Shown here: positions 1 to 46,564 of the stretch, piece by piece | How the letters are laid out: each line of letters starts with the position of its first letter | Numbering within the stretch: the first letter of the stretch is position 1 | Position numbers and translations under genes: made by a program | Notes under the pieces: model-generated | Database searches by the model: none | Told to the model about the DNA's origin: nothing | The model's input: only the letters and a program-made list of their open reading frames with translations | Source: an uncultured Candidatus Peregrinibacteria bacterium | GTDB lineage: Bacteria; Patescibacteriota; Gracilibacteria; UBA1369 | Assembly (NCBI GenBank): GCA_937858825.1 | Contig: CALMAI010000018.1 | Coordinates: forward strand, 1 to 46,564 | Length of the DNA: 46,564 bases | Reading direction: 5' to 3'

Positions 1-276
1 TGTACGCAAAACAGACGCCAGCGTATCATCTTCAGGATTAGGTAGGCTTAGCGCGTAAGCATTTCCCATGTTCATAATCACCTGTTCACGAACCTCTTCA
101 CGCGCGGATTCATAATATTTCCAAAAATCCTCCTGCAGATCCTGCGGGACAATCGAACCTTTCGTCACAATTCTGTGAACCTTGTCATCAAACGACTCTT
201 TCTGCGGCTGTTCCTGAGTCACATCTTTTTCCTCCCCACCAAGGACCTCTTCATGTTTTGGTCCTTTTATAGCCAT
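1..276 (-). CDS. Partial hypothetical protein (N-terminal 92 residues)
   Basis: An open frame begins with ATG at 276 and runs off the left edge of the window, so only 92 residues are visible. I do not recognise the family. The visible part is hydrophilic and Glu/Lys/Gln-rich at its start (MAIKGPKHEEVLGGEE), followed by a predicted helical stretch with FWKYYESAREEVREQV. It has no signal peptide and no membrane segment. The start lies one base after the stop of the upstream rfbB gene, so the two are almost certainly co-transcribed and probably translationally coupled. Context suggests a role linked to sugar-nucleotide or envelope metabolism, but that is inference only. Confidence 0.6.
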   Translation of the reverse strand, partial: MAIKGPKHEEVLGGEEKDVTQEQPQKESFDDKVHRIVTKGSIVPQDLQEDFWKYYESAREEVREQVIMNMGNAYALSLPNPEDDTLASVLRT

Positions 277-277
277 A

Positions 278-1363
278 TTAACGTGTTGTTTCTAAAGGAG
301 TTTTGGATCGGATTTCAAACTGCGGAATTTCCAGCCGCCCTACAATGTCTTTCACCCATTCATTGTTTTCAGTGTACCAGTCGAACGTTTTCGCGATTCC
401 TTCCTGGAACGTCACCGACGGCTTCCATCCCAGCTCTCGTCCAATCTTGGTCGGATCCATCGCATACCGACGATCATGCGCTTTCCGGTCATTTACAAAA
501 GTGATCAAACTCTCATCCTTGCCCAAAAAGTCCAGAATAAACTTGGTGATCTCAAGGTTGTTGTACTCATTGTGCCCACCAATATTGTAAACCTCTCCAT
601 ACTTATCGCTCTGCACAATCAGGTCAATCGCCCGGCAGTGATCCACCACATACAACCAGTCGCGAACGTTCTTCCCATCGCCATATACTGGCACCTCTTT
701 GTCCTGCGAAGCCAGATTGAAAAAGAAGGGGATCAACTTCTCCGGGAACTGATACGGCCCGTAGTTATTGCTGCATCGGCTGATCGTAATCGGCATGCCG
801 TACGTCTCTTCATAGCTTAAACAAAGGATATCCGCCGCCGCCTTGGTGGCTGCGTACGGGCAGTTTGGTTTAATCGGAGTGTCTTCAGTAAAATAATCCT
901 TTGAACCCGTTCCCAGGTCGCCATACACTTCATCGGTCGAAATCTGATGGTACCGCTTCACATTATTGTGCCGCGACGCCTCCAAAAGATTGTACGTCCC
1001 ATTCACATTGGTATACAGGAAAGGATTCGGATCCTTAATCGACCGATCCACATGCGTTTCCGCCGCAAAATTGATCACCGTATCAAACTTCTCCGTCTCA
1101 AAAAGGCTGTTAATATAGTCCACATCGCTAATATCGCCCTGCAGAAAGGTAATAGCATCCTTTTCCAGCAGCGATTTCAAATTATTCTTATTCCCCGCGT
1201 ACGTCAGCTTATCCAGCACAAACACATGATCCTGCGGATACTTCTCTACATGATAATACGCGTAGTTGGAGCCAATAAACCCGGCTCCACCCGTCACAAG
1301 CACCTTCTTGCCGCCCTTTGTAAGACCGGCCGCACCAGATTGTATTGTTGAGTGTTCTCGCAT
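278..1363 (-). CDS. rfbB: dTDP-glucose 4,6-dehydratase
   Basis: This enzyme (RmlB/RfbB) converts dTDP-glucose to dTDP-4-keto-6-deoxyglucose in the cytoplasm, the branch-point step for dTDP-rhamnose and dTDP-amino sugars. The 361-residue protein is an extended short-chain dehydrogenase. It shows the NAD-binding glycine motif GGAGFIG (25-31), the dehydratase signature TDE (143-145) and the catalytic YxxxK (Y170, K174). The conserved SRCSNNYGPYQFPEKLIP block follows. The first 18 residues precede the usual start of the fold and are unusual; no alternative start codon is evident there. The gene is transcribed toward the left edge, one base ahead of an unknown gene. No rfbA, rfbC or rfbD is in the window, so the final sugar cannot be named; an FdtA-like isomerase gene lies about 2 kb upstream. 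Confidence 0.95.
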   Translation of the reverse strand: MREHSTIQSGAAGLTKGGKKVLVTGGAGFIGSNYAYYHVEKYPQDHVFVLDKLTYAGNKNNLKSLLEKDAITFLQGDISDVDYINSLFETEKFDTVINFAAETHVDRSIKDPNPFLYTNVNGTYNLLEASRHNNVKRYHQISTDEVYGDLGTGSKDYFTEDTPIKPNCPYAATKAAADILCLSYEETYGMPITISRCSNNYGPYQFPEKLIPFFFNLASQDKEVPVYGDGKNVRDWLYVVDHCRAIDLIVQSDKYGEVYNIGGHNEYNNLEITKFILDFLGKDESLITFVNDRKAHDRRYAMDPTKIGRELGWKPSVTFQEGIAKTFDWYTENNEWVKDIVGRLEIPQFEIRSKTPLETTR

Positions 1364-1376
1364 AATTCTGCAATAC

Positions 1377-1403
1377 TTTGTATTAATTAGGGGGATTTGT
1401 CAA
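1377..1403 (-). promoter_or_regulatory. Candidate rfbB promoter
   Basis: On the minus strand TTGACA (1398-1403) is followed, after a short 15-base spacer, by TACAAA (1377-1382), about 13 bases before the rfbB ATG. The -35 is perfect, but the spacer is shorter than the usual 16-18, so the -10 assignment is uncertain. The leader would be very short. Confidence 0.4.
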
Positions 1404-1425
1404 TATACTGTGATGGAATCAGATT

Positions 1426-1455
1426 TTGCCGAAACTCCTGACCTTAGGGTACACT
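1426..1455 (+). promoter_or_regulatory. Candidate promoter of the PIN-domain gene
   Basis: TTGCCG (1426-1431), an 18-base spacer and TACACT (1450-1455) lie 22 bases before the ATG of the PIN-domain gene. The 114-base gap therefore holds two divergent promoters, one for rfbB and one for this gene. Confidence 0.45.
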
Positions 1456-1477
1456 GTTACATATTTACATTGAGTCT

Positions 1478-3367
1478 ATGAAAAACAAATACGCCAGCGC
1501 ACTTTTGAATATAGCATTGAATATATCTCCTCATGCATCCAATCTACGAGATAAAATTTACTCGAATTTGGTTCTTTGGACTCTACACATTGAGGACAGA
1601 GAATTAAGCCTAAAAGAAATAAAAAAAGGATGTGCCAAAATTTTAAACAAGAAAAATTTACCGGAGGAAGCCATTGAGTCGGGTATTGAATTACTTTCAG
1701 GCGATAAATCAATCATTCAAAAAGGTAACAAATGGATGCTAAACCCTTCAACTAAAAATGACATCAGCAGAAAATTAGAATTCAATGAGAAGAATTACGG
1801 AAAAATCCTTAAACTTTTTCCATCAAGGATATCTCTAGAAAAAAAGAAAAAGTGGTTTTTAGAAGCATGCAAGGACTATTTTAGTGCAGACGCAGATAAG
1901 TTAGTAGCACGCATCAACAAGAAACAAACACCAGTTGTAAATGTTGCAGCAACTCTCAAAAGAAGCATTTCACAATTTGGATTAGCTCAATATGAAAAAG
2001 AACTAGTGCAAGGATTCATCGAATTTTTAACGAGTGAAGATAGAGACATTGAAGATAAAGTAATGAACAGTATGAATTCAATCCTTTCAGCAACATTGGT
2101 AGCGGCCAACATCAGCCCAGATTTACTTAGAATAGATAATTACAGAGGATGTAATATTATTTTGGATACAAATATTTTGTTTCCGCTAGTTTTTTCTGAA
2201 GATACAAGGATTGTTGAAGCCTTTGAAGCTCTGGGCGATATTGTCCAAAAATTTGGAATCAAGCTTTACGTTGCAGAATTTACACTTGAAGAATATGAAA
2301 GAGTAAAGGAAAGAACAAGAAATGAGTTCAAGGAAATTTTTAAAAACTATCCTAGGCAAGCAATAAACAGCATGAGTAGAAATAGCGGCTTTGCAAGAAC
2401 TGTTTTAGACACAAAGTGCAAAACAGAAGAAGATATAGATCGTTGCTTTAACACTACAATGGAAGCTCCATCAACAATTGGAGAAGCAAAAATCTCTAAA
2501 CTCACGGGGGATGAGCTTAGTGGAAGCACCTACAACATATCTAAAGATAAAACACTTTACTCAAAAGTAGCTAGTGCATGGTTGAAGCACAGAAATGGGA
2601 AAAAACCAGATCAAACTGTCATTCACGATGTAAGGTTAATGAAATTAGTAGAAGAAATGAATAAAAAAGGGAAGACATTTGTACTCACAATGGACACTAC
2701 AATGGAAGCCTTGGCACTTGAACAAATAAGCGAAAAGGAAGATCCATTGTGGCAGAGTTTATATAGCCTAATCCAAATTCTAGCTCTTAATGCTGGTGGA
2801 ACTGATTTTGATCCCACAGATATAGCACCTCTAATTAGAATCTTTGTAGAGTTTGAAGAACTAGGAAAATCTTTCAAGTATGACAGGCGAGACATGCTAT
2901 TGCTAAGTGAAAAGAAAGAGAGAATTAGGGAGCTCCCTCCTTCAACAATTATTCACCTGTTAAATAAATACCATAAGGCAAGGATGACACAAACTGACGT
3001 CGCTCAATTAAAAGAAATCGAATTAGAAATTGATAGAGCACTTATTCGTACAAGCTCCGACCATGATCAAACAATTCAAGAAAAAGATGAGGAGATTAAT
3101 AGGCTCCAAAAAGAAAATATTGAAAAGGATACAACTATTAGGGATGGAGAAGTTTTAAAACTTTGGATCCTGTTTTCGCTAAAGACGTTTTTTGCGTTTT
3201 TTATATCAATATTTCTTTATCTGCTGTTTAACGGTGAGATACACGAGGCAATAAGGCTCGATCAAAGATTTTTACTCTTTCAGATGTTAATAGAGATAGG
3301 TGCACCAGCCATCTATATTTGGAAAAGTTTTTTTAAGACAATTGATTCTATAAAGAAACTCAACTAA
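1478..3367 (+). CDS. PIN-domain putative RNase with C-terminal membrane helices
   Basis: I do not recognise a named family for the whole 629-residue protein. Its central part (about 225-410) looks like a PIN nuclease fold. Acidic residues are spaced as in PIN enzymes: D230 in ILDTNILFPL, E271/E272 in FTLEEYE, D384 in VIHDVRLMKL and D406 in FVLTMDTTME. The N-terminal 220 residues are helical and may include a winged-helix-like segment near 40-90. A charged coiled coil (about 505-555) leads to two hydrophobic segments (about 562-584 and 598-616), so the nuclease would be held at the inner face of the membrane. Base composition is visibly more AT-rich than its neighbours. It is transcribed against the flanking minus-strand genes and separates fdtA from rfbB, which suggests acquisition by transfer. 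A defence or toxin role is possible but unproven. Confidence 0.75.
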   Translation: MKNKYASALLNIALNISPHASNLRDKIYSNLVLWTLHIEDRELSLKEIKKGCAKILNKKNLPEEAIESGIELLSGDKSIIQKGNKWMLNPSTKNDISRKLEFNEKNYGKILKLFPSRISLEKKKKWFLEACKDYFSADADKLVARINKKQTPVVNVAATLKRSISQFGLAQYEKELVQGFIEFLTSEDRDIEDKVMNSMNSILSATLVAANISPDLLRIDNYRGCNIILDTNILFPLVFSEDTRIVEAFEALGDIVQKFGIKLYVAEFTLEEYERVKERTRNEFKEIFKNYPRQAINSMSRNSGFARTVLDTKCKTEEDIDRCFNTTMEAPSTIGEAKISKLTGDELSGSTYNISKDKTLYSKVASAWLKHRNGKKPDQTVIHDVRLMKLVEEMNKKGKTFVLTMDTTMEALALEQISEKEDPLWQSLYSLIQILALNAGGTDFDPTDIAPLIRIFVEFEELGKSFKYDRRDMLLLSEKKERIRELPPSTIIHLLNKYHKARMTQTDVAQLKEIELEIDRALIRTSSDHDQTIQEKDEEINRLQKENIEKDTTIRDGEVLKLWILFSLKTFFAFFISIFLYLLFNGEIHEAIRLDQRFLLFQMLIEIGAPAIYIWKSFFKTIDSIKKLN

Positions 3368-3399
3368 AAAGAGCTGTATTTATACCCAGCCACAGCCCC

Positions 3400-3789
3400 C
3401 TATCTAAGAGCCAAAAACTCCTCCAAATCATAAATATACTTGTCCGGCTCATAGTTGAGCGAAGAAACCGCCATCAGCACCGATCCTTCTGAAAAATCGG
3501 TGAATTCACGCCAGCACATCCCTTCCATTTGGAGCGCTTCGCCAGGGCCATTCAGCTCAAACTCCTGCCATTTTTCGCCATCGTGGATGCGCGCTTTGCA
3601 CGATCCCTGCATGCACACATAAATCTTCTTTTCGCCGCGCACCGCATGCCCGCCCCGATCCAACTTGGTATCGGTGACGTAGTAAATGCGCTTCACATCC
3701 CAGTCGATAAAATCCTTCAACTCAAGAACCGTGAGCTTTCCACGCTCATCTTCATGGGTTGGCAACTGAATGCGTTTAATTTTCTCCAT
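3400..3789 (-). CDS. FdtA/WxcM-like dTDP-sugar 3,4-ketoisomerase family protein
   Basis: The 129-residue protein is a single cupin domain of the FdtA/QdtA/WxcM-C family. Characterised members isomerise dTDP-4-keto-6-deoxyglucose, the RfbB product, to the 3-keto sugar. Family features include KRIYYVTDT, DRGGHA, the strand IYVCMQGSCK, MCWREFTDFSEGSVL and the C-terminal YIYDLEEFL. The family normally has two histidines in RGxHAHK. Here H48 is kept but the second is V50 (GGHAVRG), so isomerase activity may be altered or lost. The start lies two bases after the infB stop, indicating co-transcription with infB. The PIN-domain gene now separates it from rfbB, although the chemistry links the two. 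Family assignment is firm; the exact reaction is not. Confidence 0.85.
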   Translation of the reverse strand: MEKIKRIQLPTHEDERGKLTVLELKDFIDWDVKRIYYVTDTKLDRGGHAVRGEKKIYVCMQGSCKARIHDGEKWQEFELNGPGEALQMEGMCWREFTDFSEGSVLMAVSSLNYEPDKYIYDLEEFLALR

Positions 3790-3791
3790 AG

Positions 3792-5954
3792 TTACAGTGT
3801 TCGAACACGTTGTTCGGTCTTGTAGGCCTCAAGAACATCACCCTCTTCCAACTTCAATTCACCCTGGAACATAATTCCACATTCCTGATTTTCCGCTACC
3901 TCATGCACATTTTCATCACCTTTTCGTAGCGCCCCAACTCGACCTTCACCAATCAACTCCTCATTGCGGAACACGCGCACCTTCACCTTCTCCATATGCC
4001 CGGACTCCACCTTACACCCAACAATCATCTCTTTCTTTTTGGTCATGAACACCTGCTTCACCTTGGCCTTCCCAAGAATCACCTCTACATCTTCCGGCTC
4101 CAGCATCCCGTTCAAAATGTTGCGGATGTCTTCCAGCAGTTTGTAAATAATGTCGTAGTGGAGGATCTCTACATTCTCACGTTCGGCCACACGCTTCACC
4201 TGGATATTCGCGTCCACATGGAAGCCCATCACAATTCCTCCTCCGGCCGCAGCCATCATTACGTCCGATTCAGTCACGTTTCCAACTCCGGAAAGGATGA
4301 TTCGCACGCCAACATCTTCATGTTTGATCTCTGCCAGCGACTCTTTGAGCGCTTCCAATGATCCTTTGGTGTCAGCCTTCAAAACGAGCTTCAACTGTTT
4401 GAGCTGACCGGAACTAATTTGTGAAATAATCTGTCCCACACCACGCTTGGACAGGATCTCTGCCTGCTGCAAAGTGTGAACGTGTTGCGCCTGCGTTCGC
4501 GCCGCTTTTTCACCAGCCACCACCTGGAAAATATCTCCACTGTGTGGCGCTGCTTCCAATCCGGCAATAAAAATCGGGGTCGATGGCCCCGCCTTCTTCA
4601 AATTCTTTCCAGTGTGATCTTTCATCACCTTAATTTTTCCAAACGTGCTCCCAACCACAATATTGTCCATAATGTTGAGCGTTCCACTGTTCACAATCAC
4701 GGTGGCAACCGGCCCAAGACTCTTGTCCAGGTGCGCCTCGATCACCGTTCCAACAGCGGTTCTATCCGGATTGGCCTTCAGGTCTTCCAGATCTGCCACC
4801 AGCAAAATCATATCCAAAAGATGATCCATGCCCTGACCGGTTTTCGCCGAAACAGGAGCCATAATCGTCTTTCCACCCCACTCCTCCGGTACCAGATCGT
4901 ATTCACCCAGTTCACCCTTTACACGGTCTGGATCCGCTCCCTGTTTGTCCATTTTGTTGATCGCCACAATAATCGGCACGCCAGCTTCCTGCGCGTGCTG
5001 AATCGCTTCAATAGTTTGTGGTTTTACGCCTTCATCGGCCGCCACCACCAAAATGGCAATGTCGGTCACCTTGGCTCCACGCGCGCGCATAGCGGTAAAC
5101 GCTTCGTGCCCGGGAGTGTCCAGGAAGGTGATTTTTCGGTCATTTTTTTCAACCTGATACGCCGCAATGTGCTGCGTGATTCCTCCAGACTCTCCAGAAA
5201 CAACGTTCGCCTCACGAATGTAGTCCAAAAGGGATGTTTTTCCGTGGTCAACGTGTCCCATCACCACCACAATTGGCGGACGTTCCTTCAAATCTTCTGC
5301 TGCCTCTTCTTTCAAAAGCGCGTCCAGATCTCCTTTAAACACATCTTCCGCGCTCGCTTCAGACTGTTTCTTTTTCAATGTTACACCTAAATCCTGCGCG
5401 ATAATCTGCGCGGTTTCAAAATCGATCTGCTGATTAATGTTGGCCAAAACACCATTTTTCATCAGCTCACCAATCACTTTCGCCGCCCCGATTCCGGTCT
5501 TTTCAGAAAACTCTTTAACAGAAATAACCTCTGCAATCTCGACCGCTCGGTCCGTCACCGGACCTCGCTTAACATCTTCGTGATGCCTCTTTTTCTTGTT
5601 ATCCTTTCCGGCTGTTTTCTTTCGTTGACTCTTCACAATTTCGCGCTGCATTTCCTGTGCGATCATCTCATCGTACAGTTCGGCCTCATCCCGCGGTGCA
5701 TCTTCCAGTTGCCCAAAAAGTTCCGCGTCGTTTTGCGTTTCTTCTGTTGTTGCTTTTTCTGCCTCTTTCTTTGGCGTTTCCTTCACAGCTTTTGGAGCTG
5801 CTTTCTTGGCCGGAGCTTTTTTGGCTGCAGCCTTCTTTGAAGAAGCGCTCTTGCTAGCAGTTTTCTTCCCAGGGGATGACCTGTCGGCCCTCGGAGCAGC
5901 TTTCTTGGTTGTAGACTTTGTCGCCTTTTTGGTCGTCGTAGCTTTTTTCGGCAA
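3792..5954 (-). CDS. infB: Translation initiation factor IF-2
   Basis: IF-2 is the GTPase that brings initiator tRNA to the 30S subunit and promotes subunit joining. The 720-residue protein starts with a Lys/Ala-rich low-complexity tail (1-70) and an acidic/basic linker, then an IF2_N-like domain (about 140-195). The G domain carries G1 GHVDHGKT (233-240), G3 DTPGH (279-283), G4 NKMD (333-336) and G5 SAK (369-371). The beta-barrel and C-terminal initiator-tRNA-binding domains follow. The start is a TTG at 5952-5954: no in-frame ATG exists between it and an upstream stop, and the next Met is residue 97, inside the acidic linker. No Shine-Dalgarno motif precedes it. A good promoter lies just upstream, and the FdtA-like gene follows after two bases. 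Confidence 0.97.
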
Positions 5955-5984
5955 AGGTAGGGGATTAAGGCTTTGAGCGTATGC

Positions 5985-6013
5985 AGTGTATTGAATTCAC
6001 CTGCAAAAGTCAA
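5985..6013 (-). promoter_or_regulatory. infB promoter
   Basis: TTGACT (6008-6013), a 17-base spacer and TACACT (5985-5990) lie on the minus strand in the 107-base gap between rmuC and infB. The predicted start of transcription is about 25 bases before the TTG start codon. infB can thus be transcribed independently of rmuC. Confidence 0.6.
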
Positions 6014-6061
6014 CGATAAATCCGCCTATTAAAGCCAAAACTTAAGGTTCAGGCATAATTC

Positions 6062-7165
6062 CTACGCATCCAGATTAGGCTTGTCGAGGCTCAAGACGTC
6101 TTGTACTTCTCCGCCTGCTTTACCATCGGTAATCTTATATACGTCCTTATCAATCTTACGGAACTCACCATACGATTGATTGTACATAGAGACCGTTGTC
6201 GCCAAATGTCCTCCCATTTTCTGGAGCTTCTCTTCATGGGATTTCAGATGCTTGGCAAGCTGAACCACATTTTTCTGAATCTCTTTGAATCCTTCTGCCA
6301 TTTTCATCTGATTCAGGCCTTGTAAAACGGTCTGCAGATACGCCACAAATGAAGAAGGGGACACAATAATAACCTTTTTGGAAAAGGCGTACTCAATCAG
6401 GTTTTGCGTATTCACAGAAGACCCAACAGTATTATTGAGCAGGTGGTGATACACTCCTTCCGCCGGAATATACATAAAGGCAAAATCCATAGTCTGCTCT
6501 TCGGGGCGCACGTATTTAGAGGTTTCATCAATACGCTTTTTAACATCACTCCTAAAATTCTTTTCCAAAGCCTCTCTCTTGGAAGGATCATTCTCTTGTG
6601 TCATTTCATTAAAATTCTCAAGTGAAAACTTGGAATCAATCGGAATAATCTGCTCTCCCAAAAAAATCACGGCATCCACAATTTCGCCATTCGCAAACTT
6701 ATACTGCATTTTATACTGCGCCGGCGTGAAAATTGCGCTCAACATCGACTCCAGAAAATACTCACCCAAAAGACCACGTTGCTTTGGATTCTTCAGAATA
6801 TTCTCCAGACTTCTCATCTGCTCCGCGAATCCCACCACCTGTTTATTGGTCTCATCCAGTTTAGTCAGTTTTTGAGTAACCTCCTCAATAATCTTGGCAC
6901 TCTGGCCAAACTGTTTTTGCATAGTCTGCAAGCTCTGATGCTGCTGTTTGTTCAGCGCCTCTGTAATTTTATCAAACCGGTCTTGAATCGTTTTTTGACT
7001 TTTCTGATCCCCCTCTACGACAGATTTTCGCAGATTTTCCACTACCTCCAACATCAGCTTTTGCGTTCCATCATCCTTTGGCTGGGCATTCGACTTCAAC
7101 AAAATAATCGCATAAATAAGGGCACCCAACAGCGCCAATCCCAAAGCAACAATCAAAATATCCAT
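6062..7165 (-). CDS. rmuC: RmuC-family DNA recombination protein
   Basis: RmuC limits recombination at short inverted repeats and is a predicted membrane-anchored nuclease. The 367-residue protein begins with one membrane segment (about 2-23). A long coiled coil (about 35-125) comes next, then the RmuC core with PD-(D/E)XK-like residues: E135 in GLLGEYFLE, D164 in IVDAVIF and D177-x-K179 in IPIDSKF. Downstream family blocks include FMYIPAEGVY and VIIVSPSSFVAYLQTV. It lies 66 bases downstream of rlmN and has its own strong promoter with a palindrome in the spacer. infB follows after 107 bases. Length and order fit the family; the physiological substrate is not established for CPR bacteria. Confidence 0.93.
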   Translation of the reverse strand: MDILIVALGLALLGALIYAIILLKSNAQPKDDGTQKLMLEVVENLRKSVVEGDQKSQKTIQDRFDKITEALNKQQHQSLQTMQKQFGQSAKIIEEVTQKLTKLDETNKQVVGFAEQMRSLENILKNPKQRGLLGEYFLESMLSAIFTPAQYKMQYKFANGEIVDAVIFLGEQIIPIDSKFSLENFNEMTQENDPSKREALEKNFRSDVKKRIDETSKYVRPEEQTMDFAFMYIPAEGVYHHLLNNTVGSSVNTQNLIEYAFSKKVIIVSPSSFVAYLQTVLQGLNQMKMAEGFKEIQKNVVQLAKHLKSHEEKLQKMGGHLATTVSMYNQSYGEFRKIDKDVYKITDGKAGGEVQDVLSLDKPNLDA

Positions 7166-7192
7166 ATCAATAAAGTCAAAAAGTATGCGTTA

Positions 7193-7222
7193 ATTATATG
7201 GTGAGCATATACTCACCGTCAA
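7193..7222 (-). promoter_or_regulatory. rmuC promoter with operator-like palindrome in the spacer
   Basis: TTGACG (7217-7222), an 18-base spacer and a perfect TATAAT (7193-7198) lie on the minus strand about 28 bases before the rmuC ATG. The spacer is almost filled by an 18-bp near-palindrome, GGTGAG-N6-CTCACC (7200-7217), whose inner bases also pair apart from one mismatched position. A dimeric repressor bound here would block RNA polymerase. It could also form a hairpin in rlmN read-through mRNA, but no T-run follows. Confidence 0.7.
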
Positions 7223-7231
7223 GATCAGTTT

Positions 7232-8248
7232 TTATGTATTCTTCTGCGCCAGCTGCCCGCACGCCGCATCAATATCCTGCCCCATTGTCACACGCACCGT
7301 CACCTTTAATCCATACTCCTGCAAAATGTCCCGAAACCGGTAAATATTCTCTTTGGTGGTACAAGAAAACTGGCTTCCCGTAGGGTTGTAAGGGATCAGA
7401 TTAATGTGACACAGATGATCTTTCACCAGCTCTCCCAGCATGTGCGCCTGCGCTTCAGTGTCATTCACATCCTTCAGCATCACATACTCATAAGAGATTC
7501 GTCGCCGCGTCTTGTCCAGATACGTCTCAACCGCATCCATCAGCACGGTAATCGGCCACCTTTTGGCAATCGGCATGATCTTTTCACGAGTCTCCTGGTC
7601 TGGAGCGTGCAGCGAAAGTGCCAGATTATACTGTTTTGGCTCATCTGCCATCTTCAAAATTCCCGGAACCACGCCAGAAGTGGAAATGGTAATCCGCCTG
7701 GCTCCAAGCCCCAAATAGTCAGGATCACTCAGCAGATTCGCCGCCTCAATCACGCTGTCATAGTTCATAAACGGCTCACCCATACCCATAAAAACAATGT
7801 TCGTCAGCACCGCATTCTCTTTCTTCAGCAGTTGCGCGTAATACAAAGCCTGATCAAAAATCTCTTCATAGTTCAGATGTTTCAGCAGGCCCATCGTCCC
7901 CGTCGCGCAAAACCGGCACCCCATCTGACACCCTGATTGGCACGAAATACACAAAGAGTTCCGCCCATCCTGAAACCGCATCAACACCGACTCAATTTTC
8001 TGTCCGTCCATCGTCTCAAACAGCGTTTTATACGTATCTTTCCGGATAGAAACCTGTGTCCGAATCGGCTTAATACTCAAAATCGGAGCCCGCTCAGAAA
8101 GCGTGTCCCGCAAATCCTTGGGCAAATCAGTGCACTCCTGATAATCATCCAGAAGGTTGTGACACACATTCTTCACAATCTGCCGGAGCCGGTAGTCAGG
8201 CAAGCCAAGATCAGAAAGGATCTCCTGTAAGTCATGAATCGTTTTCAT
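7232..8248 (-). CDS. rlmN: Dual-specificity 23S rRNA/tRNA (adenine-C2) methyltransferase RlmN
   Basis: RlmN is a radical-SAM enzyme that methylates C2 of A2503 in 23S rRNA and A37 of some tRNAs. The 338-residue protein has the cluster motif CxxxCxxC at C107, C111 and C114. The second pair of reactive cysteines used in its ping-pong mechanism is present: C100 (seven residues before the cluster, as in E. coli) and C330 in DIDAACGQL. Further family blocks are FMGMGEPFMNY, RRITISTSGVVP, LALSLHAP and INLIPYNP. It starts nine bases after the helicase-nuclease stop, so the two are in one operon. Length is slightly shorter than E. coli RlmN, with a reduced N-terminal domain. Confidence 0.97.
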   Translation of the reverse strand: MKTIHDLQEILSDLGLPDYRLRQIVKNVCHNLLDDYQECTDLPKDLRDTLSERAPILSIKPIRTQVSIRKDTYKTLFETMDGQKIESVLMRFQDGRNSLCISCQSGCQMGCRFCATGTMGLLKHLNYEEIFDQALYYAQLLKKENAVLTNIVFMGMGEPFMNYDSVIEAANLLSDPDYLGLGARRITISTSGVVPGILKMADEPKQYNLALSLHAPDQETREKIMPIAKRWPITVLMDAVETYLDKTRRRISYEYVMLKDVNDTEAQAHMLGELVKDHLCHINLIPYNPTGSQFSCTTKENIYRFRDILQEYGLKVTVRVTMGQDIDAACGQLAQKNT

Positions 8249-8257
8249 AGTAGACAG

Positions 8258-11173
8258 TTATGCTGCGGCATGGCATAGTACGCGATATTCGCAAAAACCG
8301 CAATGGAAACCCGGAGTCGGCTTCATGTCCGATGTTTTCATATCTTCCACCACTTCTAACAGTTCTGCCTTTACTTCGGCCAGATCTTTTTCCGTTCTTT
8401 CTGTGGACGCCTTTGAAGCATCTTCCAAATAGTAGAGACTCAATTGAGAGATCGGAATGCGGAAAATCTCTTTGCAGGCCAGTGCGTACAGAGACAACTG
8501 CAGATCTTTCTTTAAATTGATATTCCGCTTGGATGTTCCGGTTTTATAGTCGATTACCTCATATGTTCCATCTTCAAGCTGATCAATACGGTCAATTCGT
8601 CCGCTAAAGACCACGTTTCCCAACTTCAACCGGAATCCACGCTCCAAAAATGCCGGTACTTTAAATCCGGCCTCCTCTTCTTTGGTATAAAAATTCTGCA
8701 AGGTCTCCCAACCCATCTTTTTTCGCGCGGCCTCATGTCCCCGGCTTTCATAACCGGCTCCAATCCAGTGCTCTTCGTAGAGCTCTTTCAAACCATCCAA
8801 CCCTACCTCTTTTCCGCCTTTTCGCTGCTCATAAAAAGCATTCACAGTGTTATGGATGCTGGATCCAAAATTGGCCGCATGCGGTTGAGGAGTCGGAATT
8901 TTAAAATAGTAGCGAAACTTATACTTTAACGGACAGGTCTCAAAAGCCGCCACTTTACTGTAACTCAACTGCCGTACATCAATCTCCGGCACAGTCAGAA
9001 TTTTTTTGATCATAGGAGTTTCAACCTCTTCATGCTTGGTTAAAGAACCATGAACTCGATCCGCTGTCGCCTCTTCAGCATTTTCGGTATGATCGATCTC
9101 CCGGGTCGAAGCACACTCAAGCGCCTCCAGCACAAACGGCGAAACTTTCCATTTCTTCTTCCCTTCATACGCGTCGCTATAACTCAGAAAAAGTCGCTGT
9201 TTTGCCCTGGTACAAGCCACATAAAAAAGTCGTCTTTCTTCATTGATGTGCAAATCGTCGCCCGGCAACTCCTCCATAATCAGCTCTTCTGGAATCGGCA
9301 GAGGATCTTTCCGATTAATCCCCGGAAACCGATGGTTTACCAGTGTTGGCACAAAAACATACCCAAACTCCAACCCCTTGGACCCATGCACACTTAAAAT
9401 AGAAACCGCGTCTCTTTCAATCTCTGTTGTAGACGGAATCGCCCCCAGCGCCTCCTGCAGCGAATCCAGATATTCCAGAAATGCCAAAGCAGGACGTTCC
9501 TGCTGCCCATCGGCCTCAAACTCCTTCACCATCTCCAAAAACTCGGCAATATGTTGAATTTTCTCAGCATTTTCGTCGATCTCTTCTGCCATCAGCCGTC
9601 GCACATACCCAGACAGATCCAAAAACTGCCCAAGTGTGCGGTAAACATCGTGATTTCTGCTAAACTCCAATACCTCCTGACTCAACTTTAGAACCTCTTC
9701 AAAAGGAGACTCTTCCTCCAAACCAGGCAAAGTCTGCTCGTTCTTCTTGATCGATTTCTGAAGATAGTAAAAAAGAGGACTGAAGCCGGCCTTTTTAGCT
9801 CCATCAATCGCTTCCAGAATAGTCCCCATATCAATGCCAAACATAGGAAAACTCATCATTCGAAAGTAAGCAACGTCATCTTGTGGTTTGGCCAAAAATC
9901 GCAGAACCGCAACCAGATCTTTAATCTCCTCAAACCGCAAAAGTCCTTGCGTGTCCCGCACCGTAAAAGGAATTTCCGCATCCTTCATGGCTTCAATAAA
10001 CGGCGCGGCATGCTGGTTTGCCCGAACCAGAATGGCAACATCTTTGTACGATGCTCCATCTGCCACTGCTTTGTTGATCCCCTCAATCACATGTTTTACC
10101 TCTTCTGAATAATGTAAAAAATGATGAACTTCTACCGGTTCACCAGCATCTTCATACCCTTTGGCAATCAGCTTTTTATCGATCTGCGCTTCATGTTCCA
10201 GCCGAAAAGGATTGTTTTTCTGAACCACATCATAAGCAGTATCCAGAATTGTTTGTGTGGACCGATAATTCTCGGTCAAAACCACCTTTTTGGCCTCGGG
10301 AAAACGCTCTTCAAACTGCCGGATATTGCTGAGCGACGCCCCTCGCCACTTATAAATAGCCTGATCATCATCCCCAACCACCACCAGATTCTTGTGTTCA
10401 TTCGCCAACATCATGACCAGTTTATTCTGAGCCAGATTCGTGTCCTGAAACTCATCCACCATAATGTATCGAAACCGTTGCTGCATTTCCTTTAGTACGG
10501 ACGGGCGCTTTTCAAAAAGCCGCAGCGCGTAAAACTGCAAATCTCCAAAATCCAGACAGTTCTGCTCTGCCATCAACCGTTGATACGTCGCGTAGGCCTT
10601 GGCCACCTCCAGCATTTTCTGTCCCTCCTCTTTTTCCACATCGTCAACAGCATCCGCAATCATTTTTTCCGCATGTTCCACATATCTTTCAGGCAAAATA
10701 TCCTCATCCTTCAGGCGGCTGAAATGTCCCAGCAATGTGTGCAAAAATTTATAAGGATTCCCAAGCGGCCGGTAAAAATCCAGTTCAAACGCAAACAAAT
10801 TCTGTTTCAGCATCAACCACTGTTGCGCCGGAGTCAGTAAACTGTAGCCAGGATCGATCCCGATCTCCATGCCACGTTCACGCAAAATCGCGTCACAAAA
10901 CCCATGAAACGTCTTGATCGTAATCTCTTCATAGGAAAGAGGCATCATTTCATCAACCCGGGCCTGCATCTCTTCTGTGGCTTTCTCCGTAAAAGTCAGC
11001 GCCAAAATCTGGGAAGATGGCACTTTCACGTCCAGCATCAAATGCAAAATTCTGGATGTAATAACACGGGTCTTCCCCGTTCCGGCACCGGCAATAATCA
11101 AAAGCGGCCCGTCAGTGTGCTCTGCAGCCTCCCGTTGAGCCCGATTCAAATTTTCCGTCACAGTCATACTCAT
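8258..11173 (-). CDS. UvrD/PcrA-like superfamily 1 helicase fused to a PD-(D/E)XK nuclease with Fe-S cysteines
   Basis: The 971-residue protein has a full UvrD-type helicase followed by a RecB/Cas4-like nuclease. Walker A is AGAGTGKT (28-35); the Walker B/DExx motif is in IMVDEFQDTN; motif III-IV follows as VVGDDDQAIYKWRGA and ENYRST; late motifs are SVHGSKGLEF and RRLFYVACTRAKQ. The C-terminal nuclease has D861 in GRIDRID and D875-x-K877 in VIDYKTG. Cysteines C747, C958, C961 and C967 match the iron-sulfur 'staple' of AddB-type nucleases. This suggests DNA end processing or repair in one polypeptide, functionally like AddAB/RecBCD, although no partner gene is present. The -10 box lies six bases before the ATG, so the mRNA may be leaderless. 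rlmN is co-transcribed downstream. Confidence 0.93.
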   Translation of the reverse strand: MSMTVTENLNRAQREAAEHTDGPLLIIAGAGTGKTRVITSRILHLMLDVKVPSSQILALTFTEKATEEMQARVDEMMPLSYEEITIKTFHGFCDAILRERGMEIGIDPGYSLLTPAQQWLMLKQNLFAFELDFYRPLGNPYKFLHTLLGHFSRLKDEDILPERYVEHAEKMIADAVDDVEKEEGQKMLEVAKAYATYQRLMAEQNCLDFGDLQFYALRLFEKRPSVLKEMQQRFRYIMVDEFQDTNLAQNKLVMMLANEHKNLVVVGDDDQAIYKWRGASLSNIRQFEERFPEAKKVVLTENYRSTQTILDTAYDVVQKNNPFRLEHEAQIDKKLIAKGYEDAGEPVEVHHFLHYSEEVKHVIEGINKAVADGASYKDVAILVRANQHAAPFIEAMKDAEIPFTVRDTQGLLRFEEIKDLVAVLRFLAKPQDDVAYFRMMSFPMFGIDMGTILEAIDGAKKAGFSPLFYYLQKSIKKNEQTLPGLEEESPFEEVLKLSQEVLEFSRNHDVYRTLGQFLDLSGYVRRLMAEEIDENAEKIQHIAEFLEMVKEFEADGQQERPALAFLEYLDSLQEALGAIPSTTEIERDAVSILSVHGSKGLEFGYVFVPTLVNHRFPGINRKDPLPIPEELIMEELPGDDLHINEERRLFYVACTRAKQRLFLSYSDAYEGKKKWKVSPFVLEALECASTREIDHTENAEEATADRVHGSLTKHEEVETPMIKKILTVPEIDVRQLSYSKVAAFETCPLKYKFRYYFKIPTPQPHAANFGSSIHNTVNAFYEQRKGGKEVGLDGLKELYEEHWIGAGYESRGHEAARKKMGWETLQNFYTKEEEAGFKVPAFLERGFRLKLGNVVFSGRIDRIDQLEDGTYEVIDYKTGTSKRNINLKKDLQLSLYALACKEIFRIPISQLSLYYLEDASKASTERTEKDLAEVKAELLEVVEDMKTSDMKPTPGFHCGFCEYRVLCHAAA

Positions 11174-11179
11174 ATTTTT

Positions 11180-11208
11180 ACTCTACAAGGTTTAGAAAAC
11201 TCTGCCAA
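11180..11208 (-). promoter_or_regulatory. Leaderless-type promoter of the helicase-nuclease gene
   Basis: TTGGCA (11203-11208), a 17-base spacer and TAGAGT (11180-11185) lie on the minus strand, with only six bases between the -10 and the ATG at 11173. Transcription would start at or next to the start codon. Confidence 0.6.
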
Positions 11209-11214
11209 TACATC

Positions 11215-11243
11215 TTCAAAAAAGCGCCATTTTATGCTAAAAT
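11215..11243 (+). promoter_or_regulatory. Promoter of the dual-hydrolase gene
   Basis: TTCAAA (11215-11220), a 17-base spacer and an extended -10 TGC-TAAAAT (11235-11243) lie 21 bases before the ATG at 11265. It is divergent from the helicase promoter. Confidence 0.6.
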
Positions 11244-11264
11244 ATGAAGATTAATTGAACTCGA

Positions 11265-14200
11265 ATGTCATTCAAAAAAATCATAGCAAATTTTTCAGCG
11301 GAGCTCTTCAAGCCAGCACGCCTGGTTTTTGACGCAGAAAAGCCAAAAAGTGACGTAGAAAGCGCAGAAAAACCAAAAGAGGCAGGAATTCCCATCAACA
11401 CCGAAGCCAGAGACGTAGCAGCCTCAAAGGAAAAGGAAAGTTATGCCGACTGGGAAAAAAAGATCAAAGAAAAGTACGGTGGATCAATTTACAAATTCAA
11501 AGATCTGGACAAAAACCTAGAAGGAACCAAAAGCGAGGTCTATATCGACGCTCCGGACATGGAGGACGAAAAATACAAAGGAAAGAAGCCTGAAGTAGTG
11601 ATGTATTTTCATGGAAATGGAGGACAAAACTACGGCGAAGGCGAAAACAAAAAAATTCTGGAAGAGGTTGCGCGAAGACGCGCCGCCGGTGAACCGATCA
11701 CCCTGATTATGGCCCAGGACAAAGCCGGACACTGGAAAGATTTCGACAATCCAAAATCGTTTAACGCGATCATTGACCACGCCGAAGAACTGACAGGAAA
11801 GAAGTTTGGATCCATTAATCTTGCTTCTTTTAGCGGTGGATACGGCGGAATCGGAAAACTCCTCCACGGTCTTGAAACCTCCAACGATCCACGGAGCAAA
11901 GAGCTCTACAAAGGAATCAAAAACATCGGATTCATGGACTCTCTCTATGCAACCGAAAAATACGTAGAATCAGTAGCAAACTGGGCCGCCTCTGACGAAA
12001 GCAACAATCTTTCACTTTACTGGACCGATGCAGCCAAAAAAGGAAAAGAGATGCTGGAAGCAAAGCTGGAGAAAAAATTCAGCGCGCTGGATCGAAAAAT
12101 GAAAAACATCGACATTCAGCAGGAACGGTACGGTGGCGGCCACGGCGTTGACCGTAAATTTTTTAGTGAATTCCTGGATCGCGCGCCGGAAATGTTGGAT
12201 GAAGGTGGAGATTATGGACTCAAATTCCGCGAACGCACACCGGAAGCCATGAGCAAGGAACAGCTTATCTCCGCGCTGGAAGAATGTGAAACCCCGGAAC
12301 AACGCGATGAACTGATCCTCAAACAGGTTCTTGCCGGAAACATCCCTGAAGGTTTTAAGAAACCAACTATTTGGGAAACAGAGGTTACCAACAAAGAAGG
12401 AAAAAAGGTAAAAGTGAAAGTTCCACTCTACGGCATGTTAAAACTTGGACCGCCAGGCGACGAAATCATCATCAATGCCAGCGGACAGGGAGCACAGGCC
12501 ATTGCCAAAGCATTGGGAGCACACCTTCCACCCGGCGATTTTTACAACATGCTCTACAAAGACCCAAGTATCCAAAGAGCACCATTCTGGTATGGAGGAG
12601 ACCTGGAAAAGGTTGCCGCAAAATACGCAAAAAGCCACCTTCCATACCACACAGGCGATGGAAAAGTGAGCGGATCTGCTCTACAATCCATGGCATACAC
12701 CGCCGCCGCAAGCGAACGCTACTACGAATGGTGCAAACTGAACGGTGTTGATCCAAACAGTTTCACCCTTGGTCATGGAAAAACAGTCTTCATGCCCGTA
12801 AAAGAGGGGCAACACGGACTCACATTCGGAGGTGGCCTTCACGACGCGCCTATCCAGACAGCCGATGGTGGTCGCAACTGGAAAGTAAGTAATCAACCAG
12901 TTCAGGTAAGCGGAAACGGTGACGTTAACTACACCGCCCACGAACAAAACTGGTGGAGTATGGCCGTCACCAATGAGTTCATGGGTGATCCAGTCATCGA
13001 AATCGATGGGAAAGAACAGAGAATTCCTCTTCAGGACCTCCTCCACAAAGAGGAGTACGCATTCCTTAGGCCAATGTTCTTTGGAAACAAAAAGTACGAA
13101 AAAATTCCAGAGTACAACATTCCCGCCCGACTGAGCAGTGTCCTGAAAGACACAGGCACAGACGTTGAACGGAGCTATAACGGCGTAGAAGTCGTACGAA
13201 ATAAATCCAACATTGAAATAACACCAACATCCAGTGGAATCCCAATCTCTGCCGGTGAAGGCGGAAGCCATTACGGCAGCGGATTTAGTGGTGGTGGTTC
13301 ATTTGGAGGAGGAGGGGAGTACATGCCGGCAAGTTTCTCATCCGGTCCGGATCAACCTCTCGAAAGTCGCGAAGTTCCACGAAAAGGAAAAGTTTTTGCC
13401 ATTGGAGATTCTCTCTCTCACGGATTTGTTCCAGGGTTGAAAGATTTGGATGTCACTCACATTCATCCACAGTCACGACTCAATGAAAAATACCCGTCAA
13501 GCGGGCAACATACAGGAACCATGATCGAAACACTCCGCTACATGCTCAACAACTATGACTGTGAAGGAGCTACACTCCTGATTGTTGGAGGAAGCAACGA
13601 TCTGTTTCTTCGTGACGAAAAAGATCCACTTTCAATCAAGAAAATTACCGACAACCTGACCCAAATCTATAAAATGGCACGAGCAGCCGGCATGAAGGTG
13701 GTAACATCCACACTTCCACCGGTAGCATATTCGCCACAATATTCTGGCAGACATGGAGCTCGCTATGCCAAGGAACATAAAAACCTGGACAGTGCTGAAC
13801 AGTACAACGAAGAGCTCGTTAAGAAATGGCAGGCTCTGAATAAGTGGATTGTCGACCACGAAGGTTCTCCAGAGGGGCCGGACAAGGTCGTTCAGGTTCA
13901 TAAAGAGTTTGAAGATCCAACCACTCCCGGAAAACTTCGCCCGGACCTTTATGGTAAAGGCGACGGTGTTCATCTGGTGAACTACAGTGAAATGTCTCAA
14001 AAATTGCAGGAGGGACTCAAAGAGGTTCTCCCAACCGAACAGGAAATTAAAGACGACGGCTATGAAAAGCTGAATTCCGACCAAATGGCTCAAAACACCA
14101 AATGGCGCCAGGGATTTACGGGAAAACCGGCCAATCACAGACTGGTTGGAGAGAAAGCCATGCAGATTCTTGGCGACTCAAGCGTAAAACTTGGTGATAA

Positions 14201-14327
14201 AGTGGAGTTTGAGATGGATGGGAAAAAGTATGTGGCGCTCAAAGAGTGGCACCCCGGAAACGGACCACACAAAAACGTTCATAAAGGTGTAAGCGTTGTA
14301 GAAAAGCCAGACCAGGACAATGCCTGA
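11265..14327 (+). CDS. Two-domain hydrolase: alpha/beta-hydrolase-like domain plus SGNH/GDSL hydrolase domain
   Basis: No named family fits the whole 1020-residue protein. Residues about 85-310 resemble an alpha/beta hydrolase: oxyanion loop YFHGNGG (114-120), nucleophile elbow ASFSGGYGG (S190), a possible acid D225 in GFMDSLY and His H293 in YGGGHGVD. Residues 320-660 form an unrecognised middle region. A Gly/Ser-rich linker (665-695) leads to an SGNH hydrolase: block I GDSLS (S716), block III GGSND (N778) and block V DGVH (D900, H903). A small C-terminal module (about 930-1020) follows. There is no obvious signal peptide or membrane segment; the N-terminus is basic (MSFKKII). This layout suggests a polysaccharide or lipid deacylase/esterase, but the substrate is unknown. 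It is a single-gene unit, convergent with rpsA. Confidence 0.8.
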   Translation: MSFKKIIANFSAELFKPARLVFDAEKPKSDVESAEKPKEAGIPINTEARDVAASKEKESYADWEKKIKEKYGGSIYKFKDLDKNLEGTKSEVYIDAPDMEDEKYKGKKPEVVMYFHGNGGQNYGEGENKKILEEVARRRAAGEPITLIMAQDKAGHWKDFDNPKSFNAIIDHAEELTGKKFGSINLASFSGGYGGIGKLLHGLETSNDPRSKELYKGIKNIGFMDSLYATEKYVESVANWAASDESNNLSLYWTDAAKKGKEMLEAKLEKKFSALDRKMKNIDIQQERYGGGHGVDRKFFSEFLDRAPEMLDEGGDYGLKFRERTPEAMSKEQLISALEECETPEQRDELILKQVLAGNIPEGFKKPTIWETEVTNKEGKKVKVKVPLYGMLKLGPPGDEIIINASGQGAQAIAKALGAHLPPGDFYNMLYKDPSIQRAPFWYGGDLEKVAAKYAKSHLPYHTGDGKVSGSALQSMAYTAAASERYYEWCKLNGVDPNSFTLGHGKTVFMPVKEGQHGLTFGGGLHDAPIQTADGGRNWKVSNQPVQVSGNGDVNYTAHEQNWWSMAVTNEFMGDPVIEIDGKEQRIPLQDLLHKEEYAFLRPMFFGNKKYEKIPEYNIPARLSSVLKDTGTDVERSYNGVEVVRNKSNIEITPTSSGIPISAGEGGSHYGSGFSGGGSFGGGGEYMPASFSSGPDQPLESREVPRKGKVFAIGDSLSHGFVPGLKDLDVTHIHPQSRLNEKYPSSGQHTGTMIETLRYMLNNYDCEGATLLIVGGSNDLFLRDEKDPLSIKKITDNLTQIYKMARAAGMKVVTSTLPPVAYSPQYSGRHGARYAKEHKNLDSAEQYNEELVKKWQALNKWIVDHEGSPEGPDKVVQVHKEFEDPTTPGKLRPDLYGKGDGVHLVNYSEMSQKLQEGLKEVLPTEQEIKDDGYEKLNSDQMAQNTKWRQGFTGKPANHRLVGEKAMQILGDSSVKLGDKVEFEMDGKKYVALKEWHPGNGPHKNVHKGVSVVEKPDQDNA

Positions 14328-14336
14328 TCCGGCTTT
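14303..14336. terminator. Hairpin between convergent genes, possible bidirectional terminator
   Basis: AAAGCC (14303-14308) pairs with GGCTTT (14331-14336), and an inner CAGG (14313-14316) pairs with CCTG (14323-14326). The hairpin spans the stop codon of the dual-hydrolase gene, close to the rpsA stop. T-tracts are short, so termination strength is uncertain. Confidence 0.4.
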
Positions 14337-14353
14337 CTTAAATCTTCAAAACT

Positions 14354-15529
14354 TTAGGCTGTCTCTTCCGCGGTCTCTTCTTCGGCTTCTTCAGAAGCTT
14401 CTGCTTCAGCAACGTCGTCTTCATCTTTCTTTTTTACAGATTTTTTCTTCTCTGTAAGAGCCTTGATAGAAAGACCAACACGATGCTCTTCCGGTTCAAC
14501 AGCAATAACCTTTGCTTTCACAACATCTCCAATCTTCAAAACTTCTGCCGGATCAGAAATAGCATCTTCAGAGATTTCTGACACATGAATAAGACCATTA
14601 ATCTCATCGTTCAACTTCACGAATGCTCCAAACGGTGTCATTCGATTTACTTCACCTTCAACAAGAGATCCAATCTTATACTTCTTGGTCGCTTCAAGCC
14701 ATGGATCAGGGATAAGTCGCTTCATAGAGAGCGAAATCTTGTCTCCATCAATACCAATAACCTGTACTTCCACTTGATCCCCAAGTTTTCCGTAGTCAGA
14801 AGGATTCTTAACGTGCCCCCATGCAATTTCAGAAATATGCACAAGACCTTCAAGACCTTCAAAAGCCACGAAAATACCAAACTTCACAATACCGCTAATC
14901 TTACCTTTCACCACAGAACCAACAACAAGATCCTTAAGAGCCTTTCGTCGTTCTTCTTCCATTGCGGCACGCTCAGAAAGAATCAATTTTCCGTTATCTT
15001 TATCAATGTTGATAATCTTCACACCAAACTCAAGACCAACAAGCTTTTGGAGTCGGGCAAGAATTTGGTTTGCATCAGCGTCATTAACACGTGGATAGTG
15101 CATTGGTGCCAATTGTGAAACAGGAATAAATCCCTTAATACCATTAATTTCAAGAAGGAGGCCTCCCTTGTTGGCTTCATTGGTCTTCACTTTCACCACT
15201 TCACCAGTTTCATAAGCATCCAAAAATTTCTTCCAGGTCTTTTCCTGGGTCGCTTTTCGAAGAGAAAGGACAATATAACCATCCTCATTTTCGTCTTCAA
15301 TAACATATGCGGCGATTTCATCACCAGGTTGAGCGTTCTTGAGCGTATCCTCAGAATCTTTCGCCTCCCGTCCGCTAATAATACCGGTGGTAACACCTTC
15401 AATATCCACCAAAATTTTATTTGGTAGAACAGTGATAACCTTTCCTTCAATCAATTGCCCGGGTTTCGGCAACTGAATTTCAGCCATCTTTTCAACAATG
15501 GCATCCATTGGGTGTGCTGCTGTAGCCAT
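14354..15529 (-). CDS. rpsA: 30S ribosomal protein S1
   Basis: S1 binds mRNA on the 30S subunit and helps start translation, especially on messages without Shine-Dalgarno sequences. The 391-residue protein has four S1 (OB-fold) repeats at about 22-92, 108-185, 204-272 and 288-360. Repeats 3 and 4 carry the typical FGIFVAFEGLEGLVHISE and FGAFVKLNDEINGLIHVSE patterns. The protein ends in a Lys patch and a Glu/Ala-rich acidic tail. Four repeats is fewer than the six of E. coli but usual in many other phyla. A strong terminator separates it from clpC, so it has its own promoter. It is convergent with the dual-hydrolase gene. The lack of SD motifs in this window makes S1 particularly relevant. Confidence 0.95.
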   Translation of the reverse strand: MATAAHPMDAIVEKMAEIQLPKPGQLIEGKVITVLPNKILVDIEGVTTGIISGREAKDSEDTLKNAQPGDEIAAYVIEDENEDGYIVLSLRKATQEKTWKKFLDAYETGEVVKVKTNEANKGGLLLEINGIKGFIPVSQLAPMHYPRVNDADANQILARLQKLVGLEFGVKIINIDKDNGKLILSERAAMEEERRKALKDLVVGSVVKGKISGIVKFGIFVAFEGLEGLVHISEIAWGHVKNPSDYGKLGDQVEVQVIGIDGDKISLSMKRLIPDPWLEATKKYKIGSLVEGEVNRMTPFGAFVKLNDEINGLIHVSEISEDAISDPAEVLKIGDVVKAKVIAVEPEEHRVGLSIKALTEKKKSVKKKDEDDVAEAEASEEAEEETAEETA

Positions 15530-15559
15530 AAATAAACTGCCTCGGCAAAGTTTTTAATT

Positions 15560-15565
15560 ATTATA
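15560..15565 (-). promoter_or_regulatory. Candidate rpsA -10 box
   Basis: A perfect TATAAT lies on the minus strand 30 bases before the rpsA ATG, downstream of the clpC terminator. No good -35 is seen at 16-18 bases. The region between it and the terminator (about 100 bases) shows no gene. Confidence 0.45.
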
Positions 15566-15665
15566 TCTTCTTGGAGGAGCCAACCTTGCCGGGTCTTGAA
15601 AAAAGCCCCTACCGCGAAGCCAAATAATACTATTCAAAAGTGGGAAATATGTCAACACCAACAAC

Positions 15666-15704
15666 AAAAAAGCCCCAAGAGTGGAATCCACTATCAGGGC
15701 TTTT
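15666..15704 (-). terminator. Rho-independent terminator of clpC
   Basis: On the minus strand AAAAGCCC and GGGCTTTTTT flank an inner AGTGGATTCCACT inverted repeat, giving a long stem with a six-base T-run (15666-15671) at the 3' end. It starts 15 bases after the clpC stop. This is the clearest terminator in the window. Confidence 0.9.
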
Positions 15705-15719
15705 GAAGTCGTTCAATAA

Positions 15720-18383
15720 CTATTTCTTTGCGACTGCTTCAGTTTTTGATTTAGGGGCAGACTTTGCTTTTTGCCCTTTCTGAAGCTTTACGCCATCTTT
15801 ACTCTTCACAATCTTCACAAGATCCCCGTCCTTAAAGTCTCCATCAAGATAGCGTTGAGTCAGCTCATCTTCTACCAGTTCCTGCACCTTTCTGCGCACA
15901 GGCCGCGCTCCAAAGTGCGGATCATAGCTGAGTTTTGCAAGCTGCTCCAATCCACCATTGGTAAGTTCGATAGAAATATCCTTCTTCTTAAGCCGATCTT
16001 CAAGATATCCAACATGCATCTTCACAATCTTCTTAATGTGATCGTGTGTCAGCGGTCGGAACATCACAATTTTATCAATACGGTTCAGGAATTCAGGCCG
16101 GAAGTGTTGTTTTAGATCTTCCATAACGCCTTCCTTAATGTGATCAAAATTCTTTTCAGCCTGATCCAGCTCTTTATCATTCACCTGGAATCCAATTGGC
16201 GCTGCACCATCAGTCAGACGTTTCGCACCAATGTTAGAGGTCATCACAATGATAGTGTTCTTGAAATCAACACGACGCCCCTTGCTGTCAGTAAGCTCTC
16301 CATCTTCAAGAATCTGGAGAAGGAGATTAAAGACATCTGGATGAGCTTTTTCAATCTCATCGAAGAGAATCACAGAATAAGGCTTTCGACGAACCGCTTC
16401 AGTAAGCTGTCCACCATCTTCGTATCCAACATAACCGGCAGTCGCGCCGACCAATCGGGAAGTATTGTGTCGTTCCATGAACTCACTCATATCAATCTTA
16501 ATGAGCGCGTCACGATCATTATAAATCTCCTGGGCAAGGGCACGAACAAGCTCGGTTTTACCAACACCGGTTGGTCCCATAAAGATAAAAGATCCAATTG
16601 GACGTCGGTGATCCGCAAATCCGGTTCGTGATCGTTGAATAGCCTTGGAAACGGCCTGGATAGCTTCATCCTGACCGACAACACGGTTTTCAAGCACAGT
16701 GCCAAGTTTCTTGAGTCGTGCAATGTCAGCTTTTACAAGCCGGGTAACAGGGATTCCAGTTGCGCGGGACACAACATGCGCAATATCATCCTGCTCAATA
16801 ATTTCACGTTTTTCACGTGGAATCTTAACGGTTCGGGTTGCTTCAATCTCCTTCAAAAGTTCCAGTTCCCGATTTCGAAGCTCTGCTGCATGCTCATAAT
16901 CCTGAGCAGAAACAGACTCTTCTTTTTTCTTGATGATTTTGCTGAGCTCTTTTTGAAGCTTTCGAACACGATCCAGATTTCCCTTGCTCTTAATTCGCCG
17001 GTTAGAACACGCTTCATCAAGCAGATCAATCGCCTTATCCGGCAAAAATCGATCATGAATATACCGCTTTGAAAGGGCAATAGACGACTCAAGCGCTTCA
17101 TCAGAAATCACCAGGCTGTGGTGGTCTTCAAAGCTTTCACGAATCCCTTTCAGAATTTCAAGAGCATCCGGTTCAGACGGCTCATTAACCATGACCGGTT
17201 GAAAGCGTCGTTCAAGCGCAGTATCACTTTCAATATATTTTCGATATTCAGTGGTTGTTGTCGCACCAATAACCTGAACCTGCCCCCGTGAGAGCGCCGG
17301 TTTCAAAATATTGGCAGCATCCAGACTTCCTTCCGCGCTTCCCGCACCAATAACACTGTGAAGTTCATCAATAAAGAGAATCACATTAGGTTGCGAAGAG
17401 GCTTCATCAATAATCTGTTTAATCCGCTCTTCAAACTCACCGCGGTACTTGGTCCCGGCCACGACAGAGGTCATAGACAAAGACAAAATTCGCTTGTCGA
17501 GCATAATATCCGGTACTTTTTCAGAAACAATGGCATGTGCAAGACCTTCAACAACAGCAGTCTTACCAACACCAGGCTCTCCAATAAGAACAGGATTGTT
17601 CTTGGTTTTTCGGCAGAGGATACTGATCATCCGTTCAATCTCTTTCTTCCGGCCAATAACAGGACCAAGCTTTCCTTGCCGACACTCATTGGTCATGTCG
17701 GTGGTAAAGTAGTTCAACGCCGGAGTTTTTGGCGGCTTCTCTCCTTTCTGTTTCTGAGGAGGAAGATTCCCTTGCTTGCTTGGATCTTTAAACTGCTCCT
17801 TGTCACCCTGCTGCATATTCCCGGTCAGCACACCATGAAGTCCACTCAAGAAGAACTCAATTGGATTCAAAGCTGCTGCAGATTGAGGATCGTTCATAGC
17901 CCCACCACCCTGTTTGGTAGCCTCCTTACTCTTTTCAAAAGCCTGAATGATCTGTTCACGGATATCAGTCGGATTCACCTTCATATTTTCAAGAATAACA
18001 GTTGCAGCTGTATTTTCCTGAGTTACAAGAGCATACAAAAGGTGCTCAGTCCCAACATATGAGTGGTTGAATTCATGAGCGGAAAGAACAGCCTGTTCAA
18101 TAACCTTTTTGGCAAATCCGCTCAAACCACCCCATCCCTTTTGTGAGCTTGCTGGAGTTGTACTCATGCGCCCAACCGTCTTAAGAACAAGATGAACGTT
18201 TTCCAGAGATACTCCAAAATTCATAAGAATAGCTGCACCAAGAGAGTTGGTTTGGGTCAAAATTCCAATAAGAATGTGCTCAGTCCCAACATAATTCAAT
18301 TTTGAACTTCGTGCTTTTTCCTGTGCCACAACAAGAGCCTGCTTGGCTTCTTTGGTAAACTTTTCAAATCGATTATCAGTCAT
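15720..18383 (-). CDS. clpC: ATP-dependent Clp protease ATPase subunit ClpC
   Basis: ClpC is a Hsp100 unfoldase that feeds proteins to ClpP. The 887-residue protein has two Clp-N repeats (about 4-150) and an extended Pro/Gln/Lys-rich linker (about 157-222). AAA domain 1 carries Walker A GEPGVGKT (268-275) and Walker B ILFIDE (335-340). A UVR-like coiled middle segment typical of ClpC rather than ClpB follows. AAA domain 2 has Walker A GPTGVGKT (603-610), then the D2 small domain and a Lys-rich tail. The tripeptide IGF in APIGFQ matches the ClpP-binding loop, so it probably works with ClpP, which is not in this window. Upstream are a CIRCE operator overlapping a consensus promoter and a second extended -10 promoter, indicating HrcA-controlled heat induction plus basal expression. 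Confidence 0.97.
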   Translation of the reverse strand: MTDNRFEKFTKEAKQALVVAQEKARSSKLNYVGTEHILIGILTQTNSLGAAILMNFGVSLENVHLVLKTVGRMSTTPASSQKGWGGLSGFAKKVIEQAVLSAHEFNHSYVGTEHLLYALVTQENTAATVILENMKVNPTDIREQIIQAFEKSKEATKQGGGAMNDPQSAAALNPIEFFLSGLHGVLTGNMQQGDKEQFKDPSKQGNLPPQKQKGEKPPKTPALNYFTTDMTNECRQGKLGPVIGRKKEIERMISILCRKTKNNPVLIGEPGVGKTAVVEGLAHAIVSEKVPDIMLDKRILSLSMTSVVAGTKYRGEFEERIKQIIDEASSQPNVILFIDELHSVIGAGSAEGSLDAANILKPALSRGQVQVIGATTTTEYRKYIESDTALERRFQPVMVNEPSEPDALEILKGIRESFEDHHSLVISDEALESSIALSKRYIHDRFLPDKAIDLLDEACSNRRIKSKGNLDRVRKLQKELSKIIKKKEESVSAQDYEHAAELRNRELELLKEIEATRTVKIPREKREIIEQDDIAHVVSRATGIPVTRLVKADIARLKKLGTVLENRVVGQDEAIQAVSKAIQRSRTGFADHRRPIGSFIFMGPTGVGKTELVRALAQEIYNDRDALIKIDMSEFMERHNTSRLVGATAGYVGYEDGGQLTEAVRRKPYSVILFDEIEKAHPDVFNLLLQILEDGELTDSKGRRVDFKNTIIVMTSNIGAKRLTDGAAPIGFQVNDKELDQAEKNFDHIKEGVMEDLKQHFRPEFLNRIDKIVMFRPLTHDHIKKIVKMHVGYLEDRLKKKDISIELTNGGLEQLAKLSYDPHFGARPVRRKVQELVEDELTQRYLDGDFKDGDLVKIVKSKDGVKLQKGQKAKSAPKSKTEAVAKK

Positions 18384-18413
18384 GTGGAGAAAGTAAAATT
18401 ATGAATTCAATGC

Positions 18414-18422
18414 ATTATAGCA
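18414..18422 (-). promoter_or_regulatory. clpC proximal promoter (extended -10)
   Basis: TGC-TATAAT on the minus strand is a perfect extended -10, about 30 bases before the clpC ATG. It has no clear -35. It lies downstream of the CIRCE site and so could give HrcA-independent basal transcription. Confidence 0.6.
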
Positions 18423-18518
18423 TAGCTATGCCCCGAAACATAGATTGTACAAATAATTTAGACTTTACGTGCTTAATGTTTATTATCTGGCATAACACCA
18501 ACAGTTTCGTTAAAACTA

Positions 18519-18545
18519 TTAGCACTCAAAATTATAGAGTGCTAA
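18519..18545. promoter_or_regulatory. CIRCE operator (HrcA binding site)
   Basis: TTAGCACTC, nine bases, GAGTGCTAA: a perfect match to the CIRCE consensus with the canonical 9-base spacer. It lies 136 bases upstream of clpC. The -10 box of a consensus promoter occupies its spacer. CIRCE is the well-established target of the repressor HrcA; hrcA itself is not in the window. Confidence 0.95.
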
Positions 18546-18559
18546 TTCATTCAAGTCAA
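18531..18559 (-). promoter_or_regulatory. clpC distal heat-shock promoter
   Basis: TTGACT (18554-18559), 17 bases, TATAAT (18531-18536) on the minus strand. The -10 sits inside the CIRCE spacer, so HrcA binding must occlude it. The transcript would have a leader of about 140 bases before clpC. Confidence 0.85.
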
Positions 18560-18574
18560 CCACAAGATGAACGC

Positions 18575-19846
18575 TTATTCGCTTACACTTGCAGCCATAT
18601 TAATGAGTGTCTGCTGCATATTTTTTGGCCCGCTAAAACGGAAATATCGACCATTGCCTTTATAAACAACATCAACAGTTCCGCCTTTGTCATTGAATCC
18701 CAGACTCTTTCCATCAGCAGTAACAGTAGAGGTGGAAGGATCAGAAGACATCACACTCATAGTCACAAGCGCTGATCCACCTTCATCAAACGACTCATCC
18801 CCAAAATTATAAACCTGAGAAACGCCGGATTCACTACTGTTAGATCCCTCAAAATACCAACTCTTAGGATATTGAAGGGAAAAACCGACGGTATCACTCT
18901 CAAACGATTCATAGTTGCTCAAATCAACAGTATAGACCTGAGGCTGAGTAGATGCCTCCCCGGAATGGACAGAGTCAACATCCAGTGTGCGTGACTCCAT
19001 AAGCGAATTATCCATTTCTTCAAAACCTTCCGGGACATCTCCCTTCAAATCAAAGGAGCCAAGCATTTCATAAAAAAGATTTTCATGCTTCAGAGCATTT
19101 TCATGATCGCTTACTTCAAACGACAACTCGAAAAAATTATTTTCTCCTTCAACATAAAAAGTCACAACTCCATCCTCTTCCTTCTTCAGAGCGTCCAGAT
19201 TCAAAACACCAACCTTGCTGCGGGCAAGTCCGGCTGGCAAAAGGTGTTCAGCTCCATCACTCTCTAATCCTAAATAGCCCAACAAATCCTCATCTTCCTC
19301 CTTTGGGGCATAGAAAATAGTGAAAATATCTTCCATTGGCTCGTCGGAAGGTTCAGCATCCTCATCTTCGGGCTCAATTGCCAAGGTAAAAGTAACCTCT
19401 CCATCTGACTTTTCCATTTCAAAATCATCTCTGTACCGGATAGAGAAGAGCGATCCATCGTACTCAGTCCATTGAGCAGCTTTGGTATCTTCAATCACAT
19501 AGTCTTCCAGAACATCAATATTGGTAACCTCCATAAGAGGCTTGTTACCTTTGGTATAAGTAATCACCCCACGAACCTCAACTCCAACATCACTATACTT
19601 GTCATCATCAAGGTTAATGGCAGCACTTTGAAGCAAAATAGTATCGCCATCATCAAGTCGCAATCGATGCGTCCCAACAGTGTCATCATTATCAAGCTCT
19701 TCAATCACACCAATCCTCCGATCCTGTGGCATTTCATCCACCACAATGCCATTTTCATCCAAGTCTGACCCCTGCGATCCACATCCACCAAGAAAAGCCA
19801 GGCTGGTGACAAGCATAAAAGTGAGAGCAATCGGTCGTTTCAACAT
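18575..19846 (-). CDS. Predicted lipoprotein with repeated beta-rich domains
   Basis: I chose the ATG at 19846 because it begins a clear lipoprotein signal: MLKR, a hydrophobic stretch and lipobox FLGGC with C22. A longer frame to 19900 would overlap ruvB and put extra residues before the signal. The 423-residue protein is acidic. After the Cys comes an Asp-rich linker and a small domain (about 40-115) that resembles an OB-like strand pattern. Two related modules follow; each contains a segment of the type FSIRY or FSLQYPKSWYF, the latter resembling PsbP-like or DUF-type surface lipoproteins. No enzyme motif is visible. It would be anchored to the outer face of the cytoplasmic membrane. It lies 10 bases after ruvB in the same operon and ends about 30 bases upstream of the CIRCE site. 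Confidence 0.8.
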   Translation of the reverse strand: MLKRPIALTFMLVTSLAFLGGCGSQGSDLDENGIVVDEMPQDRRIGVIEELDNDDTVGTHRLRLDDGDTILLQSAAINLDDDKYSDVGVEVRGVITYTKGNKPLMEVTNIDVLEDYVIEDTKAAQWTEYDGSLFSIRYRDDFEMEKSDGEVTFTLAIEPEDEDAEPSDEPMEDIFTIFYAPKEEDEDLLGYLGLESDGAEHLLPAGLARSKVGVLNLDALKKEEDGVVTFYVEGENNFFELSFEVSDHENALKHENLFYEMLGSFDLKGDVPEGFEEMDNSLMESRTLDVDSVHSGEASTQPQVYTVDLSNYESFESDTVGFSLQYPKSWYFEGSNSSESGVSQVYNFGDESFDEGGSALVTMSVMSSDPSTSTVTADGKSLGFNDKGGTVDVVYKGNGRYFRFSGPKNMQQTLINMAASVSE

Positions 19847-19856
19847 AAGAATAAAA

Positions 19857-20891
19857 TTAGAAATTACGTAAGGGAGGGGAGTCGAGCCCCAGATGTTCAT
19901 AAGCCTTGAGCGTTACCTGTCGCCCGCGGGGAGTTCGTTCCAAAAAGCCAAGTTTAAGCAGATAAGGTTCATAAATATCTTCAACAGTGTTTTCTTCTTC
20001 AGAAATAGAGGCCGCGATAGTATTAAGCCCAACCGGGCCGCCCTGGTAGTTTTCGATAATAGTCTGAAGAATCGTCCGGTCAATTTTATCCAACCCTAAA
20101 GGATCAATCCCCATAGCCTCCAGGGCCATATGGACCACCTCCGCATCAACAGCATTTTTTTCATAAAAGTCAGCATAGTCACGCACCCGCTTTAGGAGTC
20201 GATTGGCAATTCGGGGCGTCTGCCTGGCGCATCCCGCTAACAGATGAGCCGCGTCATTCTCAATCTGGCACTCCAGAAGTTCCGCGCTCCGCTCAATAAT
20301 CTGACGGATACTCTCCTGAGTATAAAACTGAAGGCGGACAATATGTCCAAACCGGTCCCGCAGTGGAGATGAGAGCATACTCAGCTTCGTTGTCGCTCCA
20401 ATGAGTGTAAACCTTGGTAATTTTAAGCGCATCGTTCGGGCAGATGGTCCTTTCCCGATAACCAGATCCAATCCAAAATCTTCCATAGCTGTATACAAAA
20501 CCTCTTCCACTGCCGGCCTCAGCCGATGAATCTCATCAATAAAAAGAATATCCCGCTCGCGCAGATTAGAAATAATCGAAGCCAGGTCTCCCTGCTTCTC
20601 CAGAGCCGGCCCCGAGGTAACACGAATATTCACACCCATCTCCCTGGCCATAATGTGCGCCAAAGTGGTTTTTCCCAGACCGGGAGGTCCATGAATAAGC
20701 GTATGCTCCAAACTCTCATCCCGTTTCTTTGCCGCGGCAAGAGCAATTCCCAGGTTTTTTTTAATATCTTCCTGGCCAATGTAATCCTTCAGCATATGCG
20801 GACGAAGCCCCTGTTCTATCTGCTGAGTCTCCTCATTACTGTCTTCGGGTGACAGTGGCCGCGTCTCCGACGGTTTCCCTCGTTTGATCAT
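19857..20891 (-). CDS. ruvB: Holliday junction branch migration helicase RuvB
   Basis: RuvB is the hexameric AAA+ motor that drives branch migration with RuvA. The 344-residue protein has [11 protein letters not shown] at the N-terminus of the AAA fold, Walker A GPPGLGKT (68-75) and Walker [11 protein letters not shown] (D119, E120). Sensor 1 is FTLIGATTK, the arginine-finger region is SSPLRDRFG, and the DNA-binding winged helix is at 265-335, ending [13 protein letters not shown]. All key motifs are intact and the length is normal. The 5' end overlaps the upstream PH-domain gene by 56 bases in another frame; a later start is not obvious because the next Met is residue 33, inside the conserved region. 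It is followed by the lipoprotein gene after 10 bases. ruvA and ruvC are not in the window. Confidence 0.97.
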
Positions 20892-21408
20892 GCACAGTGG
20901 TATTTAAACTTTCGCCTCTTATTCTATGTGGTTTTAAGCTGAGATGGTAGATAAAATGTTTAATCCCTTCAGGATCGGGAGCATTCGGAAAGTGGATCGT
21001 TGTACGGGTAGAAGCTGTTTCAAGAGTAAAATCTCCATAATCAAAAGCCTTTAACTTGGCAATGAGCCCCTTTTCATTGGTTTCTATGTCCTGAATATCC
21101 ACCAGTTCGGCCTCATGCTCTGTATTGCTCAGTGCTCCATTCCAATCAATGTATAAAATCCGGCGATTCGTTATAACAAGACGATCCAGATAGTACAAAA
21201 TTCCATCATAAGTGAGCGCTGCAATAATTCCAGCGGTAACGGCAAAATAGACCCAAAACATCTGTTGAGGATCCACATTCATACGGAAAAACCAGGCAAC
21301 AAGATAGAAAGGAAGCCCGGCAACAACAATATTTACCCCCCGGATAATACGGGCAGTAATATGGTGATGAAAAACCTTAACAATCTGTTCCCCCTCCTGT
21401 AAATGCAT
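20836..21408 (-). CDS. Two-helix membrane protein with bacterial PH (YdbS/YdbT-type) domain
   Basis: The 190-residue protein has a short N-terminal region, two membrane segments (about 24-41 and 52-72) and then a bacterial PH-like domain of the YdbS/DUF304 type. The diagnostic strand-turn is [13 protein letters not shown], followed by [16 protein letters not shown] and DFTLET. The domain probably faces the cytoplasm. A charged Thr/Arg-rich tail (about 165-190) overlaps the start of ruvB by 56 bases. The family is widespread, but its function is poorly defined; no enzymatic residues are visible. It lies first in the run leading to ruvB and the lipoprotein. Confidence 0.85.
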
Positions 21409-21492
21409 ACTTCATCATTCACAATGTAAGTATGTATTTTAAAACATATCTTGCCGGAAAATGCAAGTTTTTCTGTAGGGAGGAAGAAATTC

Positions 21493-23271
21493 CTAACCCT
21501 TCCAGCCACTAACTTCTGGCAATTTCTTAAAATCCTCCCACTCTTTTGTCAGTCGGGAAACATGCTCTGTGTGGAATCCATAAAACTTATCAGCGTTTTG
21601 AGCATTCCGAACATACTTCTGAGCATGATCAAAAGCCGCTCGCCGATGCGGTAAATAGATCGGATTTGGATCCTCAAACAGCTCCCGGGCGTAAACAATA
21701 GCCATCCGCGCCAGCTTTACATAAACCAGTGATGCAAGCTGCGCAAACTCTTCGGTCAATTTTGAAACATCCTTCCCTTCAAACCGCTCTTTTTGAATAG
21801 CAAAAAAGGTTTCATGAACAACCTGTTTGGCCGGATTCGAATAAATAGCCATATCCGGCATAATTTTTTGTGGCCGATCAAATCCTTTCATATGATCGTT
21901 GCTGAAAGCATAAGCCCCAAAATCGGGAATAACATGCTCAGAACCAAGGTATCCGGTATAAAGTTCCTGATGGCTCATGTTCAAAAGCCCAGGACCCATA
22001 AGCTCTGTAGCAACCCGTCGAAGTTTATTCAAAGGATCTTTTGGCATTACGCGCTCATAAGCAGCCTTCCGTTCATCTTCCGGCAAGAGCTGGGCGCCAG
22101 CCACAACACGCTCTACAGGTTTACCATCAATAGTCATTGACCCAAGTTCATAATCTTCGCCACCTGGCCAATAACGTTCATTAGTGAAGCTTCCTCCATC
22201 ATAGCCGGCAGCCATATTGATCCCCAAAATAGCAGAATTAACTGCCAGTGATTGCCCATGCTTGCTAAGGAACTTGTCACCGCTTTGATCAAGCAGAGCT
22301 TCATTGGTTCCATAAGTATTGGGAGCGATAGCCGCATTCCCCAAATCAACAAGTGCTGTAACTAATCCACTTTCCTTAAATTGCCCAAGGGCCTTTCGGT
22401 ATTCACTATGCCTCCGGCGCACCATCTGCTGATTCTTTGTGGCAAAAGATGTCTCCATAACCGGACCTCCATGCTCAGCAACCTCTCCCTGAAAACCTTT
22501 ACCTAAATTCCAGGGTTTCATAGGGATCGAAAAAGAGACCTTGGCTCCACGATTTTGAAGCTCCTTCAAAAGAGCTTCAGTATCGGCAATAAGACTGTTA
22601 ATCGGAGTCTGTGACCAAAATAGAGTTGGATCAAAGTTCAAAGTGGCAAAATCAACATTACCACTATAGTTCTTTAGGGCCGCAAGGCAGTCTTTTGGAG
22701 TGTTGCCGCCAACATAGTCAACTTGAGCTCCACGAAAACCTTCAGCAATTTGCTTGCTACTTTTTCCACCAAGAGCCAGGATCTTTTTCCCCTCAACCAT
22801 AAGCTCTGGCTGTTCAATAAGAGAAGGACGGGCAATGGCCACACGCTGGTCTGCTGATTTTCGTTTCCATGCCTCCACGCTCATCGCGTGATTGGATGCA
22901 ATCTCCGCTGAATGTTGCCGCAAATACGCTTCACGCTGCTCTTTTGGAATTCGTCGGTACTCCATCTGGCTCTTAAATGAAAGATGTTTCCACTTTGGCA
23001 GTTTGTCTGGATGAACTGGCGCAGTAGGGTGGTACTTATGTTTGTCATACATCTGTGATTCCCAAACTTCCGGATGCTCCAAAACCTCCTTTGCCTTTGG
23101 ATTGAGTTTGGCAAGTTCAACATCAACAGGAACCCCTTTGGGGCTGTTCTTCATCTTCTCTGGCTCCTGCGCAGGTTGATCCAGGTGATCCTGCTCAAAA
23201 CCCTTTGCGTGATGAAACGCAAATCGTCTTGAGAAAAGCCCTATTTCTGGATTTTTTTGTGGATCAGTCAT
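21493..23271 (-). CDS. Large hypothetical protein with a degenerate SGNH-hydrolase-like centre
   Basis: I chose the ATG at 23271 over a TTG 18 bases upstream: the TTG lies just before a TATAAT box, and the box-to-ATG spacing is six bases as in two other genes here. The 592-residue protein has no signal peptide. The N-terminal 155 residues are polar, His/Lys/Pro-rich and helical. Residues about 160-350 follow the strand-helix order of SGNH hydrolases: KILALGGKSSKQIAEGF where GDS would sit, LNFDPTLF near block III, GAKVSFSIPMKP, and KHGQSLAVNSAI at the position of the final His. The catalytic block I GDS is not present. The C-terminal 240 residues are unrecognised and helical. It may be a binding or structural relative of the hydrolase at 11.3-14.3 kb. 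Function unknown. Confidence 0.7.
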   Translation of the reverse strand: MTDPQKNPEIGLFSRRFAFHHAKGFEQDHLDQPAQEPEKMKNSPKGVPVDVELAKLNPKAKEVLEHPEVWESQMYDKHKYHPTAPVHPDKLPKWKHLSFKSQMEYRRIPKEQREAYLRQHSAEIASNHAMSVEAWKRKSADQRVAIARPSLIEQPELMVEGKKILALGGKSSKQIAEGFRGAQVDYVGGNTPKDCLAALKNYSGNVDFATLNFDPTLFWSQTPINSLIADTEALLKELQNRGAKVSFSIPMKPWNLGKGFQGEVAEHGGPVMETSFATKNQQMVRRRHSEYRKALGQFKESGLVTALVDLGNAAIAPNTYGTNEALLDQSGDKFLSKHGQSLAVNSAILGINMAAGYDGGSFTNERYWPGGEDYELGSMTIDGKPVERVVAGAQLLPEDERKAAYERVMPKDPLNKLRRVATELMGPGLLNMSHQELYTGYLGSEHVIPDFGAYAFSNDHMKGFDRPQKIMPDMAIYSNPAKQVVHETFFAIQKERFEGKDVSKLTEEFAQLASLVYVKLARMAIVYARELFEDPNPIYLPHRRAAFDHAQKYVRNAQNADKFYGFHTEHVSRLTKEWEDFKKLPEVSGWKG

Positions 23272-23277
23272 CCAATT

Positions 23278-23306
23278 ATTATACCACAAAAAAGCCCATT
23301 ATTGAA
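23278..23306 (-). promoter_or_regulatory. Leaderless-type promoter of the 592-residue protein gene
   Basis: TTCAAT (23301-23306), 17 bases, TATAAT (23278-23283) on the minus strand, then six bases to the ATG at 23271. Confidence 0.55.
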
Positions 23307-23397
23307 GGATATCGAGCGAAATATGTTGTTGAGAGGACAATCTGCAACGAGCGAAGCGAGTGAAGCCTGTACTCGAGGCAATCATATTGAGCAACAG

Positions 23398-23474
23398 TGG
23401 TACGCCCGGGAGGATTCGAACCTCCGACCTTCGCCTTAGAAGGGCGCTGCTCTATCCAGCTGAGCTACGGGCGC
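23398..23474 (-). tRNA. tRNA-Arg (anticodon UCU)
   Basis: A 77-base cloverleaf on the minus strand. The acceptor stem GCGCCCG pairs with CGGGCGT (G1-U72 wobble), the D-arm is GCTC/GAGC, and the anticodon loop is CTTCTAA, reading UCU. The T-arm is GGAGG-TTCGAAT-CCTCC, and the 3' CCA is encoded. The first anticodon-stem pair is a G-A mismatch. It decodes AGA/AGG. Downstream (23290-23397) there is only GAAGCGAG-type repeats and no clear terminator. Confidence 0.97.
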
Positions 23475-23512
23475 ATAAAATACCCTGGAACTATACCAGA
23501 AACCCCTGGAAG

Positions 23513-23533
23513 AAAAAAAGGCAAGCCTCTCTT
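23513..23533 (-). terminator. Possible terminator of the M23/SLH gene
   Basis: On the minus strand AAGAGAGG and CCTTTTTTT pair through two G-U wobbles around a CTTG tetraloop, immediately after the M23/SLH stop. The T-run is partly used in the stem, so efficiency is uncertain. Confidence 0.4.
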
Positions 23534-23534
23534 C

Positions 23535-25451
23535 CTAGTTAAAGAATCTTGTTATATCAGTTTCAGAAACCTGAATTCCGCTGGAATACTGTTCTGCTCC
23601 ACTAACTTTAAGAACAATCAAACGATAAATCAGATCTGCAACCTCTGCGCGAGTCATACCGGATTCAGGGTGAAACAGCCCACCATCATGAGCAATCAGA
23701 TTCTTATCCTTTGCAAACTTCACATACGGCGCAAACCAGGCGTCATGCGGAACATCCGCATAAACATCACGGGTAACAGTAGCATCAAGATCCACATCCA
23801 TGGCAAGAAGAAGCATTTTTAGGAATTCAACCTTATTAACGGTATTGGCAGGCCTGAATGTGCTATCAGGGTAACCTTCAACAATCGACCGGTCATACGC
23901 TGTCGCAACAAAACCGGAATACCATTCACGGGCAGATGTATCAGAAAAAGGAAGATCAGTAGCGCTCAAAAGATCAGAATTGATTCCATTCAAAATGAAC
24001 TTGAGAGCTTCCACTCGGCTCACAACATTATTGGGTTTAAATGAACCATCCGGATACCCTCCAATCACGCCGTGCTCTTTCAAAAAGCTTACCGATTCAA
24101 AGTATGCAGAATTGGCTGAAACATCATGAAACATAGCGCCATTCATAGGGTCGGATTCTCCAGAAATGGTTCCATCGGTCACAAACAGTTTCAGCGGAGC
24201 ATCCGAAGTTGGAGTTACCGTAAACTGGGCCTCTCCACTAGAAAAACCAACGCGGGAAATCAAATCAGGAACGTCGGCATTTCCAGAAAGGAGTTGAATC
24301 TGAACATCCCCCGCCGGCTTATAAGTCTTAACCACATCGCCATCAGCGTTTACCGCTCGTACACGAATCTTTTGACTTTCACCCTTGGTAAAGACATCTG
24401 AACTTTCAAACGCAAAAGCCACAGCTCCATGAGTCGAAATATCTGTTTCAACCTCCTCGGCCAGCGGTTCCTCTGATTGAGTTTCGATCTCTACCTCTGG
24501 AGAAGGAGGAAGCTCTGTTGGAGCTGTTTCCTCTGGTTGGGAATCTGAAGGCGTTGGATTTGAAGGCGTCGACGAAGTCGATACAGCGCCTAAATGCTTT
24601 TGTACAAAAAGCATCGGGTTAATCGTTGTATCAAGAGCTTGTTGTTGATGAAATCCAGTGTTAATCGCAGATGTGAAATCAAGTCCGGCATCACTAGCTT
24701 CCTGAAAAGTAAATGGCCAGGGAGCGCTACTATTATCAATTTGAAAATGCAAGTGAGGAGTTGTAGCCGTTCCGGTCTCTCCGGATTTTCCAATAAGTTG
24801 ACCTCGGAGAACAACATCTCCTTCCTCCACCAAGACCTGACTCAGATGGTTGTAAGACGAATAGTATGTTTCAGTTCCGGATCCTTCAAAAGAAGGAACA
24901 TTATCATGACGGACAACAATATGGTTTCCAAAACCGGTTGTCTGCGTTGAAGCCTTGGTCACTACACCATTGGCAATAGCGTAAATTGGCGTATTCATTG
25001 GGATTTTAATGTCGATCGCCAGGTGGCTTCCTCTATACTCCTGTCCATCAAGCTTATAGTTCCCCATGTAAGGGACGCTAAAAGTGATTTTCGCGTTTCG
25101 AATAGCCAGGTCAGCAGGATCGCTCCATCCAAGTTGGTCGTTTGAAATCTTCAACTCATTCGGATTATAAGTTGGCAAAATTTGCATTTTGCTCACTGGA
25201 ATCTGGTCGTAACTCTGGTCCCATTCTTCGGAAGAGAGTTCAGTCCATTTTGGGGCTTTTTCAATCGGAAGAGCTGTTCCATCAAAAGCTGGCGCCGGAG
25301 TGGAGATCACACTTACACGAAAATCTGCTAAATTCTGTTGCAGGAGAAAAGATGATCCAGTCACGACAATAATAGCTAAAACCCAATGTCGTCGCCAAAA
25401 AAGAAGAAAGGACTGAAGAAATGAACGTGGAGTAGAGGACGAGCTCGACAT
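23535..25451 (-). CDS. Membrane-anchored M23 peptidase with three SLH domains
   Basis: The 638-residue protein has an N-terminal membrane anchor (about 23-39). An M23 (LytM/lysostaphin-type) zinc peptidase domain spans about 115-285; H143-x3-D147 in GSHLAID, H202 and H233-x-H235 in PHLHFQID form the intact metal and catalytic set. A Pro/Ser/Glu-rich linker (about 290-345) leads to a beta-rich Ig-like domain (about 350-440). Three S-layer-homology repeats follow (about 445-490, 510-555 and 570-615), two with GGYPDGSFKP/EGYPDSTFRP. It would cut peptide bonds in peptidoglycan outside the membrane while SLH domains hold it to wall polymers. The promoter -35 overlaps the start codon of the divergent tsaE. 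Confidence 0.93.
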   Translation of the reverse strand: MSSSSSTPRSFLQSFLLFWRRHWVLAIIVVTGSSFLLQQNLADFRVSVISTPAPAFDGTALPIEKAPKWTELSSEEWDQSYDQIPVSKMQILPTYNPNELKISNDQLGWSDPADLAIRNAKITFSVPYMGNYKLDGQEYRGSHLAIDIKIPMNTPIYAIANGVVTKASTQTTGFGNHIVVRHDNVPSFEGSGTETYYSSYNHLSQVLVEEGDVVLRGQLIGKSGETGTATTPHLHFQIDNSSAPWPFTFQEASDAGLDFTSAINTGFHQQQALDTTINPMLFVQKHLGAVSTSSTPSNPTPSDSQPEETAPTELPPSPEVEIETQSEEPLAEEVETDISTHGAVAFAFESSDVFTKGESQKIRVRAVNADGDVVKTYKPAGDVQIQLLSGNADVPDLISRVGFSSGEAQFTVTPTSDAPLKLFVTDGTISGESDPMNGAMFHDVSANSAYFESVSFLKEHGVIGGYPDGSFKPNNVVSRVEALKFILNGINSDLLSATDLPFSDTSAREWYSGFVATAYDRSIVEGYPDSTFRPANTVNKVEFLKMLLLAMDVDLDATVTRDVYADVPHDAWFAPYVKFAKDKNLIAHDGGLFHPESGMTRAEVADLIYRLIVLKVSGAEQYSSGIQVSETDITRFFN

Positions 25452-25504
25452 AATGTTAGAATGACAAATGTAAGAAGATTCTCTAAGTTGAATGAAATCT
25501 TATT

Positions 25505-25533
25505 ATTATAGCAGAATAGAGCCTCTGAATCAA
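25505..25533 (-). promoter_or_regulatory. Promoter of the M23/SLH gene
   Basis: TTGATT (25528-25533), 17 bases, TATAAT (25505-25510) preceded by TGC on the minus strand. The -35 includes the first base of the divergent tsaE start codon. The leader is about 50 bases. Confidence 0.75.
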
Positions 25534-25973
25534 TGAACAGATCTATCACCACAACATCACCGGAGCAAACCCAGGATATAGCCCGATCCTTGGCAGAAGC
25601 CACAAAATCCCCTGCAATTATCTGTTTGTACGGCGATCTTGGAGCAGGGAAAACAACCTTCACCAAAGGATTTGCCAGCCACTTTGGCCTTGAAGAAAAA
25701 GAGATAAAAAGCCCAACCTATACTTTTGTCCGTGAATACGAAGTTGGAAAATCAAAACTCTTTCACTTTGATTTTTACCGTATCGAAGCCGTCGACGAGC
25801 TTATCCAGCACGATCTGGAAGAAATTTTCACAAGAAAAGATGCGATCATTCTGGTGGAGTGGCCTGAGCGAATAGAGAACATTCTCCCTTCAAAGAGAAC
25901 GAATGTGTGGCTCGAACATGTCGGCGACAATCAGAGGAGCATCAAAATTATGCCTCCTGACGAGTTGTCTTAA
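25533..25973 (+). CDS. tsaE: tRNA threonylcarbamoyladenosine biosynthesis protein TsaE
   Basis: TsaE is the ATPase that works with TsaB and TsaD in making t6A37 on ANN-decoding tRNAs. The 146-residue protein has Walker A GDLGAGKT (34-41), the switch block SPTYTFVREY, HFDFYRI and the family motif VEWPERI. Length is normal. The start is within the promoter region of the divergent M23/SLH gene, and there is no Shine-Dalgarno motif. Its 3' end overlaps the convergent 3D-domain gene by 26 bases. tsaB and tsaD are not adjacent. Confidence 0.95.
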   Translation: MNRSITTTSPEQTQDIARSLAEATKSPAIICLYGDLGAGKTTFTKGFASHFGLEEKEIKSPTYTFVREYEVGKSKLFHFDFYRIEAVDELIQHDLEEIFTRKDAIILVEWPERIENILPSKRTNVWLEHVGDNQRSIKIMPPDELS

Positions 25974-27168
25974 GTCGATCACTTTCAAGCCGCGCGCCAA
26001 CAATACTGTTGAGCTTGCTCCGGGTAATTGGACCGAAAATACCGGCACCGTTTGATTCTTTATCTCCAACAAGTTTTTGCGACTGTTGAAATTTGAAGAC
26101 CGCATGCTCAGTTACCTTTCCATAATATCCGGTCGGTTCAATCCCAAGAAGATTCACTTTTCGGAGTTCCTCCTGAAGCTGACGAACATCCTCCCCACTG
26201 TCACCAAACTTTAAATTGGTATTAAAGACATCAGACAGGGCGACTACATCAGCTTTTGCATGAGCAGCGGAACTGACATTCTTGCTGGCAAGTTTCGCTA
26301 TGGTTTTTGGGCCAACATACCCAGAACCATATTGGTGTCGGGTTCCGATAATACTTTCTGAAAGTTGAAAGTTCGACACTGCCTCATAGGTGGCGGTATC
26401 AAAAGTCCCGTGAGCTTCACCATTGTAGTGTCCGAGCTCTTTAAGCATATTTTGAAGTTTTGATACGTCTTCTCCAGAACTTCCGAGTGAAAGGTCTCGA
26501 GAGAAAATATCTGTATGAACAACCGGAGTCGATGCAATCACGGGTGTCGATGTTTCTTCAACATAAAGCGAGTCTTCATCTGGGCCTCCTATATTAGGAT
26601 CAAGCCACTCGGGCGTGGTAACTCCTTTGCTTGGACTATACCCGGCCAGCTCAACACGCTCCTGAACCGATGGGTCAACTCCATAAACAACAACATCAAC
26701 AGTTCGCTTCCCCCACTGCAAAGCACGCTGCAATCCATCATCCCCATAACCCATCCATACATCCAGACGGTCATGAGCATTCCCTCGCTCACCACTGGTC
26801 ACAATAGCCCCACCTCGGTCATGCACTGCCACGGTTCCAATTCCAGGAATATGCATCTTGGTTCCAAAGTCATACGTTTTTGGAGCGGCAATCATTCCGG
26901 GGTAAACAGGCGTTCCGTCTGCCCCATGAGTTCCATTTCCATTTAAACGGATGTCACCGGCATAAGAGCCGGTCACATATTTTTGTTGATCCGGAAGGGG
27001 AGAGTAGTAGGCAGAAATAATAAAGGTTCTGTTTTCAGCGGCATGAGCAATCTGCTCGGCGCCTTGAACAAAGAGGCTAAGACCAACACTAACCCCAATA
27101 CTAACCAGGAGCAAAAGTGCTGCACGGAGTCCCACACGAAAAACCTGATTGTTTGCAGATGAGAACAT
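25948..27168 (-). CDS. Secreted 3D-domain protein with two peptidoglycan-binding domains
   Basis: I place the start at the ATG at 27168 because a normal signal peptide follows (RVGLRAALLLLV..., cleavage likely after AHAA, residue 44); the frame extends 24 codons upstream through low-complexity Lys/Thr. The 406-residue protein has a 3D domain (about 47-163) with the Asp set D117 (HDRGG), D133 and D136 (DRLDVWMG), as in MltA/Rpf-type lytic enzymes and B. subtilis YocH. Two PG_binding_1 repeats follow (about 226-290 and 319-385), each starting LGSSGEDV or FGDSGEDV. It is probably an exported peptidoglycan-lytic enzyme. The 3' end overlaps convergent tsaE by 26 bases. Upstream is a promoter candidate with a perfect palindrome on its -35. 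Confidence 0.9.
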   Translation of the reverse strand: MFSSANNQVFRVGLRAALLLLVSIGVSVGLSLFVQGAEQIAHAAENRTFIISAYYSPLPDQQKYVTGSYAGDIRLNGNGTHGADGTPVYPGMIAAPKTYDFGTKMHIPGIGTVAVHDRGGAIVTSGERGNAHDRLDVWMGYGDDGLQRALQWGKRTVDVVVYGVDPSVQERVELAGYSPSKGVTTPEWLDPNIGGPDEDSLYVEETSTPVIASTPVVHTDIFSRDLSLGSSGEDVSKLQNMLKELGHYNGEAHGTFDTATYEAVSNFQLSESIIGTRHQYGSGYVGPKTIAKLASKNVSSAAHAKADVVALSDVFNTNLKFGDSGEDVRQLQEELRKVNLLGIEPTGYYGKVTEHAVFKFQQSQKLVGDKESNGAGIFGPITRSKLNSIVGARLESDRLKTTRQEA

Positions 27169-27256
27169 TGTTGTGTTTGTTTTTATTTGTATTTCTTTTT
27201 TGATACGACATTTTTTTTGCGTATCATAAAAGTTTATCACAACAAGAAGGCATGAA

Positions 27257-27284
27257 TAGTACTTATTGTTGCAATAATTGCAAG
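27257..27284 (-). promoter_or_regulatory. Candidate promoter of the 3D-domain gene
   Basis: TTGCAA (27279-27284), 16 bases, TACTAT (27257-27262) on the minus strand, giving a leader of about 80 bases. The -35 is half of the palindrome TTGCAATAATTGCAA. Confidence 0.45.
27270..27284. promoter_or_regulatory. Perfect 15-bp palindrome, operator candidate
   Basis: TTGCAAT-A-ATTGCAA is symmetrical over seven base pairs each side of a central A. It overlaps the -35 of the candidate promoter of the 3D-domain gene. It could be a dimer binding site; the regulator is unknown. Confidence 0.45.
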
Positions 27285-27312
27285 ATGTTTTCTGATTTTT
27301 TCTCGAAATTTC

Positions 27313-29781
27313 TTAGAAAACAGCCCCGACCCGACGCAAAATTTCCCGATCCACAAACTCTTTATCACGTCCATACTTCAAACGCGAAAGCTGTTTAAAG
27401 GCTTCTGCAGCCTCATGATCACCCTTCTCCAAATAAACATTTGGACACGCAATACTGAACGGTTTACTTGGTTGTGTGTCGATCGAAAGCTTCATAACAG
27501 CCTTATACTTATCAATATTAATAAGGTCTTGATCTGTAAAGACCGGAGCAAACTCTTTGGCCAAATACTCCGCATCCTGCGCACCAACCTTCAAAGACAT
27601 AATCGTTCCCACGTTACCAAACACAGCATCTTTCACCTTGGACTTCCCATCCGCGCCCTCAAGCTGAGCAATATATTGGTGTGCCATGTTAAGGCTCAGA
27701 CGATACTTACGAGCCTCAGACAGAATCACTTCAATACTGTCGGTAATATAGTTTTGGAACTCATCAATATAAAGGAAGAAATCCCGCAGTTGTTCCTTTG
27801 GTAGTTTCTGCCTGGCCAGCGCTCCCATTTGAAGCTTGGAAACAACAATCAAACCGAGGAGCTTGGAATTAATCTCTCCCACGCTTCCCTTCGAAAGATT
27901 AATAAGAAGGATCTTTCCCTCGTTCATGACATCGGCAAAATCAAACGCGGACTTGGTCTGACCAATAATGTTTCGCATCATCGTATTGGTCACAAACTGT
28001 CCAAACTTCGCGGCAAAATACGGAATCATCTCCTGCTTTTCCCGGGCACCGGTCTTCGCCATCTGATGCTCCCAGAACGAACGGACAATCGGATTCGTCA
28101 CATGCTCTACCTTTAGTTTCTGGAAGTCGTCATCAGTAAAGAGTCGGACAATGTCGGTAATAGCTCCACCTTCTGGATCGGACATCAATGTTAAACATCC
28201 ATTTCGGAAATAGTCCTGAATACGAGGACCAAAAATCTCTTCATTAAAAAGTTTCACCATAATGTTCATGGCCTCAAGCGCCACATACTCTTTCTCTTCC
28301 CACGTGTCGCCCTCAAGCAAATTCAGTCCCATCGGACGATCCATATCCGCAGGATTGAAATAAATAACATCATCTGCGCGCTCCCTTGGAATAAACGGCA
28401 AAATATCTTCAATAAGAGATCCATGGGGATCCACAATGGCAAGGCCATCGCCATTCCGCAGATCCTGCCGAATCATCCCCTGAAGCATAGACGACTTACC
28501 AGTACCGGTTTGTCCAATCACATAAAAGTGTCGGAAACGATCCTCCCGCTTCATGTGAATAGCAGTCTTCTCTCCACGATACGAGTTATAGCCCAGAAAC
28601 AGTCCTTCCTTTGGAATATTATGAGGAGCCGGCGCAATCTTAAAGTTTTGCCATTTAATAGTCGGAGCCTTATTGAACCGATTATTTGGCAGATGATAAA
28701 GACTGGCAATCTCCTCTGCCGAAAGAATATCGTAGTGACGTTTAAGCGTATGTCCCAAAGGTCTGGAAAGCGATCTCATGATAAAAGATTTCACCACGGC
28801 TTTCTCAGACTGGATCTTTGGAGTGGAAAAGCCATTCGCGTGAGGGCTGCTATACTGGGCAAAAGCACTAAGAATATTGCTTAAATGACCACGAGCCTCA
28901 CGCTCACTTGAAGAGGATGTTACAACCCGGGTAACAACCTCATACCCAACCTTGGAGTTTTTTTGTTCCAGAGCCTTTACCTCTTCATCAGTCATTGGAG
29001 TTGTCCGACCTCCACCACCTTCATCGCCGCCACTTCCACCAATCTCTCCTTTAATAAGGATTTCAAAAAAGGTAGCAATCCAGGAGAGGGGATTCCACGA
29101 AAATTTTGAACTCTTCTTTTGGCTGAAAATATTCTTTGCCTCTTCACGCCCGCGCTTTTGCCAACCATCCTTCTTGGGTCGCAGTACAAACTGAATAGCA
29201 GCACCATCATCATAACTAAGTTTGGACAGCGCATTGGTTAAATTATTCAGAGGATCAGAATTCATGTACTCAGCTGTGCGAATCGGGAAAATATAATCCT
29301 TTGAAAGCTGTAATGTGGCAGCAGCATACTTTCCACCTTCCTGGAAGAGATTATAGTCCTCAACTTCATCGACATAAGCATCCGAATAAGTAGCTGTTAC
29401 CTGTTTTTCAATTAGTGATTTCAAGTCACGCGGCGCCACAATATAAAAAGAGATCTGATTTTCAATTGCAGCATACTCAAGTGAAAAGAAATCCTGTCCA
29501 ATAAAATAAGTCTTCAGCTTTCCACTATAAATACTATGCAAAGACTCAAATAGCTGCGAGGCAATCCCAATAACTTCTTTGAAATCTCCACCTCTTGACC
29601 CCTGCTCATCCTGTTGATCTTCCTTGGACTCTTTTTTAGGAACCATAATCCGCAAAAAAACCATATTAAGCATACGATCTTTATCGGCAGCGTTGCGAGT
29701 AAAGCGAACGAGCACCAGAAACGCCACATAAAGCAGCAGCGCAACACCAATGGACCCAAGGATGTTCAAAAATGTTCCCAT
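27313..29781 (-). CDS. Membrane-anchored TraG/VirD4/HerA-like ATPase
   Basis: The ATG at 29781 is preferred over a TTG 18 bases upstream because a TATAAT box covers the intervening bases. The 822-residue protein has one N-terminal membrane helix (about 9-25), an uncharacterised N-terminal domain (about 65-205) and a Gly-rich linker (about 246-260). A RecA-like motor of the DUF87/TraG-VirD4 type follows: Walker A GQTGTGKS (423-430), VDPHGSLIEDI, and Walker B FFLYIDEF (D673, E674). AHQYIAQL and GTIMSLKVGAQDAEYL are typical late blocks. Such proteins pump DNA or proteins across membranes in conjugation, and versions like this are common in CPR genomes, where their role is unknown. The gene truncated at the right edge is its paralog in the N-terminal region. 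Confidence 0.9.
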   Translation of the reverse strand: MGTFLNILGSIGVALLLYVAFLVLVRFTRNAADKDRMLNMVFLRIMVPKKESKEDQQDEQGSRGGDFKEVIGIASQLFESLHSIYSGKLKTYFIGQDFFSLEYAAIENQISFYIVAPRDLKSLIEKQVTATYSDAYVDEVEDYNLFQEGGKYAAATLQLSKDYIFPIRTAEYMNSDPLNNLTNALSKLSYDDGAAIQFVLRPKKDGWQKRGREEAKNIFSQKKSSKFSWNPLSWIATFFEILIKGEIGGSGGDEGGGGRTTPMTDEEVKALEQKNSKVGYEVVTRVVTSSSSEREARGHLSNILSAFAQYSSPHANGFSTPKIQSEKAVVKSFIMRSLSRPLGHTLKRHYDILSAEEIASLYHLPNNRFNKAPTIKWQNFKIAPAPHNIPKEGLFLGYNSYRGEKTAIHMKREDRFRHFYVIGQTGTGKSSMLQGMIRQDLRNGDGLAIVDPHGSLIEDILPFIPRERADDVIYFNPADMDRPMGLNLLEGDTWEEKEYVALEAMNIMVKLFNEEIFGPRIQDYFRNGCLTLMSDPEGGAITDIVRLFTDDDFQKLKVEHVTNPIVRSFWEHQMAKTGAREKQEMIPYFAAKFGQFVTNTMMRNIIGQTKSAFDFADVMNEGKILLINLSKGSVGEINSKLLGLIVVSKLQMGALARQKLPKEQLRDFFLYIDEFQNYITDSIEVILSEARKYRLSLNMAHQYIAQLEGADGKSKVKDAVFGNVGTIMSLKVGAQDAEYLAKEFAPVFTDQDLINIDKYKAVMKLSIDTQPSKPFSIACPNVYLEKGDHEAAEAFKQLSRLKYGRDKEFVDREILRRVGAVF

Positions 29782-29787
29782 ACTAAA

Positions 29788-29793
29788 ATTATA
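29788..29793 (-). promoter_or_regulatory. Leaderless-type -10 box of the TraG/HerA-like gene
   Basis: A perfect TATAAT lies six bases before the ATG at 29781. No clear -35 is seen at 16-18 bases upstream. An imperfect hairpin AATAAGG/CCTTATT (29799-29831) spans the end of aspS just upstream and could terminate or attenuate read-through. Confidence 0.5.
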
Positions 29794-29826
29794 GCGCAAA
29801 TAAGGGCTAGAGGCGACCCAAAAGCC

Positions 29827-31596
29827 TTATTCCGGGACAATAATTTTTACATGAGCCTCAGCAACCTGATCCGCTGGCATTTCTGATGGCGCAGAGAGCA
29901 TAAGATCGCGGGCTTTTTGATCTTTCGGGAAGGCAATCACCTCACGAATGTTTGGCTCATCCTGCATAACCATAATCAGACGATCCAACCCCCAGGCAAT
30001 TCCACCATGTGGAGGCGCGCCATAAGTAAAGGCATGCAAAATATGTCCAAACCTTTTTTGGGCGTCTTCAGGACTAATACCAAGAAGCTCAAAAATCTTT
30101 GCCTGTAACTTTGGATCATGAATTCTAATACTTCCACCACCAACCTCATTGCCATTTACGGCTAAATCATAAGCACGCGCCCTAACATTTTCCGGTTCAG
30201 AATCCAATTTATCTACATCCTCCATTTTTGGAGAGGTAAACGGATGGTGTGAAGCATTCAGCCGCTGTTCTTCCTTACTCCACTCAAAAAGAGGGAAGTC
30301 GGTCACCCAACAAAATGCGAATACATTTGAATCCCGCAATTCAAACCGGTCACCACATTTCAATCGAACGTAGCCCAGTGTATTGCAGACAACTTCAAAT
30401 TCATCAGCGCCAAAGAATACAATATCCCCGGTCTTGGCACCGGTTTTCTCAATGATCTTTGAAACCACACTCTCATCCAAAAACTTTAAAATAGGGGATT
30501 TTGGCCCTTCCTCTGCCATTTGTAAATAAGCCAAACCTTTGGCTCCAAACACCTTCACCTCTTCAGTTAAATCATCAATCTCTTTTCGGGTCATCACATT
30601 TCCACCTTCAACCCGCAGCGCCCGCACCTTCCCTCCATTTTTCACCACATCGGCAAAAACCTTAAATCCACAATCTTTCACCTCGTCACAAATGTCTACA
30701 ATCGGCATATCGAAACGAAGATCCGGCTTGTCGCTTCCGTACTTATCCATCGCTTCCTGCCAGGTCAGCCTCGGGAATGGCTTTTCCTTAATCTTTTTAT
30801 GAGGAACACAGCGCTCAACGACAGCAATCATTGCTTTTTCATTCACAGCAATCACATCTTCCTCTTCCACAAAAGACATCTCAACATCCAACTGCGTAAA
30901 TTCCGGTTGTCGGTCTCCACGCTGATCTTCATCCCGGAAACATCGTGCAATCTGGAAATACCGATCCATCCCCGCTACCATCAAAAGCTGCTTGAGCTGT
31001 TGGGGTGATTGAGGCAAAACATAAAACTGCCCCGGATACAAACGCGCCGGCACAAGATATTCACGACTTCCTTCTGGAGTCCCCTTAATAAGGATAGGTG
31101 TTTCGATTTCCAAAAAATTCTCAGCATCAAACATTTCCCGAATAATCTTAATCGCCTTATAGCGCATTTCAACATTTTTGCGCATTCGCTCACGTCGAAG
31201 ATCCAGATAACGATACTTCAGCCGGAGCTCTTCATTAACATCTTTATCCTGATCGATCTCGAATGGAGGAGTTTGAGACTCATTCAAAACCGTGAACTCA
31301 TTGATCAAAACTTCAATCTCTCCCGTTTCCATATTCTCATTGCGCATACCTTCAGGACGAGCCCGCACCACACCTTTAATCTGAATCACATATTCTGACC
31401 GGACTCCTTCCGCAATTTTGTGACATTCCTCTGATTCAGCCGGATCCGAAACCACTTGCGTCAAACCAAATCGATCCCGAAGATCAATAAAAATAAGACC
31501 ACCATGATCGCGCCGCCGGTGAACCCAGCCACAAAGCGTGACCTCCTGGCCAATGTCTGCAGAAGTTAACTCGTTACATGTATGAGATCGAAGCAT
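29827..31596 (-). CDS. aspS: Aspartyl-tRNA synthetase, probably non-discriminating
   Basis: This class II synthetase charges tRNA-Asp. The ATG at 31596 gives the usual MLRSHTCNEL start; upstream GTG/ATG codons would add eight residues or fewer. The 589-residue protein has the N-terminal OB anticodon domain (1-105), class II motif 2 in FRDEDQRGDRQPEFTQLD, the bacterial GAD insertion (about 285-420) and motif 3 GGIAWGLDRL. In the OB domain it has RRRDHGG with H31 and RPEG with G83, the residues seen in non-discriminating AspRS of bacteria that make Asn-tRNA by amidation; discriminating E. coli-type enzymes have RRRDLG there. So it may also make Asp-tRNA-Asn for GatCAB. That is inference; no gat genes are visible. 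dnaE lies upstream. Confidence 0.96.
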   Translation of the reverse strand: MLRSHTCNELTSADIGQEVTLCGWVHRRRDHGGLIFIDLRDRFGLTQVVSDPAESEECHKIAEGVRSEYVIQIKGVVRARPEGMRNENMETGEIEVLINEFTVLNESQTPPFEIDQDKDVNEELRLKYRYLDLRRERMRKNVEMRYKAIKIIREMFDAENFLEIETPILIKGTPEGSREYLVPARLYPGQFYVLPQSPQQLKQLLMVAGMDRYFQIARCFRDEDQRGDRQPEFTQLDVEMSFVEEEDVIAVNEKAMIAVVERCVPHKKIKEKPFPRLTWQEAMDKYGSDKPDLRFDMPIVDICDEVKDCGFKVFADVVKNGGKVRALRVEGGNVMTRKEIDDLTEEVKVFGAKGLAYLQMAEEGPKSPILKFLDESVVSKIIEKTGAKTGDIVFFGADEFEVVCNTLGYVRLKCGDRFELRDSNVFAFCWVTDFPLFEWSKEEQRLNASHHPFTSPKMEDVDKLDSEPENVRARAYDLAVNGNEVGGGSIRIHDPKLQAKIFELLGISPEDAQKRFGHILHAFTYGAPPHGGIAWGLDRLIMVMQDEPNIREVIAFPKDQKARDLMLSAPSEMPADQVAEAHVKIIVPE

Positions 31597-31620
31597 AGCA
31601 AAAAGGTTAGTGCGCATCAC

Positions 31621-31649
31621 ATCTTACGGGCGCTACATGCAGAAAGCAA
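31621..31649 (-). promoter_or_regulatory. Candidate aspS promoter
   Basis: TTGCTT (31644-31649), 17 bases, TAAGAT (31621-31626) on the minus strand in the 72-base gap after dnaE, with a predicted leader of about 18 bases to the chosen ATG. Confidence 0.5.
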
Positions 31650-31668
31650 GAGTCCAGAGAAAAGAAAA

Positions 31669-34600
31669 CTACTGGAGAATCGCTTTAATTTGACGCTCCA
31701 GTTCGCTGGTTAGAGCAATGCCAAAAGGGATTTTTATCCGCTGCATCTGGCCATTCTTCGGAAGATGGATCTCAACTTTTCGTTCGCCCTGATTCTCAAG
31801 AAGCAAACTCTTTAAGCGCTGCAAAGTCTCAGTAGTAGCCGATTCAGGCAGTTCAATAATAAAAGGATCTTCCTTCCAGTCGTCACTTTCTGGTTGAGGT
31901 AAACTTTTTTTTGGCTCCTCAATAACCACTGGTTTTTTGTCTGTAGTCAGGCTCTTCTGCTTCCGAAGAACATTTTCTTTTTCATCAAACACCCCAGCCT
32001 CTTTCGCATTTTCAATCATACTATCAAGTGAAACCGACTTTACGCTGTTCACAGCAAACTGAATCTGATCCCTTCTCATATCCAGCTTCCCATCCATAAT
32101 GACAATATTATCATCGGTCAAAAACTGCTGATACTGAACAAAAGTCCGCGGAAAAACCACAAACTCAATGCGCCCGGTTGGATCTTCCATCTCTCCATAC
32201 ATCATATAACTCCCGGACTTGGTAAAGACCTTCTTCGTCTTTGTAAGGAGCCCCCCAAGTTTCACGGTTTTTCCAATATTCTTTTCAGTCAAAGAGTCAA
32301 TAAGTGTCACTTTGCGTGACAAATACTGCTTCAATCCTTTTAAAGGATGCCCCGAAACATAAAGCCCAAGGTAATCCTTTTCCCACTTTAATCGCTCCAT
32401 ATTCGTGGCCGGAGTCACTTTTGGAAGATTAAGAGGAGCAGCCTCTCCCTGTTCACCGGCAAAAAGACTCGATTGCCCCTGAGCACTCATTTCCTGATTG
32501 GTTTTGGCATAGCTACTCATCATATCGGTGCCTTGAGCCAATCTTTTTCTTTCACCTAAATCATCCAAAGCTCCAGAAAGAGCCAAAGCCTCGATAGTTT
32601 TCTTATTCATCAGTTTGGCAGGAACCCGTTGCAGCAGGTTTTCTAGCGAGGAAAATGGTCCACCTTCTTCACGGACACCCAAGATTTCATCAACCGTTCC
32701 CTGCCCAAGTCCTTTAATAGCACTCAATCCAAAACGGATGGTCGAATCGTTGACAACAGTAAAGCTGGAATAGGAATCATTAATAGAAGGAGACAAAACA
32801 GAAATCCCCATCGTCTCACATTCCATAATCTCCATAACAACCCTGTCAGTATTATCTGCATCGGCAGAAAGCAGGGCAGCCATAAACTCCGTAGGATAGT
32901 TGGCCTTAAGATAAGCCGTCCTATAAGAGATCATGGCATAGCAGGCCGCGTGAGATTTATTGAAACCATAACCGGCAAAAGGCTCAATAACTTTTTCAAA
33001 TACTTCCTGGGCAAATTTTTCATCATGCCCATTACTCACAGCTCCTTTCAAGAACTTCTCTTTTTGTTCATTTAAGAGGGATCCAATCTTTTTCCCCACA
33101 GCCTTACGCAAAATATCCGCTTCCCCAAGCGTAAAGCCGGCAAAATCACGGGCAATCTGCAGGATCTGTTCCTGATAAATCGCCACACCATTCGTCTCTT
33201 TCAAAATTGGTTCAAAAGAGGCATGGAGGTATCGGACAGTTTCTGGATTGTGCTGCGCCTCAATATACCCCGGTATCCACTCCATTGGCCCCGGTCGATA
33301 CAAGGCCCCCATAGCAATAATGTCCTCAAAACGGGTTGGCACTAAGTCCTTAAGGTACCGCCGCATACCACCCGATTCAAACTGAAAAACCCCAGTAGTA
33401 TCACCACGTTGCAAAAGCTCATATGTCTTTTGATTATCCATTGGCAGGGCAGAAATGTCGATATCGACGCCCTGTGTTCGCTTGAGAATCTGAAGAGTAT
33501 TTTCAATAATAGTAAGGTTTTTAAGTCCCAAAAAGTCCATTTTCAAAAGACCGATTTCTTCGCAAACATGCATGTCGAACTGCGTAATCACATCTTCTCC
33601 ACCACCAGTTGAACGTTGAAGAGGGATGTATTCCACAAGGGGCTTTTCCGACATCACAACAGCACAGGCATGAGTTCCGGCATGCCGAACCGTCCCTTCC
33701 AGTTTCACCGCATTATCTAAAAGCTCCTGGGTTCGGGGTTCCGATGTATAAATCCTATGCAATTCGGGATCCTCTTTAATCGATCGTTCCAAAGGGATGT
33801 GTTTCCCTTGAATAGGAGGAGGGATAAGTTTGGCGATTCTATCCACTTCCGCATAAGGATAAGCCATTGCGCGGCCGACATCACGGACAGCAGCACGCGC
33901 CGCCATCGTTCCAAACGTAATAATCTGAGCCACATTTTCCTGGCCATATTTATCGCGGACATACGCCAAAACTTCGTCGCGGCGGGTATCGGCAAAATCG
34001 ATATCCACATCGGGCATACTCACACGCTCCGGATTCAAAAATCGTTCAAAAAGAAGCCCATATTTAAGTGGATCCAAATCAGTAATGCCCAAACAGTAGG
34101 TAATAAGCGAACCAGCTGCCGAACCACGCCCCGGACCTACAATAATGCCATTATCCTTCGCAAACTTCACAAAATCCCACACAATCAAAAAGTAGTCGCT
34201 AAATCCCATTTTCAAAACAATGCCCAACTCATACTCCAACCGCTCAAGCGCCTCATTACTTGGATTTTCACCATAGCGCATCTTCAGTCCTTCCTGACAA
34301 AGCTGCGTAAGATAAACATGCGCCTCTTCACTATTTGGAGTTTTAAAAACCGGAATCAGGTTCTGCCCAAATTTCATATTGATGTCTACACGCTCTGCAA
34401 TCTTTAAACTATTCTCAATAGCCTCCGACACATGAGAAAAGGCCTGTTTCATATCTTCTGGCGTGCGCAATGAAAAATCCCCATCAAACTTCATCCTATC
34501 CTCCTGATCAAGAGTTGCTTGAGTCTGGATACACAACAAAATATCCTGCGCCTTCTTATCTTCCGGCTTAATATAGTGGGAATCATGCGTGGCCACCAAC

Positions 34601-35199
34601 GGAACATTATGCTGTTTTGAAATCTCAATAATGCGATCATTCAGAATCTTTTGCTCATCAATCAAAGGATGGTCCTGAAGCTCCAGGTAAAAATTCTCTT
34701 TTCCAAAAATATCCTGATAAAGCTTCACAACTTCCAGCTGCTGCTCTGGAGTTCCTCCATCCACAGACCTTGCAAGCTCTCCCGCAAGACATCCACTCAA
34801 AGCCAGAAGCCCCTCACTATGAGCCTTCATCAAGCCATGATCCACCCTTGGCTTATAATAAAATCCTTCTAAATGTGCTTTGGATACCAACAGCATCAGA
34901 TTCTGATACCCCACATCATTCAGCGCCAGAAGAGTCAGGTGATAAGGCTTGTTCTGAGGACCCGGAGTTTTATCAAACCGTGATTGAGGCGCCACATAGA
35001 TCTCACACCCAATAATCGGCTTAATACCATACTCCTTGGCAGCCTTATAGAATTCCACAACACCGTACATTGTCCCATGATCCGTTAACGCGATAGCAGG
35101 CGAACCTTGTTCATGGGCCTGCCTGGCAATATCCTTCGGCGTACCAAAGCCATCCAGAAGGCTATAATGCGAATGTACGTGCAGATGGACAAAAGACAT
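31669..35199 (-). CDS. dnaE: DNA polymerase III subunit alpha
   Basis: This is the replicative polymerase. I use the ATG at 35199, which gives the standard MSFVHLHVHSHYSLLDG start; a longer frame would run through the tRNA-Leu gene. The 1176-residue protein has an N-terminal PHP domain with intact metal ligands (H6, H8, D40, H41, E66, H205, D206, H208). The polymerase core has the catalytic aspartates D399 and D401 in PDVDIDF and the block GPGRGSAAGSLITY. Helix-hairpin-helix and OB domains (about 990-1075, KLGGLLTKTKK) follow, then a C-terminal domain. The intact PHP site suggests built-in 3'-5' proofreading, as shown for other DnaE1-type enzymes lacking DnaQ. The tRNA-Leu is 17 bases upstream, so both probably share one promoter. 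Confidence 0.97.
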   Translation of the reverse strand: MSFVHLHVHSHYSLLDGFGTPKDIARQAHEQGSPAIALTDHGTMYGVVEFYKAAKEYGIKPIIGCEIYVAPQSRFDKTPGPQNKPYHLTLLALNDVGYQNLMLLVSKAHLEGFYYKPRVDHGLMKAHSEGLLALSGCLAGELARSVDGGTPEQQLEVVKLYQDIFGKENFYLELQDHPLIDEQKILNDRIIEISKQHNVPLVATHDSHYIKPEDKKAQDILLCIQTQATLDQEDRMKFDGDFSLRTPEDMKQAFSHVSEAIENSLKIAERVDINMKFGQNLIPVFKTPNSEEAHVYLTQLCQEGLKMRYGENPSNEALERLEYELGIVLKMGFSDYFLIVWDFVKFAKDNGIIVGPGRGSAAGSLITYCLGITDLDPLKYGLLFERFLNPERVSMPDVDIDFADTRRDEVLAYVRDKYGQENVAQIITFGTMAARAAVRDVGRAMAYPYAEVDRIAKLIPPPIQGKHIPLERSIKEDPELHRIYTSEPRTQELLDNAVKLEGTVRHAGTHACAVVMSEKPLVEYIPLQRSTGGGEDVITQFDMHVCEEIGLLKMDFLGLKNLTIIENTLQILKRTQGVDIDISALPMDNQKTYELLQRGDTTGVFQFESGGMRRYLKDLVPTRFEDIIAMGALYRPGPMEWIPGYIEAQHNPETVRYLHASFEPILKETNGVAIYQEQILQIARDFAGFTLGEADILRKAVGKKIGSLLNEQKEKFLKGAVSNGHDEKFAQEVFEKVIEPFAGYGFNKSHAACYAMISYRTAYLKANYPTEFMAALLSADADNTDRVVMEIMECETMGISVLSPSINDSYSSFTVVNDSTIRFGLSAIKGLGQGTVDEILGVREEGGPFSSLENLLQRVPAKLMNKKTIEALALSGALDDLGERKRLAQGTDMMSSYAKTNQEMSAQGQSSLFAGEQGEAAPLNLPKVTPATNMERLKWEKDYLGLYVSGHPLKGLKQYLSRKVTLIDSLTEKNIGKTVKLGGLLTKTKKVFTKSGSYMMYGEMEDPTGRIEFVVFPRTFVQYQQFLTDDNIVIMDGKLDMRRDQIQFAVNSVKSVSLDSMIENAKEAGVFDEKENVLRKQKSLTTDKKPVVIEEPKKSLPQPESDDWKEDPFIIELPESATTETLQRLKSLLLENQGERKVEIHLPKNGQMQRIKIPFGIALTSELERQIKAILQ

Positions 35200-35216
35200 A
35201 AACGAGCTTGAAAAAG

Positions 35217-35302
35217 TGGTACCGGGGAGAGGGCTCGAACCTCCACGCCTTGTGGGCACTAGCTCCTAAGGCTAGCGTGTCTACCAATTCCACCACCCCG
35301 GC
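35217..35302 (-). tRNA. tRNA-Leu (anticodon UAG)
   Basis: An 86-base class II tRNA on the minus strand. The acceptor is GCCGGGG paired with CCCCGGT, the D-loop contains TTGGTAGACAC, and the anticodon stem CTAGC/GCTAG holds loop CTTAGGA (UAG). A long variable arm (TGCCCACAAGGCG) is followed by a T-arm with GTTCGAGCC. The 3' CCA is encoded. It decodes CUN. dnaE follows after 17 bases. Confidence 0.97.
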
Positions 35303-35309
35303 ACGCTTG

Positions 35310-35339
35310 AACATACTAGCAAAAAAAGAAAAACATGAA
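35310..35339 (-). promoter_or_regulatory. Candidate tRNA-Leu/dnaE promoter
   Basis: TTCATG (35334-35339), 18 bases, TATGTT (35310-35315) on the minus strand; seven bases separate the -10 from the first tRNA base. Confidence 0.45.
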
Positions 35340-35390
35340 AGAGATTCTTTTTTGGCTCAAACATACGAGAAAACCATTACAAATTAGATG

Positions 35391-35420
35391 TTGACAAAAC
35401 TGCTAAATTAGGATTATTAT
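35391..35420 (+). promoter_or_regulatory. Promoter of the first sigma4/HARE-HTH gene
   Basis: A perfect TTGACA (35391-35396), 18 bases, TATTAT (35415-35420). The leader is about 120 bases, unusually long for this window, and holds a small open frame. Confidence 0.65.
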
Positions 35421-35451
35421 TCATTCCTTTTACAGGAGAGCTTAATAAAAC

Positions 35452-35505
35452 ATGTTTGCTAGAAGATCAAATTTCTTGCTTGACATCACAATTGATTCTG
35501 AATAA
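35452..35505 (+). other. Possible 17-codon leader ORF
   Basis: ATG TTT GCT ... GAA TAA encodes 17 residues (MFARRSNFLLDITIDSE) in the leader of the sigma4/HARE-HTH gene. AGGAG lies 13 bases upstream of its ATG, which is far for a ribosome site. It ends 42 bases before the main start. It may be chance; it has no recognisable sequence. Confidence 0.25.
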
Positions 35506-35547
35506 GCTTGCACCACAAACCAACATTTAGTCCCTTATGAAGCGGTC

Positions 35548-36627
35548 ATGGACAATCAATTCTCACAAACCACAGCAAATTCTGCGCTCCAAGTTGAAAA
35601 AATGAATCTCACCGAGATTATTGAGGATATGTTTCTGGTACTGACATCAAAAGAGAAAGAGGTTATCATCAAACGATTCAGCCTGGACAACAAACCAAAG
35701 CAGACTTTGGAGAAGATTGGACAGTCATTTTCTGTGACTCGTGAAAGAATCCGACAGATTGAAAAGATCGCACTTGGAAAACTCCGACGAACAGTCGACA
35801 ACTCAAAACTCAGCCATATTAACAAAATCGCCCGTGAAATTCTTGAATCGAATGGTGGACTTTTGATTGAGAAAAAGCTCGTTTCAGAAATTTTGAATAA
35901 AATACTCAGTAGTGCCCCGGCAGATGCTAACATCATCAAGCTGGCACTTAATATCAATCCAGACATTATAAAGATGGATAAAACAAACGTATTCAAACCG
36001 TTCTGGCGGCTTCAACACATTCCACTTGATACTGTTAAGAAGATCATCACAAAGGGAATCTCGCTTCTTAATAAGCACAGCGACGTAATGACCGACTCAC
36101 AGATTACGTCTGAATTAAAAGAAACTATCAAAGAGCAAAACGCAGATCCGGAATTGATTCTTTCTGCATTGGAAGTTGATAAGCGTGTAAAACGAGTAAA
36201 AGAAGGATTTGGACTTATGTCATGGCGACACATCAACCCACGAAGTATCCGTGACAAGGCATACATTGTTTTGAAGAAAGAAACATCGCCACTCCATTTC
36301 GTGGATATCGCGAACAGAATTTCAGAAGCTGGATTCGACAAGAAAGTCGTAACCACTCAGGCCGTTCACAACGAGCTCATCCGCTACGACCAGTTCGTTT
36401 TGGTTGGACGTGGACTTTATGCTTTGAAAGAATGGGGCTTCAAGAAAGGAACAGTTGCTGACGTCATTGAAGATCTTCTCAAGAAGAAGAGCCCAATGAC
36501 CAAGCAGGAAATCATTGAAGGTGTTCTTAAACAACGACAGGTAAAGAAGGGAACTATCTCACTCAACCTTCAAAAGAATCCAAAGTTTGTCCGTGTCGGA
36601 CGTGCGGTCTACAAACTTTCAGCTTAG
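35548..36627 (+). CDS. Sigma-70 region 4-like / HARE-HTH transcription factor (paralog 1)
   Basis: The 359-residue protein begins with a sigma-70 region 4-like helix-turn-helix (about 31-82): LTSKEKEVIIKRF then TLEKIGQSFSVTRERIRQIE, the -35-recognition signature. It lacks regions 2 and 3, so it cannot be a complete sigma factor. A middle helical region (about 88-225) precedes a HARE-HTH domain (about 233-297), like that of RNA polymerase delta, with PLHFVDIANRI and QAVHNELIRYDQFVLVGRGLYALKEWG. A final winged helix (300-357) ends RVGRAVYKLSA. A DNA-binding regulator or RNA polymerase-associated factor is the best guess. A full-length paralog lies at 40.9-42.0 kb. Its stop overlaps the convergent small gene by four bases. 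Confidence 0.88.
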   Translation: MDNQFSQTTANSALQVEKMNLTEIIEDMFLVLTSKEKEVIIKRFSLDNKPKQTLEKIGQSFSVTRERIRQIEKIALGKLRRTVDNSKLSHINKIAREILESNGGLLIEKKLVSEILNKILSSAPADANIIKLALNINPDIIKMDKTNVFKPFWRLQHIPLDTVKKIITKGISLLNKHSDVMTDSQITSELKETIKEQNADPELILSALEVDKRVKRVKEGFGLMSWRHINPRSIRDKAYIVLKKETSPLHFVDIANRISEAGFDKKVVTTQAVHNELIRYDQFVLVGRGLYALKEWGFKKGTVADVIEDLLKKKSPMTKQEIIEGVLKQRQVKKGTISLNLQKNPKFVRVGRAVYKLSA

Positions 36628-37109
36628 TTGGAAGTTCCTTTTATAAACTTTTGCCACAAGTTTTTCACTCCCTCGCTCGTTGCGTGGGCAAGTTGAGAAA
36701 GGATACTTCGCAAATAACGAATCCGGGAAATCAGAATATTCAATTGAAACGGTTCAGCTTTGGACGGATTTCGCATAATCTTATTCGCTTTCTTTTCGAG
36801 TTCAGCAATCTCCTGTTTTACCCTGGTTGAAACCTGAACCCTCATCACATCCACGCTCGGAAGCGAAATGGTTTTTGCAGTAACCGCAGCACCATCATCA
36901 TAAACCTTCTTCGCCCCAGTACCTTGTGAGGTTGGAGCCTTTTTTTTATCCTCTCCAATAGTCTCGGCAATATTGCCTTCAACAAATTCCGCAACCTCAG
37001 AGCCCTGAAGCGCCTCTTGAATCTCAACAGATTCCTGCTGCTTCTCAGCCTGTTTTTCAGCTGAGCTCTCAATTCCCTTACCAAGATTTTTTTCTGGATT
37101 TGGATTCAT
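36624..37109 (-). CDS. Hypothetical protein, Glu/Lys-rich with helical C-terminus
   Basis: I do not recognise this 161-residue protein. The first 55 residues are Glu/Gln/Lys-rich and probably disordered. Residues 60-90 contain a Gly/Thr/Val segment. Residues 88-150 look helical and amphipathic (VSTRVKQEIAELEKKANKI then LNILISRIRYLRSILSQLA). It has no signal peptide and no membrane helix. Its stop overlaps that of the convergent sigma4/HARE-HTH gene by four bases (shared TTAG). It is divergent from valS and has its own promoter. The absence of stops, the promoter and the clean spacing support a real gene. Confidence 0.75.
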   Translation of the reverse strand: MNPNPEKNLGKGIESSAEKQAEKQQESVEIQEALQGSEVAEFVEGNIAETIGEDKKKAPTSQGTGAKKVYDDGAAVTAKTISLPSVDVMRVQVSTRVKQEIAELEKKANKIMRNPSKAEPFQLNILISRIRYLRSILSQLAHATSEGVKNLWQKFIKGTSN

Positions 37110-37132
37110 ACAATACTCTACATATTATATTA

Positions 37133-37161
37133 ATTTAACCAAAATTACGCACTTTTGTCAA
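37133..37161 (-). promoter_or_regulatory. Promoter of the 161-residue protein gene
   Basis: A perfect TTGACA (37156-37161), 17 bases, TTAAAT (37133-37138) on the minus strand. A TATAAT (37124-37129) lies just downstream and could be an alternative -10. Confidence 0.5.
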
Positions 37162-37213
37162 TTAGCTCTAGCCCTCGCACAAGGTAATATCCCTATAACA
37201 ATGTAGAAATCTA

Positions 37214-37222
37214 TGCTATAAC
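37214..37222 (+). promoter_or_regulatory. Candidate valS extended -10
   Basis: TGC-TATAAC lies 23 bases before the valS ATG. No convincing -35 is present. An earlier TATAAC at about 37193 could be an alternative. Confidence 0.4.
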
Positions 37223-37245
37223 TGGCAAGCACATTATCGAAAACT

Positions 37246-39972
37246 ATGAAAGAAATCGACAAAGCCTACGAGCCCCAGAAGCACGAAGTGACAATCTACA
37301 AAAAATGGGAAGAGGAAGGATCTTTTCACGCAGAAGTAGACTCAAAGAAAAAGCCATACACTATTTCCATGCCTCCTCCGAATGCGACTGGAACTTTGCA
37401 TTTGGGACACGCAACAATGCTTGCTATCCAGGATATTCTTATCCGGCAAAAACGGATGCAGGGATATTCCTCTTTGTGGGTTCCGGGAACAGATCATGCA
37501 GCCATCGCCACACAAAGTGTTGTAGAAAAAAAACTCCAAAATAGCGGAGTTCAAAATCCACGTCATGATTTAGGACGAGAGAAGCTTTTAGAAGAGATCC
37601 GCAAGTTTGTGGCCGATTCAAAAGATACCATCCGCACACAGGTAAGAAAAATGGGGGCAAGTTGCGATTGGGATCGGGAAAAATACACACTGGACGAAGA
37701 TCTTAACCACGCGGTGAACACCTTCTTCGAGCGTATGCACAAAGATGGAATCATCTATCACGGAGATCGCATCGTAAACTGGGATCCCAACATGCAAACC
37801 ACGGTTGCCGACGATGAGCAGGAATACAAAGAAGAACCAACCAAATTTTACTACTTCCAGTATGGTCCGGTTGTGATTGGTACAGCCCGCCCGGAAACCA
37901 AATTTGCAGACAAGATTATTGTCGTCCACCCGGACGATGAGCGGTACAAGGATCTCCACGGAAAAGAGTTCGAAGTAGAATGGATTAATGGGCCGATCAA
38001 AGCCAGAGTTATTGCTGACGAATGTATCGACCCGGAAATGGGAACCGGAGCCATGACTATTACTCCCGCGCACTCTCATGTTGACTTTGAACTGGCCGAA
38101 AAATACGATTTGGAGAAACCTCAAATTATTGACTTTGATGGAAAACTTTTGCCAGTAGCAGAGGAGTTTGCCGGCATGCATATTGATGAAGCGCGCGAAA
38201 AAATAGTTGAAAAACTGGACAAAAAAGGCCTGCTCGTAAAAATTGACGAAAATTACGTTCATAACATTGCCGTTAACTATCGGGGTAAAGGTGTCGTGGA
38301 ACCACAAATCATGAAACAGTGGTTTATTGACGTAAACAAAAAAGTCATCGACTGGAAAGGGGGAAAAATGAGTATCAAAGAGGTTCTCCAGGATGTTGTC
38401 CGGTCAGAGATGATCAAAATTCTTCCAGATCGATTTGAAAAAACATATTTCCACTGGATCGACAACCTTCGCGACTGGTGCATTAGCCGCCAGATCTGGT
38501 GGGGACATCGCATTCCAATGTGGTACAAAGTTTCAGAAAAGGACAAAAAGAAGTGGGATCAACACCCCGACTCTTCCAGCTACCTTCTCCAGACCATGGG
38601 AATAACAATTGAAGACACGGTTTTTGGGGAAATAGCTCCCAAAGAGGGACATTGGATCCAGGATCCCGATACGCTCGATACATGGTTTTCATCGGCACTC
38701 TGGACTTTTTCAACGCTCGGCTGGCCGGAACAAACCAAAGAACTGGAATACTTCCACCCCACAGCAGTCCTGGAAACAGGATACGATATTCTCTTTTTCT
38801 GGGTGGCGCGTATGATTCTGGCTTCAACCTACTGTTTGCGTTCAGATGGTTTGCCGGAAGAAAAATGTATTCCTTTTAAAGAGGTCTATCTCCACGGAAT
38901 GATCCGCGATATTAATGGGCAGAAAATGTCTAAATCGCGTCCGGAAACCTGTATCGATCCATTGGACATGATTGAAAAGTACGGAACAGACGCCGTTCGC
39001 CTGAGCCTTGTAGTGGGGAACACACCAGGAAATGACATGCGCCTCTACGAAGAAAAAATCGCCGGGTACCGTAACTTTGTAAACAAAATCTGGAACGCCT
39101 CACGTTTCGCTCTCATGAATGTTGATGACACAACAATCTCCACAGAGAACATCCATGAACATGTGGAAAGCCGAGCCGATATGTGGGTTCTCACCAAGCT
39201 CAACGAACTCATCCAGGAGGTAGATGGAGATCTTGAAAAATATCGATTCTCCGACGCGGCCACAAAAATCTATGAATTCACATGGGAAAAATACTGTGAC
39301 TGGTATCTTGAAATTTCAAAAGGGGAGCACCTTAATCCAACGGTTCTACTCTACGTACTTAAAACACTTCTCAAGCTGCTTCATCCATTCGTTCCATTCG
39401 TAACAGAAGTACTCTGGAGCAAACTGGATCAGCCAACAATGATCATTCATGAGAAATGGCCGGAATACGATGAAAGAACAGTATACCAGGCAGAATCTGA
39501 AGAAATGGAGACCATCAACGCCATCATATCAGGCATCCGCAGCCTTCGGTCAGAAAGAGGAGTGGAGCCGGCAAAGAAAATCAAAGCCACTATTTATGGC
39601 GGACTTTGGACAGAGATAATTGAAGAGAAACGGGAACCAATTATGCGGCTTGCCAGGCTGGAAGAACTTATAGTAGAAACAGAAGGTGAAAAAATCAATA
39701 ATGCTGCATGGCAATACATTAATGGTGTTGACATCTATCTCCCACTTGGAGATATGATTAATATTGAACAGGAAAAAGCCCGGCTCAACAAAAAGCTCCA
39801 GCAAACAGAGCAAAAAATGGAAAGTCTCAGTAAACGGCTTCAAAACGAAGGGTTTTTACGAAGCGCCCCAGAAGATGTTATAAATAAAGAGAAGACCCTT
39901 ATGGCGGAATTGGAAAAGGAGCTGGCGAATATCCAGGAAAAACTCAAAGAAATCGAAGAAGTAGCACAATAA
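37246..39972 (+). CDS. valS: Valyl-tRNA synthetase
   Basis: This class I synthetase charges tRNA-Val. The 908-residue protein has the HIGH motif HLGH (52-55) in PPPNATGTLHLGHA, the CP1 editing domain (about 150-340) with GTARPETKFAD, and the WCISRQIWWGHRIP block. The KMSKS loop is at 560-564 (GQKMSKSRPE). The anticodon-binding domain (about 640-790) follows, then a C-terminal coiled coil (about 840-905) typical of ValRS. All motifs are intact and the length is normal. The TPR-like gene follows after 10 bases and is probably co-transcribed. Confidence 0.97.
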   Translation: MKEIDKAYEPQKHEVTIYKKWEEEGSFHAEVDSKKKPYTISMPPPNATGTLHLGHATMLAIQDILIRQKRMQGYSSLWVPGTDHAAIATQSVVEKKLQNSGVQNPRHDLGREKLLEEIRKFVADSKDTIRTQVRKMGASCDWDREKYTLDEDLNHAVNTFFERMHKDGIIYHGDRIVNWDPNMQTTVADDEQEYKEEPTKFYYFQYGPVVIGTARPETKFADKIIVVHPDDERYKDLHGKEFEVEWINGPIKARVIADECIDPEMGTGAMTITPAHSHVDFELAEKYDLEKPQIIDFDGKLLPVAEEFAGMHIDEAREKIVEKLDKKGLLVKIDENYVHNIAVNYRGKGVVEPQIMKQWFIDVNKKVIDWKGGKMSIKEVLQDVVRSEMIKILPDRFEKTYFHWIDNLRDWCISRQIWWGHRIPMWYKVSEKDKKKWDQHPDSSSYLLQTMGITIEDTVFGEIAPKEGHWIQDPDTLDTWFSSALWTFSTLGWPEQTKELEYFHPTAVLETGYDILFFWVARMILASTYCLRSDGLPEEKCIPFKEVYLHGMIRDINGQKMSKSRPETCIDPLDMIEKYGTDAVRLSLVVGNTPGNDMRLYEEKIAGYRNFVNKIWNASRFALMNVDDTTISTENIHEHVESRADMWVLTKLNELIQEVDGDLEKYRFSDAATKIYEFTWEKYCDWYLEISKGEHLNPTVLLYVLKTLLKLLHPFVPFVTEVLWSKLDQPTMIIHEKWPEYDERTVYQAESEEMETINAIISGIRSLRSERGVEPAKKIKATIYGGLWTEIIEEKREPIMRLARLEELIVETEGEKINNAAWQYINGVDIYLPLGDMINIEQEKARLNKKLQQTEQKMESLSKRLQNEGFLRSAPEDVINKEKTLMAELEKELANIQEKLKEIEEVAQ

Positions 39973-39982
39973 TACTTTCAGT

Positions 39983-40918
39983 ATGGCACAGGACGAATCA
40001 ACAACAATTCTAAAAGAGGCAATTCAAAGAATTAAAAACCTCATTGAGCACGAAAAGTGGCAGGAAGCGCATCGTGCATGCTTGGAAATTTTGCGTTACG
40101 ATCCAGAAAATCTCCAAGTTATCCGGCTTAAGAATAAAATTGAAAAGGCTGTTCAAAAAGTAAACAAGCGGGCAATTAATGAAGATATTCAAAAACTTAA
40201 GCCACTCTGGAAAGAGAAAAATTTTCAAAAACTTCTGGATCATTTAAAAGAACTTCGTCCATACCGAAAGCAGCACAAAGCACTGGATCACTTTATTAGC
40301 AAAGTTGATAAAGCCTATGCCAAGGCTTATGCCGAAAACCAGAAAGAGTATTTTGAAGCAGAAATGAAGAACATTCAAAAACTTTTGGAGCAGAAAGAAT
40401 ATCAGAAAGCCATTCTGGCAGCACAAAAACTTCGCATCACCAAGTACCATGAAAAAGATGTAAAAAGACTCATCTTAAAAATTAAAAACGAATGGATAGC
40501 GCACGAAATTGCAGATAATAAAAAATTACTCGAAAGCGACAAATATGAAGACGCGCTCCTCAAAGCCCAACAGATTAAAAAAATCGACCCTGAATCAGAA
40601 AAAATTAAACACCTCATCAAAACAACAAAAGATAAATATCAGCGACACAAAGTTGTGGAACAACGAGACTTTATTTACAAAGGCCTGGAAAAAACACGGA
40701 CCCTCATGCAACTCAAAAAATTTGATAAAGCCCTTCAGGCCGCATCAGAAATTCTTGATGTAGATCCTGAAAACAAAAAAGCCCAATACATGTTCCAGGT
40801 TGCAAAAAGGAAAGCACTAAAAAATGACAATAGAGCGCTCCGCAGACAAATGAAAAAATCCAAAAAAGAACTCAAAGAAGAGTACAAGAAAGATAAATCA
40901 AAGTTTATTAAAATCTAA
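39983..40918 (+). CDS. TPR-like helical repeat protein
   Basis: The 311-residue protein is Lys-rich, cytoplasmic and almost entirely helical. Repeated units of about 35-50 residues follow the pattern 'x-W/Y-Q-E/K-A...A...L/I...DP-E-N/S': EKWQEAHRACLEILRYDPEN (about 24-43), KEYQKAILAAQKL, DKYEDALLKAQQIKKIDPES, and KKFDKALQAASEILDVDPEN. These resemble degenerate TPRs. A highly basic C-terminal tail (about 275-311) may bind nucleic acid or membrane. It lies 10 bases after valS and five bases before a convergent regulator gene. The function is unknown; a scaffold role is likely. Confidence 0.8.
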   Translation: MAQDESTTILKEAIQRIKNLIEHEKWQEAHRACLEILRYDPENLQVIRLKNKIEKAVQKVNKRAINEDIQKLKPLWKEKNFQKLLDHLKELRPYRKQHKALDHFISKVDKAYAKAYAENQKEYFEAEMKNIQKLLEQKEYQKAILAAQKLRITKYHEKDVKRLILKIKNEWIAHEIADNKKLLESDKYEDALLKAQQIKKIDPESEKIKHLIKTTKDKYQRHKVVEQRDFIYKGLEKTRTLMQLKKFDKALQAASEILDVDPENKKAQYMFQVAKRKALKNDNRALRRQMKKSKKELKEEYKKDKSKFIKI

Positions 40919-40923
40919 ACGCC

Positions 40924-42012
40924 CTACTTCTTAAGGGTGTACCGTTTCCGTCCCACACGAACAAACTGGGACTTGTTTTTCAAATTGAGAATAATGGTGA
41001 TTGGCTTCACCTGGCGTTGCTCCAATACAGCATCAATAATTTCATCTTCAGACATCTGTTCCTTTCCTTTTAAGATTGCTTCAATAATGTCGGCAACCGT
41101 ACCAGAGCTAAACCCCCACTCTTTTAGCGCATAAATACCACGTCCAATAAGAATAAAATCTCCATAGCGGATAAGTTCATTGTGAACAGCCTGCAAATTA
41201 ACACTCTTTTGGTCAAAATTGGCATCTGTGATGGCATTGGCAATAGCAACAAAATGCATAGGATCCTTTCCCCGGCGCAGAACATAATAAATCTTATCTC
41301 TTAGGGTTCGCGGATGAATATGTTTCCATGAAACAAGGCCAACACTTCCATCATCCAAAACTTTAAACCCTTTATGAATTTCAAAAAGAGCTGAAAGCCC
41401 TGTAACTGAAAACTTCTCCAGGTCAGCATTTTTTTCGCATATGTTTTTCTGAACCTCGGCAACACTCATAACATCACCAACTTTCTTCAAAAGTTTCATC
41501 CCGGCGTCGGTTGCCTGCTGAACATCCGCATTGGAAAATCCGGTAAGTCGGAAATAAGGCTTAAAAGCGATAGTATTAGTAAACCGATTAAACCGTTTAT
41601 CCAGGCTTAAAACAAACAAAAGTGCATGACTCTGATAACCAGTATCCTTCATAAGAAGTTTGGAAATCATTCGATCCTCACTCAAAAGTCCGCCATGTGC
41701 CTGCAAAATATCAAAAGCCACATGATTTACTTCAAAAATATCAAAATTATTAATATTTCGAGTCAGCTTTTGCATCGCGTTTTTTTCGATCTGACGCACC
41801 CGTTCACGCGTTACATCAAAATGTTGCCCGATCTCTTCAAGAGTTGATCGATCCGGCGCGTTCAGGGCAAAACGCTTCTCAATAACAAAACGCTCCCTCT
41901 CTGAAAGAAGCATCAGAATCTGATCCATTTGATCTTTCATATTTGAAAAAATTGAATCAAGCCCCATTATTTGAGGGGAAAAATTCTGAGCTAGTGGAAG
42001 AGAGTCATTCAT
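40924..42012 (-). CDS. Sigma-70 region 4-like / HARE-HTH transcription factor (paralog 2)
   Basis: The 362-residue protein has the same layout as the gene at 35.5-36.6 kb: a sigma region 4-like HTH (about 33-85; LSERERFVIEKRF, TLEEIGQHFDVTRERVRQIE), a helical middle, a HARE-HTH domain (DPMHFVAIANAI, QAVHNELIRYGDFILIGRGIYALKEWG) and a C-terminal winged helix ending VRVGRKRYTL. Similarity to paralog 1 is strong in both HTH parts and weaker in the middle. It may pair with RNA polymerase to modify promoter recognition. The bases just before the ATG contain CCCTCCTGAT, the opposite of a Shine-Dalgarno motif. It has its own extended -10 promoter and is convergent with the TPR-like gene. Confidence 0.88.
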   Translation of the reverse strand: MNDSLPLAQNFSPQIMGLDSIFSNMKDQMDQILMLLSERERFVIEKRFALNAPDRSTLEEIGQHFDVTRERVRQIEKNAMQKLTRNINNFDIFEVNHVAFDILQAHGGLLSEDRMISKLLMKDTGYQSHALLFVLSLDKRFNRFTNTIAFKPYFRLTGFSNADVQQATDAGMKLLKKVGDVMSVAEVQKNICEKNADLEKFSVTGLSALFEIHKGFKVLDDGSVGLVSWKHIHPRTLRDKIYYVLRRGKDPMHFVAIANAITDANFDQKSVNLQAVHNELIRYGDFILIGRGIYALKEWGFSSGTVADIIEAILKGKEQMSEDEIIDAVLEQRQVKPITIILNLKNKSQFVRVGRKRYTLKK

Positions 42013-42037
42013 ATCAGGAGGGTTGCTACATTTGAAA

Positions 42038-42046
42038 ATTATAGCA
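42038..42046 (-). promoter_or_regulatory. Extended -10 promoter of the second sigma4/HARE-HTH gene
   Basis: TGC-TATAAT on the minus strand, 25 bases before the ATG, without a clear -35. Confidence 0.55.
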
Positions 42047-42081
42047 GTATTTCCTTTGAAGAAAAGTTTATTTCATAAAAA

Positions 42082-42103
42082 TTAATTAAAACCGTTTAAT
42101 TAA
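42082..42103 (-). terminator. AT-rich inverted repeat, possible terminator of the OmpR-type regulator gene
   Basis: TTAATTAAA and TTTAATTAA form a perfect 9-bp stem with a 4-base loop over the stop codon of the regulator gene, followed on the minus strand by TTTTT. The all-AT stem makes it a weak terminator; it could also be a binding site. Confidence 0.45.
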
Positions 42104-42765
42104 GCCAAAAAATAACCTTTGCAAGGCACAGTATGGATATACCTTTCGGAAGTAAAACTGGAAATCTTCTTTCTCAATTGACTCACATGAACATCAACAG
42201 TGTTCGTTAAAATATCGGCATTCCGATCCCAAACATTTTCAAGAATTTCACTGCGGCTTAAAACTTTGCCTTTATGAACCATGAGGTAGTGGAGTAAAGC
42301 AAACTCCTTGTTACGAAGATGCAGACTCTGTTTTCGGCACTGCACGCGGTGAGACATTAAATCCAGCTCCAAGTCTCTCACCACAAAAGAGCTCTCCTCT
42401 ACATGTTCTTTCACCATAAAAATAAGCATTTTCATCTCTGCCGCAATACGCCGAAAAGAGAAGGGGCGAACAAACAGCAAAACATCATGATTCTCAACAA
42501 ACTCATTCAACTCAGCAGAATTTCTCTGAGCAAGAATGATGAAAGGCATAGATCCGCCAGTCAAATTTTTACAAAACTCAAAACTCTTCTGAAGACGATC
42601 CATATCATGAAAAAGAAATAAAATGCCATCGGCAAAAGGGAGTTCCTGTTCAAGTCCATCAAAGTCATTAGAGCTATAGATATCACAAGAAAGATGCTCA
42701 TAGTAAAGACCTTTCTTAATGAATTCGGCTTGGCGGAGGTTGTCTGTAACAATAGAACAGTGCAT
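42100..42765 (-). CDS. OmpR/PhoB-type regulator with a degenerate receiver domain
   Basis: The 221-residue protein has a receiver-like domain (1-120) and an OmpR-type winged helix (about 128-220), the latter with LHLRNKEFALLHYLMVHKGKVLS, ILENVWD, TVDVHVSQLRKKI and IHTVPCKGYFL. The receiver has lost its phosphorylation residues: the acidic pair reads TDN (7-9), the phospho-Asp position is Leu51 or its neighbour in ILFLFHD, the Thr is A79 (FIILAQRN) and the conserved Lys is R100 (FVRPF). It therefore likely works without phosphorylation. No histidine kinase gene is nearby. A TTGACG-18-TATTAC promoter precedes it. Confidence 0.9.
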   Translation of the reverse strand: MHCSIVTDNLRQAEFIKKGLYYEHLSCDIYSSNDFDGLEQELPFADGILFLFHDMDRLQKSFEFCKNLTGGSMPFIILAQRNSAELNEFVENHDVLLFVRPFSFRRIAAEMKMLIFMVKEHVEESSFVVRDLELDLMSHRVQCRKQSLHLRNKEFALLHYLMVHKGKVLSRSEILENVWDRNADILTNTVDVHVSQLRKKISSFTSERYIHTVPCKGYFLA

Positions 42766-42793
42766 GGGAAAAACAAATAATGATAAGGAAGAT

Positions 42794-42823
42794 GTAATAC
42801 AAAAGATAAAGTAAAAACGTCAA
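42794..42823 (-). promoter_or_regulatory. Promoter of the OmpR-type regulator gene
   Basis: TTGACG (42818-42823), 18 bases, TATTAC (42794-42799) on the minus strand, about 28 bases before the ATG. Confidence 0.5.
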
Positions 42824-42884
42824 CTAGCCTCAGCTGCCGTTCCTGAGAAAAAGGCTTAATAAAAAGGAAAAGCGCCATCAAAAT

Positions 42885-42910
42885 GCTGTTGTTGCTCTTC
42901 CGACAACAGC
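42885..42910. repeat. Perfect inverted repeat in the divergent intergenic region
   Basis: GCTGTTGT and ACAACAGC form an 8-bp stem around a 10-base loop (42893-42902). It lies between the OmpR-type regulator and DUF3467 genes, upstream of the likely promoter of the latter. No T-run follows on either strand, so it is more likely an operator or RNA structure than a terminator. The rest of the 215-base gap shows no gene. Confidence 0.45.
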
Positions 42911-42980
42911 CAGGGGCGAATCACCTTTTCCCAAGACGACTGATCCTGTATTATGCGCTTGTATTTTCTAATTATTCGAC

Positions 42981-43271
42981 ATGGCAGATCAACCAAAGAC
43001 GAATCAAAACTCAATCCAGGTAAAAGTGGACCCGGAAACAGAACAGGGAACATACTCAAACGCTGTTTCAGTTCACGTCAACAAAAATGAGGTTATCCTT
43101 GATTTTGGGTATATTCTCCCAAATATGAAACCAACAACCATAAAGCTTGTTGACCGGGTGAATCTCTCACATGCGACAGCAGAGTCATTCATGAAAGTGC
43201 TCTCAAATGCGATGCTTGACTGGCGCAATAAGCAAAAAGAGGCAAACAACGGAGGCGGAGAAAATGCTTAA
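42981..43271 (+). CDS. DUF3467 family protein
   Basis: The 96-residue protein matches DUF3467: a short polar N-terminus, the strands VHVNKNEVILDFGYILP, and VDRVNLSHATAESFMKVLSNAM. Members are small, cytoplasmic and of unknown function. It has no membrane or signal segment. It starts the plus-strand run that continues with dtd (11 bases later), glyS and radC. A possible -10 TATTAT lies at 42949-42954. Confidence 0.85.
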   Translation: MADQPKTNQNSIQVKVDPETEQGTYSNAVSVHVNKNEVILDFGYILPNMKPTTIKLVDRVNLSHATAESFMKVLSNAMLDWRNKQKEANNGGGENA

Positions 43272-43282
43272 ATGAGAATGTC

Positions 43283-43732
43283 ATGAGAGCAGTGATCCAG
43301 AGAGTCAAAAGGGCTCATGTCAGCGTGAATGAAAAGATCATTGGAAGCATTGACCATGGATTAGTGGTGCTCCTTGGAATTGGGAAAGAAGACACATCGC
43401 AAGACAAGGATTGGATTGTTGAAAAAGTTACAAAGCTGAGAATCTTTGAAGGGGAAACCGGAAAAATGGACTTTTCAGTCCAGGATGCCAACGGCGAACT
43501 ACTCATTGTTTCTCAGTTTACGCTCTATGGAAAATGCGATAAAGGAAGAAGGCCGGATTTCACAGAGGCCGCACCAATCGCGGAAGCAAAAGAGCTCTAC
43601 CATGAAACAATAAAAGCGTTTGAACAAACAGGAATTCCCATTCAACAAGGAGAATTTCAGGCATATATGCAGGTTGAACTCCAGAATGATGGTCCGGTAA
43701 CGTTAATACTTGAATCACCTCAAAAGAAATGA
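43283..43732 (+). CDS. dtd: D-aminoacyl-tRNA deacylase
   Basis: DTD removes D-amino acids, and glycine mischarged on tRNA-Ala, from tRNA. The 149-residue protein has the fold's two signature motifs: SQFTLYG (about 74-80) and NDGPVTLIL (about 134-142), the latter holding the Gly-Pro pair that inserts into the partner active site in the dimer. Length is normal. It ends in TGA overlapping the glyS start (ATGA), so translation is coupled to glycyl-tRNA synthetase. Confidence 0.96.
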   Translation: MRAVIQRVKRAHVSVNEKIIGSIDHGLVVLLGIGKEDTSQDKDWIVEKVTKLRIFEGETGKMDFSVQDANGELLIVSQFTLYGKCDKGRRPDFTEAAPIAEAKELYHETIKAFEQTGIPIQQGEFQAYMQVELQNDGPVTLILESPQKK

Positions 43733-45123
43733 CACAAACTACTGACGCAACCATGGAAAAGATCGTTTCCCTTTGTAAACAAAGAGGATTCATCTTTCCC
43801 GGATCAGAAATTTATGGAGGACTCGCCAACACATGGGACTACGGTCCGCTTGGCGTGGAACTAAAGAACAACATCCAACAGGAATGGTGGAAATTTTTCG
43901 TTCAGCAAAGACAAAACATTGTTGGACTGGATGCTGCCATTCTTATGAATCCAAAAGTATGGGAAGCCAGCGGCCACGTGGCAGAGTTCAACGACGCCCA
44001 GGTTGATTGTAAAGAATGTAAAGCGAGGCATAGAGCCGATCATCTGATTGAAGATGCCGTAGAGGGTATAAAAGTTGAAGGACTCTCAACTGCAGATCTT
44101 GATAAACTGATTCAGGAAAACAATATTAAGTGTCCAAACTGCGGAAAGCAGAACTTTACCAACGCACGAGTCTTCAACCTCCTTTTCCGCACACAGATCG
44201 GAGCAGTGGAAGAAGGAACAGACGAAATTTATCTTCGTGGAGAGTTGGCACAGTCTATGTTTACCAACTTCAAAAACATCCTCAACACATCACGAAAAAA
44301 GATCCCGTTCGGAATTGCTCAGGTTGGAAAATGTTTTCGGAACGAAATCACTCCAGGAAACTTCATCTTCCGCACACTCGAATTCGATCTTATGGAATTT
44401 GAATACTTCATTCACGAAAAAGAATGGGAGGAAACATTTGAATTCTGGCTCGGCGAAATGAAAAAATGGGTCGAACACGTTGGTATCGATCCGGAAAGAA
44501 CCCGTGTCCGCGAACATACCCAGGATGAACTTTCGCACTATTCAAAGAAAACTGTTGATATTGAGTTCAACACACCATTCGGGTGGAAAGAACTTTATGG
44601 TTTGGCCTACCGGACAAATTTCGATCTCAAAAACCATACGGAGAAAAGCGGAACCGACCTTTCTTATATGGATCCATATACTAATGAAAAATATATTCCG
44701 CACGCCGTTGAGCCAACTTTTGGATTAAGCCGTTCAGTTCTCATGGTTTTACTAAGTGCATACACAGAGGAAACTATAAAAACTGACAAAGGCGAAGAAA
44801 CCAGAATCGTTTTAAAGCTGAAGAAAAACATCGCGCCATTCAGTGCTGCAGTGCTTCCACTGGTCAACAAACTCACAGACGAAGCCAACAAAGTATGGGA
44901 AATCCTGAAAGACGACTTCAACATCGACTTTGATACAACCGGATCAATCGGAAAGCGCTACCGACGGCAGGATGAAATTGGAACCCCATACTGCATCACT
45001 ATCGACTTTGACACTGTAGAAAAAGACAAATCCGTAACCATTCGCGACCGCGACACCATGGAACAGGAACGCGTTAAAGTTGACAGTCTGGTTCAATACC
45101 TCAACGATCACCTAAAAATTTAG
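43729..45123 (+). CDS. glyS: Glycyl-tRNA synthetase, alpha2 type
   Basis: This class II enzyme charges tRNA-Gly. The 464-residue protein is the single-chain dimer type found in Gram-positives, archaea and eukaryotes, not the alpha2beta2 type. Motif 1 region is FIFPGSEIYGGLANTWDYGPLG, motif 2 is FRNEITPGNFIFRTLEFDLMEFEYF, and motif 3 is EPTFGLSRSVL. An insertion with CKECKARHRADH and CPNCGK provides four Cys for a zinc ribbon. The anticodon-binding domain (about 365-464) ends the protein. The ATG overlaps the dtd stop by four bases. radC follows after 25 bases. Confidence 0.97.
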   Translation: MTQTTDATMEKIVSLCKQRGFIFPGSEIYGGLANTWDYGPLGVELKNNIQQEWWKFFVQQRQNIVGLDAAILMNPKVWEASGHVAEFNDAQVDCKECKARHRADHLIEDAVEGIKVEGLSTADLDKLIQENNIKCPNCGKQNFTNARVFNLLFRTQIGAVEEGTDEIYLRGELAQSMFTNFKNILNTSRKKIPFGIAQVGKCFRNEITPGNFIFRTLEFDLMEFEYFIHEKEWEETFEFWLGEMKKWVEHVGIDPERTRVREHTQDELSHYSKKTVDIEFNTPFGWKELYGLAYRTNFDLKNHTEKSGTDLSYMDPYTNEKYIPHAVEPTFGLSRSVLMVLLSAYTEETIKTDKGEETRIVLKLKKNIAPFSAAVLPLVNKLTDEANKVWEILKDDFNIDFDTTGSIGKRYRRQDEIGTPYCITIDFDTVEKDKSVTIRDRDTMEQERVKVDSLVQYLNDHLKI

Positions 45124-45148
45124 GTTCCCTTCATATCCATTCATTACT

Positions 45149-45826
45149 ATGTGGTCAAATAAGAATGATCACATGAAACCACGCGAAAAAATTCAGCTTC
45201 ACGGGCCACAGAAGCTTGAAGATTATGAGTTGATAGCCTTAATGCTTGGAAGAGGAACCAGGAAAGAAAACATTTTTCAGCTTTCCAAGCGGATACTTCA
45301 AGGCTTTGACCGGGAAGAACTTTTACATGAAAAAGACTATCAGGAGTTCAAAAAGCGATTCCGATTGGGAACAGTTTCAGCATCACAACTTATGGCGGCC
45401 GTGGAATTTGGACGTCGGTTTTTTGAGCAGGTAAGTATAAAAAAACGTATCACCTCGACCGAAGATATCTATGAAGTAACCAAAAATATGCAATATCTCA
45501 AAAAGGAGTATGTACGGGGAATTTATCTCAACACCAGAAATCAGATCATCCACAATGAAATTATCACTATCGGAAGCCTGGATGCCAATATTCTTCATCC
45601 AAGAGAAATCTTCCGTCCGGCTATAGAGCATGGAGCTTACGCCCTCATCATGATCCATAATCATCCTTCAGGAGATCCCAGCCCTTCAACAGCAGACCAG
45701 ATAACAACCCAAAAAATACAAAAAGCCTCGAAAATACTTAAAATTCCGCTACTGGATCACATAATCATTGGTGAAAACAGTTATTTTAGTTTCCACAGAG
45801 ATGGGAATCTAAATCATCATGAATAA
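45149..45826 (+). CDS. radC: RadC-family JAB/MPN protein
   Basis: The 225-residue protein has the N-terminal helical RadC domain (PREKIQLHGPQKLEDYELIALMLGRGT) and a C-terminal JAB1/MPN+ metalloprotease-like domain. The MPN+ set is intact: E137, H170-x-H172 in HNHPSG and D183 in PSTADQ. A second ATG at 45173 is also plausible; family alignments usually begin near PREK. The name refers to DNA repair, but the E. coli evidence for that role has been withdrawn and the true function is unclear. It probably belongs to the glyS transcript. Confidence 0.94.
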   Translation: MWSNKNDHMKPREKIQLHGPQKLEDYELIALMLGRGTRKENIFQLSKRILQGFDREELLHEKDYQEFKKRFRLGTVSASQLMAAVEFGRRFFEQVSIKKRITSTEDIYEVTKNMQYLKKEYVRGIYLNTRNQIIHNEIITIGSLDANILHPREIFRPAIEHGAYALIMIHNHPSGDPSPSTADQITTQKIQKASKILKIPLLDHIIIGENSYFSFHRDGNLNHHE

Positions 45827-45838
45827 GTCCCAACTTTA

Positions 45839-45867
45839 TTGAAAAAAAAGCCAAAATCTGCTAATAT
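45839..45867 (+). promoter_or_regulatory. Promoter of the right-edge TraG/HerA-like gene
   Basis: TTGAAA (45839-45844), 17 bases, extended -10 TGC-TAATAT (45859-45867), 27 bases before the ATG. The leader is A-rich. Confidence 0.55.
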
Positions 45868-45894
45868 AAAGAGATACAAAAATAAAAAAAAACA

Positions 45895-46564
45895 ATGAAT
45901 TCAGGCAGCGTGGGATTCTTGGAGCAATTTGGACGGTGGGTTATCGAAAACCCATTATGGTTTTTGGGCATAACGGCGACAATCATCGCATTTGTTGTAG
46001 TAGGACTTCGGATTTCGAACTATCTCTACATCGTCCTTTACGCATCAAAGAAATTTGTACACATGCGAGTGTCTTTGCCTCGTGAAGAGTCTCCCAAAGA
46101 CAAAGAAAAGTCCGAAGAAAAAGATTTTAAAGAGAAAATTGCTGTGATGGAGCAGTTCTTTCGAAACATCCATGAGTTAAGCGAACTAAGTCTTAAAAAT
46201 ATTTTACAAACAAGGTTTCTTAAAGATGATCTTGTCAGTTTTGAGTACATTGCCAAAGACAAAGTTGTAGATTTCTATGTTGTCATGCACGAGCGGTACC
46301 GGGATCTGATTGATAAACAGATCACATCGTACTATCCGCATGCAGACATACAAATTGTGGATCCAATAAATATTCAGCCTCAAGGAAACGAGTTGAAATG
46401 CTACTTCGCATATCAAAACAACCCTTTCTACTTTCCGATCAAAACATATAAAACACTGGAAAACGACCCACTTAACGATCTCACTAATATCTTCTCCAAG
46501 TTTGAAGAGACTGATGTAGCCAGTATTCAAATTGTAGTCCGGCCAAAAGCTGCGAAAAAGTGGA
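45895..46564 (+). CDS. Partial TraG/HerA-like protein, N-terminal domain (paralog of the 27.3-29.8 kb gene)
   Basis: The frame runs from ATG at 45895 through the right edge (223 residues visible). It has a membrane helix at about 20-40 (WFLGITATIIAFVVVGL), a charged Lys/Glu stretch (about 60-85) and a domain colinear with residues 75-208 of the ATPase at 27.3-29.8 kb. Matching blocks are VDFYVV...RDLIDKQITSYYPHA versus ISFYIV...KSLIEKQVTATYSDA, and FPIKTYKTLENDPLNDLTNIFSKF versus FPIRTAEYMNSDPLNNLTNALSKL. The ATPase domain would lie beyond the window. Two such genes in 46 kb suggest a multi-subunit membrane machine or a recent duplication. Confidence 0.85.
   Translation, partial: MNSGSVGFLEQFGRWVIENPLWFLGITATIIAFVVVGLRISNYLYIVLYASKKFVHMRVSLPREESPKDKEKSEEKDFKEKIAVMEQFFRNIHELSELSLKNILQTRFLKDDLVSFEYIAKDKVVDFYVVMHERYRDLIDKQITSYYPHADIQIVDPINIQPQGNELKCYFAYQNNPFYFPIKTYKTLENDPLNDLTNIFSKFEETDVASIQIVVRPKAAKKW

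Follow-up and report, generated by a model that had tools for sequence, protein, structure and literature searches.

CE6 is a family of SGNH-type esterases. Its fusion to a second esterase family, CE1, has been described in the multicatalytic CE6-CE1 enzymes of Bacteroides ovatus and Flavobacterium johnsoniae, which strip xylan of acetyl and feruloyl groups (PMC7110780). Among enzymes that add acyl groups, PatB-type transferases carry Ser or Asn at SGNH block II, where typical hydrolases have Gly (PMC12148441), and in the CPR predator Vampirococcus a secreted phospholipase is thought to target host lipids (PMC8080830). Here, we describe P0001, a gene of an uncultured Candidatus Peregrinibacteria bacterium whose product joins two predicted serine-hydrolase folds on one chain. 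The gene lies in a window of 46,564 nucleotides, by which we mean the whole stretch of DNA that was analyzed, and the source genome was examined as stretches totalling ~347 kb, this window included. A preliminary description of the locus could name no known protein with such a layout, but the fused CE6-CE1 esterases provide a precedent (PMC7110780). The P0001 fusion occurs only in part of a single Peregrinibacteria family. It is a known type of enzyme in a lineage-restricted form, and it adds a lineage-specific case to the multi-esterase enzymes already described. The more surprising result is a short motif at the N-terminus of the protein, which recurs on many proteins that are otherwise dissimilar.

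Architecture and conservation of P0001

Reading from the N-terminus, P0001 has a candidate tag followed by an alpha/beta hydrolase and a middle domain; a Gly/Ser linker then leads to an SGNH esterase, after which comes a small C-terminal region that is also conserved. The features are as follows:

11265 to 14327, + strand: whole gene P0001, 1020 aa, with an ATG start and the stop included
11304 to 11348, + strand: N-terminal motif LFKPARLVFDAEKPK, residues 14-28, candidate targeting tag
11484 to 12194, + strand: predicted alpha/beta-hydrolase domain, residues 74-310
11610 to 11624, + strand: HGNGG, residues 116-120, probable oxyanion loop
11832 to 11834, + strand: Ser190, predicted nucleophile in the SFSGG elbow
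11937 to 11939, + strand: Asp225, probable catalytic acid
12141 to 12143, + strand: His293 (GHG), probable catalytic base
12207 to 13145, + strand: middle domain, residues 315-627
13146 to 13379, + strand: Gly/Ser-rich linker, residues 628-705, 37% G+S
13380 to 14039, + strand: predicted SGNH hydrolase domain, residues 706-925
13410 to 13412, + strand: Ser716, SGNH block I (GDS)
13503 to 13505, + strand: Gly747, SGNH block II, hydrolase-type
13596 to 13598, + strand: Asn778, SGNH block III (GxND)
13962 to 13973, + strand: Asp900-x-x-His903, SGNH block V (DxxH)
14097 to 14309, + strand: small conserved C-terminal region, residues ~945-1015, seen by eye in the G010, G009, G004, G008, and G012 proteins

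The open reading frame is a real gene under purifying selection. Compared with the ortholog from G001, the sister genome, 173 of 3063 nucleotides differ and protein identity is 99%, with a dN of 0.0075, a dS of 0.28, and a dN/dS of ~0.03 over the whole gene. Resolved by domain between G000 and G001, the ratio is ~0.012 for the alpha/beta domain, 0.009 for the middle domain, and 0.021 for the SGNH domain, and dN in the linker exceeds that of the domains. A contig scan with P0001 returned solely the near-identical MAG contig JAGQLQ010000015.1, also from Candidatus Peregrinibacteria. Both flanking genes lie on the opposite strand and, as read from their translations, are helicase-nuclease-like (8258-11173) and S1-domain-like (14354-15529); the helicase-side neighbor stays beside the P0001 orthologs of G010, G011, G006, and G004. 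A link to defense systems was looked for and none was found.

The catalytic residue numbers given in the preliminary description all agree with the translation, in which S190 lies in ASFSGG, D225 in GFMDS, H293 in GGHGV, S716 in IGDSLS, N778 in GGSND, and D900-x-x-H903 in GDGVH. The same description saw no signal peptide, and this is borne out by the Kyte-Doolittle profile, whose highest 19-residue mean is 0.79 within residues 1-60 and 0.85 over the full length; neither a signal peptide nor a membrane helix is visible in the whole protein by this measure. P0001 likewise has no visible membrane anchor and no recognized peptidoglycan-binding domain.

The two hydrolase domains

Neither Pfam nor NCBIfam contains a match to residues 74-310 of P0001, and a profile comparison with the PDB was likewise negative. 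A structure prediction had been proposed for residues 85-310, and we ran it as a single-sequence AF2 model of residues 74-320 (pTM 0.57; core pLDDT mostly 65-89). With this model, Foldseek reached an E value of 3e-5 and nearly all of its top 50 PDB matches were alpha/beta serine hydrolases, and VIA-align gave Z scores up to 9.7, all of which supports the predicted alpha/beta-hydrolase fold that the preliminary description had assigned. The nucleophile motif is SxSGG, as opposed to the canonical GxSxG, and Ser190 sits in a strand-helix turn of the model (strand 110-116, helix 120-132), aligning in orthologs as well as in far relatives. The model places HGNGG after a beta strand and Asp225 after the strand that follows the nucleophile; HGNGG is kept in orthologs, and the Asp225 position is Asp or Glu in relatives, with Glu in two of them. 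His293 is kept in orthologs and lies where model confidence is low. We regard S190-D225-H293 as a predicted catalytic triad, in which D225 and H293 are the probable acid and base. The alpha/beta relatives form one family (hhalign probability 99).

Many of the top fold matches of the alpha/beta model are feruloyl or acetylxylan esterases. Since the matches also include non-carbohydrate esterases and other activities, the fold leaves the substrate unfixed, and the likeness to CE1 esterases is one of fold only.

For the C-terminal part, profiles uphold the SGNH fold that had been proposed. Pfam Lipase_GDSL_2 matches P0001 at an E value of 2.7e-4 and its orthologs at values down to 6e-10, and when a profile of six members (A5) was compared with the PDB, solved structures of SGNH enzymes came up, PatB (3e-8) and a DUF459 protein (2e-8) among them. 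With the Pfam family GDSL, P0001 scores 21.9 bits, under the gathering cut-off of 32.9, and the G009 and G004 proteins score above it (37.1 and 40.2, respectively). All four SGNH blocks were found in P0001: Ser716 and Asn778 are invariant, Gly747 is invariant among full-length relatives, and the DxxH of block V is present, one extra residue separating Asp from His in G011. PatB being among the PDB matches, the SGNH domain could in principle work as an acyltransferase, attaching acyl groups to a polymer of the envelope in the manner of PatB or OatA. We consider this highly improbable: full-length relatives keep the block II Gly, where PatB has Ser or Asn, and translations of P0001 and its neighboring genes reveal no MBOAT or AT3 partner domain.

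The middle domain

The two hydrolases had been described as flanking an unnamed region of 340 residues together with a Gly/Ser linker. Both elements are present, and their limits are now refined to a domain at ~315-627 and a linker at 628-705. The domain has no match in Pfam, NCBIfam, PHROG, or the PDB, and its single-sequence structure model reached a pLDDT of 38. Its relatives share an invariant Lys, Gln, and His (K506, Q547, and H559 in P0001), and an Asp that is near-invariant in the other middle domains corresponds to Ser565 in P0001. The domain was found in all 13 genomes of the Peregrinibacteria family, in few genomes beyond it, in a 485-kb phage record (LR745208.1), and in two IMG/VR contigs whose copies are 39% identical to that of the phage, and in no plasmid searched. 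Relatives may occur in myxobacteria and planctomycetes as well. In the uncultured phage, the domain forms a standalone protein of 253 aa (L202:5995-6753), and the gene downstream on the same strand is nicotinamidase-like by sequence. Because the N-termini of two carriers, read by eye, show basic residues and then a hydrophobic segment, an apparent membrane anchor, the domain is suggested to work outside of the cytoplasm. Fusion and adjacency tie two esterase families to an unnamed domain that is also phage-borne.

Fused and separate arrangements and domain traffic among relatives

A search of other CPR genomes, which the preliminary description had proposed, recovered the same fusion in G001, G010, and G006, so that the full arrangement is now seen in G000 and these three. 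The G006 fusion is broken by a contig end, and its missing SGNH end, with DGLH, opens another contig. Directly downstream of the G010 fusion gene lies a second alpha/beta-hydrolase-like gene (L016:2-1216, − strand; GHSAG). The remaining relatives have the same parts in other arrangements. In G009, the alpha/beta hydrolase is a separate neighboring gene and the other protein reads middle-SGNH-middle; in G008 and G012, SGNH and alpha/beta genes adjoin on one strand and the middle domain stands alone elsewhere; and in G378, which belongs to a different family of the class, an SGNH gene comes ~18 nt after a middle-domain gene. At L203:1971-4942, outside the family but within the class, the middle-domain gene directly precedes an SGNH gene, and a tag ORF (NRFIFAGFEKP) lies just downstream. 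We also considered whether the SGNH proteins of G008, G012, G002, and G003 have a decayed alpha/beta hydrolase as their N-terminal part and rejected this, as the hhalign probability was 0.08%.

Two genomes bear on whether both sites matter. G011 keeps the middle and SGNH domains, but HGNGG, the Ser elbow, and the whole stretch up to the His have been lost from its alpha/beta part, and G004 has middle and SGNH domains with the alpha/beta domain absent. As G011 retains the SGNH site without the alpha/beta catalytic core, the family does not depend on dual activity. It is possible, if rather doubtful, that SGNH is the only working esterase and that the alpha/beta and middle domains are binding or structural modules decaying within the family, a scenario to which Ser565 in the P0001 middle domain would also lend itself, as nearly all relatives have Asp there. 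However, G000, G001, G010, G006, and the separate G009 gene all preserve HGNGG together with the Ser and the acid of the alpha/beta site, and the alpha/beta dN/dS of ~0.01 between G000 and G001 likewise speaks against decay.

Relatives of both catalytic domains, mostly from other families of the order, are found fused to peptidoglycan enzymes. The SGNH domain is joined to an SLT lytic transglycosylase in L105 (SLT 2e-7) and L104 (6e-6), and more weakly in L022 and L100, and the alpha/beta relative L065 is fused to VanY (1e-8). P0001 itself has neither partner. In a further alpha/beta relative, L069, PG_binding_3 is matched weakly (E 0.042, below the cut-off). Three of the four proteins with SLT and SGNH on one chain (L022, L100, L104, and L105) have no visible signal peptide, and that of L104 also carries a T4SS-pilin-type domain. 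The alpha/beta hydrolases at L063:3937-6120 and L064:3897-6215 have a C-terminal part that may be Cys/His amidase-like (RHWVT), for which no database match was found.

Since relatives of both catalytic domains occur in fusion with SLT or VanY, an envelope-glycan esterase is our best guess for P0001. We would put at about even the chance that it is a multidomain carbohydrate-type esterase with two acyl-cutting sites, whose substrate is most likely an O-acylated cell-envelope glycan. Adjacency of alpha/beta and SGNH genes in G008, G012, and G009, the gene pair of G378, the apparent membrane anchors of two middle-domain proteins, and the hydrolase-type Gly747 count in favor of this proposal, and the loss of the alpha/beta core in G011 and its absence from G004 count against it. 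Also against it are the lack of a visible signal peptide, membrane anchor, or recognized peptidoglycan-binding domain in P0001, the noncanonical SxSGG elbow, the poor model around His293, and the fact that the telling fusions are those of relatives. In an enzyme of this kind, the alpha/beta site (Ser190-Asp225-His293) and the SGNH site (Ser716-Asp900-His903, with Gly747 and Asn778 as the oxyanion hole) would each cut ester-linked acyl groups via an acyl-serine mechanism, and the middle domain and flexible Gly/Ser linker would hold the two esterases together. The glycan would be peptidoglycan in the first place, either the cell's own or that of another cell. It is plausible, as the preliminary description suggested, that two acyl groups would be removed from one polymer.

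Lipids offer another potential substrate. A lipid-poor CPR cell could employ P0001 as a phospholipase or lysophospholipase on the lipids of another cell, whether to scavenge or to attack. Lipases do occur within both folds, a PHROG match is annotated as a lysophospholipase L1-like esterase, and the Vampirococcus phospholipase is a CPR example (PMC8080830). Nevertheless, in relatives the domains are partnered with peptidoglycan enzymes rather than with lipid modules, and feruloyl and carbohydrate-type esterases make up many of the best fold matches; we judge a lipid substrate unlikely.

A candidate targeting motif at the N-terminus

P0001 shares an N-terminal stretch (RLVF/RFAF ... GIPIN/GVPVD) with a non-homologous protein of the window:

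21493 to 23289, − strand: second tagged protein, 598 aa, with its tag at 23155-23271 (−)

This protein is also present in G001 and G011, and its body is weakly suggested to be a catalytically dead SGNH relative (probability 22%). With a first tag profile, applied to five genomes, strong matches were confined to the groups of P0001 and of this second protein, with weak matches at the N-termini of two giant ORFs. Profile A7, built from 14 N-termini, matched 26 of 431 N-termini of the family's proteins at E <= 5, 12 of them outside the training set; of 2945 internal windows of 70 aa from those proteins, it matched none. Profiles A7 and A6 both match at N-termini. By comparison, 20 column-scrambled profiles yielded 0 or 1 matches each at E <= 0.2.

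The motif is encountered elsewhere in the class as well, with a match at E <= 0.01 in 35 of 241 genomes. The tag lies near the ORF start at each of the 18 loci that were inspected, almost all of them from outside the family, bearing in mind that many of the sampled loci were picked for their matches and that start codons were guessed. One of them has the identical 10-mer, LFKPARLVFD, in a 1090-aa ORF of another family. The 37 carriers with bodies longer than 65 aa fall into 23 groups that have no detectable similarity beyond the first 95 residues. The consensus reads F-K-[EP]-[KN]-R-[LF]-[VI]-[FY], followed by an E/K/P-rich stretch, with the Arg at median position 18; its alignment was anchored on the Arg-to-aromatic positions, and F and K were not used for aligning. 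Many carriers are giant and most have no obvious signal peptide. Tagged proteins include those at L122:1806-7805 (− strand) and at L178, L179, L180-L184, and L210-L227; the one at L184:1917-6326, of 1470 aa, has a weak protein-kinase match (E 5e-4). A literature search on the motif found nothing, which is weak evidence of absence.

As P0001 has no visible Sec signal, the LFKxxRLVF tag may direct it. We tentatively propose, as a reading with somewhat less than an even chance, that the motif is an undescribed targeting, loading, or retention signal used across the class by proteins without signal peptides, many of them large, and that P0001 would be a cargo reaching the envelope or another cell by a non-Sec route. 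Alternatively, a motif this short could serve for docking or have a role connected with translation. Little is understood of how CPR bacteria bring large enzymes that lack Sec signals to the outside. If the proposal is true, a short N-terminal motif on many non-homologous proteins makes non-Sec export in CPR directly testable, which would outweigh the fusion in importance.

Comparison with known systems

When compared with the Ape1/PatB enzymes (PMC12148441), P0001 is similar in its Ser-Asn-Asp-His site and its profile match to PatB, whereas its block II residue, Gly747, is that of typical hydrolases and not the Ser or Asn of PatB-type enzymes. Furthermore, it has no CBM35 or MBOAT partner and no visible Sec signal. 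The closest parallel in architecture is found among the CE6-CE1 esterases (PMC7110780), in which one chain combines an alpha/beta esterase of CE1 with a member of a second esterase family, CE6, and so has two acyl specificities. These derive from xylan loci in Bacteroidetes and their domain order is the opposite of that in P0001, which is additionally set apart by its middle domain, its lack of an obvious signal peptide, and its lack of a CE1 or CE6 assignment by sequence. Within related Peregrinibacteria, L104, L105, and L065 employ the same two esterase families and are, like P0001, mostly without a visible signal peptide; unlike P0001, which has no recognizable SLT or VanY domain, they have these esterases recombined with peptidoglycan enzymes. 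Lastly, P0001 shares the middle domain and its conserved Lys, Gln, and His with L057, L204, and phage LR745208.1, where, in contrast to P0001, the domain is standalone or apparently membrane-anchored and nearly always retains the Asp that is replaced by Ser565.
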